Shown: positions 1 to 64,000 of the stretch, in pieces
Numbering within the stretch: position 1 is the stretch's first letter
How the letters are laid out: each line of letters opens with the position of its first letter
Assembly (NCBI GenBank): GCA_002104985.1
Contig: MCGO01000029.1
Coordinates: forward strand, 1-64,000
Direction: 5' to 3'
DNA: 64,000 nt
Source: Rhizoclosmatium globosum
Lineage: Eukaryota; Chytridiomycota; Chytridiomycetes; Chytridiales; Chytriomycetaceae
Notes under the pieces: model-generated
Seen by the model: the letters and a program-made list of their open reading frames with translations, nothing else
Told to the model about the DNA's origin: nothing
The model's database searches: none
Position numbers and translations under genes: made by a program

Positions 1-944
1 GAAATGAGGTGGGACCATTCACAGCCGTGGAACAAAGCATTGTGACATCCCAAATCGACGATCCCGCTGATCGCACTCCAGTTTTCGCATGGTACGGACT
101 CATTGGATCCCTGGCTTCTGCGATCGGAAGTGCAGTGTGTGGAGCAACAGTCACGTCCTTGACGTCCAAAGGAACTTCCACTTTAGATGCGTACCGCGTA
201 ATTGCAGCGATTTATGGTGGCGTCGCAGTCCTACTTCTTATCAATTTTGCATCCCTCTCAAAAGACGTTGAAGTGAAACCAAAAGTGGTTGCTCAAGTTG
301 AAAACGGAGACTCCAACGCTCCACCACCAAAGATCAAGAAACGCGGTATCCTAGATGGTCTCAAGCTTGCTCCAGAGTCTCGCGGAATAGTCACAAAGCT
401 GTCTCTTTTGTTCACGTTGGATTCGTTCGCAGGTGGACTTGTACAAGCTTCATTCCTCTCCCTCTACTTTCACCAAAAGTTTGGTGTCGATGAATCTTAC
501 TTGGGTGCTATGCTATTTGGAACCAACATTTTTGCTGCGTTTTCGTCTCTCGCTGCTTCATGGGTTGTCAAGAAAGTCGGTCTGATCAATACGATGGTTT
601 ACACGCATTTGCCTTCGAATGTATTGCTACTTCTTGTTCCGTTCATGCCAAACTTGACGTGGGCTACTATTATGCTTCTTGCTCGATTCACAATCAGTCA
701 AATGGACACAGCACCTCGTAGCGCGTTTGTTGCAGGAGTCGTTCCAGCTGAAGAGCGGACTGCAGTTATTGGAATTACTACTATTGTTAGGACTATTGGG
801 TTGGCACTTGGACCGCTCTTGACTGGATACTTGGCCGATAATGGAAAGTTTGATGCGGTGTTTATCATTTCAGGTGCCATGAAGATTGTCTATGATATTT
901 TGTTGCTTTTGTCTGCACGCCAGACTGATATGGCAAAGAAATAA
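1..944 (+). CDS. MFS transporter, C-terminal part (5' end outside window)
   Basis: The open frame enters from the left edge and ends at 944 with residues ...SARQTDMAKK. It starts in the conserved NEVGPFTAVEQS segment, which in this fungal major-facilitator family lies in the first half of the protein, so only roughly the last 310 residues are present. Several hydrophobic membrane segments are visible (for example around AVLLLINFA, AMLFGTNIFAAFSSLAASWV and SNVLLLLVPFMPNLTWATIML). A charged cytoplasmic loop (PKVVAQ...KIKKRGILDGL) sits in the middle, and a TAPRSAFVAGVVP motif lies late in the protein. It is probably a plasma-membrane permease; the substrate cannot be told. The GTG at position 9 is internal and is not a start. 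Confidence 0.8.
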   Translation, partial: NEVGPFTAVEQSIVTSQIDDPADRTPVFAWYGLIGSLASAIGSAVCGATVTSLTSKGTSTLDAYRVIAAIYGGVAVLLLINFASLSKDVEVKPKVVAQVENGDSNAPPPKIKKRGILDGLKLAPESRGIVTKLSLLFTLDSFAGGLVQASFLSLYFHQKFGVDESYLGAMLFGTNIFAAFSSLAASWVVKKVGLINTMVYTHLPSNVLLLLVPFMPNLTWATIMLLARFTISQMDTAPRSAFVAGVVPAEERTAVIGITTIVRTIGLALGPLLTGYLADNGKFDAVFIISGAMKIVYDILLLLSARQTDMAKK

Positions 945-980
945 ATCCATTTAATCTTTGTTTCATGTAAAATGCTTTCA

Positions 981-2840
981 TTTCTTCCATCAGTTGTATT
1001 GTCTTTCAATTCGTATGAGGGTGGGTACCCAAGTGAGGATGATGGTTTTGTCTTATTGGTAAGCAACAAAGAAGAATTCCAAAAAACGTATCAATACATT
1101 CATTAAGATCAGAATACTTATTTATTTATTTCTAGTCTGATCTGGATAACTGTAAACCATAGAGAAGTTGTATACTTCAAGAAAAAAGATACTTGACGCG
1201 TTCGCCACGTTTAGCAAGTGATTCCACAAATGGACTTAACCTCGCCAACACAAACACTGTCCCAAGAAGTGGATCCACAGTAGCTGTCTTGAGCAACAAT
1301 TTACTAACACAGGCATCACAAGAAGATCTCAACGCAACACCAGTGACACACTTGCTGTGGGCACAGGTGGTAGCGGCAGTAGTGGTCTTGACAGCAGCAG
1401 TAGTAGTATTCACAACAGCGGCAGTGGTAGTAGTCTTGACACCACCAGCAGTAGTCGTCACTGGCTTACCACTGCCAGTGTTGGCCAAACACGCGTTATC
1501 AGCATTAGACCAAGTCTTCTGAACCACGTAGGTAACTCCATCTCCACCAACAGTAGTTCCCTGCTGAGCGTTACAGATATCTCCGTTCTCGCCGTTGGTT
1601 TGGTCATACCAGGCAAGTGGGGATCCAATCACGGTAGCAAGACCGACGGCGGCATCAGTAACAGCTTCAGCGAGTTCGTGGGACGCGACAGAGAACATGT
1701 TGTTCACTTGGGATGGGTTGCTTCCACAACCACCGGCACAGGAGCCTCCTTGGTCTGGCATGACTCCGTAGAAGAGGTACTTGGTTCCAACGTTGAGAGA
1801 GGAAATGTCAATGGTTCCGTGGTACGCGCAGAAAACGGAGCAAGAAGCACTGCCGCCCTGGGTAATGGTGATTCCTGGAGCAAAATGGATTGGGTAGTAG
1901 GTGTTGGCGGTTGGCTTGATGGTACCGGCCTTGACCAAGTTGATGAGGAATGGCTGGAGGTCGTTGACGTCGTCCAAAGATGTCTTGGTGGCAGAGACGG
2001 AGAATCCTGGAACAGCGGATCCTCGGCCAACGTTGTATTGGGCAAAAACATCGAACCAAGAAGATTGAGTGACGGCAGCGTAGAAAGCATTGGTTTGAGA
2101 TTGGTAGTTGGCGTTACCGTAGAAGATTGGGTGAACCTCGACTGTTTGTTAAAGTTGTGGTTTGTTAATCAGTGGAATGTTGGTGATTGGATAAAGGGCG
2201 TACCATTTGGAATGACTGGTCCTCCGTAGTATGTCAAGTGAGCGGAGGCAGCGGCAAGGTTCAAAGCTTCGTGCTTCTTGATACCATCCTTCAAGTGCCA
2301 AGAAACACTGTGTGGGAGAGGCTCGCCGGCTGGAGCGGCAGCGACAAAGGTGGCAACAGTCAAGACAAGAGACAAGAGCATTTGTTGGAGTAGGAGTTGT
2401 AGTATTTCTGATTGGTTGGAGTGAGGCAGAAGGGGATTCCTTCACTGCTTTATACCATTTCCAAAGTGGCGCCTACTTGCTTTGAGACTCACGCGTTCAA
2501 AAAACACAGCACAAATAGTCTCGTGGGTCTGATTGCCAACGTGACCTCTTGTAAATAGAATTTTCGACGCAAGCCTTTCCATTCTGCGCCACCAACCAAG
2601 CGCGTGCTGCATTTGCACAATCGTCTCGTAAGGAAATATATCAGTAGATCATACGAAAGTCGTGATATTTAATTGTTGTTGTTCAACTTCAGCTATACTA
2701 ATGTCATGGTTTAGAATGTATGACTGCAATTTATAGTGTTGAGTATCAAGTGATGGCCAAATAAAGTTAAGTATAAAAGATAAACCAGACTGAATTATGC
2801 AACGAAGAAACGAGACTGGATTGCATAGGTGGCGAGAGTC
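981..2840. repeat. Inverted repeat copy A (partner 7900-9712)
   Basis: Read on the opposite strand, this segment matches 7900-9712 through a complete gene: promoter, both exons, intron and 3' flank. The left part (about 985-1021) also matches the last coding bases of the glycosyltransferase exon and its splice donor at 9676. Similarity is very high in the coding part. It fades through short indels beyond about 2720, with the last clear match near 2840 (a CGCCACCT.TG..ATCCAG segment). The two copies are about 5 kb apart. Confidence 0.85.
1177..2381 (-). pseudogene. Frameshifted copy of secreted EXORDIUM-like gene (copy A)
   Basis: Exon 1 is 2381-2204, the intron 2203-2142 (62 nt, GT..AG), and exon 2 starts at 2141. 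The protein is nearly the same as copy B at 8320-9483: signal peptide MLLSLVLTVATFVAAAP, then a SHELAEAVTD segment and a Thr-rich linker. Around 1300 one A is missing from a run of four. The frame therefore leaves the C-terminal Cys-rich module after CDACVSK and reads an unrelated tail to a stop at 1177. The ancestral stop would be at 1211-1213. A 6-nt in-frame difference (TGSGKP against SGKP) also separates the copies; together the two indels explain the length difference exactly. A secreted product lacking the last cysteines could still be made, so this is either a pseudogene or a truncated variant. Confidence 0.75.
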
Positions 2841-3524
2841 TTTGATTGATTAACGTCACGCCTCACGGGATGCACTAAACTCTTCTTCACTCACTGAGCC
2901 AGAAGAACCACACTTTCATTGCATTTTTGTGTTTGGTATAGTTTGATCAATACAATCGTAGGTATCTCTTCCTTAAGGTGACAATCATTTATGCTTTTGC
3001 TGGCATGCTTGCGAGTCATGTTTAAACTGCGGTTGTCAAAATGTTGGTACTTTTGATTTCTACCTTGGATAATGCTCATTATTTTTGTATAGGTATGCCA
3101 ATTCGACAGAGAAAAAGTTGTGTTTGTCAATTGTCTGAACATCGACACAATAGGGGGAATATTTGATCTTTTCAGAGATACCGATGGTATTGATTTTGGC
3201 AAAACGGAATGATTTTGTTTGCGAGTATATCGAAGCAGAGGTGCATAATTCACATTATTTGGTTAGACCACCCAACATGGATAACAAACGAGTTTATCTT
3301 TCTCTACTCTGCCAATAAAGCAACTATAATACGTTGAAGTACTTTAAACTTCCTTGTCGCCCTTTCCAACGTGGCATTCACATTTTCAACAAAGGCCTCG
3401 TTTTTTCCCTCAACAACCACAGCTAATGTGAGGCCCTTTCCACTGCAACAGCCCCTGAAACTAATCAATTGAATGCACATCTTACCAATACCTCTAAATC
3501 ATGCACTGAACATTGTAATTCAGA
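2841..3524. other. Intergenic, SEC61 promoter side
   Basis: No supportable gene. Short open frames on both strands have no recognisable domains. The right end is the 5' flank of SEC61. I see no clear TATA box. Confidence 0.5.
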
Positions 3525-5365
3525 ATGGGCTGTAAGTATCCTGTCTACTAGTGCAACGAACCCGCTACTCACACACCCACCCAGTCCGTCTTCTGCATTT
3601 GCTGAAGCCATTCTTGGCCTACATCCCCGAAATCGAAGCGCCAGACAGAAAGGTGCGTTGCGTTGCCCATCAAACAAGAAAGAGCCTGGGTCCTGGATGC
3701 TCAGACCTTTTTTCGCTGGGGAGCTCCTTCTCCTTCCCCGCCCTTTCCAGTGGGATCCCTTCATGAAATACATCATCCAAATACCCACTGCCCCTACCCT
3801 CGAAAGTATTAAAACCTCCCGTATCTTAGATTGCCTTCCGTGAGAAGGTCATGTGGACTGCCATCACCCTCTTCATCTTCTTGGTATGCTCCCAGATCCC
3901 TCTCTACGGTATCATGTCCTCAGACACATCCGACCCTCTATATTGGATGCGTGTGATTATGGCCTCCAACAGAGGTACCCTGATGGAACTCGGTATCACC
4001 CCCATCATTACTTCCGGCATGATTATGCAGTTGCTTGCTGGTGCGAAATTGATTGAGGTGGATTACTCGTTGAAGGAGGACCGTGCGCTTTTTGGTGGTG
4101 CGCAGAAGCTGTTTGCGATGGTTATTGCGGTTGGACAGGCGACTGTGGCGGTTTGGTCCGGGGTGTATGGAAATCCTGCAGAGATTGGTGCGGGAATTTG
4201 TTTTATTCTTGTGCTTCAGTTGTGTTTTGCGGCGCTTTTGACAATGTTGTTGGATGAGTTGTTGCAAAAGGGTTACGGACTTGGATCTGGTATTTCGCTC
4301 TTCATTGCCACAAACATTTGTGAGTCGATTGTGTGGAGAGCATTTTCTCCAACCACCTACAACACTGGAAAGGGTATGTATCTTTTTCATAACTTGGCCT
4401 CGTCAGCTAAACACACAACCACCATGGTCTAATAGGTATGGAGTTCGAAGGTGCCATCACCGCCCTCGTTTACCTCCTCTTCACTCGTAACGACAAGTTC
4501 CGTGCCCTCAAGGAAGCAATGTACCGTAAAAACCTTCCAAACGTCTCCAACCTCCTTTCCACTGTCGGAGTCTTCGGAATCGTCATTTACTTGCAAGGTT
4601 TCCGTGTCGACGTCCCAGTCAAGCACAGTGTTCAGCGTGGACAGCAGGGAGCTTACCCAGTCAAGTTGTTTTACACATCAAACATGCCAATTATGCTCGT
4701 GTCCGCCTTGCAGTCCAACTTCTTCTTTGTTTCTCAGTTGTTGTACCACCGTTTCCCAGAGAACTTGGCTGTTAAGTTGATGGGTGTCTGGAAGGTGTGT
4801 CATTTATTGCTTTCCTATCCATGCTCACACCACATAATTCCTAACATCATACAAAACAGAACATCGAAGGAGTCCCACAAGAATTCGCCACAGGAGGTCT
4901 CGCATACTACATGTCTCCCCCAAGAACCCTCTCCTCCATCACCCAAGACCCCATCCACTTCCTCTTCTATGTTGCTTTCATGCTTGGAGCCTGTGCCGTT
5001 CTCTCCCAGACCTGGATCGAAGTTTCTGGAGCTTCCCCACGTGACGTTGCGAAGCAGCTTCAGGCACAAGGATTGGTGTTGCGCGGTGGAGCCAAGGACC
5101 AGACTTTGTACAAGGAGTTGAAGAAGGTTATTCCAATTGCTGCTGCGTTTGGTGGTCTTTGTGTGGGTGCTTTGAGTGTGGGTGCTGATTTGATGGGTGC
5201 TATTGGATCTGGAACTGGTATTTTGTTGGCTGTTACAACTATTTACCAATACTTTGAGGTATGTCATTGCTTACTTTGATAATCGCATTGCACTAACGGA
5301 CTTTATTCCACCAGATCTTTGTTAAGGAGACAGCTGAGGCTGGCGCTCAGGACTTGTTCAACTAA
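3525..5365 (+). CDS. SEC61: Sec61 alpha, ER protein-conducting channel subunit
   Basis: Six exons give 475 aa: 3525-3531, 3585-3652, 3830-4373, 4436-4794, 4860-5258 and 5315-5365. The first coding exon is only 7 nt (ATGGGCT). Joined to exon 2 it gives [20 protein letters not shown], the classic SecY/Sec61 N-terminus. Other family hallmarks are [35 protein letters not shown], the [13 protein letters not shown] segment, and the cytoplasmic loops [12 protein letters not shown] and [13 protein letters not shown]. About ten membrane segments are visible, as expected. It forms the translocon core for co- and post-translational import into the ER with Sec61 beta and gamma. Length is normal for the family, and all five introns are short except the 177-nt second one. 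No defect seen. Confidence 0.97.
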
Positions 5366-5605
5366 ATTATTTGTTAGTTGGCCCCATATTTTCAAACCTT
5401 TTTTTCTTTGTTGTTTTTAACGTCTTTAGTTGATGTAAAACTATTGCCTTTTTCCTAGTTGTTGTTTCCTTTCTGTACCATGGGGATTTTGGAATGTTTT
5501 GGTTGGGTTTAAATGCAGATTGATGAGCTTATGAACAGAATACATTCCTTGAATAATCCGTCCCTTGTCTTACTCTTCAGTTCTCTTTCTTTTTTGATCA
5601 ACCAA

Positions 5606-6828
5606 ATGACATCGCTTCTTGGACCGTTCCCAATTCAAGTGTTCTCAGACCAACAAAGTGGGCGATACGCTGTAGCTTCCAAAGACATTCCAGCTGGCAG
5701 TTTAGTTCTTCGAGGAAAGGCATTTGGAATTGGTGAGCATTTGGATCATTGACAACCAAAGACTGTGGACTTAAAGTTTAAACCTACTTCAATCCAGCTA
5801 CTACTCACACGTGCCGAAAAGAGTGCTGCTCGGCTTGCTTCAATGCCTACACCCTCACATCATCGCTTCCCTTCTCTTGCCCAACCTGTTCCTCAGTCTA
5901 CTACTGCTCACAGTCCTGCCTCCAGTCCCACTCACCCCTTCACACCCAATACGAATGCCCCCGCTTCAAAGAACTTAACTCAATCCCATCATCAACCTCC
6001 GCATTCGACAAACTCCTCGCCTCAATCGACAAAACCCTCGAATCAGATCCAAGAACTGTCTCCCTTGGCGCTGGAACAACAAACGACCTCTCAAGTTTAA
6101 TGGAATCATGCTACGACAGAAACGATATCATGTCAATGGCCCGATGGATCCTCAATTTCTGTATCCGTGTGGAAATCGAGTGTGAGTTTGGACCTCGACC
6201 TGAAGATGACGTTCCAAGTCACAAGGATTACCTGGAACTAGTACCCAACGATGAATGCCTCTCACCCGCGGAACGCATCCAGTTTCACGGTCTCTATCAC
6301 TTGTTTGCAGGAATCAAGAAGGAAAAGGGGAACATGAGGAAACCGTTCTCGCAGCTGTTTCAAGAAGTGTTTCCGTCTGTGCAGGAGTTTGTGACTGTGA
6401 TTAATATTCGGCAGTGTAATGGGTTTGGGCTTTGGGATGGGGAGGCGGAGTGTATGGGGAATGCTGTGTATCCTGCAGCCTCGTTTTTCAATCATTCGTG
6501 TGAAAAGAATCTGGAACGGGAGTTGGGGATGCGGAGGGTTGGTGGTGACGATTCGGGTGCTGATGTTGGTGTAATTGTCGAGTCGCTCGATTCACTGCAA
6601 TTAGAAGAATCGATTGGTTCTGAGGAGGAGAGAAAGAAGCGGGAAATCTGGAAAGCGCTTGACTTGCAGGTTGGGAATGTGCTCTATGCAAAGAGAGATA
6701 TAAAGAAAGGGGAATGGTTGACGCATTCTTATGTGGATGGTGACTTGGAACGTGAAATTCGAAGGAAGGGATTGAAGGATGTGTATTACTTTGATTGTCG
6801 ATGTGAAAAGTGTGAGCGGGGTGAATAG
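5606..6828 (+). CDS. SMYD-type SET domain / MYND zinc-finger protein
   Basis: Exons are 5606-5732 and 5798-6828, giving 385 aa. The start chosen is MTSLLGPFPIQVFSDQQSGR, because the family begins with the SET N-half just before the R-Y-x-V-A motif; an upstream in-frame codon would add 31 residues unlike the family. Splicing restores a MYND finger: C-x2-C pairs (ECCSACF, CPTCSS), YYCSQSCLQSH and a final EC. The SET core follows, with SFFNHSCEKN (the NHSC cofactor-binding motif) and the post-SET-like CRCEKC. SMYD proteins are S-adenosylmethionine-dependent lysine methyltransferases of histones or cytosolic proteins; the substrate here is unknown. The gene converges on the glycosyltransferase 3' end 80 nt away. 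Confidence 0.88.
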
Positions 6829-6907
6829 ACTACTGTACACATACAATAAAGATGATCATCCATAAAATTAAATACTGCTCCATCACACTATGAATTTAAG
6901 AAAATGT

Positions 6908-9900
6908 TTAATCCATAGGCCAAAGTTCCAACTCCTTTAACGCAGCTCTTATAAGAGGCACACGTTCCTTATTATCAAGACTCCAAATATGCCGAAACGG
7001 TCCTTCATGCTTATAATGAAACTCATTGAACGTGTAAATACTCGTTGCGTTAAAATACCGCTGAAACACTCCGTAATTAAGTGCCCGTTGATCCCACGAG
7101 AACTGCTTCGTAACTTCCTGTGAAGATTTATCGGATCAACTACTCGACATTACCCATTTTCTGTTTTTTATACCTTCCATCGTGATACGTATTGGGTGAT
7201 TCCGTCAACAGTACTGTTGTTCTGTTCAACGGAATGGGATAGGTAGAATATTATGGAACTAAGACGTCGATGAGGTTTCCTCTGACGCTCACCTTGCCCT
7301 ATGTTATTCGATCGCGGTGGAATATCTCTTTGAGAATCCACTGGGTCTTTGACTGTTTGACATCACTCTTTACTGTTGTAAATAAACTGTAATATATATA
7401 AATAGAATTATGTTTACTACTTTCACTTCAGGATCCATCCTCATCAAAATAATGGCCTTGGTAATTTGCGCGACCTAAGGCAAGTGAGGATTTACCTTAG
7501 TGTTCGACGTAGAAATATCTCTCAAAATGCCATCGTTATCAATATCATGAATTGTTGACTTCCCAATCGGCAAATAGTCCCGATGGTTTTCTTTTTAAGT
7601 ATCTTGTTAAGCGTACCATTATCCTGTTGCAAGATAATCACAATGGTCCGAACAATGGAGGTAATTTTAACAACGTACCTCAAGTTTGGAGCAAAAAGAA
7701 CAACGTTTCCTAATCAAACCGAATCAGGACATGCCAGACACTAAAACGCTGTGAAAGTGTGGTTAGAAGAGGTTAGTGCGTCCCGTACCATTGCATTACT
7801 GAATAGATGGTGGCGCAAGAGGTGTTTGAGGTCAATCGTTCTATTAAAAAATGTCTATCAAATGGACAGGTTTGTTTTCACTTTGTTCAGGTTTCCTCTT
7901 CGACATTCGCCACCTGTGGAATCCAGTCTCGTTTCTTTCTTCTCTTCTTCTTTTCTACTTTATTTGGCCATCACATGATTCTCAACAAGTCCGTGATACA
8001 TTCCAAGCCATGACATTAGAATAGCTGACGTTGAACAAAACAAATAAATATCACGACTTTCGTATATGATCTACTGATATATTTCCTTACGAGAAGATTG
8101 CGCAAGTGCAGCACGCGCTTGGTTGGTGGCGCAGAATGGAAAGGCTTGCGTCAAAAATTCGATTTACAAGAGGTCACGTTGGCAACCACACTCACGAGAC
8201 TAATTGTGCTGTGTTTTTTGAACGCGTGAGTCTCAAAGCAAGCAGGCGCCACTTTGAAAATGGTATAAAGCCCCTTCTTCCTCACACCAACCAATCAGTA
8301 TTCAAAACCACTCCAACAAATGCTCTTGTCTCTTGTCTTGACTGTTGCCACCTTTGTCGCTGCCGCTCCAGCCGGCGAGCCTCTCCCACACAGTGTTTCT
8401 TGGCACTTGAAGGATGGTATCAAGAAGCACGAAGCTTTGAACCTTGCCGCTGCCTCCGCTCACTTGACATACTACGGAGGACCAGTCATTCCAAATGGTA
8501 CGTCCTTTATCCAATCACCAACATTCAATTTCTACTTATTAACAAATTTAAAAACAGTCGAGGTTCACCCAATCTTCTACGGTAACGCCAACTACCAATC
8601 TCAAACCAATGCTTTCTACGCTGCCGTCACTCAATCTTCTTGGTTCGATGTTTTCGCCCAATACAACGTTGGCCGAGGATCCGCTGTTCCAGGATTCTCC
8701 GTCTCTGCCACCAAGACATCTTTGGACGATGTCAACGACCTCCAACCTTTCCTCATCAACTTGGTCAAGGCCGGCACCATCAAGCCAACCGCCAACACCT
8801 ACTACCCAATCCACTTTGCTCCAGGAATCACCATCACTCAAGGCGGCAGTGCTTCTTGCTCCGTTTTCTGCGCATACCACGGAACCATTGACATTTCCTC
8901 TCTCAACGTTGGAACCAAGTACCTCTTCTACGGAGTCATGCCAGACCAAGGAGGCTCTTGTGCCGGTGGTTGTGGAAGCAACCCATCCCAAGTGAACAAC
9001 ATGTTCTCTGTCGCGTCCCACGAACTCGCTGAAGCTGTTACTGATGCCGCCGTCGGTCTTGCTACCGTGATTGGATCCCCACTTGCCTGGTACGACCAAA
9101 CCAACGGCGAGAACGGAGATATCTGTAACGCTCAGCAGGGAACTACTGTTGGTGGAGATGGAGTTACCTACGTGGTTCAGAAGACTTGGTCTAATGCTGA
9201 TAACGCGTGTTTGGCCAACAGTGGTAAGCCAGTGACGACTACTGCTGGTGGTGTCAAGACTACTACCACTGCCGCTGTTGTGAAGACTACTACTGCTGCT
9301 GTCAAGACCACTACTGCCGCTACCACCTGTGCCCACAGCAAGTGTGTCACTGGTGTTGCGTTGAGATCTTCTTGTGATGCCTGTGTTAGTAAAATTGTTG
9401 CTCAAGACAGCTACTGTGGATCCACTTCTTGGGACAGTGTTTGTGTTGGCGAGGTTAAGTCCATTTGTGGAATCACTTGCTAAATGTGGCAAACGCGTCA
9501 AGTATCTTTTTCTTGAAGTATACAACTTCTCTATGGTTTACAGTGGTTTACAGTTGCCCAGATCAGACTAGAAATAAATAAGTATTCTGATCTTAATGAA
9601 TGTATGGATTGAGTTTTTTTGAATTCTTCTTTGTTGCCTACTGCTAAGGTAGAGTGTGATCCCAACAGTACTCACCCTCATATGAATTGAAAGACAATAC
9701 AACTGCCGGAAGAATCCTGCAAGTCGATGTGTCTCCCTTTCATCAGGACTCAAATCAGATGCCCCGTATGTCCAATCTCGAATCAATTGTTTCCCGATTC
9801 GGTTGTTCTTGACGAGAAAGATTCCTGAACAGAGGTAGTCTCTCTTGTCCTCAACTCCAATCACTTTTACTGGCCATGGAGATGGAATTTCAAAGTCTCC

Positions 9901-10544
9901 ATTCATACCAACGATGAATGATTCAGGTTGAAGTGTCCATGGATCGTATTTTCCCACGGCTTTTCGGTGCTCTTCCCTTGTTTTGTAATTAAATGATTCG
10001 GGGGCAAGGCGTTGTGTTGAAAAGTAGTCGTGAAGGGATAAGCGGTGTGCTTTCAGCCATGGATATACGTCTGAATCTGTGTACGCAAACCAGTCGCATT
10101 CGACAGTTGAATCGTTCATCAAGTCTAGCAACAGATGGAGGCGGCCCCAATTCTCGTTCTGTCCAAGGGCAGTGCGGTTCGCTGTGTACTCTTTCCCATT
10201 TGAGACATATACCTTGTATCCATGTTTCAGGGCGTAACTTTTGACGAGGAGGACCGATAGAGTCCAGTATTGGTATATTGATTGTTCAGACTTTGGCTTG
10301 TCCAACTCTCTTGCAATGAAGTCTGTGATCTGGTCAGTTGAATTGAGAGCAGCGATTTCAAAGTGAGGTTCTTTGATGCGGGAGTCGATCAAGGTGAAAC
10401 AGACTTTGTTCGAGGATTGCTCTAATCTATGGTTCATACTGTTGGAACTTGAATTTCCATTCTACCCTAAAACTTCCAGAAGACGGTCGAATTCAGAAGT
10501 GCCAACAGAGCAAATGCGAGTAGCACCGAGAAGGACAGGGGCAT
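6908..10544 (-). CDS. Nucleotide-diphospho-sugar transferase (GT-A type), with a 2.56-kb intron
   Basis: The main exon runs 10437-9676 and contains TDSDVYPWLKAHRLSLHDYF (a DxD-type metal/nucleotide-sugar site), a SFIVGMNGDFEIP segment and CSGIFLVKNN. It ends in phase 0 at HMR followed by GTGAGT. At 7117-6908 an exon after a CTTCACAG acceptor, also in phase 0, reads EVTKQFSWDQRALNYGVFQR... to ELWPMD and stop. That supplies the W-DQ-x-LN element expected near the end of this fold. Joined, they give 323 aa from the internal Met. Upstream, 10544-10475 encodes MPLSFSVLLAFALLALL..., a signal anchor, which could join through a very short (about 35 nt) intron; that part is uncertain. The 7118-9675 interval holds a complete gene on the other strand. 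Likely a Golgi type II glycosyltransferase; it may be non-functional if the long intron is not removed. Confidence 0.7.
7118..7899. other. Unassigned part of the long glycosyltransferase intron
   Basis: This stretch lies between the 3' exon of the glycosyltransferase and inverted-repeat copy B. I see no coding signal or repeat. The minus-strand frames are full of stops. Confidence 0.45.
8264..8269 (+). promoter_or_regulatory. TATA box of the EXORDIUM-like gene
   Basis: TATAAA lies about 50 nt before the ATG at 8320. The same element is kept in the inverted copy (GCTTTATACC near 2438-2447 on the plus strand). Confidence 0.55.
8320..9483 (+). CDS. Secreted EXORDIUM/PHI-1-like protein with Thr-rich linker and Cys-rich C-terminal module (copy B)
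   Basis: Exons are 8320-8497 and 8558-9483, giving 367 aa. The 60-nt intron contains no in-frame stop, but the 62-nt intron of copy A does, which supports splicing. The protein has a signal peptide (MLLSLVLTVATFVAAAP) and a catalytic-domain-like region: VEVHPIFYGNANYQSQTNAF, YYPIHFAPGITI, then MFSVASHELAEAVTDAAVG and WYDQTNGENGDICN. It continues with KTTT/AAV Thr repeats and a module with eight cysteines ending WDSVCVGEVKSICGITC. The H-E-L-A-E-x-V-T-D motif plus the later E-N-G-D-I-C segment resemble plant EXORDIUM (phosphate-induced protein 1) and related secreted fungal proteins of unknown activity. It is likely exported to the wall or medium, with a role in wall or substrate interaction inferred only. 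The gene lies inside a glycosyltransferase intron, on the opposite strand. Confidence 0.82.
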   Translation: MLLSLVLTVATFVAAAPAGEPLPHSVSWHLKDGIKKHEALNLAAASAHLTYYGGPVIPNGTSFIQSPTFNFYLLTNLKTVEVHPIFYGNANYQSQTNAFYAAVTQSSWFDVFAQYNVGRGSAVPGFSVSATKTSLDDVNDLQPFLINLVKAGTIKPTANTYYPIHFAPGITITQGGSASCSVFCAYHGTIDISSLNVGTKYLFYGVMPDQGGSCAGGCGSNPSQVNNMFSVASHELAEAVTDAAVGLATVIGSPLAWYDQTNGENGDICNAQQGTTVGGDGVTYVVQKTWSNADNACLANSGKPVTTTAGGVKTTTTAAVVKTTTAAVKTTTAATTCAHSKCVTGVALRSSCDACVSKIVAQDSYCGSTSWDSVCVGEVKSICGITC

Positions 10545-10901
10545 CTTGCCCCTCAAGGGTGTTGTAGTGACAGGAAACATTATTGAGTGATTTTGAAACA
10601 AGCCCGCCGACAACTCCAAAAACGTTACTCCTTCAAAAAACTTACCTTATAACAAATATGTGATAATTATTGTTGTAACTATGAGACTTAATGGAATTGT
10701 ATGGCGGTCGCTATTTACTGTGTGGTAAACGAACATACTTTGTCGCAAACGGCATAAGCATACGAGAGGAGATTCTGGCCTATTGCAGCAACACTTTTGA
10801 GTAAAGAATACGTAGTTCTTGGTTTAGTTGTTTTCTTTTTGTTCGATCGGAGACGTGAAACAAATCACATCCAAACAAAACCACACCTGAACTAACACAC
10901 A
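10545..10901. other. Divergent intergenic region
   Basis: Shared 5' flank of the glycosyltransferase (minus) and deoxyhypusine hydroxylase (plus). AT-rich; no gene seen. Confidence 0.5.
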
Positions 10902-11990
10902 ATGATTGATGCCGTTGAAATCACAGACAGCGAATACACTCGCCTTGAGCAGATTCTGACAAACACTGTTGTTCCTCCAGTTCCACTCAAGAACCGGTTC
11001 AGAGCCTTGTTCACTCTCAAATCAGTCAAGAGCGACAGGGCCGTTGATATTATTGCGAAAGGTACTTGTAATCTATCGCAGCTGTCCCTTCTAACCCTTC
11101 TAACACTCTTCAACCAACCACCAACCACCACAGCCTTCAACGATCCCTCTGCCCTCTTAAGACACGAGCTTGCCTACGTCCTCGGCCAGATGAAGAACCC
11201 ACACGCAATCCCAGTCCTCGCCTCCGTCCTTGCAACCCTCAACGAAGACTGCATGGTCCGCCACGAAGCCGCAGAGGCAATTGGTGCAATCGGCCTTGAA
11301 CAGGGAATCCCAATTCTCGAAGCATACAGAACCGAAGAACAGGAAGCGTCCAGAGTCGTGCGGGAAACTGTCGAGCTTGCCATCGAGAGAATCCACTATG
11401 AAATCGCTCAGAAGAAGGACGGAAAGGAAATCGATACTTTCGGTGCGGGTTACTACTCAATTGACCCTGCCCCCGCCTTGGAGACAAAGCAGAAGGAAGG
11501 CTCCAAAATCAAGGAAATGAGCACTAAAGAAGTCGGAGAAATTCTCATGAACACTGAGTTGCCCCTCTTTTTGAGATACAAGGCCATGTTTGCTTTGAGA
11601 AACCGACACAACGAGGAAGCTGTTTTGGAACTGGCTAAAGGATTCGCTGATGAGTCTGCCCTCTTCCGTCACGAAATTGCATACGTGTTTGGACAGATGC
11701 AGCATGTTGCTTCTGTGCCTTCTTTGATTGAGACCATGAACAGACCTGGAGAGGAGGCGATGGTGAGACATGAGGCTGCTGAGGCATTGGGATCCATTGC
11801 TACTCCGGAGTGTTTCGAAGTGTTGGAAAAGTTCAAGGCTGACAGTGCTCAGGTTGTCAAGGAAAGTTGTATGATTGGACTGGATATGGCTGAGTTTGAG
11901 GCATCTGGAGATTTCCAGTATGCTGAGACTGTGGAGGTTGTAAAGGGTGATTCTATTCCAGAGATGAAGGGTGAGACTCGTCAAGCTTAA
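10902..11990 (+). CDS. LIA1: Deoxyhypusine hydroxylase (HEAT-repeat diiron enzyme)
   Basis: Exons are 10902-11061 and 11134-11990 (72-nt intron), giving 338 aa. The enzyme hydroxylates deoxyhypusine in translation factor eIF5A, the last step of hypusine synthesis, in the cytosol. Four His-Glu pairs that bind the two irons are visible in the expected two-plus-two order: LRHELAYVLGQM, VRHEAAEAIG, FRHEIAYVFGQM and VRHEAAEALG. They sit in eight HEAT-like repeats split into two halves by a KDGKEID...KIKEM linker. Length and layout match the family. The intron is in frame without a stop, but removing it restores the usual IIAKAFNDPSALLRHELA sequence. Confidence 0.95.
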   Translation: MIDAVEITDSEYTRLEQILTNTVVPPVPLKNRFRALFTLKSVKSDRAVDIIAKGTCNLSQLSLLTLLTLFNQPPTTTAFNDPSALLRHELAYVLGQMKNPHAIPVLASVLATLNEDCMVRHEAAEAIGAIGLEQGIPILEAYRTEEQEASRVVRETVELAIERIHYEIAQKKDGKEIDTFGAGYYSIDPAPALETKQKEGSKIKEMSTKEVGEILMNTELPLFLRYKAMFALRNRHNEEAVLELAKGFADESALFRHEIAYVFGQMQHVASVPSLIETMNRPGEEAMVRHEAAEALGSIATPECFEVLEKFKADSAQVVKESCMIGLDMAEFEASGDFQYAETVEVVKGDSIPEMKGETRQA

Positions 11991-12227
11991 GCGACCCATT
12001 TTCCTAGCCTGTAGAGACCGATAATTATGCAGTTATTTTGTTTTGGGGGTTTATTGTCATGAATAAACGGTTCGCGAGAGGACCATTACTGTTACTTAAA
12101 AGTGAAGTATTATAAGTAGCCAATAATCACTCATCTACAATTCAATCAATCAACATATATGAGATTATAATGCTTAATGTTTGTTCTAATGCCTCTCTTC
12201 TATTTGTTCTACTTTTTCTCTTCCAAA

Positions 12228-15200
12228 ATGAGTGAAGGTGGGCGCCTTTCTCCAGTCCTTCTCTTCTCCCGTCCAATAGCAGCCATCGCGTCCTCAAGTT
12301 CAGCAATAGTACACTTACGAAGTGGTCATCGCATATCTTGTTTGCATGGATATTTACGTATCCAGAGACTCAACTCTGCACAACTGGACTGCGTTCACAA
12401 CTGCACAGCTCCCCGTTCCTTCTTGTCTGCTCCCCAAACTCAACCACAATCACTCTAAATTCTCTTATTTAAACAACAGATGGATCCGCGTTTGGAGGAA
12501 GCGACACTGAACTCGCAGAACCGCAACAAGACGTGAGCGCTTTCTGTTTCCCTTCACTATTGCCTCAGTCTCACTTTCAATCTCTCTTCAACAGGTGATT
12601 GCGGCCATGCGGAAGAAGCAGAAACAGAAGGCACCAAAGGAGTCGTCGTCTAAATCTCGTCGAGTGCTGGATTCAGATGACGAGGAAGCCGATGCGGACG
12701 ATATTGATGCTGAGATTGATGCTGCTTTTGAAGATGATGAGGAGGGTGATAATGTGGATGAAGGGGAGGGAAAGAAGGAGACAAAGAAGAGTAAAAAGGT
12801 GGGAGTTGCCTTGAGGCAGTTTAAGCTCAGTTAGACTGATTGCTTTTAATGTAGAAAAAGCAAGTGGTCAAGGACGACTCTGATGATTCTTCCGATGAAG
12901 ACTCTGACGAGGAAATGACAGAAGCTGATAAAGGATTCATTGTGGATGATGACGAGGAAGTCGAAGAAGAGGAAGATGGCTCTGATGACGATGAAGCTGA
13001 ACGGCGTCGGAGAAAGGAGCAGAAGCGCGCTGAGAGGAAACGAAGGAGGGAGGAAGAAGAAGCAGACTTGGACGATGAAGACCTTCTTCTCATTAACGAG
13101 AACTATGGACGACCAACTAAGAAAAAGGGTGGACGTCTTGTAAGGAAAGGTGGAAGTCAGGAAGATTCGCAACCAACCAAACGGACTTCGTCGTCATTGG
13201 ACAATATTTTTGACATGGAAGACGACGAACCAGCCGTTTCTACTTCGACTTCAAAGCAAAGTAGACCTTTCGATGAACGTGAATTGGATTCAGATGGTTC
13301 TGATATTGAGGATTTCGTTGTTGACGATGAGGACGAACGGGAAGGTGAAGAAGAGACTGAATTCCAGCGGAAACAGAGAATTGCGAAAGCCAAAGAACAA
13401 CGAAGACTGGAAAAAACAACGTTTAAGAATATTGCACGTGATGTTGGTATTTCGGACGAGTTGAGTACAAACAACGTATATCTATGAGTTACACTGACTT
13501 ATTCACATTTTCAGAGTCTGGCGTGATATTCAGGATCTGTTTGGAGATGGAAGTGACTACGACTATGCCTTGTACGTACAGGAGGGACAAGGAAAGAAGA
13601 AGTCAAAGTATGACGATGATTACGATGAACCAATTCGTGAAGAGAAGAAAGCCGTTAAACTGACTGATGTAAGCCTTCATGCATTCATCTAGATATCATA
13701 TCATTTAAATGGCATATCAGATCTACGAACCTTCCGAAATCGCCTCCCGTCACTTGACAGAAGAAGACGAAGTAATTCGTTTGAAAGACGTCCCCGAGCG
13801 ATTCCAACTCCTTCCCGAGTCACCACCACTCTCTGAAGAAGACCAAGCCCGTGCCGTTGCTCACATTGACGCCCTCCTTCTCCAAACTGCACCAGAAAAC
13901 TCTCCCCTTGACCTCGCTTCCCCAGCCTCTCGTACTCAAGTTATCTCTCGAGCTCTTAAATTCTTTTCTGAGGACCACTTTGAAGTCCCTTTCCTCATTG
14001 CCCACCGTAAAGACCATCTTGTCTTGGAAGACTACGACCGGAATCCTCTTGGCCCGTTAGAGCGACACGAACTCTGGAAGATCTGGGACTTGAACGTTCA
14101 ATTCCTCGCGCTTGAAGCGAGACGACGAACTGTTAGGAACCTGATCACAGAGCTGCGAACCTCACCGGAATTGCTTGATAGTACCAACGTTCAGCAGGGA
14201 TTATTGCATGACACTTATATCGACGATATGCTTCGCACCGCGCAGAGTATGGAGGATATCATGGACGTTTCAGTTTATCTGCAATTGTACTACTCTGATG
14301 AGATTCGTAAAGTCGAAGAAGCGAAGGGCAGGAGAAAGGAACTAAAACGCGCGGTTAGAAAAACTGAGTATGAAGATGCAAGAAAAGTGGGTATGAAGGA
14401 GTTTGTGAAGGTATGTCACTACTTTCGTCATGCTGTTACGGATTGCTGACGGTGTATGCAGTTGTATGGCGTAGATGTCAAGAAGTTCAGTGAGAGTATT
14501 TCTTCAATGCGAAACCTGCATGTTCCAGAAGATATTGCTGAAGATCCGTTGGATGCGGCCAAGATTTTCGTCATTCCAAAGTCACTGTACAGTACCGAAC
14601 AGCGTGTTGTCGAAGGTTTGTTATTTAACAGCTCACAATGTCATATCTAACTGTTTTTGTGATGCTAGCTGGTCGAATGATGTTGGCCCACCAAATTGCT
14701 GTTGACCCAACTTTCCGTCGGTTCATTCGTAAAGTCTACGAAACTGACGGTGTTGTGACTGTGACACCAACTGAACGAGGACAAACAGAAATCACTCAAA
14801 TGCATCCTTACTACGTAAGTACAAGCAAATACTCTGTATGCATCCTAATATTTTATCCCGTCTAGAAATTCAAATACCTCAAAGAGAAGCCCGTTTACAA
14901 GTTCGACAAGACTGAGTATCTCTCAATCCACAAGGCTGAAGTGGAGGGTCTTATCACTGTTCGCGTTTACGTTGACGAAGAGGCGAAACTTTTGGAAGAC
15001 GTTGTCAAGAACATTACGAATGATTTCTCCAGTGAAATGGCGGAACGATGGAATGACGAACGAAGACGATGTGCTGAACGGGCGACAAAAGAAATGGTGT
15101 TTCCTGCAGTTGTGAAGTGGTTCAAAGAGATGATGGCGGCTAAAGCTACAGAAGTTTTGGTTGAAGAGTGCCGTGCAGCTTTAGAACGCGTAAGTCTTCT

Positions 15201-18057
15201 GATATGTTCGTCTTAACTCTTGGGCTGACATCAACCAGAAAATCGATGTCCAACCTTACCGCCGAGACAAGTCTCAATCAGACGACTACTACGACAATGA
15301 CGACGAAAACAAAACCCACGCTCGAGTCATGGCAATCTCTTGGGGTGATGGAGACCCACAATCAGCAGCCTATGCAGTTTGTCTTGACGAATCCGGCCGT
15401 GTTGCTTCTACAACCAAACTCTCCCAACTCCATATGCGAGACCACAAACAGAAAGATCACGACATGATCCTCTCCCGCCTCCGTGAACATCAAATTGAAG
15501 TGATTGTGGTGGGTGGGTCAAGCATCTCGACAAAGACCAGATTGATGCCGGACCTTGCCGAAACCATCAAACGAATCAACGACGACACATCTGAATCGTA
15601 TGAACGGGACCGTAAGCGATACCGTCGTGAATTTGTGATGCCTGGTCTCGAGATTGTGGAGGATGATATCGCAAGATTGGCAATGAACTCAAAACGGTAC
15701 CAAAAAGAGTTCCCTGATTTCCCTCCACTAGCAAAATACTGTGTTTCGTTGGCGAGACGGATACAAGATACGACGTACGAGTTTAGTACTCTTTGTAATG
15801 CAGATGATGAGATTCGCTTGATTCGTGTACATCCATTGCAGAATCTGGTAAGCTGGTGGTGTTCCTTGATGTTGAATTGCTAAACCTTGTGTTAGTTACC
15901 CGAAGACAAACTGAAATCTGCGTTTGAGCGAGCATTTATTAATGTTGTGAATTACAGTGGTGTTGATGTGAATGATGCTGCTTCGTTGCCACACCGCTCA
16001 AATACGATGCAATTTGTGAGCGGATTGGGTCCTCGAAAGGCTGGGTTTATCCTCAACAGAATCACTAAACTCGTAAGTGATTGATAACTAACTATTACAG
16101 TTTTTAACGTGTCACCACAGGGGGGTAAACTTGAAAACCGGTCAGATTTAATTCAAAAAAAGATGCTTGGACGTGTTATTTTCATGAACTCGGCATCGTT
16201 TATTCAAATCCACAAGAAACATTTCAAGCGAACGAATGCTCTTTTGGACGTTCTTGATTACACAAGAATTCATCCAGAAGACTATGATATCGCTAGAAAG
16301 ATGGCTGCGGGAGCGTTGGACATTGATGAAGTTGTTGGAGAAGATGACCCGTCCTCTCATGTCGCCGAACTCATGGATGATCACCCAGAACGCCTGAACA
16401 ATCTGCTTTTGGATGATTTTGCCGATGAGTTGTACCGCACACAACAGGAACTGAAGCGTATTACGCTCAGCGACATCAAAGACGAAATTATTCAACCATA
16501 CGCGGAAAGGAGACGTCGCTTCAACAGTGCCTCAATTGGAGACTTCTTCTTCATGCTCACCGGCGAAACAGAAGAAACTCTTGTTGGTTTCGTCACATCA
16601 GCACAAGTTGTTAAAACTTTTGACCGGTTCATCAAATGTCGTTTGACTAGCAACGGGTTGGATGGAAACTTGCAGCTTGCTTTAACACCAGCCCAGAGAA
16701 CTTTGAGGGAGGGAGATGCATTCCAAGCTGTTGTTACCAAAGTTGACACCTCAGAATTCCGTGTGGAACTCGATGCCAGAGAAGAGCTCGTCGATTCTGG
16801 AAAGTGGATGCAAGATTACGCTAATCGTATTCGGGACAAGTATTTCAGTTTGGATCGTGAGGAAGAAGACAAGCAAAAGAAGGCTTCATCCGCGCCGAAA
16901 ATTGCCGCAGCCAACAAAGTCAAGAGGGCGGGGCGATCTGTTAATCATCCATTCTGGAAAAACGTCAATCATCAGGAAGCTGTGAACGAACTGACTGGTC
17001 CAAGCGTGCGTAACGGTAGTCTCATTATTCGACCTTCGACAAAAGGAAACAACCATATCTGTATTACTTGGAAAGTCGATGAAGGGGTGTTCCAACATAT
17101 TGGTGAGATAAAATTTTGATCCAATAATCTTCTAACCATGAACAGACATTCTTGAGACAAATAAGGAAAACGAGTGGGCACTCGGAAAGACTTTGATCAT
17201 TGATGGAAAAAAGTTTGATGAATTGGAGGAAATCATCGCCACATACATTGAGCCGATGGCCATGTACTTTTCAGATGCCAAAAAGCACATCAAGTATCGA
17301 TCTGACACTTTGGAAGAAGCTTGTACGTATTCCCTCCCGTTTCTGTTGACGTCTAATGTTATATTCAACAGTGCGATGGGTTGAAAGAGAAGTTGAACTC
17401 AAGAAGCGTTCTATGTATGCCATCATCCCTTGCCCAACAAAATCGCAATGCATGTATCTAGTCTTCCAGCATATTGGAAAATCTCCTCGTCACGAATACA
17501 TTACCATCACTCCGGACGGATTCAAGTTCGGAGATTCAATCTTCAAGCGATTGGATCAAATGTTTGATGCGTTCAAAAAGAGAGAAGCTGAGCGAATGAA
17601 GAAAGCGGAAATGGAAGCTTCGAAAAGGAGAAGACAGCTTGCGGAAGAGAAACGAAGCAGTAGCAATGCTGGTGGCGGATATGGACAATCTAGTGGAGGT
17701 TATGCACCGTCGAGAGCTGGTCCTTCTGGTGCCATGCCACCGAGACCAAGTGCCCCTGCACCAATGATGAATGGAGGGAGAAGTATGCAATTGCCATCAA
17801 GACCTATCGCAACTCCATACGGCCAACCAAATGCTGTACCCAACGTAACTCCATATGGTCAGCCACAACCTGGATGGAGTGGCGGCAATACGCCAGGAAT
17901 GAGACCGGGCGCCCCACAGCAATATCCTTCACAACAATACCCTTCGCAGCAATATCCTCCACAACAGCAACAACAGTATGGGCAGTATCAACAACAGCAA
18001 CAAATGCCGTACAGGCCACAAGCACCTCCTCCAGGACCATATTACGGCTCCCGTTAA
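12228..18057 (+). CDS. SPT6: Transcription elongation factor Spt6
   Basis: Fourteen exons give about 1,657 aa: 12228-12237, 12480-12532, 12595-12798, 12855-13464, 13517-13668, 13721-14410, 14462-14615, 14669-14814, 14866-15189, 15239-15847, 15896-16072, 16121-17102, 17146-17322 and 17372-18057. Exon 1 is 10 nt. The fourth donor/fifth acceptor pair (13465-13516) is the least certain. In order: a highly acidic N-terminus (DDEEADADDIDAEID, EEEEDGSDDDEAE); FGDGSDYDYAL and the helical core; a YqgF-like domain (ARVMAISWGDGDPQSAAYAVC, VIVVGGSS); helix-hairpin-helix (VSGLGPRKAGFILN); an S1 domain; tandem SH2 domains (NHPFWKNVNHQEAVNEL..., GSLIIRPSTKGNNHICITWK); then a Gly/Pro/Gln-rich tail. Spt6 is a histone chaperone that travels with RNA polymerase II, its SH2 pair binding phosphorylated Rpb1 linker. 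No defect seen. Confidence 0.95.
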
Positions 18058-18375
18058 TCAAGCCTTACTTATTTTGTTCAAATTGTTTAAAAGGAATAAA
18101 AGCAACGATTTTGGCAATGTAATTCCCTTGATTCGAGGTTGTATTTGAGATAAAGTCGTCTATTTTCTAAGCCATTTTGTCGCCATGATGACGTATCTCA
18201 CTTTAATGTTCTGTATATGATGTTCTTTTGATTTGTCAAAGCGATATCCAACCATTTGATTTGGATTTGAATTGCCAGCTTGATTCGAAATGTGGTTTGC
18301 CACAGACAATACAAAACGAGCCTTTGTTTGAAATCAAATCAAACCAAAAAACCACAAACACCCAACCCAAAAAAC
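18058..18375. other. Intergenic between SPT6 and the Old Yellow Enzyme gene
   Basis: 3' flank of SPT6 (AATAAA near 18097) and 5' flank of the next gene. Nothing else seen. Confidence 0.5.
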
Positions 18376-19805
18376 ATGACCAAGTTCCCCGAACTCGCTA
18401 TTCCACTCAAGCTCGGCTCATTGACTCTCAAGAACAGGTTAGTTTTGTGGATTAGTAATGGACGAGTTTGATGAGAACTAACTGTCAAACCACAGAGTCA
18501 TCATGGCCTCTCTCACGCGTAACCGAGCATCTCCCGGAGGAATTCCAAACGACTTGATGGCTCTGTACTACAAGCAGAGATCCACTGCTGGGCTAATTCT
18601 CAGTGAAGGAGCGTTTATTGAAGAGATTGGAGGAGGTTAGTTTCACTGTCCTTTCTTCTACAACTTGCGCGAGTGTTTCATTTCAATCACAACCCTTTTC
18701 TCTTCGACACCTTTGTCCGTGTTTTAGCTCCTCTGTACACCTTACACCATTCCATAGTTTGACATTTGAAAGCTGACAATCACCAAATTACACAGAATGG
18801 CTCAACGCACCAGGAATCCACACTCCCGCCCAAATTGCTGGATGGAAGAAAGTCACATCCGCAGTTCACTCTGCCAACTCTCTGATCTTCGCACAGCTCT
18901 GGCACATTGGCCGTGTCGCACACCCATACCACCAGAACGGGCGCCCCAACGTTGGTCCAAGTGCTGTTAAAGCCGAAGGTGGAGAGTTTAGGCTTTTGGA
19001 GGGTAAGCCTGGATACGTCCAGCCTGTTGCGATTGAGGACCCGCAGGTGTATGTTGAAATGTACAGACGTGCTGCAAAGAACGCGAAGGAGGCTGGGTTT
19101 GACGGTGTTGAATTGCACGCTGCTAACGGATGTGAGTGATTTTTGGCTTTGTTTGGTTTTGAGTGAAGCTGATGAGAGTTTTTTGGTTTAGACTTGCCTC
19201 ACCAGTTCCTTGAGTCTCACAGTAACCAGCGTACTGACGCGTGGGGTGGAAGTGTTGAAAAACGTGCTCGATTTGTGATTGAAATTGTCAAGGTTTTGAT
19301 TGCTGAGTGGGGTGGCGACGCCAAGAGAGTAGGAATCAAGTTGAGTCCCGCTGGAGGATACAACGACATGGGAGACACGGATGATGTCGCCAGAGCGCAG
19401 TATACCTACTTGGTAAGTCCATCATTTCTTGCCGGTTTGTAAAATACTGATTCTCGATCTCAGATTCAAGAACTTGACAAGCTCAACTTGGGATACATCC
19501 AATTGAGCCAGGGTTGGCCATCACCTCGCGCGAACAAGCTTGTTGTTCTCAATGAGTTTCGACCATTGATCAAAAACGCCCACGTATTCTTCAACACCAA
19601 CTTGACAGGCGAGATTGCTGAGCAACAATTGACTGGTAAATTCCCAGGAGTTGCTGCAATTCAAGGAGCTGTCTTTGGTCGTCCATTTATCAGCAATCCT
19701 AATTTGCCTGAGCTTTTGCAAACTGGAGGGGCATTGAAGGACAGTGACTACAAGACTTATTACACCCCTGGTGCCGATCCATCTACCGGATACACTGACT
19801 ACTAA
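18376..19805 (+). CDS. Old Yellow Enzyme family NADPH dehydrogenase / ene-reductase
   Basis: Exons are 18376-18437, 18496-18635, 18796-19131, 19192-19412 and 19464-19805, giving 366 aa. This FMN-binding TIM-barrel enzyme reduces activated alkenes with NADPH. Family marks seen: the opening PLKLGSLTLKNRVIMASLTRNRA (FMN site), QLWHIGRVAHP, the active-site segment GFDGVELHAANGYLPHQFLES with the His-x2-Asn pair and the Tyr proton donor created by splicing, NQRTDAWGGSVEKRARF, RVGIKLSP, and the late AAIQGAVFGRPFISNP phosphate-binding part. Length is typical. All introns are GT..AG; the third exon is preceded by the longest intron (160 nt). Confidence 0.94.
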
Positions 19806-19939
19806 ATATGAACCTTCATTTATCATTATTCCTCCTAATACTTCGTGGACGACTTCACATTGGCAATAAATCGTACTTTATTTGAACATGGTTGTATGAA
19901 TAATTTCTTGAATTGGGTTTCCCACTGGGAGATATTAGG

Positions 19940-20572
19940 TTATAGTTGCGCCTTCTCTTCAACAGCAAGTCTCCAATCAGAATCCACACATTGTTCCCAT
20001 TGCTCTAACACCCGCAAAAACTCGGGAGACATATTTGCCTTACGGTTCGTCCTAAGATCAAAAGCAACAAGGAGCGTGCGGACCTCGCATACAACCATTT
20101 TATGCTTGTGACTGACAATCATGCAAATTAAATCCAGTTGTCCAGCTTTAATCGTCTTTGCATCAGTCTTGACTCCGATGGAAACTGAACGCAGTAACGT
20201 AAACAATCAACTTCAGCGCTGAAGTTACCCAATGAATGAACACACCTTTGTCAGGATAAGTAACCGGAAACTTGTACTGAACAACATGCTTTTTCACTAT
20301 TGAAATCATGGAGGCCATTGAGTCATCTGTTTGTTGTGATCGAATCGTTTCAAGGTACTGGACTTGAGCGGTTTCCACGTAGGAAAGGTACTTTGCGTTG
20401 TTTATGTGTTGGTTTGCGTCCATATCGCCCCATAGAACATCTAGGCTGTGCGCTTGAGTGTTATTCAGGGCATGTAAACTAGAATGAAGGAGCAGACTTT
20501 CCTCATGATCGTAGGGAAGCTCTTGAGAATAGATGCTACTTCAGTGGGTAATGATGGTCGGTTGGTCTCCAT
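19940..20572 (-). CDS. Hotdog-fold acyl-CoA thioesterase, paralogue 1 (non-canonical first splice donor)
   Basis: Exons by comparison with the two neighbours: 20572-20502 (71 nt), 20445-20246 (200 nt) and 20184-19940 (245 nt), giving 171 aa. MDANQHINNAKYLSYVETAQVQYLE is the 4-hydroxybenzoyl-CoA-thioesterase-type catalytic stretch (D-x4-H-x-N-N-x3-Y). The second half carries VSHKHKMVVCEVRTLLVAFD. The exon 1/intron 1 junction, GTAAGC or GTGGGT in the paralogues, reads GAAAGT here, so the invariant donor T is changed. No other donor nearby keeps the phase, and reading through meets a stop after 14 codons. The gene may be expressed only if a rare GA donor is used; otherwise it is a pseudogene. 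It converges on the Old Yellow Enzyme gene. Confidence 0.7.
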
Positions 20573-20720
20573 TCTTGGTTTCGACTGTTTTTGAGTGTTT
20601 GTTGAAAGGGTCCCTACGTACTTTTCCGATCTCTTTCATATAAATGCAAAGAAAGAATTGCTTTCGTCAATAATCTTTTACTTAAGCCATAACACGAAAG
20701 GTTTTGTATGAAAGGAGGTT

Positions 20721-21358
20721 CTAAAGTTGAGCATTCTCTTCCACAACAAGTTCCCACCCAGAATCAACACGCCGTTCCCACTGCTCCAACCCCTTCAAAA
20801 ACTCATCAGACATATTCGCCTTACGATTCGTACTAAGATCAAAAGCTACAATGTGCGTGCGGACGTCACACACAACAATGTTATGCTTTTGACTGACAAT
20901 CAAACAAATAAAATCAAACCGGTCCGGTTTAATTGACTTTGGATCAACTCTGACTCCAACGGATACTACAGAAAGTTTGTGTTGTTTTTTAACCAAACCC
21001 CCAAGTTGTGAAAAAAAACAAACCCTGATTACCTGTATCAGGATACGTTACTGGAAACTTGTATTTAATAACGTTTTCTTTCACCATGGGGATGATGGTA
21101 GCCATTGCCGGATCATCTCGTTGCGATCGGATCGTTTCGAGGTACTGGACGCGAGCTGTTTCCGTGTACGACAGGTACTTTGTGTTGTTTACATGTTGAT
21201 TAGCGTCCATGTCACCCCAGAGAACGTCAAGACTGAGACTCTGTTAATAAAGAGCCATGGGGGTTGTTGAAGAAAAGGGATGCTTACGTGAGAACAGTTG
21301 GGAAGCTCTTGAGGAGGGAAGCCACTTTTGGTGGCAACGACGTTTGTTTTGAGTCCAT
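20721..21358 (-). CDS. Hotdog-fold acyl-CoA thioesterase, paralogue 2 (intact)
   Basis: Exons are 21358-21288 (71 nt), 21232-21033 (200 nt) and 20965-20721 (245 nt), giving 171 aa; all splice sites are GT..AG and in phase. Sequence order: MDSKQTSLPPKVASLLKSFP, LDVLWGDMDANQHVNNTKYLSYTETARVQYLE (the D-x4-H-V-N-N-x3-Y hotdog motif), a FPVTYPDT strand, then VSVGVRVDPKSIKPDRFDFICLIVSQKHNIVVCDVRTHIVAFD and a helical end. Predicted to hydrolyse a fatty-acyl or related CoA thioester, probably as a homo-oligomer; the substrate is unknown. It is the only member of the tandem triplet without a visible lesion. Confidence 0.85.
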
Positions 21359-21672
21359 TATTTTTTGGGGGGTGTTGTTGTTGTTCTGTTGGCTGTTCGG
21401 AATATACCAATGTCTACTTTTTCCGATCTCCGTTTATGTAATCTGTATTGTTTTCAGTATAGGAAACATCATTGAAGGGGGCTCTCTTGCGGCCTCATCT
21501 GCAAAAGTACAGACCACGAGATTTGGCAATATCTGTTTGCCTCCAACTATTCAACAGTTTATTGTCAGAATCCCATTTTTCAATCCCTTCATGCAATACA
21601 AATTAACGGATTTAAAATATAAATCTTTACTAACTATCAGAGTCCCTTAGGTTTCGCAACCATAGGTTCTCG

Positions 21673-22327
21673 CTAAAGATACGCCTTCAAGTTCTCCTGA
21701 ACAACCAGTGTCAACCCAGGATCAACACGCTGCTCCCACTCCTCCATCCCCCGTAAAAACTCAGGAGGAATATTCTTTTTACGGTGCTCACGAATATCAA
21801 ACATAACAGTAAGCGTACGGACTTCACACGCAACAACATTGTGCTTATGACTAACAATCAAGCATACAAAATCCATTCTGTCCGATTTAATAGACTTTGG
21901 ATCAACTTTAACACCAACGCACCAACGGAAACTAGAAAGTATGATTAATCCATTTCTAAGAATAGGATGACGAAAGAAGAATACCTGTATCAGGATACGT
22001 TACTGGCAACTTATACTTGACAACAGTTTCTTTCACTAACGGAATAACATTCGTCATGCCAGGGTCGTACCGTTGTGAAAGGATCGTTTGAAGGTACTGG
22101 ATACGAGCTGTTTCCGTATACGAAAGGTACTTTGTGTTGTTCACATGCTGGTTAGCGTCCATGTCACCCCAGAGAACGTCAAGGCTGGTACTTGAATGTT
22201 AGATCAACAGGCCATGTGTTTGGGGAAGGGGTCAGAGCGATAGCAAAACAACCCACGTGAGAATAGTTGGGAAGCTCTTGAGGAGGGAAGCCACTTTGGG
22301 GGGTAATGGCGTTTGTTTGGTTTCCAT
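21673..22327 (-). pseudogene. Hotdog-fold thioesterase, paralogue 3 (8-nt insertion)
   Basis: Exons are 22327-22257 (71 nt), 22184-21985 (200 nt) and 21931-21673. The first two have the same lengths as in the paralogues, with correct GT..AG sites. At the start of exon 3 the paralogues read TTTCC followed directly by GTTGG.GT; here GTTGGTGC is repeated before GTTGGTGT. That 8-nt quasi-duplication throws the downstream frame out. The rest of exon 3 (KSIKSDRMDFVCLIVSHKHNVVACEVRTLTVMFD) is otherwise well preserved. It is either a recent pseudogene or a gene that uses a different, unseen acceptor. Confidence 0.65.
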
Positions 22328-22589
22328 TCTTGGAGTGCTATGGTTTTTGGTGTAGGTTCTGAATTGGGGCTGTTGACTTGGGTTTGATTTTGGGTTCCCG
22401 CTTTTTCTGATGAAACAATGTGAACTTTCGATTAATAATGCACCTGACAAATCCATGTCCAAGTCTTTGGTGCCACCAAAAAGGCGGATTCACGCCACCT
22501 ACTTGAGTAATAAACGTTGTTTTTTTTGGAATTGCGCCTTCATTTGGATATTATACTTAAACTATATTGTCTGTACTTATTAAAGTGAA
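22328..22589. other. Intergenic between thioesterase 3 and the small membrane protein
   Basis: 5' flank of paralogue 3 and 3' flank of the next minus-strand gene. Nothing recognised. Confidence 0.4.
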
Positions 22590-22919
22590 TTAAAGGCAAA
22601 ACTGAGACTTCTCAACCATCCTCCTTCCTTCTTCAATATCCTCAAAAGCGTTAGCAGCATTAGACAGCACTTTCTGGCCACTTAAAATTAAGCGAATAGC
22701 CTGCAATTTTTGGACGATTGATAACAACCCAACAACAAAGGCGCCGACTCCAGCGCTGAACATGATAGTCGGTGTGAAGTAAGCAGTACTATCTCGAGCA
22801 GTGGCTTGGTGCAGACTAGATCCAGCATAGTAACTCAACAGTGATCCAAGAGCGATAAGAAGAAAGCCAGGAAGGAACCCAAGTAAAAGGCTAGCCTTGA
22901 GAGTGTATGGACAAGTCAT
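22590..22919 (-). CDS. Small integral membrane protein, unknown
   Basis: A single uninterrupted frame of 109 aa beginning MTCPYTLKASLLLGFLPGFL. Two clear hydrophobic segments (about residues 9-30 and 50-68) are separated by a polar loop with an ATARDSTAYF stretch. A soluble, partly acidic tail follows (NAANAFEDIEEGRRMVEKSQF). I do not recognise the family. The start is the only ATG before the first membrane segment. The length, two-helix layout and a stop-free frame make it a plausible gene, but there is no family support. Confidence 0.5.
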   Translation of the reverse strand: MTCPYTLKASLLLGFLPGFLLIALGSLLSYYAGSSLHQATARDSTAYFTPTIMFSAGVGAFVVGLLSIVQKLQAIRLILSGQKVLSNAANAFEDIEEGRRMVEKSQFCL

Positions 22920-23265
22920 ATTCTGATGCTGAAGAAGTTATATGCGTTTTTGGGTGAGGTTTTTCGAAGGTAGGATATGAGGTCCTGACTGAGGTTTTTA
23001 GTGAGATTCAAAGGCAAGAATCCCCCAAAACTTGAGTTTGGTGATAACGATGCAGTATCTGCTGTCTGCTGTTTGCGACATTGGTAGTGTGCATGAACCA
23101 TTAGTATTATGTAATAAGCTAGTGTTCTGTATAGATAATTATTGTTGAGTTGGGTGTTGGCCAAAAGTTGATTAATCAAAGTATCACGTATGCGATGACG
23201 AAGAATTCAACACGTCGCCATTGTACCAATCATTCTTACTTTCAACTATTTCGAGATGCTCCAAA

Positions 23266-24558
23266 ATGCTTCATTTAAAAGTTGACCCAAAAATGTCGGA
23301 CACCGCCACCTCCGATCACCAAGTCTCCAGTTCCAACAATGAGACCACCACCAAAGTCACCGAACCAGAACGCCTCGCACAACTCCAACTAGACGCCTAC
23401 AACGCGCACGACATAACCGCCTTCACCGCCTGCTACGCACCGACAATCAAAGTCTACTCGTTCCCATCCAACATCCTCCGCCTCTCCGGCATCGAATCCT
23501 TCACAACCCGATACGCAACCGTATTCACCGAGTACCCGGCCTTACACGCGCGCCTGGAGAACAGGATCGTGTTGGGAGTATGGCATTCGTTTTAGGCCAC
23601 CCATCCAACCATTGACAATAAGAGACTGTGGGATTGAAATAATGCTCGTTTGTTCATTGGCGCTCGAATGTTTGGACCGGGATTCGATTGGAATGATGTG
23701 GGAATGGGGTGATGTGGGAATGATGGGAATGATGGGATTTGATTCGGGGATCGGGAAATCAATGGGAGAACGAAACAGTGGATGATGCCGAAAGTTGGGC
23801 TAAATCCCACAGTTAGAAGCAGCTAAGGTTATCTCCCGCTTATCTTCCTTTCTAATTACCACCTCTAAAAAGTCTTGAAGTTTAAACGGATGATTTAGTC
23901 AGACGTTTGGAAGAATGCTGGCTTTAAAAGTGCCATTCCTGGAATAACTTTGGAGAAGACTTGTAAGCAGCGGACCTATGTGTCTGCACCTAAGCCTTGA
24001 CTCTAATTTGTGTTCAAATTGATATCTAAATCGACCTTTTTATTGAACTTAATTTAAATACTGTCTGTATATATGTGTTGGTGAACTTTAAATTGCCAAG
24101 ATAGTTTTGGCCACTTTTTTCCATGAGCCCGTAGATTCAACGAAAACAGAAACAAGATTTACTGTTGTGTCGTAACTCTGAATCAAAGATGAATCCCCAA
24201 TGCTTCATGTGCGAATCTCATATTGGTTCCCACACATCGATTCCCACACCGATTCACATGCTTCGATTCACACGCATCGATTCACAATCGATCACATAAA
24301 TTTCATGATACAAGAATTGATTTACGGAAGCGCAAATACATTTCCAGAAAGTCCGACTATCATATGCTCATATTCCCAACGCACAATGTTACATTCTCGC
24401 ATGGGTGACCTAAAACGAATGCCATATTGGGAGACAAGTGCATTGACGAGGAGTATGTGACTGGACGCGGGGAGGGCGTGATCAGAGCTGTAGCGATATA
24501 TCATGTGAAGGATGGGTTGATTCAGAGTGTGTGGTTTGTAGATGAAAAGACAGAATGA
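23266..24558 (+). pseudogene. NTF2/SnoaL-like domain protein split by a transposable element
   Basis: The 5' part (23266 or 23293 to 23578) reads MSDTATSDHQ... and ERLAQLQLDAYNAHDITAFTACYAP, a typical NTF2/SnoaL-like opening with the Y-N-A-H-D turn, and ends at ENRIVLG. The 3' part resumes at 24434 as DKCIDEEYVTGRGEGVIRAVAIYHV and ends with IQSVWFVDEKTE at 24558. Between them lies the 848-nt element described separately. Removing the element and one 7-nt target copy joins the two parts exactly in frame, giving 136-145 aa, the normal size of this fold. In place, the frame stops in the element's inverted repeat after GVWHSF. Small proteins of this fold are isomerases, ligand binders or of unknown role. 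Confidence 0.8.
23579..24426. mobile_element. Non-autonomous TIR DNA transposon (MITE-like), 7-bp target duplication
   Basis: The ends are inverted repeats: TATGGCATTCGTTTTAGG followed by YCACCCAT, about 26 nt with one mismatch. The direct repeat TTGGGAG flanks both sides (23572-23578 and 24427-24433). The inside is AT-rich, has no transposase-like frame, and holds a short degenerate tandem stretch of GATTCACAC/CATCGATTC words near 24230-24300. The insertion lies in the coding exon of the NTF2-like gene. Confidence 0.85.
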
Positions 24559-24616
24559 AAAGAAAGAGTATAGTGTATATACTATTTATTTCTATTTTTC
24601 GATCTGAGAAGGGAAG

Positions 24617-25473
24617 ATGATCAGACGAGTCGTTTGGATTGGAGGATGCACACGACGATACACCACCACCACCACTGCCACTACAGGATCGGCAGCCAAG
24701 AAGGAAACGCCACTGACACCGACCCAGTTTGAATCGATCCAAGAGATGCTTCGCGTTGACCAGGCGGGCGAGTTGGCAGCAGACGCAATCTACCGTGGAC
24801 AATTGTTTGCGTTGAAAGAGACATCGCCAATGAAACCACTGATTCAACACATGTTTGAGTCTTCTTTTTTAGCTTTTCTTTTATTCGGGTTGTGTACTGA
24901 ATACTGTCTCAAAAGGTGGGACCAGGAGAAGCACCACAGAGTCATCCTCGATACTCTTTGTGCAAACAACAGAGTAAGGCCGTCAGTGTTGAGTCCTGTG
25001 TGGTACGGAATGGGATTTGCATTGGGTGCAGGAACAGCGTTGTTGGTGCGTGTGTGTTTGTCACTGTTTGTAGAAAGGGAAGTTGATGTGAAACGAACAA
25101 TAGGGCGAGAAGGCAGCCATGATGTGCACGGAAGTTGTCGAAGAAGTCATTGGAGTGCATTACAACGAGTTGAGTTTTGTCTTTGATTGGATGGAAGATA
25201 ACTGATTGTGGATTCTTCAACAGTCAAATACGCGAACTGGTCAAGATTCCAGACAATGAAAGCGCACAGACACTTGCACAAGTAAGAAAAGCGAGATTTT
25301 GTTGCAGTAGACTAACAAGTAAGCAGGTGATCAAGGTACTCCGCGATGAAGAGCTTGAGCATCGCACGCATGCCCTACAGCACGATGCCAAGCAGGCGCC
25401 CCTGTATGATCCGCTCAGTTTTATTATCCGCACTGGATGTCAGGGGGCCATCTGGGTAGCCTCTCGGTTCTAA
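24617..25473 (+). CDS. COQ7: 5-demethoxyubiquinone hydroxylase Coq7
   Basis: Exons are 24617-24852, 24916-25045, 25104-25168, 25224-25281 and 25327-25473, giving 211 aa. The enzyme is a diiron monooxygenase of ubiquinone synthesis on the mitochondrial inner membrane. The N-terminus is a Thr-rich, Arg-containing import presequence (MIRRVVWIGGCTRRYTTTTT). Iron-ligand motifs appear in order: RVDQAGELAADAIYRGQ, WDQEKHH, VEEVIGVHYND and LRDEELEH. The membrane-anchoring stretch is WYGMGFALGAGTALLGEKAAMM. Exon joints were chosen so that these family motifs are continuous. The exon 3 donor (GA|GTTGAG) is weak but gives the expected HYNDQIREL. Confidence 0.94.
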
Positions 25474-25541
25474 CTTCTCTTCTTTGTTCTACATTTTGAA
25501 ATCATCTTCTCTTTTTCAACCAACAACCACCAAAACCAACA

Positions 25542-26345
25542 ATGTTTTCTCGCGTCTTCACGTCGTCTGTTGCAAGAACCGCCACTTCCTCCTTCGCCGC
25601 TGTTCCACGTGCAACTCCATTTGTGATTCGGGCTGCTGCTGCTGCGACGCCACTTCGTTTCTACGGCGCCGGTCCATCGCCGCTTTCCGTTGCCCAGGTC
25701 CAAGAGCGCGTGCTGAATGTCCTCAAAGACTTTGACAAGGTTGATGCCTCAAAGGTTGGTTACTCTTGCTTTAGTTATTTATCGATCTAGTTAGCTTGTT
25801 GGGTCTCCGCACTTATTAGCTAAACACCTACTCTCTCTTAGCTCACCCTCGACTCCCACTTCATCACCGATCTCGGCCTCGACTCGCTCGACCAGGTCGA
25901 AATCACTATTGCCATTGAGGAGGAGTTCAACATTGAGCTCAGTGACAGGGACGCCGATGATATTTTGACTCCTCGTGCTGCTGCCGACAAGGTACCCTGT
26001 CCCTTTGAAGCCCGAGAGATGGAAGCTAGAGAAGATTAGAGAGGTTGGAAGAAGAGGAGGGACGGAGAGAGGCAGAGGGCGGATGACGAATGCCTCGTTT
26101 TTGGAGGGTGCGACGTGGTTGAAGATGGTGGATGGCGCTGGATCGTAAAGACAGCAGAACGCAGTCATATAACAGACAGAGTCAGTATCAGATTTGGCGA
26201 TGGAATGGATCTGTAGGAAAGGAGCATACTTGAGAAACCACACCCCTCCTCTTTTTCTTTCTCCCTTCCCTTCACCACTCCAACATCCAACTCAAAAACT
26301 AATACATGGAACAATTAGGTCTTTGCCAACAAGGCTGCCATGTAA
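25542..26345 (+). CDS. ACP1: Mitochondrial acyl carrier protein
   Basis: Exons are 25542-25754, 25842-25991 and 26319-26345, giving 129 aa. The first exon encodes an import presequence rich in Arg, Ala and Ser, then LSVAQVQERVLNVLKDFDKV. Exon 2 carries LTLDSHFITDLGLDSLDQVEITIAIEEEF, where the Ser of DSL takes the 4'-phosphopantetheine arm. The tiny last exon gives VFANKAAM. ACP serves mitochondrial fatty-acid and lipoate synthesis, and in fungi it is also a subunit of complex I and of the iron-sulfur cluster machinery. The second intron is unusually long for this window (327 nt). COQ7 lies 68 nt upstream on the same strand. Confidence 0.95.
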
Positions 26346-26560
26346 GATCCCATCCAAGGGGAAAATACAAACGACTGTTTTGAATTGGAAACACGCAAAA
26401 TAAAAAACACTCCCATACCTTCTTCTATTGTCTCTTCTTTCGTTCTTATCGACGCATTCACATTCGAAACAGATTAGAAATCCGATCTGTTCTACATTTT
26501 CATATCTATTCTATATTTGCTGAATCGATTTGATTTGAAACTTGTCTTCAAACAACAATA

Positions 26561-27310
26561 ATGGCTACCACTGGCGTCCCCAAATCGCAACTTGAATCCG
26601 TCCTCCGAGAAAAGCTCTCTGCCACGCATGTTGTACGTTGATGAAATCTTAGATCTATTTCCACGACATGCAGAGGGACCAGTTAGGCTCCAAAGCATCC
26701 AGTCCGTTCAACCACCGACTCAACCCCTTTCCACATCATTTCACCTATCCATCAACATTGAATCAAGAAACGTATATCATATTGTATTGGACAAGCTCGT
26801 GTGCAAGAAAGAACCAAAACGATACCAATCAGCATCCTCATCCATACCTCCTCCTTCCAACCTTTGTCACCCTTTCCATCCCTTGAATCCACCGAAAATA
26901 CATCAATCTCACACCCTCCCTTTCCCCTTCCCTTCCCTCAAAAACAGGAGGCAACAGACAAATCAGACGGATGCGGCCAAAACTTTGAAGTCATCGTCGT
27001 CTCCGCCTTATTTGAAGGAAAACCCCTCCTCGCACGTCACAGGTAATAAAATAAATTCAACGGATGTGTATTGGGAGAAGATACCTTTCGTTTATGGTAT
27101 CGTCGAATTTTAACGACTCTCGCAAAATTTAGACTTGTCAATGATGCAGCGAAGGACGAGATTTCAAAGGTGCATGCGTTTTCGCAGGTAATGGGAGTTT
27201 TGATTTTGTATGAGCGGAGGAGAAGGTTACTGAAACTCGAGATCTTTCCTGTATACTAGAAATGCTACACACCGCAACAGTGGGCTGAGTTGGAGAGTAA
27301 GAGTGCGTGA
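26561..27310 (+). CDS. FRA2: BolA-like protein (Fra2/BolA2 type)
   Basis: Exons are 26561-26632, 26948-27042, 27133-27187 and 27260-27310, giving 90 aa. Spliced, it reads ...[67 protein letters not shown]. This is the full BolA fold, with the Cys of the GCG loop and the invariant His of VHAFSQK that coordinate a [2Fe-2S] cluster together with a monothiol glutaredoxin. In yeast the Fra2-Grx3/4 complex signals iron status. The first intron is long (315 nt). Distinguishing cytosolic BolA2 from mitochondrial BolA1/3 rests on the lack of a presequence and on the GCG motif. Confidence 0.9.
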
Positions 27311-28291
27311 GGAAACGGGAGTAAGAAGGCAGCGCAATAAATGACTTTCGTGTTTGGACAGTTGTAATGCATTTCTTGAGCCGTCGTTTACTATATCGAA
27401 TGAAGATGTTGGATTCGTCCTGTTTGGAAGAGCGAAAGGTTGGATTTGATGAGACTGTGGCGGGAACCAAAATTACGATACTCATCTGGATTCACTTATT
27501 TGGATGGCGTCTCAGTTTCAAGAGTCACCCACATGGAAACGCCGTTTCGGAAGTGGTTGACAAATTTGGACGGTCTGACAATCGAATGTCGTTTAGCGTT
27601 GCTCTGAATAAGTGAAACTGCGCTGTTGCTCAACAGTGATCGAAACATGATCGATCAAAGGGAGTTTCAGCGCAGTTAGTCCCCCCCCGCTGGCTAATTT
27701 CCCAAATTCCCAGGCCTAGTCCCAGGCTTACAACCACAGTTCACCTGCTTCGAAACACAGAGGTAACCCACTCTTCCAGACTAACTAACTCGGTTTACGA
27801 TTATCGCCGAAGAATGAGGCGACAACGTGCTACTGATGGTGTTAGTCTCCTCCGTCCCTATCCGAAAAACACTGAGCAAGAGCACTCACTATGTTCGACT
27901 CCAAAGCTGTAAATTGGTCCAGTGACTCAAAGAGTGCACGCCTCCCGCAAGCCTCGGGTCAAAATGCAGACCAATAACCCTAGTTTGTGATGAATTTCTT
28001 GAACCCTCCAATTTGAGCAGGTAGTTGACACTCTTATAATCTCCAAAATAACACTTTTTTTTAATCATGCGCACGTTTTTTTTCCCTTCCGGGGTAAGTG
28101 CGAGGTCTGGAAATTAGCCTCATTTGAGTGTTGCCAATTTGGAGGAGACTTCCGATATACAAATAAGGAGACACTTTCCCCCCCTTTCTGAAATTTGTGT
28201 ATTCAAAAAAGAAGCTGCCTGGAACGGTAATTGGGTGCTTGCATTTAGATCAGGATTGTACTCACACACACCTTTTACAGTCATAGCTACC
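27311..28291. other. Intergenic, no gene supported
   Basis: Short frames only. A hairpin with perfect 10-nt arms (AACTGCGCTG, 27616-27625 and its complement 27668-27677) and a C8 run after it are the only structures seen. The right end is the 5' flank of the PAN-like gene. Confidence 0.45.
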
Positions 28292-31200
28292 ATGACGATC
28301 AAACGTGCCGCTCTTCTCGCTCTTGCTGCTCTTAGCCAGTACGTTGTTGCTGATGCCGTGACTACATTTGTCGGTTACCTCCCACTCCCTGGGTTAGCGT
28401 TTACAAATGCAGCTGATATCAGCGGCAGTTTATCAAGTATTAGTACCCTAGAAGCATGCAAAGATGCCTGTGAATTTCAGTCAGGGGTTTCTTTTGGTTT
28501 CATGTGGAATCCTACAGATAAAACTTGTAAACTGCTTGGGACATCTTCCCCGACAGGAAGTGTGGACAACTCTAATAACTACAATACGTATGTCAAGGCG
28601 AACGGCAAAGTGACTATCAAAGGCTTCAACTATGTAGATATTTCTATTGGTCCAATATATACCGACTTGTCTCAAAATGAATGCCAATCACTTTGTAAGA
28701 CTGAGGTTACTTGTATTTCAAGTATTTTTGCTCCGCAGCCTCTTCCGGCAGTCAAAGGCTCTTGTTTTCTGAAAAAAGAATTGACTGGTGCCAAACTGAA
28801 GGCAGAAGCGAATTACTTACTTGACACCCCTGACAGAACCAGTGCTATTGAGTCTAAAGTTGAAGGTTACCTCACTCTCCCGTCTCTGAAATTCGGGAAC
28901 ACAGTTGCTCAAACTGTCCCTGATACTTTGGACGCATCCACAAAAGCCTGTAATCTGAACAAAAATTGTGTTGGTGTGACATGTACATTTCCAAATCCGA
29001 AGAGTTGCGTTCAACTTTCCAATACTCAATTGGGAGTAAATCTCCTTACATCCACCACCTATGTCAAGGCTAATCGTGAAGTATATGTACAGGGTTGGAA
29101 GTACGAAAACAGTGACAATGATAAAGAAAAACCTAATACCTCTTTAAAGGAATGTGAAGACAAATGTAAGGCCGGCAGTAAATGTTTTGCGGGTATTTCG
29201 GTCATATCAAGTGGAGCAACAAATGGTCCTTGTCTTCTGAAATTCGACCCTTTAGTTGGTGGTACTAAATTGAAAGCCATTGAGGGTTCTACGCTTTTCA
29301 CCCCAGACAGAACCAATGCTGAGTCTCCAGTAGTTGGTTACCTCACTCTCCCGTCGTTACAGTTTACTAAAGAAATTATTGGCACTAGCGCTGATACTTT
29401 TGAGTCATCCAAAACTGCCTGTAACTCCAATGCGCAGTGCTATGGAATTACTTGCTCCAACAATAGCTGTTTTCTCCTTTCGAACATTTCTGCTGAAGAA
29501 GGAACATTTGATCCAAAATCAAAAACTTATATCAAGAGCAACGGCATGGCTACTATCAAAAACTGGAACTATAGAAATGACGGTATCACTGAAAAAGAAA
29601 AATATGTCAGTTCCACTGAAGACTGTCGAAGCCTTTGTAAAAACACGGCAACATGTATTGCGGGGATTGTCGGTGAAGTAAATGCTGATAATGACCAACG
29701 TCAATGTTATCTGAAATCAGTTTTCACTGGTTCTCAAATGGAGAAAAAAGATGGTTATATCATTGTCATCCCTGATAGTACCGTTGCAACTACAGTGATT
29801 ACTACAGTTCCTACAACTGCCTCTTCTGGTTCGACTATCGCATCTATTGCATCCACTGCTGTGGCTTCCAACTCAGCTGGTTCAACAGTTGCATCTGTAT
29901 CTATTGTTTCAGTTTCAACATCTGTCTCCACTGTTTCAGCTGTCGCTTCAACTGTTTCCGCGGTGTCGGCCTCTCAAGTTACTTCTGTTGTCAAAACTTT
30001 ACCTCAATCCCAAGTTTCAGCAACTCTATCGTACTCAGCTTCTAGTGCAGTCCCTGCTGTTACTGGATCGGTTGTCGAGCCATCGGCCAAGAATACTTTG
30101 ACATCCGTTTCAGCAAAGGCCTCCGACGTGCCAGCCTCAGCCTCAGCAATCGCAACTGAAACTAAGAAGGTAACAGCTACCACTACTACATCTGCCGCCT
30201 CTACTTCCTCTGCTACTCTTGCCTGCAACCCACTTCTTCCAACCGACCAAATCAAAAACCCTTGTCCGGCAATCACAAAACCATCCGAAGCGATCGATAA
30301 ACTTCTTGCCAGCGTTAAGCAGCCAACAAACAACACGCTTCCAAAATACACTGGTGATGCTGCTGCTGTCGTTGCTAAAATGAACTTCAAGGTAAGTCCC
30401 ATAAACTCAGAATTCTGCTCTAACTCATGAAAACTAGATTCCATCAGCTCTTGGAAACGTTGACGTTGCCAAAATCAACTCAATCTTTACTATTGTGGAA
30501 ACTGTTACTCCTGGAAAGCCATCTTCGATTGCAGGTGCTGAAATGCCAGCCGTCAATAACACTGCCGCGCCAGGATTGAACGCAGTTGCCTTGCTTATCA
30601 CTCCAAATGGTTACACTGCTTCAAGTTTCTCCACTCCAAGTGTTTACATTGCTGCAGTTGCCAACGCTGCGATCGCAGGAGATGGTAAAAACAATGGGAT
30701 TATAAAGGCTTTTTATATTTTTAACACTTTTCAATTCAGGATTCTCGATTACTTACCTGCTTCCAAACACAATCTCAAGTATTTGGTACACGTTGGACTT
30801 GGACGAAAACGGTTCTTTGACAATTCTTGCGATTACTGGTAGAACTCCGATTGCCTCAGTAATTTTTGCTGGAAAGACGACCTCAAGAAAAAGAGCTGGA
30901 AATGCACCAAGCTTTACAATTGTTACCGCTGTTGCTCCTATTGATGTACCAGCCCCTGTGGTTCCAGCCACTTCCGTCACTGCTCAAGCCACTTCTACTG
31001 TTTCTGTTTCCCAATCCGCCCTTGCCTCTGGTACTGGATCTTCTTCGTCAAGCTCTTCTGCCGCCTCTTCAATTTCTGTGTCTCAAGTTCTCGCTTCTTC
31101 TGCCTCCACTTCAACCAACAACACCGTCGCCACGTCAGCCGTGACAGTTGCCCCAACCACTACTACTTCAACCAATGCCGCCACCACTGCAAACGCAGCA

Positions 31201-31749
31201 GGTCTCACCATCAACTGCCCATCCGGATGCAACCTTTGTGTTGTCAACAACTCAGCCTATGTCAACCAAACTTGTAACCAAGGTCAAACCGTCACTGCTC
31301 CAGCAAACCAGAACGGTCTCTCGAATGTTTGTTATGTGGATGGATCGAGTACTGTCGTTCAATGGTGTAACCAGGGTATTACCGTAGTTCCTACAACTGT
31401 TGTTGTAACCACTGTCGTCACTGTTATTAACGGAAACAACGGCGGTAATGGAAACAACGGTGGTAACGGAAACAACGGTGGTAACGGAAGCAGCGGTGGT
31501 AATGGAAACAACGGAAGCAACAGCAACGGAAACGGTGGTAACGGTGGGAACGGTGGGAACGGCGGTAATGGTGGAAACGGCGGTAACGGTGGGAACAACG
31601 GCAGTGGAGGTAATGGTGGAAACGGTGGAAACGGTGGAAACGGTGGAAACGGTGGAAACGGCGGAAACGGCGTTAACATCAAAGTCAGCACTGCTTTTAC
31701 CGCTGCCGTCTCTATCATCTCTATCAATTTCCTTGCTTTAATGATCTAA
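28292..31749 (+). CDS. Large PAN/apple-like repeat surface protein, GPI-type
   Basis: Exons are 28292-30391, 30438-30684 and 30740-31749, giving 1,118 aa. The start is MTIKRAALLALAALSQYVVA, a signal peptide; the frame further upstream is not needed. Three tandem units follow of about 190 residues each. Each opens with GYLxLPxLxF (28371, 28863, 29334), followed by a Cys-rich PAN-like module and then a second module starting near K-V-T-I-K-G-F-N-Y. A long Ser/Thr/Val-rich stalk comes next, then an unassigned conserved block (FSITYLLPNTISSIWYTLDL), another stalk, a six-Cys patch (NCPSGCNLCVV...), a Gly-Gly-Asn repeat, and a hydrophobic end (AAVSIISINFLALMI) like a GPI-attachment signal. Likely an adhesin or carbohydrate-binding wall protein; that role is inferred. 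Confidence 0.85.
31430..31675 (+). repeat. Coding minisatellite, Gly-Gly-Asn units
   Basis: Tandem 9-nt units of the type GGTAAYGGW/GGCGGTAAC encode (G-G-N)n with N-N-G and S-S-G variants, just before the GPI-type tail of the surface protein. The third-base pattern changes along the array, which suggests several rounds of expansion. Confidence 0.8.
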
Positions 31750-32112
31750 GTTCACTTCTACGAACCTCGTTCCTTTCTCTTTTCTTTCTTAACTTTATGA
31801 ATCTCTTGTTATTCTGAATCTTCTGTTTCTTTCCAACTTTTTAACACTTTCCGAGAGGAATTTGGTGATATTCTAGGCTTTTTATTTTGGGTTATTTGTT
31901 GTATTTGTGACGCGGTTTAACTTTTTGAAAATAAATTGGGCTTCTCGGACAAAGTGTAGTTTATCAGAAATAAACAGGAACCAATTGATATTCCGTGTGA
32001 TAAGTTCGATATCGAAAAGCTGCTTACCGCTTAACTTTCCAGCCATCGGGAATCAGACCGCATGAAAAAAGCTTCGCAATCAGTTATATTGTTTTTATAG
32101 TTGTGCGAAAAG
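31750..32112. other. Convergent intergenic region
   Basis: 3' flanks of the PAN-like gene and of the cyclic-nucleotide-binding gene (opposite strand). No gene seen. Confidence 0.5.
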
Positions 32113-35100
32113 TCATCGCCAAAGATCTGTGTTCGCCTTCATCTTCTCACCAACAACACAATTATACTCAGCCTTACAATCAGCTTTCGTCTCCCTCAAC
32201 ATACTCGTCATACTTTCCTTCTTGAATTTTCGCCACTGCTTACGTTCCTCCTCCTCCTCATATATACGGACGCACTCTTCATCCGTAATAGCAAGCAACC
32301 GATTACTAGCACCAAGCTCTCTCAACTCCAAACGCGCCGTGGACGCCGAACTCGCCACAAGCGTAACACCGCCTCCGCTCACAACACCTTTCCGATCATG
32401 CACCGGCTTCACAACACCTCGCATACTAACACGCTTTTCAGGACTAAACCCATGCGTATCAGTTTTCACGGTATGCCTGATCTCACGCATTTCCTTCTCC
32501 TTCCCCATCGCGACTACATCGCCCAGGTCTTCATACACCCAATCCTCTGTCTCCAGTTTCGAAAAGTCCCAATCTTCGCGGAGATCCATAGCCATTCCTT
32601 CTTCCAGCGCTGTTTTGCGACGTACAGGATCGGATAGTTGTAAATTGTATGCGGCTTGAAGTAGAACGCGGTCGTGACGGGTTGCGGCTTTGATTGTGAA
32701 TCGAGAGTTTCTATTTGATGGTGTTTGGTGGTGAGGCATCATCATCATAAGTGGGTTTCCCGCAATATTATTCGGGTCTGTAACAGAATTTTGTGTAGCG
32801 ACTGAAGTTGCGGGGGTAGGAAGTGTTGTCGACGCTGTCTTCTTGGCATTTGATTCCTCTTGCAGAATAATAGCTTCCGTGCAAAGGATAGTTCGTGCGC
32901 CGAGTATTGCAACGCGTACTTGAATCGGTCGATTGTTGTATTGAATTTGCTTGTAAAGTACCACAGCTCCGTCTTTGATAAAGAAGATTTCTTTGCATGG
33001 ATCACCTTCCTTAATAATGAGCTGCGACTCCTCAAACACCTGAAGCCACATTACTGAGGCGACAATTTGCAAAGCCTCGTGTTTCCATTCTGAAAACAAA
33101 TGCATCGATTTCAGGAAGTTTGCGACTTCGTCTTGAGATCCTATTATGATTGAAGTTTAAGGTTAACGACATTTTGGGTCGTCAGAAACTCACGTCGATG
33201 AGAAGCCTTAATAACACGATTGTAATCAACCTTACTGATTTCGATGATTTCACAGTATTCATTCGTAAGGATCGAAGCAGTACGAATAGAATCATTCATC
33301 AAACCAATGTCACCGAACCCGTTTCCTGGATGAAGTGATCTGAGTCTCACTTCATCCTTCAAATCACCAGTGTATGTTTTCATAACGCTCACAGAACCTG
33401 AAAGAATAATATGCCATGCTCTAGCCATTTCATCTGGGAGGATCGTATTTAAAGCTTGGCTTCAAGAACCATAACTTACTTTGTTTGAAGACATACTCAT
33501 TCCTCGAAAATTCCCGATACACCAAACTACTTCCACACACTTCCTTTACCACAAAATCACTCATTTTTGCAAACGCAGGTTGACACCGCAACAGGTTGAA
33601 CAGAATCGTAATCTCATCCTTTGTTCGATCCCAAGCCGTCTTTTTCAGAATCAATACAATTTCATCATGAAACAGATTCCATAGCGAGGAATTAGGCACC
33701 TTGTACGATATGATTTCTGCAGGTGTCTTGAGAGGTTTCACCGTATTATGGAGGGACGATTTACGCCTCCTAATTTTCAACTTGACGACGCTCTCAGAGC
33801 GAGAATAAGTTGACTCGGAACGGTTTCGTATGGACATGCTGCGTTCAGCCATCGTGGAAGTTCTGCGATTCCCTGCTCCGATCGCAAACGACGATTTACG
33901 TCGCATTAGCGATTCAGTTCGCTCTTTTTGAAGTACATTTGCTGTGAAACTGAGTGGCTTGCTTGTCGTTGAATCGCGGAGGTGAGATCCTGAACGGCGT
34001 CGTGCGAATAAAATTGGGTTACTCGTCATCACTTCGACATCTTGCACGAGAGACACGCGGGTTTTCCGTCTTGTTGTTGAGAAGCGAGGTGTTTTGGGGG
34101 TTCCAGGAGGAGTGGGACCAGATACGGTGATTCCTGGTGTACCTAGAACGCCGTACAGAAATGCGTTGTCTGCTTGGATCTTTAGAAATCCAGAGATAAA
34201 CTCTCGCACTGAAAAATTGGCTGCATTGACGTCGGCTGTTTCAGGTCGCGGTTCAAAGTATTTTCCTTCTTCGTCGCGGACCTTGAGTACAGTATGTCAA
34301 TCAGCCTTGGAGAGACGAAACAAAACGCTTACCCAATCAGCAAAGTTCTTGGAATCTGGTGTGACTAGGTTTTCTCGAAAATCCAAAATATCTCGCCCAA
34401 TCTTTGCTCGTGCATGTTCATACTTCAAAATCTTGCGAACACGTTGAATTTCTTCGAGTGTAGCTCCTTCTCCGTGCTTTTCGTTTTTTAAAAGCATACG
34501 AATACAAGCGGGGATATCTGGGTTTTTGAGCGCGGCTGCTTCTCTCCTTCGAATTTGAGAGCCAACACTACGAACATCTCCTGGAGGGATCGGCTTCGGC
34601 GGCTTCATGTCTTCGATCAGCTTATTCTTTTCGCTTTTGATTTTCACGGCTCCTCCAAATACAGCAATAGTATTTAGGAGAAGCTCTGTCCCTGTTGTCA
34701 AGCGTTATACATATAAGCCAGGGAATGAGAGAAAGAGCAAACCTCGTCGACTCTTTCTTCTTGCCATCTGTTTCGCCATTTCTAACGCTTCAAGATCTTC
34801 TTTACTCCCGTCCCACATTTCTCTAGACCAACACCCTTGAACTAACCACATGAACACCGTGTGTAAATAATCCAACTTTGCTTCTATAGTCTCCAACCGA
34901 TTCAAAGCCCGATTGTTCGTCCACATTTCTCTTGGCTGGCCCGTCGCATAATCCAAACAGTTGTAATCGATAAAATCAGCTGTCTGGTCATACAACGCAG
35001 AAACCTGTACATTAATATCGTGACGCGTAGCCTTCTCTTCGATAAACTTTTTCTCGTATTGTAAATGGTTTGGATTCTCTTTGGCGAGCAAATCTCGAAT

Positions 35101-35574
35101 CACAGCGTTTTGACTTGACATGAGTCCTGCCTCGCCAGGTAATATTGTTTTTAGAAACGGGTCTGTTTGGACTTCTTTCTTTGAGTGGTGATGGTGAGCG
35201 CCGCGGTCTGTTTCAATAGCACGGAGGACGGGAAAGTAAAGCACTTTTGGGACTTTTTTGAACTCTTGTGGCGCGGTTTGGGAGATTCGGGGCGGATCGA
35301 GAGCTTGTTGAGTAATTTCGTAATTGTTGGAAAACTTTGGTGTGACGGTTTGAAGGGGAGGTAGTTTTGGAGGAGCTGTGGGATGAGTGGATCCAAGTGT
35401 GTCGATATCGCGTGCTTCATTGTACTCCAAAATCTTCCTGACAGAGCGCGGAATAAACTTTGTATCAAGTCGTTTGGTTGTTTTCCGTTGGTGTACAGTG
35501 GGGATAGGATCTATGAGCAGAGAATGGACGTCCATTTCAATGAAGTAGTGGGATACAAGAGATTTACATAACAC
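32113..35574 (-). CDS. Protein with two cyclic-nucleotide-binding domains
   Basis: Exons are 35574 (or 35535)-34743, 34691-34333, 34281-33480, 33433-33194 and 33140-32113, giving about 1,086 aa (1,073 from the second Met, MDVHSLLIDPIP). The N-terminal 600 residues are charged, helical and Ser/Arg-rich, with no domain I can name. The first cNMP-binding domain starts near SSLVYREFSRNEYVFKQ and contains WHIILSGSVSVMK and NGFGDIGLMND. The second contains EESQLIIKEGDPCKEIFFIKDGAVVLYK and GARTILCTEAIIL. There are no transmembrane segments or kinase domain, so it is neither a channel nor a PKA catalytic chain. The phosphate-binding signature is degenerate in both domains, so nucleotide binding is uncertain. 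Proteins like this occur in zoosporic fungi and other flagellated eukaryotes; the role is unknown. Confidence 0.83.
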
Positions 35575-35670
35575 ATCCGTCAGACTCTACTTCCATCCCG
35601 CTATGAATTTCTGCAAGACTCAATTCGATGGTTATTCCTCAATTTAGATTTCAAATTGAATCAAGTTCAA
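35575..35670. promoter_or_regulatory. Very short bidirectional promoter region
   Basis: About 96-135 nt separate the divergent starts of the cyclic-nucleotide-binding gene and the type II membrane protein, so the 5' elements must be shared or overlap. No TATA box seen. Confidence 0.4.
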
Positions 35671-36672
35671 ATGAGCGCAGCCGACTGTGTTTCAGTGCAC
35701 AACTTGGATGATGTGCATTCGCCTGTACCAAAGAACCGAAGCAAGCTGTGGATTGGAATAGCAGCTGTTTCAATAGTGATCATTTCAGTGGGAGTAGGCC
35801 TCGGAGTGTCCCTCCGAAACACAGGCTCTTCCCCTCCATCTCCTTCACCACTCTCTCCTTCATCAAATCCCGCCTCAAATCCCGCCAGTCCTTCTCCGCC
35901 ACCAAAACTCCCCTCGTCGAATCCGGATCCACACGCGCTCACCAACTCGGTCTTCCCGCCAACCTGTTCCTTCTACATCGACACTCTCCGCACAAACATC
36001 AACGCATCCGTCAAAAGCGGGAATGTGCTGCACAACGGATTCACGCCACTGGCCCAGTACGACTGCGCAGCCAACTCGTTCCCTCGGTGCTCGTTGAAGG
36101 CCGATGGCGTCACTTGGGACGGCGATCAGGACTTTGTCTGGAACGAGAATGTCTTCAACGCTTCATCGTCGTTTCGGTACAATACGATTTGGTTCTTTCA
36201 GCTGATTGGCGACATGGACGACTTGTTCCATGAATGCGATGATTACCCGCAGGCGTTTGATGTGTCCAAATTCAGCGCGACGCCATTGAACCTAAAACCA
36301 AACTGTATTTCATTCGGGAAATGGTGTCGCACTTGGGCTGGCACGGTGGCAGCTGGTCAGAAAGTTGATATTCAGGGGACACTGTATTCTGTCGAAGCTG
36401 CATTCCTCAAGTTATCAAACAACAGAACAAAGATTGATTTCAAGGATGAGCCTATCACGGCGAGTTATTTGAGGCAGATGCCCGTGGCAGATCAACAAGC
36501 GATTGCAACTCAATACATGAACACACTTGGAAATGGAAACTGTATCACCGATCAACACTTTTGTTTCGAATGTAACGGGGATCCAAATCATTGTTCTGTG
36601 GCAGACGGTTGCTTAAGATATGCGGATCCAAAAAACTCAACATGGCAGGGCGATGGATACTTTTGTCCTTGA
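35671..36672 (+). CDS. Type II membrane protein with Pro/Ser stalk and Cys-containing ectodomain, unknown
   Basis: One exon, 333 aa from MSAADCVSVHNLDD. A short cytoplasmic tail with basic residues (PKNRSKLW) precedes one membrane helix (IGIAAVSIVIISVGVGLGVSL). Then comes a Pro/Ser/Asn-rich stalk (about residues 50-88) and an ectodomain with regularly spaced cysteines: CSFYI, YDCAANSFPRCSLKADG, NCISFGKWCRTWAG, and near the end NCITDQHFCFECNGDPNHCSVADGC. I do not recognise the family. The even Cys count and NxS/T sites (NASVKSG, NASSSF, NNRTK, NSTW) fit a glycosylated extracellular domain. Confidence 0.75.
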   Translation: MSAADCVSVHNLDDVHSPVPKNRSKLWIGIAAVSIVIISVGVGLGVSLRNTGSSPPSPSPLSPSSNPASNPASPSPPPKLPSSNPDPHALTNSVFPPTCSFYIDTLRTNINASVKSGNVLHNGFTPLAQYDCAANSFPRCSLKADGVTWDGDQDFVWNENVFNASSSFRYNTIWFFQLIGDMDDLFHECDDYPQAFDVSKFSATPLNLKPNCISFGKWCRTWAGTVAAGQKVDIQGTLYSVEAAFLKLSNNRTKIDFKDEPITASYLRQMPVADQQAIATQYMNTLGNGNCITDQHFCFECNGDPNHCSVADGCLRYADPKNSTWQGDGYFCP

Positions 36673-36784
36673 CCTTGATCTCATAGAAATAGATACTTAA
36701 AACATAACAAAATTAATAAAGTTCTAATTCGATCGAGATTCAGACTGTAAAATGCAGCAAATACATTGGCCTTAATTCCCAATA

Positions 36785-37349
36785 CTAAGATTGTAAAACA
36801 AGTTGCTTATCCTTAAACGATGCAGACGATTCCGATATCGCACTGAGAAGGTCAATCCCCTTCCCTTTCGGAACCACAATCTTGAAGTTACCCTTCCCAT
36901 CAATCAGATCCCTTGAATCCAACCCCGCAAACAACATACACGCCCCCACGTCATACCCTTCCTCAATTTCTTCCAAAACTCCAACAACACATCCATCCTC
37001 CTCTTCACAAATTTTGCGGCAATCTTCAACGGACGTAAACTTGGGGGTATCAATTACAATACGACAGGCCCGTAACCGTCACCTTTCCTGTATCCTTGAA
37101 ATACGTTGTAACGCTGTCGTCACTACGGCCCTTTGCTTCGTGGTTTCCAAGAACAAAGCAAGTAGCTTCTGATTCTCGATACGTGAAGCCGACACATCCG
37201 TCAAAGTACGATTCGCAGAGTTGTACGCATGAAGAAAAGGGACCTGAGAAGGTAGCAATGTAAGGTGTGTCAAACGCTGCTTGTGGGAACTGGACGAACC
37301 CAGCTTTTGTCAGACTGGTAAACAGGACGACGAGGAAGAATGGAGTCAT
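36785..37349 (-). pseudogene. Small secreted PAN-like protein with a frameshift
   Basis: The 5' part (37349-37050) reads MTPFFLVVLFTSLTKAGFVQF, a signal peptide plus one PAN-like module, and runs to KVTVTGLSY. The frame then hits a stop. One base further, the other frame continues with VIDTPKFTSVEDCRKICEEEDGCVVG and a second module, ending KDKQLVLQS at 36785. The pair corresponds to one A+B unit of the large surface protein at 28292, where KVTIKGFNY is followed directly by V-D. A single extra T in TCGTATTGTAATT (37051-37064) explains the break. A 37-nt intron would also restore the frame but would delete a conserved stretch, so I favour a frameshift. Confidence 0.65.
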
Positions 37350-37588
37350 TATCTGTCGAATAGAGCGGTTAGTGCATCGATTTCCTAGAGAGAGACTGCG
37401 GAAGAGACTAACTGAGGAGGAGGGACTGACTGAGTACTGATATTTGCAAATTTTTCAGCCACGATTTTTTTTTGTTTTTTGTTTTCACTTGAGGAGAATA
37501 TAAATTGGATGTAAACACACGTTTATTCACAAATTCCACCAAAACAACACAGGATCGTCCTGAACTAATCCCTCGCAAAAACAGGCAA
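37350..37588. other. Intergenic
   Basis: 5' flank of the small PAN-like gene and 3' flank of the carboxypeptidase gene. No gene seen. Confidence 0.4.
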
Positions 37589-40074
37589 TCACTTCTTGAC
37601 CCACAACACATTATCAATCGCAAACTCGATATACCACTTGACAGCCTCATAAATCTCCTTTCCAGTTGGAATAATCTGCTCTGGAGGAAGAATGAACCCT
37701 TCCCCGCCATTCACTTCATCAGCACTAGGTCTCAATTCGATCGTGTATGCGTAGAGGCGACGGTCTGGTAACCATTCTTGTACCTCTTCGTCGTAGAACC
37801 AGTCGGAGGCTGTTCCGGATGCAGCGTAGAGATCAATTTCACGTTCGGAGACGTATTTCTTTCCAGAGGCCTTTTTGATTGCGTCGCGGATACCGTCACC
37901 GCCTTTTTTGAGGAGTGGCTCGTCTGGAGCTGGCTTTTGAGTCCATCCTATGGTTGAGGTTATTTGGTAAGTGTGTCCTTCTAATTTCGACATCGTCTAC
38001 ACATTCTATTCTCCCATTCATCCTTGTTCGCTACGCTCACAACATTTCATAAAGGCAGGTTCGCTGCACTCACTCAACCACGCTCAAAACAAAAGTACTT
38101 ACCATAAGGACGAAGAACAAGTTGACTGAACGAGTGCAAATCAATAGCGCCAATCAAACGCGTATGATTATCATTTTTAAAGAATTCAATGAGAGCCTTG
38201 ACTAGGACCTTCCCCAGTTCGGTTTGAACCGCGGTTTGAAACCGAACCGTTTTGTGTACTTAATGAACCGTGGTTTAGCTTTGGCAAGCGGTTTGAACCG
38301 TGAACCAAACCGAACCAAACCGTTCAAACCGGTTTCCCTTCACGGTTCCGTGAAAAGACCCGAAGTACAAGAATGACCCGATAGAGAGCTGTGTTTTTTG
38401 TTTTTTTCAGTGGACCATATAAAAAGAGAAGGAAAAATCACTCGAGAAACCATCCAAAAATGAGATGTCTTCCAAAAGTACACCTGTGTGCATGATGCAG
38501 CCAACTTTTCAGACCACCATGAACCCTTTGTACTTGAGCTACTGGCCTTCGCTTTCAACACTGAGGTTCCTGACAACATGAGTGACATCTTGGAGTTCTT
38601 TCACTTTGCCGTCTGTTGTTTTTCCTCTTGCTCCCAGCAATGTTTGCTCTTCTATTATTAATCAAGATGATGATGATGTTGCAGAGACTGATACAGTCAT
38701 TATGTACTTGCTTGACACTGAAAATCAATAATTTTATTTTGATTACAAATAAACAACAAAACCGTTATCAAACCGCGGCTTGAACCGCGGTTTGAGATTA
38801 GTTAGCGGTTCCAAACCGTGGTTTACATTTGGTTAGCGGTTCAAACCGAAACCGAACCGAACCGAACCGGGTAAGGCCCTAGCCTTGACTTCCGGCTCAC
38901 TTCCCGCTTCGGGACCCATATAAGTGTCAGAGAACGGCATGTTGGAAGAACCGCCTTCACCCCACTAACAGTTAAAAAGAAAAAAAGTGGATATTAGTAT
39001 TGGGAAGAACGGCGGATGAGTTTCTTACATGAGCAGGCCAGTTTCTGTTGAGGTCGACACCGATGGACCCAAAAAAGTCGCCTTTGATTGGACGTCTGTT
39101 TTTACGCCAGAGACGGTTGCCTGTCCAAGTGTGTTCGTAACCATCGACATTCATGAGGGGCACAATAATCAATTCAGCGGAATCCAACAAAGATGGGTTA
39201 GAAGCGTGATCAGCAATGAGGCTGTTTGGATGAGTTTAGATTGACTGAAAAGCCGATGAGTATTCTTGAACACACGCACCTGTGAACAAAGTATTGAACG
39301 GTGGCAGGGCCAATCCACTCTCTAGCATGGTCACCGGAATGGAACCAAAACTGCGGCTTAGTCAGCTTGTTGACGGAGGAAGTAAGCTTGATGGCAATAA
39401 TGTCCTTCTTCAAGTAAGTCTTTCCGATTGAAGGAATGAAAGTAACGAGGTCCGGGTGTTTCGCAGCCAAGTCCTTGAACCAAGCAACAATGTCCGTGTA
39501 CTTGTGGTATTCCGAGAACCAGTTATCCGGCTGATTTACGAGTAAAAGTGTGAGTGTCCTTGATTAGTTCAAGTTTGGGTGACTCACAGCAAAGCGGTCG
39601 TTTCCAAGGGCCAACAGCCTCGACTGGGACACGGCGAGTCTGTCCATTTCCTTGTCGACGAGGCTCTGAACATTGTCGACAATTGTCTGCGCAGTCGGCG
39701 GAAGAAGCGACGGCGGAAGAACAGACGCGTCGACTTGGATCTATTCGAGACAAACTAGATTAAACAAGTAACTACTCGCACAAACAACCAAACAAACAAC
39801 TCACATCCACGTGGCTCGTGCCCCAAACAAGAATCGATTCAATTCCGCGTGTCGACGAAAGAACAGATTCGAGGGCCGTGCGTTCGCCAAAACCAACTGG
39901 AACCCGGACGATGCGGTGGCCGGCGTAAGGTTGTGCGACAAGTGTGTTCGATGGCTCTACTCCGGCGACAAGTGGTTGCTGCTGCGGGTGTTGTTGGTGC
40001 TGGTGTCCAATGGCCGCTGCCACGGCTGAAGAGGCACTGCAAATCAAGGTGGCAACAACTGTGATTGAAACCAT
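37589..40074 (-). pseudogene. Secreted zinc carboxypeptidase (M14A), interrupted by a hAT-like element
   Basis: Exons are 40074-39805, 39740-39588, 39530-39280, 39221-39029, 38964-38103 (containing the element) and 37947-37589. Without the element and one target copy it is 466 aa, all joints in phase. Signal peptide MVSITVVATLICSASSAVAA, a propeptide, then the catalytic domain: FHSGDHAREWIGPATVQYF (zinc ligands H and E), VDLNRNWPAH (substrate-binding N and R), DLHSFSQLVLRPYG (third zinc ligand H), and DRRLYAYTIELRP (Tyr and catalytic Glu). The family removes C-terminal residues from peptides outside the cell or in the vacuole. The element sits between the N-R and H motifs, so as read here the active site is cut in two. 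Confidence 0.88.
38203..38881. mobile_element. Non-autonomous hAT-like element, 8-bp target duplication
   Basis: The terminal inverted repeats agree as TAGGRCCTTMCCCRGTTCGG and are flanked on both sides by GCCTTGAC (38195-38202 and 38882-38889). An 8-bp duplication and TAGGG-like ends are diagnostic of hAT elements. The sub-terminal 120-150 nt at each side are packed with short AACCG / CGGTT words in both orientations. The centre (about 38345-38740) has a short frame that I cannot match to a transposase. It is inserted in the fifth exon of the carboxypeptidase gene; the element plus duplication is 687 nt. Confidence 0.9.
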
Positions 40075-41473
40075 CTTTTTTGGTTTCCTATCGCGTCACA
40101 CGCATGCTCAATGCTGTGTTTACTGTTGGTCACAATATTCTGTTCAATCGCTGGGCGTATTGGTGATTGTGGAGGAAACTTAACAGGCTCCTGATTCTAG
40201 GACCGTCACTGCCTTTTCGCCGAAGTTCAGAACTCCTCGTGTTTTTTTTACGCTTGCACAACAACTTGTGCCGCCTTTTCTGTGAAAAACTATGATCATA
40301 AACATAAACAATGTGTTCAAGCAATCAATCAACCTCACAATCAGGTATTTTTTTCTTCTAAGCATTAGGTACAATTGAGAATGCTAATATAACAATGAAA
40401 TAGTTGTGCAGAGCTTTGAAAGCTCGCTTATTTGCAAGTCGTATTCCAATTTTAGCCACAAAATGAATAAGCAGAAACGTTCAAGTCCCCACAACGCATC
40501 CTATTCTTTTAAGAGCTATCTTTTATTTAATTAAGCAAGTTTCTTCTATTATGCAGCTTTCCAGAAAGCGTAAGTTTGACAGGAAGCGGTGGCAAGATGA
40601 GTTTGCCCAACACGACCGAAAGAGCTCACTCCAGCAGACGACTATATTCGTTCCTTATTGCCGCCCATTTGTCGCCCACTTTGCTCGCTATAAGACGAAT
40701 GATTTGTCAACTTTGATCCGAACCTGTTTCAATATTACATAATACCTTACTTCACTCTCACAAACATGACAGCTTTAAAAAGTAAATACATTTTTCGATT
40801 CGATATTAAGCTTTGTTTGTGACCTCGTTGCGACAGGGATTTGTGTTGTAAGAGTTTCTTGCTCTGAACTGCACATAAACCCCTGCAACCCAAAGTTTAT
40901 AATTTGAGTCAACTTAACTGCTTTAACATCGATTGTTGGTCGTGTATGTAATCGATAGTCGAGGTTTATAATAACCATCCTTTTAGAGTCCAATCTTGCT
41001 GAACCAAACTTGTGACTCTTCCTCCACACTCTCTGCTCGAAAATTCAATAACTCCAAACGGTGAAACAAGGGGGTCGCGGCCTACGATCCCTTCGTGCCA
41101 CTTTCTTACATTTTGGTTTGGACCGAAATGAAAAGTCATCATTGGAAAATTTTCACAAGCTCTTCCGAAATGGAAAGTGCCACACAACCCTATCGAACAT
41201 TCCTTTGCTTTTCGGAAAGAGCAATTCCTCATTCAAAATCGCAACAGATTAATACAAGCGAACGCGCTGAAATTGTATGTCGGAGAACACTGCCGTCGTC
41301 CAAGAAAAAGAAAAGAGTTCTAAACCTATTTCTAAGCAAAAGTTGTTGCATCGCTGTGAATCAAATTTTTTGATTTGAGTATAATCATCTCACTGGAGCC
41401 TCCCATACCCCTTTAAAAAGGGCGCTTCTTTTTCTGTTCCACCCTCAGTTTTTTCTCAAAATCTTTTTCTAAT
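40075..41473. other. Long intergenic region
   Basis: 5' flanks of the carboxypeptidase (left) and sugar transporter (right). Short frames only, none with a recognisable motif. A TTTAAAAA box about 60 nt before the transporter ATG is the only promoter-like element. Confidence 0.45.
41412..41419 (+). promoter_or_regulatory. TATA-like box of the sugar transporter
   Basis: TTTAAAAA lies about 55-60 nt upstream of the ATG at 41474 and is followed by a pyrimidine-rich leader. Confidence 0.4.
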
Positions 41474-43195
41474 ATGCCCAAGTCTGAAGGATCATCTGCC
41501 TACAACTGGCTCGTCGGATTCGCTGCTGGATTCGGTGCCTTGCTCTTCGGTGTAAGTTCTATTACTAATTCCATGAACAATTGTACATGGCTCTAACGCT
41601 TCGTCAATCATGTAGTATGAGATCGGTGTCATTGGGTAAGTCTTCAATCTTTTGTGCGGCAGGGCGTTACTGTGGCTTGGCCCAGACACCCTTACACCTC
41701 AAACCCCTAATTCTAATATAACCTCGACCATACCCACAGACAAGTCCTTGCCATGATCTCTTTCCAGATTCAGTTCAACCTCATCAAGCTTGACTCTCTT
41801 GGAAACCCAATTTACGGTGATGACGGAAAGACCATCGATGCTGATAACCAGGCCGACTTGGAGTCCTGGATTACTTCCACTTTCTTGTTCGGTTGTATTA
41901 TTGGTGCTGCCATCTTCTCTGTTGTCTGTGACAGACTCGGTCGTAAGAGATCCATCATCATTTCTGGTGTATTGTTCGCCATTGGTGGTCTTGTTCAATG
42001 TACTGTTTCTTCCCTTGGTCCTTTCTTGGTTGGTCGTGTCATCTCTGGTCTTGCCATTGGTACTGCTTCCATGGTCGTTCCCATTTACATTGCCGAGACT
42101 GCTCCAGCTGCTACTCGTGGTGCCTTGTAAGTACTCAACATGCCATAAAACAACCGTGTTCAAAGCTAACTAATTATCATTAGGACAACTGTTTACCAGC
42201 TCATGATTACTATGGGTATCTTTATTGCAACCGCCATCAACTCCATCATCATGAAGACTATCGATGACTTAAACTTCACTCAATGGCGTCTTGCTCTCGG
42301 AATGCAGATCGTTCCATCTATCCTCCTTGTTCTTCTTGTCTCTTTCATCCCAGAGTCTCCACGTTGGTTGGCCGAGAAGGATCGTCACGAGCAGGCTATC
42401 CAAGTTATCTCTAAGCTCCGTGGTCTCGATGTTAACCACTCTGAAGTTGTTGCCGAGATGAAGGAAATCCAAGACAGTGTTGACTTTGACAAGAGCTTGG
42501 GTGATTCTACTTGGGGTGAAATGTTCCGTGGATCAATTGGAAAGCGTACTTTGATTGCCATTGTCAACCAGTCCTTCCAGCAACTCACTGGTATCAACGT
42601 TATTTTGTACTACTCCAAGGATATCTTCAACGCCATGGGTTTCGCATCTGCTGATACTAAGATTGCTTTCCCACTTGCCAACACCTTCATCAACATGATC
42701 TCTACTTTCCCTGGTATGTGGTCTGTCGATCGTTTCGGTAGAAAGACCTTGTTGTTCTGGGGAGCCCTCGGAATGGCCATCGGTCACGCTGGAGTCTTCA
42801 CCTTCTTCCAGCTTTCCAAGTCTAACCAGCCACTTGCCTGGGGTGCCATTATCTCCGTTTACGTTTTCTTGATTTCCTACGCCATGACTTGGGGTCCAGT
42901 TGTTTGGTCTTACCAGGCTGAAATCTTCCCACTTCGTGTCCGTTCCAAGGGTACTGGTATTGGTACCGTTGCCAACTGGGTCTGGAACACTATTATTGCC
43001 TACGCTTTCCCACAGGTGTTCAGCGCTTTGAACAAAGGCCCGAGTGTCTACTGGATCTTCTTCTCCTTCTGTGCCCTCATGTTTGTCTGGGCTGGAACTA
43101 TGATTAAGGAAACCAAGGGACTCACCCTTGAGCAAATTGGTGAAGTGTTTGGCGAGGAAAAGAGAGACCAGGAGACTGGGGCTGCTAAGAACTAA
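41474..43195 (+). CDS. Sugar porter (hexose transporter type), MFS
   Basis: Exons are 41474-41551, 41616-41635, 41740-42126 and 42184-43195, giving 498 aa. The second exon is a 20-nt micro-exon (YEIGVIG). The protein has the sugar-porter signatures: GFGALLFGYEIGVIGQVLAM, DRLGRKRSI, R-V-I-S-G-L-A-I-G, PIYIAETAP, PESPRWL, the QQLTGINVILYYS segment of helix 7, DRFGRKTLL, and the helix-10/11 GPVVWSYQAEIFPLRVRSKG. The C-terminal cytoplasmic part has ETKGLTLEQIGEVF. Twelve membrane segments are expected and visible. It takes up hexose or a related sugar at the plasma membrane, proton-coupled or facilitative. The coding sequence is rich in C-ending codons, as expected for a highly expressed gene. 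Confidence 0.95.
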
Positions 43196-44001
43196 ATTCA
43201 ACATACCTCTTACTTTGTGTTTTCTTTCCATTTAAAGTTCTGTGAATAAATCTTAGATTGATTTATAATTTTTGGTGTCTTTGGGCTTTTACAAGTGAGC
43301 CAGAATAATACAGAAGTAGCGCCAAAATCTCAGAAAGTGCCATCCGTTTCTAAAAGCCTACATGAATCTCGCGAACTGCTACCTTGATAGCAACAGTAAA
43401 TTCTTTTGTTACAGCTTCAGTAACAGCTAAATGGGCCATGCAGTAAAAGACAAAGGCTCATATTGAAAACGAAAACGTAGATCATTATCGTCTTGTATTC
43501 ACAAGGACATTCGATACGTCATTGTTAAGGTTTGAATTTGAAGCTGTACCGGGCCTTTCTCTAAGGATGACCGACCATCGGCCTTTCACTCATATATTCG
43601 TATCCATCATTCACACTCATTCTTAATTCATATATGTTATCCTGATGGTCTCTGACTCTGTTACGATAACTTGATTTCTGACGGGGGACAATTGGGAGTG
43701 AAGAGACTCATGCATCTGTAGCATGGATAACATTCTTAATTTAAACACGTATTTTGCTGTTGGTTGTGATTTCAAAAGTTGTGGTTTCTGATTCTCCTCA
43801 TCGCACTTCTCCTGAACAAAGCAAAGTCACAAAAACCTGTCTACTGTGGCTCCTGATGTTCTTTCGTACTCTGTAGCGCTTTCTTTTGAATAATACAAAA
43901 AATCGCAACCAAGCAAGTCATTTCCCCACACATTGACACGAAACACTCCAAAAAGTCATTCCGCAATCGCATTTCAAAAAACCACCCTCCAAAAGTAAAA
44001 G
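43196..44001. other. Intergenic
   Basis: 3' flank of the transporter and 5' flank of the next gene. Nothing recognised. Confidence 0.45.
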
Positions 44002-45195
44002 ATGCCCTCTGTCTCGTCATTTCTAGCAACGCTAGTCCTCGTCCTGTCTTCCCTCCAAGTCTCTGCATTCACAAACGGAACCCTCATCCCCGGATACATC
44101 TGCAACCTCCGTGACCTCGCCCACGGCTCCCCAACCTCTCTCGGTGCCGTCATCCCTCTCCTAGTAGAAGACGACTCTCAAGCCAAAATTGCAGGATACC
44201 ACCAACTCCTCACAAACGCGACTCGATATGCGGCTCAAGACCTCTGCACCGCTACCATCACTCCTGCGTCCACTACTGCACCCATCGAATTCAATGTCAT
44301 TGTAAAGACTCTTGGTGGTGAGCATTTGATTGGGCTTATTGTATGGATCCAGACAGACGTTGTCAAGAATCCGCAACGGATTGGGACGTTCAAGAAGGCG
44401 GGGTTGAATATGTTGAAGTATCCGTATGAAGGGTGTGGTGAGACGATTGTGCATTCAAAAGCGTTGGATGATGATGCTGTTGTGAAAAGTGAATCTGGAG
44501 CAATTTTATGGAGTCCTGTGAGTCCTGTGTCGATGAAGAAGGTTGAATGCAGTAGCAGTGGTATGAGTCAGGGGTCTTTGGAAGGATCTGGGGAGAACAA
44601 GTCTTCTTCGAAGGAATATAGTGGTACCAAGTCTGGCGAGAAGAATCTCAAGAAAGAATGTATGGGTTCTGTAGTCGTACGTGGAGTTTGTGTCACTGCA
44701 AAGGGATATGGAAAGTTTGCCATTCCGTTGAAGCTGTCGGGTGGTGGGTCTTGTGGAACGAACACTGGTGGAATTCAAAAGCCTGTCTCTGTCATCCAAG
44801 GTCAAGTTACCGGAGGCGGTGTTGTTGCAAACGTTCCAGCGATTACTACCGCCGTAAACGCTGTCTATGCTGCCTCTAGCATAGTTGGTGCTGCTTTACC
44901 GGTTTCAGCTACTCCCATGGCCAGTCCTCAGGCCGTTATTCCACAGGTTACTGCGCAAATCTCCAACATTCCAGTTAACGGAGTCGTAATGAACACTCCT
45001 GCTGCAGCTCTTGCCCCTTCAGCAACGACTCCCAAGACCTCCAACACAACACCAGCGGCAGGAGTGCCAGTTGTGCCCGTCTCGAATGTCGCTCAAAATG
45101 CGAATGGTGCAAAGGGGCTTGTTGCATCACCTGCAAATAAGATTTTCAAAAGTACTTTTATGATTGTGGCTGGGATTACGATCATTATGCTTTAA
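44002..45195 (+). CDS. Secreted, probably GPI-anchored protein, unknown
   Basis: One exon, 397 aa. Signal peptide MPSVSSFLATLVLVLSSLQVSAF. An N-terminal domain of about 150 residues contains GYICNLRDLAHGSPTSLGAV, TIEFNVIVKTLGGEHLIGLIVWIQT-type strands and YPYEGCGETIVHSK. Its spacing of a Gly-Ser-P motif, a C...C pair and a late S-G-A-I-L-W-S resembles beta-sandwich surface domains, but I cannot name it. Then come a Ser/Lys-rich stretch, a Cys-containing patch, a long Thr/Ala/Pro/Val-rich stalk, and a hydrophobic terminus (STFMIVAGITIIML) fitting a GPI signal. Likely wall or plasma-membrane surface. Confidence 0.7.
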   Translation: MPSVSSFLATLVLVLSSLQVSAFTNGTLIPGYICNLRDLAHGSPTSLGAVIPLLVEDDSQAKIAGYHQLLTNATRYAAQDLCTATITPASTTAPIEFNVIVKTLGGEHLIGLIVWIQTDVVKNPQRIGTFKKAGLNMLKYPYEGCGETIVHSKALDDDAVVKSESGAILWSPVSPVSMKKVECSSSGMSQGSLEGSGENKSSSKEYSGTKSGEKNLKKECMGSVVVRGVCVTAKGYGKFAIPLKLSGGGSCGTNTGGIQKPVSVIQGQVTGGGVVANVPAITTAVNAVYAASSIVGAALPVSATPMASPQAVIPQVTAQISNIPVNGVVMNTPAAALAPSATTPKTSNTTPAAGVPVVPVSNVAQNANGAKGLVASPANKIFKSTFMIVAGITIIML

Positions 45196-45544
45196 AACTT
45201 GGATACTTTCATTTATCGCTTCTCAGCTTTGCATATAAACAAAGATATCAAGTCATTTTCAATTGTGTTTTGGCAAAGATAAGAACTTGTGTTAAATGAG
45301 GGTTAGCGAATCGGCTGAGTGCCCCCTGTCTCCGATATCTTGTTTGCTCCAACAATTCTCAAGTGTTTTCGTTGCTGCTTGCAGTGTTTCTTGCATTGAA
45401 CTTGAACTTGAACTTGCACTGAAGAAGGGGCGGAAGAATGAGGTTTCAGTCCCTGACACTGCTTTCTGATACCCAATCTCAAAAACACGTTTCTGAAAAA
45501 ATCGTCACTGATACCGCAACGTATAAATTAGGGCAGAAACACCA
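45196..45544. other. Intergenic between the GPI-type protein and UGP1
   Basis: Flanks only. No gene seen. Confidence 0.4.
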
Positions 45545-47435
45545 ATGGCCGATAACAAATTCACCTCAACTGAGAACATGAACGGAGCTCCATCAGCGCA
45601 CGACCGTGCTCACTCTCTCATTGTAAGCTATTCACGCTCTACCCTCTGAAGGGTAAGCATGACTCACACACGCACCCTCGCACACAGGACTTCCAGGGAA
45701 CAACACTCGGAATGGCCGCGAAGGGAATGCGCAACGAGCTGCACAACCTCGTCAACACTGCGCCTGAGGCCGACCGCGAACACTTTGCCAAAGAAATGGA
45801 TTCGTTCTTTGACCTGTTTGGACGATACTTGACCGAGAAGGCGAAGGGCCAGAAGATGTGAGTATACTTGGCTTGGAGTAGCTTAGAGAGCCTGGTGGAG
45901 GAAGCTTCCAGGGTTGATCACTTGGGCAGGGTGTCATTGTTGCGTCAACACTGCGGAGTTTCAAAATTGGGATACCTCCACGCACCACCCCCTTTTACCC
46001 CCTTTTACCCCTTTCAATCACAGCGTACTGATCGAATTATAGCAACTGGGGCAAGATCAAGTCTCCAAAGGACGACCAAATCATTCCTTACAAGAACTTG
46101 AAGCCAGTCGCTTCAGCGCCTGTCAATGCCGAAAACCTCGCTAAGCTCGCCGTGTTGAAGCTGAACGGAGGTCTCGGAACTACTATGGGATGCGTTGGAC
46201 CAAAGAGGTGAGATTTCATGACTGGATAGATTTTGAATGCTGTTTGGTGGCTGGCCCCGTCCTACTCCCGTCAATCAAGAGTGCTCGGGAACTAACGGGT
46301 CGATTTATTTAGTGCGATCGAAGTTCGCGATGGAATGACCTTCCTCGACTTGACTGTCCGTCAAGTTGAATACCTCAACAGCTCAAACGGCGTCAACGTC
46401 CCCCTTATCCTCATGAACTCCTTCAACACCGACGTTGACACCACCAACATTATCCAAAAGTACTCCAGTCACGCCCTGCAAATTCTCACCTTCAACCAAT
46501 CCCGATACCCAAGAGTCGGAAAGGAGAGCTTGCTCCCATGCCCAAAGAGCTTTGCCGACCAAGGGCCAAACTGGTACCCACCAGGTCACGGTGACTTGTT
46601 CGAGTCTCTTGCCAACTCTGGTCTCCTTGACCAGTTGATTGCTGAGGGCAAGGAGTACCTCTTTATCTCCAACGTTGACAACTTGGGAGCCACCGTCGAC
46701 ACCACCATTCTCGACCACATGGCCAAATCCGGTGCCGAATTCATTATGGAAGTCACTGACAAGACCAAGGCCGACATCAAGGGAGGAACGTTGATTGACT
46801 ACGACGGTCAAGTCCGTCTCCTTGAAATCGCTCAGGTCCCATCCGAGTACACTGAGGAATTCAAGTCCATCAAGAAGTTCAAGATCTTCAACACAAACAA
46901 CTTGTGGGTCTCCCTCAAGGCCATCAAGCGTGTTGTCTCCGAATCCGCCCTCTCCATGGAAATCATTGAAAACATCAAGACCTCCGACAAGGGTGAGAAG
47001 GTGATTCAGCTCGAGACTGCCGTCGGAGCTGCCATCAAGCACTTCAAGGGTGCCCACGGAGTCAACGTCCCACGTTCCCGTTTCTTGCCAGTCAAGTCGT
47101 GCTCTGACTTGTTCTTGATCACATCTGACTTGTACAGCTTGAACCACGGTGTTCTCAACATGAACCCTAAGCGTCACTTCCAGCAAGTCCCAATCGTCAA
47201 GTTGGGTGACCACTTCAAGAAGGTGAACCAATACTTGGGCCGTTTCAAGAGCCCACCACACATTTTGGAGTTGGACCACTTGACTGTTACTGGTGATGTT
47301 ACATTCGGATCTGACGTTCAGCTTCGAGGTACTGTCATCATTGTTGCCAACCATGGTGAGAGAATTGATATCCCATCTGGTGCCATCTTGGACGACAAGG
47401 TTGTCTCTGGAAACTTGAGAATCTTGGACCACTAA
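45545..47435 (+). CDS. UGP1: UTP-glucose-1-phosphate uridylyltransferase
   Basis: Exons are 45545-45622, 45688-45857, 46043-46207 and 46313-47435, giving 511 aa. The enzyme makes UDP-glucose for wall glucan, glycogen and glycosylation in the cytosol. The nucleotide-binding loop [26 protein letters not shown] is assembled across the last intron. Other hallmarks: [59 protein letters not shown], and a C-terminal left-handed beta-helix ([20 protein letters not shown]). Length is typical for eukaryotic type. The UGP loop has T where S is common, a conservative change. Confidence 0.96.
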
Positions 47436-47697
47436 ACCCCTTTACTTCTTAAAAAAAACATCTGTACCATTTTTCTTTGTTTTATGTTTCTCTTTAGTTT
47501 ATGTCGGAGGAGGAGAGGATGTTGATTGTTTCGTTCCCATTCGGGCTCTTTGTAAAACCCAGTAAAAGCAATTCGAAATTATGTTTAGGTCTTCTGTCTG
47601 ATTAGTAACTGAGAAAACAAATTTGGAGTAGCTCATTTATCTCAAAGAAAATGAAGAAAGAAGGAAATCTAAAACATAAACAGAATTACACCAGCTT

Positions 47698-50600
47698 TCA
47701 CGCCGCTAAGCCTACAGTATCGTTTTCGGCCAGAGAAATAGCAATGGCGAGTTCGTCTAAAGCCGTTCCATCATCATCCTCAATCCTCGCCAAAATATCA
47801 TCTAGATAAATCGACGGACTTATAGCTGCCATCTTTCTCACAACTTCTCGCGCAAGCTCTGGATCAAACGGCAGTGCGGCCGGATTAGCAAATTCAGAAC
47901 CACGAAGCTTAACAGGTCCCACAGATGCATCGCCCATTCGAATTGTACGGATCACTTCTCGGTGACGTGGCGATTCAACAAGAGCCAATTTCAATGTAAC
48001 AATCTTTTTGGTCAGCTTGTGCAGAATAGACTTTGGAAGTTGGGGCAGTGGCGAGAAGGGAGGGACAACGGCAGGCCCAACCAGTGGAATCACCGCTGTA
48101 TTTGCACCAGAGTCCATATTCTTGTGACTGCGCGACGTTTTCGCTGATACGTAGGAGTCGATTGATACAGTGCTAGCCCTGCTCGACATGATGCTTGCGC
48201 CACTACCCTTCACACCTCCTCCACCATTCGCGTTCTTCAAGAACCGGAACACTTTCTCAAAACAGTTGATAGCATCTCGGTAAGCAGCTTTGATGTTCGG
48301 CGTCAACACATTTGTCGTATTCGCAACACCTTCAAATGGTTTTAGGAGCAGGTTTGCAGTGTGTAAGTTTGCGGCGACACTGCGAGGATCCATTTGTCCA
48401 CGGGCTGTTTCCCACATCTTACGGGCCTTTTGTGCGTGGCTGATGGCTCCATCGGAATCACCGCGAAGGTCGAGAGCTGAGGCAATGTGACTGTGGACTT
48501 GAGCGACGTGAGTCGTTGGGGCGTTGAGACTACGGTAGATTTGTAGTGCTTCGTTTAGACGAGATAAGGCTTCATCGGTTTGCTGCAAGTACAGAGATAG
48601 AATACCGGCCTAGTCAGGGTTAGCATTGAACAAGTTCAGATTATCACTAACCTTCGTAAGATAAGCCGCCGTACAAACGTGTCCCTTCCCGAAACTAGCA
48701 ATGGCAATATCCAAACTAATATTATGAAACTCCAGCGCATCCGCATATCTTCCACATCGCAAATAAACAGCACTCATTCGATCATGCAACCCCATTCCTA
48801 ACGGATGCGAGAGACCCCAGTTCCATTTAACAGCGCTAACACCAAGTCTATAAACAGCCAAAATGCCATTGAAATCATAGTTGACAGTCTCTTTCGAGCC
48901 ACATCCACTCATGTTGAGGTTGTATCTGTCCGATCCTGAAGGAACAAGCTGAGCTCCCATTGCTTCAACAAGTTGAGCACGAGCAATTGCGGAGACAGCT
49001 GAGGTATTCTTTCCAGTTGTCGCGCTGATTGCAGCAATGGCATATCGCTTTGCTTCTTCTGGTCGTTCTGTGGCGTTGTAGTGAGCCGCGACGGTGGTGA
49101 GGTAAAACGCTGTCATATTGTTTTGCTGTAATTTAGACTTTGGTCCCATACTTCTGAAGTGGCGGGTCAGGGTATAAGCGAGTCGCTCGTCTTCACTGAG
49201 CTGACAGATAGCCTGTGGTGGCTGATTCGGTTGCTGTTGCTGTTGTTCGCCACTGATTTTAGTAGACAGGTGCTTCAATCCAGTTGGGTGTTTGCGGCGA
49301 GGAAAGAATGAAACAAGTCGGGAACGAGGGCATGGATTTGGTGAAGCGAAGTTATAATCCGAATTCTCCTCGAAAATCACTCCGCACTAAGATTGACGTT
49401 GTTAGTTTTAACCAATAATAAGTGCTATTCACTCACATGAAATTGCATTGCCGCAAACAACGCTGGTCGATGCAAAGCGTAAAAGTGCCTTTCGTCAATT
49501 TCATAATCGTACTTGTAGTACACCTCAGGCTTCAATCTTTCATCAAAGAACTATTGAATGATGAGTTTCATTTACGACCCATCCAAGATTCTCACCTTCT
49601 TTGCTTTGTCACTGGTTCCAAGCACCATTGAAAACATGTTTGCCGTCCAATTCTTTGTTTCTTCTTCGATTTGCGTTGCACCCACAGAACGAAAATGAAT
49701 CATGAGTTGTCTCAAACTCGTGACAAACAGAGACTTGAAAGAACGGGCCACCATTTCGATGCACATCATGTCCTTAATGTAAGGAATGTGCGAAAGCTGA
49801 GCAATCATACCTACGTCACTATAATCAGTATTCGCCTTGGTTAACAGAAATGCATACCCAAGTATCGAATATTTACACCCCACTTATGCAGTTCAACTCC
49901 AATCTGCCCCGATTCTAGTGGTCTCATTTCCAGTTCGTCCAAATTCTTTACAACCTGCGGAATCCATTGTTCTCGAAGGTAACGACTCGCCCTAACTGCT
50001 TCTGAGTCATTCAAATCACGCTCCTTTCGGCCACATCCAGACGCGTTCGTGAATACATCAGAACTTATTGTGGAAGAATATAGTTTGAGGAACTCAGGTC
50101 TCAATCGCTGAGATTTGTTGGGAGGTATCGAAGATGCTGAAGTGAATGGAGTTGGGACCCCCGAGGAAACAGTTGGATGAGTTTGCGTTCTAGATGGGCT
50201 CCGATTTGGACTTGAAGTTGTGCTCGACATTGGAAGACTGTAATCTATCGGCATAATTTCAAAGAGGTTGACCGCATATTTGCGGTGGAGCTCGCTGTCA
50301 TTGTGGACCTTCAACAGATTCTTAGTATAGTCTGATTTATAATTGCCTTTCTCACCTGAACGGTCCAACTCAAGTGTGCGTTAACCCGTCGATCATCACC
50401 AATCTGGACTCCATGGGGCTTCAAGTTCAATTCCTTCCCAACCAAACTCAGTCTGCTCAGCGCTGATTCTTCGCATTTGAGTGGATTGATTTTCAAATCG
50501 TAGGTAGGAGTTGTCTAGAAAATGAATCAGCACGAATTCATCAGCCGAAATGCGGGTCCTACTCGTTCATCAATCCCCATATCCGCATACGCAACAACTC

Positions 50601-52202
50601 TGAATCCTTTGTAATCAATTAAAACCATAAGTGCTGTGTTGATATCCACTCCCGCATCGTGGGCGGCGCGGTTAAACGCGTCGATGCAACGAAGCTCGCT
50701 TGATGTCCTGCACATGGCTACCTCGACCTCTTCCTGTGTTGCAACTAAAACAATGTTACTCTTCAGCCGAAGTGGTGTTATCAAATCACCATCGTAGTCG
50801 CAAGCGAAATGCAGAATCATTCCGTCGACAAACATTGCGCCAGGTGCGCTGTTGGGCCCTTCACTTCCTGTTTGCCCCTTTTTCATCAATGGACCTTGGA
50901 GATGGTGCTCGTCAACCATGCGAATGGCGTGTTGGACTGCGGCCTCCTCAAACGCGCCAATTACTTCGAGAAGTTGGATGTCTGAAAGGGGAGCATGGAA
51001 ATTGTGAGAATAAAAGAGCCGACGAGTCATTTACCTTTTTGCATGACGGCTTCTGGGTTGTTCGGTTTCTGGCTTAGAATCTTCTGGTATCTGTCATTCC
51101 ACTTTTCTACTATTCGTTCATTTTAATTTATCAATGCTCAGAGGGGGTTGAGGTGTTACCATTAATGTACGTTCCAACGGAAGAGGTTCGCTCCAGTTGG
51201 ATATGCATTGGAGCTGGATTCGTTCGTAAGCGACGAGGTGATATAGAACAATGTAATACCTTTACGTCGTCTGTTAAAGTCGTCTCTAATAATGAAGCGA
51301 TAGTTAGTATCTGGCAGCTGAATTGAATCTTGCTCCACCTGCTGACGGATGGAACCAAATTGGACCCCATAGCCAAAAGTTCCTGTTGCGTGAGAACAGG
51401 CTCCGAGCAGAATGACTAAAATAAGAGTGTGTCAATAGAAACGCGAAAACGTTAATCCAAACGACAAACCAAAGTCTCAAACGTCGACGAGGAATAACTC
51501 TTCCCGTCTTCACCGCCACCATCAATCATCAGCGATCCCACACTAGATACAACCGATACTGCATCATCTTCCACATCATCGTTTTGATACACTGACGCAG
51601 TTCTGCTCTTCCTTCCACCAACATTAGGAACACTCTGACTAGTATGGATGAATCCCTGGTTTGGCTTCTGGATTTGCACATGGGACTGATGGTTGAAGCC
51701 ACGCGGATTCTTTGAAATATTTTGGCGGTTGTTGAGAAACGGGGCGAGGGCGGCCAGCCACTCGTCACTGTCGCTCTTTGTCTGTGCCGCAAAATAGAAC
51801 TGCGAAAATAATAAGTTGGATTAAAACTTAGGGTTTAGTGCAAGAGAGAACAACTACCTTTCGCTGCTTCGCGTACACAACAAATGGCACGAATCCTTTA
51901 CGGCCAAATCCAGCTGCTCCAGCTGCCACAGCGACCCCCTCCCGCTTTACTGGAACCATCTCCATGGCCGCGTCTTTCAGCTCAATCACATACTTTGGTG
52001 GCTTCGACTGATCGCACTGGTCAAACACTTTGACGGTTGTTTGGTGTGGTGAAAATGAGGTGCTGAGCACAAGGAATTTCAGCTTCCATTGCGCGAAAAC
52101 TCCACTGCCAGCTTTCTTTAGCATCCATCCGTGTTTGAGTGTGATTTCTTTTGGGGTGGAGCTATTGGCCAGCGTGTTGTGGTGGGTCTGCGTCGATAGC
52201 AT
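47698..52202 (-). CDS. PH-CLU-TPR protein (clustered-mitochondria-like)
   Basis: Eleven exons give about 1,336 aa: 52202-51858, 51799-51470, 51415-51160, 51109-51035, 50981-50563, 50514-50356, 50308-49858, 49810-49596, 49550-49437, 49386-48652 and 48609-47698. A pleckstrin-homology domain opens the protein (ITLKHGWMLKKAGSG.FAQWKLKFLVLS, closing at FYFAAQTKSDSDEWLAAL). After a Ser-rich linker comes a CLU-type region: ELHKWGVNIRYLGMIAQLSHIPYIKDMMCIEMVARSFKSLF. Then follow TPR-like repeats (NGILAVYRLGVSAV..., ADALEFHNISLDIA, DEALSRLNEALQIYRSL, DGAISHAQKARKMWE). Classical CLU proteins bind nuclear mRNAs for mitochondrial proteins; they start with a beta-grasp domain, not PH. The PH domain suggests membrane recruitment. 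Confidence 0.78.
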
Positions 52203-52425
52203 TCTGGTTGAAAAACTGACAATTCCAACCGAAAAGCAACATCAGCAAGTCGATTATTTCCGTATTCAACCATTTAATCATATGACGGAATTAATTTAGA
52301 ACGAGCATAGCCGATACGGACGACGGACCCAGTAATATTGGCAACTTATCCATTGTCCCATTGTTCTTGTTCTCCATTGTTAATCGATTCAAACTCCCTT
52401 GGCCTCACGTAAAAATCTTGCAAAA

Positions 52426-53449
52426 ATGTCCAACACGACTTCTCAAGACTTGATCGATGTCCTCGGCCTTCCTTTAAACTTCTTCCTTCTTGGAATGATT
52501 CTCAATATGTGTCTGCACGCGTTTTGTCTCTCAATAGCCAAGATAATCAACAAGTTCATATACAAACTAGAAGCAGGGAATTTGTTTCTTAACTGGATAG
52601 TGTGCACCTTCAATGTCGCGGCAATGATTAACGCCATATTTGCGTTCATCTTGACAGCAGTTCCTCTCAAGACCCCAACGAGCTGTTTCACAGTCAACAA
52701 AATATTACACTTCATATTACGATGGTTATTTTTGGTGGGATACTATCGACGTTTTGACACCGCTAAACTTTTACCATTAGATTACTTGATTCTATTCAAA
52801 TCCAACATTGCAACACGAAAGAGCCGCGCTTTCGCGATACTGGCTGTATTAGCTTCTATTAACCGATTAGTATGGACTATCGCGGACCTATTCTGGTCAG
52901 AAGGAGACGTGCTCTTTACACCAAAATGCACTCTCCGGAACCCAATACGCCGTTGCAGATATTATTATCGATGTAGTTTGGCACGCTTGGTGCAATGTAT
53001 GCCTTTTTCGCATCGAACGCTCACATGTTACCTCTCGGTGGAATCTTGTATCACATTATGAAAGAAAATGGTTAGATTGAACTTCAATGAATAATTTAAC
53101 TCATTATTTGATTAGTTTTCCGTACTGTCCTTGTATTGGCTGTCAATTGCGTGTTGATCTATGTTAACAGTATGAGCTCCACAATGGACGAGAATATCAA
53201 CTATATTGCTTCGTTGTGCGGCGCAATCATCATCTATTTTCTCATGAATTTAGAGCTTTATTGTGAGTACTCAACAGACGAGTTTTTTAAATTGAAAATG
53301 AAATTAGGGAAGGAAACTCGTGACAAAGAACCAAGTGGTCCATCATCCAAGAGCGCAAAGAAAAGCGCTTTATCAAGTAATATGAGTGCTGCTGGTATTC
53401 AAGTTAAGAAAAATGTCTTGACTGAAGTTGAGACCAAACAAACTGCCTA
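52426..53449 (+). pseudogene. Decayed paralogue of the downstream multipass membrane protein
   Basis: The start (MSNTTSQDLIDVLGLPLNF) and first helices match the gene at 53621 closely, including the untranslated bases just before the ATG. Compared with that copy it has lost 7 nt before the first intron (near 52700), so splicing gives a stop. It also has indels after FWSEG (near 52905) and near 52980, so helices 5 and 6 are read out of frame. The last region (ASLCGAIIIYFLMNLELY) is again well kept. Several independent indels make a pseudogene more likely than an alternative gene model. Confidence 0.7.
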
Positions 53450-53620
53450 ATCAATTCTATCTCATCTATTCAATACCAAAGCATTGCCCTTCTATTAAAC
53501 TATTCATTAATATTACTACAAGTCAAACCAAACCAAGAATTCAGTCTCGCTTTCATATTCTGATTGTTTTTAGATTCTCTCCATTGTCAATCGACCCAAA
53601 TCGTCAAATAATACAAAAAA

Positions 53621-54694
53621 ATGTCCAACACGACTTCTCAAGACTTGATCAATGTCCTCGGTCCACCCCTAAACTTCCTCCTGCTCGGCGTGATTCTCCA
53701 CATGTGCTTTCACGCGTTTTGCCTCTCAATGGCAAAGATAATCAGCAAACTCGTTTTCAAGACGGAAACGGGAAGTCTGTTTCTCAACTGGATAGTATGC
53801 GCCTTCAACGTTTCAGCAATCGTAAATGCTATATTCGCGTTCACTTTGACTGCAGTTCCTCTAACAACACAAAAGAGTTGTTTCATCGTCAACTTTTTGC
53901 AAAACATTACGTATCATCTTACACTTATTATTTTCGGTAGGGAATATATCATCAGTGATTGCTCATAGATGAACTGATTTTAAACTATGTTGTTCTGAAT
54001 TAGATTACTTGATTCTTTTCAAATCATACATTGCGACTCGTAAAAGCAGTGTCTTTGCGATAATAGCTGGACTAGCTTCCCTAAATCGATTGATATGGAC
54101 TATAGCGGATCTTTTCTGGTCTGAAGGAAGTTTCGAAGATGAAACATGTTCCTTGCTTCAAAACGCTCTTTCAGGGACACAATACGCTGTTGCTGATATC
54201 ATAATTGATGCTATTGGCACTCTTGGGGCAATGCACGCATTTTTTGCTGCGAATGCTCATTTGTTACCTTTGGATGGAATCTTTTACCATGTCATGAAAG
54301 AAAACGGTGAGTATTGTGTTAAGTTTTGAGTACACTGACTTCTTTCGCGGAAAGTCTTTCGAACCGTTCTTGTTTTGGCTGTCAACTGTGTTTTGATCTT
54401 CATCAACAGCATGAGCTCCAGTATGAACGAGAATATTAATTATATAGCCTCGCTATGCGGAGGCATCATCATCTATTTTTTAATGAATTTGGAGCTTTAC
54501 TGTGAGTGCTGGATTAATCCATTTCAAAATAGTATCTTTAAACATAGAAATTAGGGAAGGAATCTCGCAACAGGGAAGCAAGCAGCCCTTCGTTGAGTGG
54601 AAAACACAGCAATTTTGTGAACAATGTGAGCAATATTAATGCTCGGGTTAAGAGCAATCCCTTGACTGAGGTTCAGGACAAGAGTACCATATGA
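53621..54694 (+). CDS. Multipass (about seven-helix) membrane protein, unknown family
   Basis: Exons are 53621-53936, 54004-54306, 54355-54501 and 54555-54694, giving 301 aa. An N-terminal extracellular-like stretch with N-glycosylation sites (MSNTTSQ) is followed by hydrophobic segments around LLLGVILHMCFHAFCL, LNWIVCAFNVSAIVNAIFAFTL, ITYHLTLIIFGDYLILF, AIIAGLASLNRLIWTIADLFW, YAVADIIIDAIGTLGAMHAFF, VFRTVLVLAVNCVLIFINS and ASLCGGIIIYFLMNLELYW. The C-terminal tail is polar and Ser-rich. The helix count and orientation would fit a receptor-like protein, but no GPCR motif is evident. It is a tandem copy of the broken gene upstream. Confidence 0.78.
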
Positions 54695-54755
54695 ATAAGA
54701 TATTTTAATCAATTTAATATTCTCAACAAAGTCCGATTTTGAGATAAATAAAAGT

Positions 54756-56081
54756 TCACTTCTTTCCAAAGAACGAAGTCAGTGGCGCCATCCCCTTTGT
54801 TGACACGGGTTTCTTTGTTGAAGCTTTTGGAGCAGCTTTCCCAGTTGGCTGAAATATCCGATCAGCGTCGCACTCATAAAAACACGATCTAATCACCTTC
54901 TTTCCAGTGTCTGGTTTTTTAGCAGGCGCAGGTGGAGCAATCCGCGGGTCCGCATACACCGCTTTGGATAAATTGGTCGCGTTTAATGCAGCCTTGGTTA
55001 ACATACTGTTAAGTCTTCAAGTACGCGTCAGCATTCATTATATTCAAAATCTCGGGAGACATACCCCATCGCTTCCTTCAAAACTTCAGGCCATTTTCCA
55101 ACAGGGAGAACCTCACAAATAATTTTGTGCACCATCGTCTTTCGATGCTCTGTAATTTAATCAGTACTAAATACGCCAAGACGCTTCGCTGGAACGTAAA
55201 AAGTACCTTGCTTCTCCTCAGCGGATAAGCTATCTTCCCATTGCCCATTCACTTTCAGCAGAGAATATGATTCGTATTTTGCTAACAGCTTATTGGCTTT
55301 CTCAAGGAGCCATGCTTTCGTTTTGTCGTCGTTCAATCGATAGAATGTCATTCCCTTCACAGTGGCTAAATATTCGGACAAGGTTGGTCTTTGAGTTTCA
55401 AGAACTACTTCACGCACCGTCGACATCACAAATCAAACGCAGTTTCTCCTCGATTCCTTCCAGTTCTGCGAGTTGAGATAGAAGCGGATAGTTGTCTGAG
55501 TGAAGGATATTCTCAAGCTGCTCAAAACGACGGGCCGGGGCGTCGTTCTCTCCTCGATTCCTTTTTGATGGCGGCATTTCGTCTTCGTTTGTTGCGGTAG
55601 GAGACTCAAGCAAGGGAAGAAAGAGGAAAAGTGGATCGAATGGAGTCATCATCAGGAACGACCCATCTTAAGCCATGATTTAGTTTGCTGCCAACCCTGA
55701 ATCCATGGTGTACAACGTACCTTGCAGCACATTGTCGCCCACGAAGCAAGAGCGTTTGTCTGGACAGTTTGTTAATCATCAGTTGAAGAACAGGGCGAAG
55801 CAAGATACCGTCTGCGTGCCGTGTCACTTGCAACAGCGCCTTCTTGGACAACGCAAAGTACACGCTTTCTCCTGACGAAACACGTGTTTGTTTGTTTGTT
55901 TGTTTGGTACTTGAGTAGTAAGGTAATGCAAACCTGTCCGAGGATGTGGCAATGTCATGAGCGATGTCAGGCTGCCCTCTTCAACAACGCCCGTCGTTGC
56001 ACAATGAACTATTGCGAGTGTCGTGCCGGTTTTGTACTCGTCTGGTGTCGTTTGGTTGGAGGGGCCGAGCATTGAAACCAA
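54756..56081 (-). CDS. RNASEH2B: Ribonuclease H2 subunit B
   Basis: Starts at 56081 (MVSMLG) or 56072 (MLGPSN). Main exons: 56081-55934, 55871-55809, 55759-55721, 55666-55418, about 55365-55207, then the pieces EHRKTMVHKIICEVLPVGKW, GMLTKAALNATNL and the C-terminus to 54756. Spliced sequence contains LPHPRTGESVYFAL, DDKRSCFVGDNVLQDGSFLM followed by the family signature MMTPFDPLFLFLPLLE, a helix with LICDVD, and YRLNDDKTKAWLLEKANKL. The extreme C-terminus, MAPLTSFFGKK, is a PCNA-interacting (PIP) box as in animal RNase H2B. The complex removes ribonucleotides from DNA and RNA:DNA hybrids in the nucleus. One intron holds a TTTG microsatellite (55885-55907). The 48-nt segment before PTGKAAP may be an in-frame intron or coding. 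Confidence 0.87.
55885..55907. repeat. TTTG microsatellite
   Basis: About five tandem TTTG units in the first intron of the RNase H2B gene. Confidence 0.7.
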
Positions 56082-56342
56082 AACTCTCTCAAGAAACTCT
56101 TGAATAATCTCTGGAATAATCTAAAATACATCTAAAGGAATTCAAGAGCTCTTTCTTGGTTAACCTGATCCCCTGCGTTTGTCTTTGCATTTTAGGATTA
56201 AAGGTCTGGCTTGTATGCAGATCAACGCGTTTTTCATGCATCTTCTAGCCAATGTCATCCTACCGATCAAGACCCCTTCAATCACTATAATAAAGAGAAG
56301 GGTTTTTAATAATGTGAGTTCCAACACAACTTTTCCTTCAAA
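56082..56342. promoter_or_regulatory. Divergent promoter region
   Basis: 261 nt between the RNase H2B gene (minus) and the HD-domain gene (plus). It is AT-rich; short direct CTCAAGAAACTCTTG-type words occur near 56090-56110. No TATA box assigned. Confidence 0.35.
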
Positions 56343-56972
56343 ATGGAATCGCTGAAACAGGCTTGGTTCACACACTTTCCCCCCTCAGCCTCGTCACCAA
56401 CAGCAACAAAATGGTGGCAGCTAATCGATGCCGCATACGCCGAGCCACATCGATCTTACCACTCGCGAACCCACGTTGAATCGCTGTGGCGCCTGTTTGA
56501 ATCCATCCCAAACACGCACAGTCCGCTCGTTCTTCTTCTCGCAATCTGCTTCCACGATATCATCTACGATCCTAAATCATCTTCGAATGAGGCGCAGTCG
56601 GCGGATGTGTTTACTGCGTTTGCGGTGGAGGTTGGGGAAGATGTGGTCAAGAAGGATGACGTGGCAATGGTGACGGAACTGATTCTTGCGACAATCAGCC
56701 ATAAATCTAATGGATCAACAATTTGTGACTTTTTTCTTGACTTGGATTTGAGTATTCTGGCGTCGGATTGGGAACTGTACAAAGAGTATGCTAAGGGTAT
56801 TAGGAAGGAATATGAATGCTACGATGATGCCGCATTCAGGTCAGGGAGGTCAGCTGTCTTGGAAAAGTTCCTGGCTCGACCTAATTTATACTTTACGCCG
56901 GAATTAAAGGAGAAGTGGGAAGAAAAGGCCCGTGCCAATATCACCCAAGAAATCAAAGAGTTAAATCAATAA
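56343..56972 (+). CDS. HD-superfamily metal-dependent phosphohydrolase-like protein
   Basis: One exon, 209 aa, from MESLKQAWFTHFP. The metal-binding pattern of small predicted HD proteins is present: Y-H-S-R-T-H-V-E-S-L (His), LAICFHDIIYDPKSSSNE (the HD pair), TISHKS, and DLDLSILASDWELYKEYAKGIRKEY (the late Asp). A C-terminal part contains AVLEKFLARPNLYFTPELKEKWEEKARANI, which is characteristic of this subfamily. Such proteins are assumed to hydrolyse nucleotides or similar phosphoesters; no substrate is established for this group. Length is normal and no defect is seen. Confidence 0.85.
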   Translation: MESLKQAWFTHFPPSASSPTATKWWQLIDAAYAEPHRSYHSRTHVESLWRLFESIPNTHSPLVLLLAICFHDIIYDPKSSSNEAQSADVFTAFAVEVGEDVVKKDDVAMVTELILATISHKSNGSTICDFFLDLDLSILASDWELYKEYAKGIRKEYECYDDAAFRSGRSAVLEKFLARPNLYFTPELKEKWEEKARANITQEIKELNQ

Positions 56973-57113
56973 ACTCCATCAAAGTACTTACTCTAAATTA
57001 GACCAGACTATCAGAACGACAGATAATAATTTATCTCAATCACCAAAAAGGAAGCGACTAAAGCAATAAATAGATAATAAATCAAGAATAATAAAAATGT
57101 ACACGGGCTTCCA
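56973..57113. other. Convergent 3' flanks
   Basis: Short AT-rich spacer between the HD gene and the end of the FHA-protein gene, with several AATAAT/AATAAA words usable as polyadenylation signals for either gene. Confidence 0.5.
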
Positions 57114-60100
57114 TCAACCTCGCTTGGAACGAGAGGATCGTCCAGCCCTTTTCTCATCAACAACAACAACCTCTTCCATCACTTCATCTTCTTCAATAGC
57201 TTGTACAACCTTCGTCTTGTTTCCACCTCGTTTAGAAGACCTAATCTCTTCATGAACAACTTCAACTTCAGCCTCCTCAGCAACCTTTTTCGATTTCCCA
57301 GAAGATTTTACAGCAGACGGTTTCGCAACGTCGACATCGACAGAATGATCAACTTGCTTCTTACGACCACGACCCGTTTTCCCAGCAGGTGTTTTGGACG
57401 CTTGTTCAGCTTCTGGTTCTGGTTCTGAAGCAACCATTTTCTTGTTTGCGGGTTTCTTTGAGGCAGAAGTGAGTCCAGTTTCAGTTTCATCCATTTCAGC
57501 CTTGGGCGAAACAGTTTCCTTGGTTACATTTTTGCCTCGCTTCGATCGAGATGGCTCTTCAGCGGGCTCCACAACCTCTGGTTCGACCGCTTTGGCTGGC
57601 TTTCGTTTTCCTCCTTTCTTCAATGAAGTCTCAACTTCGACAATATCTGGCTCAATCTCATCTACATCAATAACATCAACAATTTTTGCACCGCGCTTGC
57701 CGTTTTTCTTCGCCTCGGTCGTTTCGACTGTTGATTCTTCTTGTGCAGTACTTCCAGCACCTCGGCGTTGTTTCGTCGAGACAGTCGGCTCCACTGGAGT
57801 TTCCTCAACAGCAGGAGCTTCATTGACAAGATTTCCGCCACGTTTGCCTTTCTTTGGTAACCGGGCAACATTTTGCTTGTGTGGTTGAACAAGAATAACT
57901 TCATCAACCGCTTCAGCTACATCTTCTTCAACATGCTTGACAGCACCACGCTTTCCTTTCCTGCCAGTTTTGGGCACCGAGTCTTCAGCTACTGATTCAG
58001 TCGGAATATCTTCAGTTATGGCGTCAATGTCCACAGATTTACCGACACGTTTCTTGGCAAGCATAGGCGCTGGAGCTTCTACATTAGAGTCTGTAGGACC
58101 ATCTTCCACAAAAGGTTCGACAGCAACAGCCTTCGCTCCACGCTTTCCTTTCTTTGGTGGAACAATCGCAGATACGACTGAAGCTTCAATTGCAGCTTCA
58201 ATTTCCATCGGTTGTTGATCTACTTCAACAGGTTCTTCTTTTCGTGACTTTCTGCCACGTCGTTTGACAGGTTTCTCCACTTCAATATCATCGTCAGCAC
58301 CGTCGACTACGTCGTTCTTTGAAATATTTCGTTTAGAAGCAATTGGCTTCATAGCAGAGGAATGTGGGATAGGCTCAGCAGAAACGGAAGGAGTAGATGG
58401 CTCTGCAACAGGAATGACCTCAGACATAGGCTCAGCGATAGTCTCCTCAACTGCTCCGAATTCAGCAGAAGTTCTACGAGAGTGGCAGCGACTGTTAGGT
58501 CGCATCAAAACAATTTCGTCGTCTGGAGCGAAAAGAGGTTGCGCTTCTGCAGGAGGTGCAATAGCAGGACCTGTAGAAATTCTTCGATGGCTTTTACGGG
58601 TACTACGCAACTGAGTTGTAACTTCTTCAGCAAGTTCGAGAACAGCTCCAGCAGGGCTTTGAGAAGCATCGGAGACTTTGACAGGAGATACTGGGTCAGC
58701 AATTTCTTCAGCGGGTGCAGTTGCAGGCTTCGTTCCTCGTTTTCGTCGAGCTGCGCGTTTCTTTGGCATCTTTTTGCCAATTTCTTCTTCTGGGTCTGGC
58801 GTGGTTTCCAGAACTGGTCCGCTTTGTTTCTGGACTTCCGGGTCTTCGTCAAGGTCCATGGGCTGAAATAAAGTTAGATTCTGTTATCAATTTCGAAAAA
58901 TGTCGGCTTCATACCAATTTTTCAGCTTCAATATCTGTAGATGTCTGGTTCTCAACAGGCGCATTGACCTCATCATCTACGATTTCCTGACTGTCCTCAA
59001 CAACAACAGTCTCGACTGGATCCGACTTCGCAACATCACACACTTCAGCCCCGACTTCTTCGGCAGAAACTTCATCAATAGGAACCTCAACCTCAACTTC
59101 AACCTCAACTTCTTCATACTCAGAGGCGTCATCGTCATCTTCCTCTTCCGTTGTTTGGGTCTTATCTGTCTCAACCACACCTTTCTCAATTTTGTCCACC
59201 TCAAGCGTTTCAACAGAATCCACAGATTTCCTAGTTTCATTCTCAAGATGGCCCGATTCCATTTTTTCAGCAACATCTTGATCAAGTCCTTGTGAATCAC
59301 CCACCACTTCCTTCAGTTCACCCATAACGACATCATCTACCTCATTCTCTTCATCTTCCGTAGCAATCACCGCGACAGATCCAGGCTCAACAAGAGCTTG
59401 AGAGCTAGGAGACACAATTCCAACAGATGTAACAGTATTCAAAGGTTCCTCATCGTCAGAAACGTTCATCTCGTCATCTGTGGAAACAGAGCCTGCACGA
59501 GATAGAGTCGCAGCAGTCGCGACGTTCGATTGACAATCTTCTCCATCGACTTCCTCAGATTCATGCACAACCTGATCCGCAGAACATTCAGCTTGCTCGA
59601 GGCTATCATCCACGACTATTGGTTCCTTCACACCAGTTTGTTCATTTGACTCAACAGCATCTTTATCGGCGAGGTCCATGGCCTGCTCAAGATCCATGGC
59701 AGTCTCCAACTCGCGCTGTTCAACAGCTTCATCATCTCGAGTAGCAGTAGCCTCCAATATTTCACTCGATATCTGGACAGGAACGGGTGTACCCTCAACC
59801 ATGCTCCCAACGCTTTCCCTCGCTCTAGGGGTCTTCTTGATACTACTCCCGATACCACGCGCAACAACAAGCTTTCTACCACTTCTGCGTGGACTATCTA
59901 GACCAGTCATTGCCGCAACAGGCGTTGCAGGTACTTCTACTTCCGCCTCAACAGGCACAGTGTTAAGTGGCTCAGCTTCTTTGATGGCAACCTCATCAGT
60001 TGTAGCACCGGTGGAAGGAGACACCGCCGCTCCGTAAAAGTTAGGCAACCCCTTTGGTGGAGGGACAAAACGGAACGCGTCCTTCAAACTCTTCTTCACA

Positions 60101-62424
60101 GGACTTGCAGTTCTAGGTCCCACAATGGGGACTGAGCGATTGTGACTCGCGCCAACGCGTCCAGTTGTCGCTGGCACTCCCGTAGCAGCTCGTGGCAGTG
60201 GGGTATATAAAGCAGAACCTCTCGTGGCAGATTTGATAAACGACTGAGACAAAGCACTTGGCGTTGAGCATTTTGTGACTTTGGATGGAGATGGTGCTGT
60301 GTATTGGAGAGTCTTACGCAGGGCAGATTTGAGAATGCTTCCAGGGGTGGTCGCAGTTGGAATCGACGAAGTCGCTTGACCGCGTTTAAGCGGAGTTGAG
60401 GCAGGCTGCCCCTTGTGGAAAATTTCAGGTTCCAGCTTGATTATATGGTTTAGTATTGTTATGGAATAAGATCACAGTCTTCACCTTTGGTCCAAATGTC
60501 ACTTTTTTTCTTGCACTACCACTTTCTCCGAGACCTTGTACAGCATGACTGGTGGGAGTCATAGATCCAGATGGTTCGACTGTTTTCTCGGCAAGTGGCT
60601 CCTGTTCAGCTTCACCAGCGACCGCACTGATATCCTCAGTTTCTGTAATCGACTCAACGGAGTTTACATTGGTATCAGTTTCTTCATTGGTGGTGGGCTC
60701 TGGAATGCTAGATTCTATGATATCTGGAATCAAGGGCTCCATAACGCTGGCAGACTCTTGGTCACCCATCATCAGCAAGTCGTCGACACTATGAGGTATA
60801 TCGGCATCGAGCTGCTCTGTAGGCCCTTCGGCATCCTCAACGTCTTCGTTCCCTCCAGTTACTTCCTCTACCTCCAACGAATCTTTAACAACGTCATTCT
60901 TTGGCGTGTCGTTGTCTTCTTCCATAGTAACACGTTTCGGCTCAACAACTCGTGCAGCAGATTGACGTGCCGGAATTGCAGGAATTCTTCCACTCCTCAA
61001 CCCAACACCAGCACTTCTTGCTCCAACTCCCAGCACCGTAGTCGTTGGAACAGGGCGGTTACTCCACAAACTCCTGGGCACACTCTTAATAACACCCTCC
61101 ATCAGAGTCTGCCCTCTAACCGACGTACCCGCGTCAGGAGTAACAGCCTTCCTCGCCCCCTTCGGCCGAGGCGTATCCCCCATCAATCCCTCCTCCACTC
61201 CTTTCACCTCCTCCAAACCCCCAGCTAAAGCCCTACTACTAGGTGACTGCACCCCACTATCATCAAACGGATTCTCATCCTCCCCACCACCACCGCTAGA
61301 ACCATTCCTCCTTCCACCAGTAGTTGGCGTCGCAGGCTCAGACCCAACAGGACTACTCACATCCGCACAACCCCCCACCGTCGGCGCAACACAAACTCTC
61401 AATGGCGTCGCCCCCAAAACCCGTTTCAATGGAAGCGCGGAATACGTCACCGCCGACGAATCTTTCAGTTTCTCAGCAAAAGATTTTTCTGGTGCTGTGC
61501 TGGGGACTTGGTAACCCGCTGAAGTGCGTCGCCGTTTTGGGGTTTCGAGTTCAAGGGGAGGGGGAGGGGGAGGTTGTGGAGCGACGAGTTTGCGGGTGGT
61601 TGCGGGGACGGGTATTAGTTTTGATGGGGATTTAGGGTATGTGTGTGAATGGGCGGATGATGCGAGAATACGGCCTGGTGTGACTGTGTTTGTTTCGGGG
61701 TGGTCTTCGAGGTATTGTTTGATTTGGGCCTGTTTTTGGAATGGATATGTGAGTGATTTATTGATGGTGGGAGGGGAGACTTACAGTGACAGGGTATTCG
61801 AAGCGGAAGGAGCGAGATTGAATGGTAAACAAGTCTCCATCTTTCAGTTCCACTTTGTTTGGCGTCCCATCTTCTGCCACACCCATTTCTTCTCCATTCA
61901 GCAGAGTTCCATTGGAGCTCTTATCTTGGAGGTAAACCTTATAGATGGAAGTGTACAGTTAGATACAAGATGCTCAGTTATGCGTACACCCAACCCACCT
62001 TTCTAGTAGCAGGATCCACAGATAGAATACAATGAAACCGGGAAACTTCTTCAAAGCGCACGCGGATTGTACAGTTCTGGTCTCTGTGGTAGAGAGCATT
62101 CACATTAAGTCAGGCTGTCAAACCGGATGTTCCCCCCTTTGCCACATCCCGCCCTTCCCCTCTGTCCCCCCGAATCAAACTCTAAACGAGAAGTTACCTT
62201 CCAAACGAAACAGTTTCCTGATTGACCGGGTATGCACTGTCACTCAAGTGTAAGCACTTCACTATAGTCCAAGCACTGATATCAACAAACCTTCCGTCTT
62301 CCCCATTCCTTCTAATGACTACTATCCGCCCAAACGACCCCATTTGAAGTACAAATGCGGTGGCGGGTGAAACCAAAAGCGGATTGACTTGGCCGCGGTT
62401 TGGCGTTGCGGCGGCCAAAAGCAT
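57114..62424 (-). CDS. Ki-67-like FHA protein with PP1-docking motif and charge-block repeats
   Basis: Exons are 62424-62291, 62236-62198, 62083-61999, 61937-61785, 61729-60485, 60435-58915 and 58862-57114, giving 1,641 aa, all joints in phase. The FHA domain is at the N-terminus (about residues 28-130): GRIVVIRRNGEDG, ETVSFGRDQNCTIRV, VSRFHCIL, LQDKSSNGTLLNG. Around residue 545-570 lies KVTFGPKLEPEIF followed by TPLKRG, matching in sequence and spacing the PP1-binding segment of Ki-67/RepoMan (RVSFG..L.PELF...TPLKRG). A GSILK (SILK-type) motif is about 12 residues later. The remaining 1,000 residues are disordered: first Ser/Thr/Pro-rich with acidic blocks, then acidic spacers alternating with basic KxGKRG words, ending SSRSKRG. 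Probable mitotic chromosome or nucleolar scaffold recruiting PP1; inferred from architecture. Confidence 0.85.
57118..58270 (-). repeat. Degenerate KxGKRG charge-block repeats in the FHA protein
   Basis: In the last exon, basic words such as KKGKRGAK, RKGKRGAV, KKGKRGGN, KNGKRGAK, KGGKRKPAK, RSKRGKN, SSKRGGNK and the terminal SSRSKRG recur every 30-50 residues. They are separated by acidic stretches rich in Glu, Val and Pro. Confidence 0.75.
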
Positions 62425-62539
62425 TTTGTTTTTTGTAGTTTCTCTTTTTCGGACTTTGTTTGGTTTGTCCAAGTTATTCTCGATCTTTCTGACAATATTC
62501 TACAAGTATTCTGCAGCGAAAGACTTTATTAGATAATAT

Positions 62540-64000
62540 TTATCCCATCAGTCCACTCAAGAATCTCTCCTTCAATAAACTCAGCTGTTCATCACCAACC
62601 ATCCCGTTCAACCACGAAAGAGTGACAGTCATCCTTCCATCCAGCGTCACAACCCCAACTTCCACTCTTCGCGTATTAATATCAGTACGCATAGTACTAA
62701 CCATCCTAAAATCCTGAACGGCATCCCCAAAGTCTTGGTTGAAGTTACCCACATTCGACAGAGTGTACGCCACAGGAGTATCCGTTTTCGCTTTCACTGG
62801 AGCCAACTGATACATTTTAGGTGTAAAGCCCACACTCTGTGCGCCCTCATCTTTCCACTTTGCGGCTACCGTTGAAGGAACAGGCAAGAAGCGTGCCAAA
62901 TGGAACGGCTCGTTTCTTGCCAACCGAGTCCGCAAGTCTTGGAATATCATCAGTGATTGGATATCAGTTTCAGTTGTTAAATCGGATGTTTGGGAGATTG
63001 AGACGTGGGGCAACAGCAGAATATAATTGAACGCGCCGTCCGTGGTGGATGGAATATGACGCGCTGGACGACCGTTGACGGCAAGACCTGCCAGCAATGA
63101 TATCTGCGGTTTATGTCTTTTGGATTCGGGTAGTGTAGAGGTAGGAAGTAGCGAAGGGTGGGCAAATGCAGCACCCATGGCTCCACATAGGAGTGAAGTC
63201 ACCGATACTTTGAGAGTTTTTGCACGTTGAATAATATGGGAAGTTTCTTGAGCATTGAAAGATGTTGTTGTGCAGAGAGTCAGTTGAGAATGAAGAGCGT
63301 GTTCCTCAATTCCATTCGTTTGACGAAGATTCTCAAAGAGAGACTGAGTATCATCCTGCGAGGGCACAGGAGTCTGCTTCAACAGCACCGGCTTCGACTT
63401 GAAAATGAAATAATAGAGGCCCAATAGGTTGAGTATAAATCCAATAAACTTGGTCCAGGTCCTTTCCGCTTTGGAATCATATCCACGAACCACAACTTGT
63501 CCTCCACCGTCACCACTCCTTTCCTCCTTCCTCGGTGGTATCCTTGTTCAGAAGCCCCTTGATGCATCTGAACACAATCTGAGCGGCAACCGCGCCATCA
63601 AAAGCGGCATGTGAAAAGACAAAGACCAGTCCCACTCTGCCACGATCATCCAAATCCGAATTCCCAACCACAACCACGCGCGCGAGTCCGCGTCGAAACA
63701 CGTGAAACGGCGTTGCGAGTTCTGTTTTTTGGTTTGTTCAAAGTGTCAATGCTTCGCTGTGCTTGGCTCAACAGGTAAAACACGCACCAGTTTGGACAAC
63801 GCCGTCGATCGACGCACCGTTGCACCTTCGAATCGGAACTCGGAAACACGGGCGCCGCTCAAAGACAAGTTCTGGTTTGGTGTTGGTGTTGGTGGCGGAA
63901 ACCGCGATTCGGGAACCCAGATTCGGGTGCTCGTTCGACACTCTTTCAAGCACAAGTGGAAGTCGCTTCTCCGCCTCGTTTGCACTTATTGACAGCGTTA
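62540..64000 (-). CDS. Condensation / alcohol acyltransferase-like protein (partial, one frame break)
   Basis: The gene enters from the right edge on the minus strand. First visible exon: NEAEKRLPLVLERVSNEHPNL to ASIDGVVQT (to about 63792). An intron GTGCGT..CAG follows, then ELATPFHVFRRGLARVVVVGN and FVFSHAAFDGAVAAQIVFR, with the H-x3-D-G active-site motif of CoA-dependent acyltransferases. After CIKGLLNK (about 63545) the frame must change by one to continue as VVRGYDSKAERTWTKFIGF and on to the stop at 62540. This later part has LKVSVTSLLCGAMGAAF, GLAVNGRPARHIP and YTLSNVGNF, all normal for the C-terminal lobe. The break near 63500-63545 may be an indel or an intron that I cannot place. Possible ester-forming acyltransferase; substrate unknown. 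Confidence 0.7.

Follow-up and report, generated by a model that had tools for sequence, protein, structure and literature searches.

A chytrid gene very probably encoding a Ki-67-family protein with an animal-type PP1-docking segment

Results

The window, a stretch of 64,000 nucleotides of DNA, carries on its minus strand a gene (57114..62424) whose predicted product is very probably a Ki-67-family protein of a chytrid, with a docking site for the phosphatase PP1. The protein contains a Ki-67-type FHA domain, a segment made up of RVxF, PELF and KiR-like parts, a long weakly conserved body, and alternating basic and acidic patches towards its end. In the gene model, seven exons join into a single open frame of 1641 residues on the minus strand (62424-57114), with GT-AG borders at all six introns. 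Exon 1 (62291..62424) provides the start codon and the beginning of the FHA domain and is followed by the donor GTTTGT and a 54-nt intron (62237..62290). Exons 2 (62198..62236) and 3 (61999..62083) continue the domain, and exon 4 (61785..61937) completes it, so that residues 28-136 occupy 61788..62343 with introns 1-3 included. Exon 5 (60485..61729) encodes a linker of low conservation and ends in KVTFGPK (residues 546-552, 60485..60505), which forms the RVxF half of the PP1 segment. The PELF and KiR-like half, LEPEIFHKGQPASTPLKRG (residues 553-571, 60379..60435), opens exon 6 (58915..60435), which also holds the remainder of the PP1 domain, blocks conserved among chytrids and the acidic middle of the protein. 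Exon 7 (57114..58862) encodes the C-terminal third, in which Lys/Arg-Gly patches alternate with acidic ones.

Three copies of the gene lie in collinear surroundings, one in the window and the others on contigs C139 and C411. The C411 copy is also intact, and in the C139 copy exon 1 contains one inserted base, perhaps an assembly error. Intron 1 measures 56 nt in both of these copies, in which its retention would therefore cause a frameshift, and intron 5 (60436..60484) is 49 nt long in all three. Between the intact copies, residues 25-140 differ by five synonymous and no non-synonymous changes. Among six aligned homologue models, the joint of exons 1 and 2 is as in the window model in four (P0001, P0002, P0004 and P0009), and the exon-2 stretch is missing in the other two (P0003 and P0015). 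P0009 is a truncated FHA protein from Obelidium.

The N-terminal FHA domain was recognised by Pfam (PF00498, E 1.7e-13, match at residues 54-125) and is of the Ki-67 type. Searched against PDB, it gave human Ki-67 as the best match (two chains, 2.5e-11 and 3.2e-11; next 9.2e-5), and a profile built from chytrid FHA sequences only gave Ki-67 at 8.6e-17, with the next different protein at 5.2e-8. The window FHA alone was also sufficient to retrieve ray Ki-67 in a protein search (1.1e-12). In a tree of seven chytrid and five vertebrate Ki-67 FHA rows against 12 other FHA domains, the chytrid and vertebrate sequences grouped with support 91/99; at 91, below the threshold of 95, this branch earns no star, several of the outgroup rows sit on long branches, and the chytrids are not monophyletic there. 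Out of 36 FHA matches in the genome, 13 were read and six used in the tree, from which we omitted P0005 and P0007 (FHA exons missing), P0008 (without FHA), the near copies P0011 and P0013, and P0019. The FHA matches P0016-P0019 were discarded as kin, PP1_bind being absent from their Pfam lists.

The PP1 segment (residues 546-571) begins about 410 residues after the FHA domain and lies within a Pfam PP1_bind match (PF15276, residues 544-590) of 37.7 bits against a cut-off of 27. It carries both RVxF and TPL(K/R)(K/R)G. The segment KVTFGPKLEPEIFHKGQPASTPLKRG aligns without gaps to the RepoMan 26-mer, with 14/26 identical residues and a BLOSUM62 score of 82; among 2000 shuffled versions of the protein the top score was 39, and the second-best site in the protein itself reached 26. 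A chytrid-only PP1 profile run against PDB with E up to 10 returned three distinct sequences, two of RepoMan and one of Ki-67. As in RepoMan, the x position of RVxF is Thr and TPLKRG opens with TP; the SP of LSPEVF is replaced by EP, and 9/14 defined positions of the strict KiR-SLiM consensus FDxxLP(P/A)N(T/S)PL(R/K)(R/K)Gx(T/S)P (PMC5005033) are matched. These results bear out the first-pass annotation, which had described a spliced gene joining an N-terminal FHA domain to a PP1 segment some 400 residues on (both Pfam matches are over cut-off), a pattern of about 26 residues from RVxF to TPLKRG with the animal spacing, and an intron exactly between the RVxF and PELF parts, seen here as a phase-0 intron (60484-60436) that separates KVTFGPK from LEPEIF. 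A PF15276 profile search of the gene's own genome gave no match, probably because this intron splits the domain, and the result says nothing against a second such gene. A protein search with the PP1 region gave one match, in Siphonaria.

Five further chytrid proteins from two orders are listed with both FHA and PP1_bind, and public records automatically name three chytrid copies 'antigen identified by monoclonal antibody Ki-67'. Mean identity between the window protein and six chytrid proteins, counted without P0008, P0009, P0015 and the first 430 residues of P0007, was 0.69 for the PP1 26-mer, 0.60 for the FHA domain, 0.19 for the linker and 0.26 overall. The most conserved 20 residues fall in the FHA domain (28-47, 0.83), with residues 548-567 of the PP1 segment at 0.67. 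Otherwise conserved orthologues lacking KVTF...TPLKRG had been named beforehand as evidence against the proposal; the segment is present in nine of ten chytrid proteins compared, window included, and the remaining one is an FHA fragment of 107 residues. Outside the FHA domain it is the most conserved part, far above linker and tail, so that the proposal stands up to this check; the conservation also speaks for PP1 docking as a function under constraint.

Charge is strongly blocked at the C-terminus, where the variance over the last 520 residues is 8.65 vs 3.41 (sd 0.48) in 300 shuffles. The acidic middle has a net charge of -54 over 258 residues; over the last 300 residues the charges cancel (net charge 0, pI 6.9), so the tail is not plainly basic. 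In Ki-67 the C-terminus is a leucine/arginine-rich region that binds chromatin; BLAST comparison of chytrid with vertebrate Ki-67 C-termini gave matches no better than reversed controls. Ki-67 repeats (PF08065) are absent from the three families found in the Pfam scan of the window protein; they are also unlisted for ray Ki-67 (P0006) and are therefore not a mark of every Ki-67. Scored by a sequence pattern, the CD motif occurred in 0/8 chytrid vs 4/4 vertebrate proteins. PMC4841783 describes this motif for mammals and 'all homologues'. Inspection by eye revealed no PP2A-B56 motif at a shared position in the compared proteins.

Regarding possible partners, the residues that we take to stand at the places of PP1 Arg20, Glu77 and Phe81 are kept in all six PP1-type loci read in the Rhizoclosmatium genome. 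Arg20 does not discriminate, since it may be an ordinary feature of PP1 in fungi. The three residues have been linked to Ki-67/RepoMan selectivity (PMC5005033). For the NIFK FHA-binding family, an exon-by-exon search of the same genome, which can miss such genes, gave matches below cut-off only, and no adjacent RRM was recognised by eye.

Discussion

Ki-67, the marker of proliferating human cells, coats mitotic chromosomes. The most likely reading is that the gene is a fungal Ki-67-family orthologue that would deliver PP1 to chromosomes at mitotic exit. The earlier proposal of a fungal Ki-67 orthologue or analogue holds as regards kinship, which is supported by the FHA and PP1 profiles, the domain order, the FHA tree and the conservation among chytrids; the binding of PP1, its timing and its location we infer. 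The C-terminal patches would hold chromatin, and the FHA domain would bind a phosphothreonine partner. Early in mitosis, phosphorylation by Cdk1 and Aurora B may keep PP1 off; in anaphase, segment 546-571 would clamp the phosphatase, which could then reverse mitotic phosphorylation on the chromosomes.

A possible, though rather doubtful, alternative overlaps with this reading: the protein would belong to the same family and act as a bridgin-like kinetochore linker instead of a chromosome-surface scaffold, the outer kinetochore recruiting its FHA domain and middle, the tail sitting on centromeric chromatin and PP1 acting at kinetochores. Bridgin (Bgi1) of Cryptococcus, the sole fungal relative studied, is described at kinetochores with an anaphase peak and with PP1 among its pull-down proteins, and its layout (PMC7794384), in which an FHA domain is followed by a disordered acidic middle and a basic tail, recalls the acidic middle found here. 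On the other hand, no bridgin-named, basidiomycete or ascomycete protein appeared among the matches of three protein searches (FHA and PP1 region), the docking site differs in type and placement, and the last 300 residues of the window protein are not net basic. An interphase role as organiser of nucleolus or heterochromatin, with PP1 docking secondary, appears unlikely; it is in line with the organisation of heterochromatin (PMC4841783) and of the nucleolar surface (PMC13144362) by vertebrate Ki-67, and the prominence of the PP1 segment in the conservation count weighs against it while leaving room for interphase work.

The kinship itself could be apparent only. Short motifs evolve repeatedly, the C-termini do not align and the strict KiR consensus is kept in part, as would be expected if an unrelated fungal FHA protein had gained a PP1 segment merely resembling the animal one. 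We regard such convergence as very improbable, since FHA domain and PP1 segment each select Ki-67 or RepoMan/Ki-67 as best in PDB, both occur in the same order within single proteins from two chytrid orders, and the FHA tree joins chytrids and vertebrates. Least credible is a fusion on paper of neighbouring FHA and PP1-motif genes. Models in this family are error-prone, four homologues lacking FHA stretches (P0003, P0005, P0007 and P0015), but the three collinear copies, of which that on C411 is intact as well, the 2-nt difference in intron 1 length and the five database models with both Pfam domains in one protein speak against it.

The claim that no fungal case had been described did not stand: bridgin has been published as a fungal Ki-67 homologue (PMC7794384; reviewed in PMC9252888) and so belongs, by that claim, to the same family, and the chytrid copies carry their automatic Ki-67 names. 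Among the matches listed for the openly licensed PMC literature, we found no description of a fungal member with an RVxF-KiR dock of the animal type, nor a paper treating both Ki-67 and chytrids. The published Ki-67 alignment in PMC4032110 spans human to Hydra and Trichoplax, and the Ki-67/RepoMan phylogeny shown there covers animals only. Altogether, the sequence comparisons suggest that a Ki-67-type chromosome scaffold predates the animal/fungal split. We lean somewhat towards a history in which an FHA head and a PP1 dock of the animal type were already combined in the Ki-67 of the common ancestor, chytrids kept both, and the bridgin of later fungi is derived, its dock lost or moved. If so, mitotic exit through a Ki-67-PP1 phosphatase would count among the basic devices of opisthokonts, with a possible link to open or semi-open mitosis, and animals would have gained the Ki-67 repeats afterwards. 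With its dock retained, a fungal copy offers an outgroup for asking about the original role of Ki-67. The nearest match comes from Rhizoclosmatium, a laboratory chytrid for which life-stage RNA-seq and imaging of semi-open mitosis have been published (PMC12659703; RNA-seq of R. globosum also in PMC8887899), so PP1 recruitment could be tested there apart from the vertebrate repeats.

Judged from its published description, bridgin, which has also been claimed for fungi other than Cryptococcus, resembles the window protein in its leading FHA domain and acidic middle; its PP1 site, called 'unconventional', lies at 161-164 just past the FHA domain, and a pI of 11.20 makes the tail strongly basic (PMC7794384), whereas here the dock is distant and the last 300 residues carry no net charge. 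Coral MOON proteins (PMC11417379) likewise have FHA, PP1_bind and then a repetitive C-terminus, but they have regular repeats with demonstrated DNA binding, whereas the putatively chromatin-binding patches here are irregular. According to PMC5005033, RepoMan (CDCA2) and Ki-67 have only the short PP1 region in common, and its Swiss-Prot search returned the KiR-type dock for these two only. The window protein shares with RepoMan 14/26 residues of this segment and the Thr in RVTF, and differs from it in having an FHA domain; RepoMan has a PP1 segment without one. Compared with animal Ki-67 (MKI67), it lacks the repeats, the CD motif and an alignable C-terminus and keeps the strict KiR consensus in part, but it has the same sub-type of N-terminal FHA domain, the RVxF-PELF-TPLKRG segment in the same order with identical 26-residue spacing, and, like flounder Ki-67 (7.34 vs 3.75 in shuffles, net charge near zero), a charge-blocked tail.

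Gene structure, copies and domains

The Ki-67-like gene lies on the minus strand at positions 62424-57114, where seven exons are joined in one frame of 1641 residues, with GT-AG borders in all six introns. Pfam searches of the protein identified an FHA domain at residues 54-125 (E 1.7e-13) and a PP1_bind domain at residues 544-590 (37.7 bits, cut-off 27), and no Ki-67 repeats; a third family, Yop-YscD_cpl, scored under its cut-off and overlapped the FHA domain. The gene coordinates, the PP1 motif, its spacing and the intron between its RVxF and PELF halves were correctly given in the first-pass annotation.

The Rhizoclosmatium globosum assembly (56.9 Mb, 420 contigs) contains the gene on three contigs: C212 (that of the window), C139 and C411. 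The flank at positions 54000-56300 recurs collinearly, at 93-97% identity, on C139, C411 and a fourth contig, C255, which suggests that more than one haplotype or homeologue is represented in the assembly. The C411 copy is intact, and one of the three copies, that of C139 (locus L029), carries a one-base insertion in exon 1 that breaks the frame near its start and is either a real allele or an assembly error. Intron 1 varies in length by 2 nt among the copies, and introns 2 and 4 of C411 also show a 2-nt difference, as is expected of introns and not of coding sequence. The gene is under purifying selection, strongest in the FHA domain, on counts that are small: between C212 and C411, Ks was 0.096 and Ka 0.028 over the whole gene, with 5 synonymous and 0 other changes in residues 25-140, and 4 synonymous and 2 other changes in residues 541-660. 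Elsewhere in the window, three pairs of inverted near-identical arms (1475-2653 and 8065-9224; 95-100%, 207-678 nt) carry a similar gene twice, in opposite orientations.

Chytrid relatives and conservation of the PP1 segment

With the window FHA domain as query, 149 candidates yielded seven proteins, one a ray Ki-67 and the other six from five chytrid species. A profile search, in which 8000 candidates were scored and 15 listed, newly listed a partial protein of Rhizoclosmatium hyalinum (29% of the query covered, at 93% identity), a 107-residue FHA piece of Obelidium, Cladochytrium tenue, four FHA proteins that lack PP1_bind, two of which had E-values of 0.24 and 1.0, and five vertebrate Ki-67 proteins; these vertebrate matches are not independent, because the ray Ki-67 was in the profile. 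According to precomputed Pfam lists, FHA and PP1_bind occur in one protein in Podochytrium, Chytriomyces MP71, Siphonaria, C. cf. hyalinus and Cladochytrium, and the two Physocladia models are listed with PP1_bind only. Cladochytrium belongs to the Cladochytriales, and Rhizoclosmatium, Physocladia, Podochytrium, Siphonaria, Chytriomyces and Obelidium to the Chytridiales. No basidiomycete or ascomycete was among the matches listed by this search, which works by shared words and reaches close relatives only.

Comparison of the window protein with six chytrid proteins revealed that the 26-residue PP1 segment is about as conserved as the FHA domain and far more than all other regions. Mean identity was 0.69 in the PP1 segment, 0.60 in the FHA domain (lowered because some models are without FHA exons), and dropped to 0.19 in the linker and 0.24 after residue 600; over the whole protein it was 0.26. 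The PP1 segment exceeded the FHA domain in five of the six proteins and fell below it in Podochytrium. The best 20 residues reached 0.83 in the FHA domain (28-47) and 0.67 in the PP1 segment (548-567). Orthologues lacking the segment and conserving the rest, named in the first-pass annotation as evidence against a fungal Ki-67, do not occur: the segment is present in 9 of 10 chytrid proteins, window's included, the only exception being the FHA fragment from Obelidium. Further conserved chytrid blocks, at window residues 587-606, 663-682 and 720-739 (mean identity 0.53-0.57), read LKSALRKTL..., SPVKKSLKDAFRFVPP and VPATPV...SPRRSGR.

Relationship to Ki-67 and RepoMan

The likeness of the PP1 segment to RepoMan exceeds chance: it scored 82 over 26 ungapped residues, and the highest score among 2000 shuffled versions of the window protein was 39. 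Against PDB sequences, the first 636 residues matched the human Ki-67 FHA domain at 2.5e-11 (next different protein, 9.2e-5) and the PP1 peptides of RepoMan and Ki-67 with E-values from 2.6e-4 to 1.9e-3. When seven chytrid FHA pieces were combined in a profile, Ki-67 was matched at 8.6e-17 (next different protein, 5.2e-8). With E-values of up to 10 allowed, a second profile, from eight chytrid PP1 pieces, retrieved only three sequences, two of RepoMan and one of Ki-67.

An FHA tree was built from 24 rows: seven chytrid, five vertebrate Ki-67 and twelve others (six from the window genome, Vps64, and five domains from P0016-P0018, FHA proteins without PP1_bind). Chytrid and vertebrate Ki-67 rows form one side of a branch with support 91/99, under the starred level, in a tree with several long outgroup branches. 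In the best tree Cladochytrium stands apart from the other chytrid rows, which therefore do not form a single clade with it.

Some features do not fit Ki-67. The window protein has no Ki-67 repeats and matches the strict KiR consensus at only 9 of 14 positions, the CD motif was found in none of eight chytrid proteins and in all four vertebrate proteins, and the C-termini could not be aligned; Ki-67 repeats and the CD motif may be animal additions. No convincing candidate for the ligand NIFK was found in the window genome. A short stretch near position 1501 of locus L053 (G000:C21:87145-87192) resembles NIFK's Ki-67-FHA-binding family (19.7 bits, cut-off 25), and no RRM gene was recognised around it by eye.

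Altogether, profiles, FHA tree and conservation give good support to the fungal Ki-67 of the first-pass annotation as a real family orthologue, its function as a PP1 scaffold being putative.

Charge pattern and proposed mechanism

The linker and middle of the protein are acidic (pI 4.7; 4.1 in the second quarter after the PP1 domain), and SP/TP sites number 33 vs 22.1 expected (sd 4.0). The last 520 residues alternate in positive and negative patches (charge-block variance 8.65 vs 3.41 in shuffles). Flounder Ki-67 is likewise patched (7.34 vs 3.75), whereas ray Ki-67 is less so (5.20 vs 3.11) and crane hardly (4.25 vs 3.35). The label "basic tail" fails for the window protein because its last 300 residues have a net charge of 0; the same value, computed for seven other chytrid proteins, is at least +7 in four (homologues P0001, P0005, P0007 and P0015).

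The window genome contains 11 PPP N-terminal matches; eight loci were read, six PP1-type and two of another PPP type, and the loop arginine and Glu/Phe pair, at what we take to be their positions, are kept in all six PP1-type loci. These residues are described as ordering the KiR pocket of PP1-gamma (PMC5005033). The anatomy of the window protein, together with PP1 loci keeping KiR-pocket residues, therefore makes PP1 docking at mitotic exit the likely mechanism, with docking, timing and location all putative. Docking of PP1 on the Ki-67-like protein would be controlled by phosphorylation at the Thr of KVTF, which is an Aurora B site in RepoMan, and at the Thr of TPLKRG, a Cdk1-type site. Chytrid mitoses have been termed semi-open (PMC12659703).

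Comparison with known systems

To call this the first fungal case was too wide a claim, because a fungal Ki-67-like protein, bridgin of Cryptococcus, is already published (PMC7794384); according to a review, bridgin is also conserved in other phyla of fungi (PMC9252888). Among the openly licensed PMC papers listed, none was recognised as dealing with Ki-67 in chytrids or with a KiR-type dock in fungi. Ki-67 is reported from animals as distant as Hydra and Trichoplax (PMC4032110), and FHA-PP1-repeat proteins in corals (PMC11417379). On the evidence so far, the narrower claim holds, that of a fungal family member whose PP1 dock is of the animal type.
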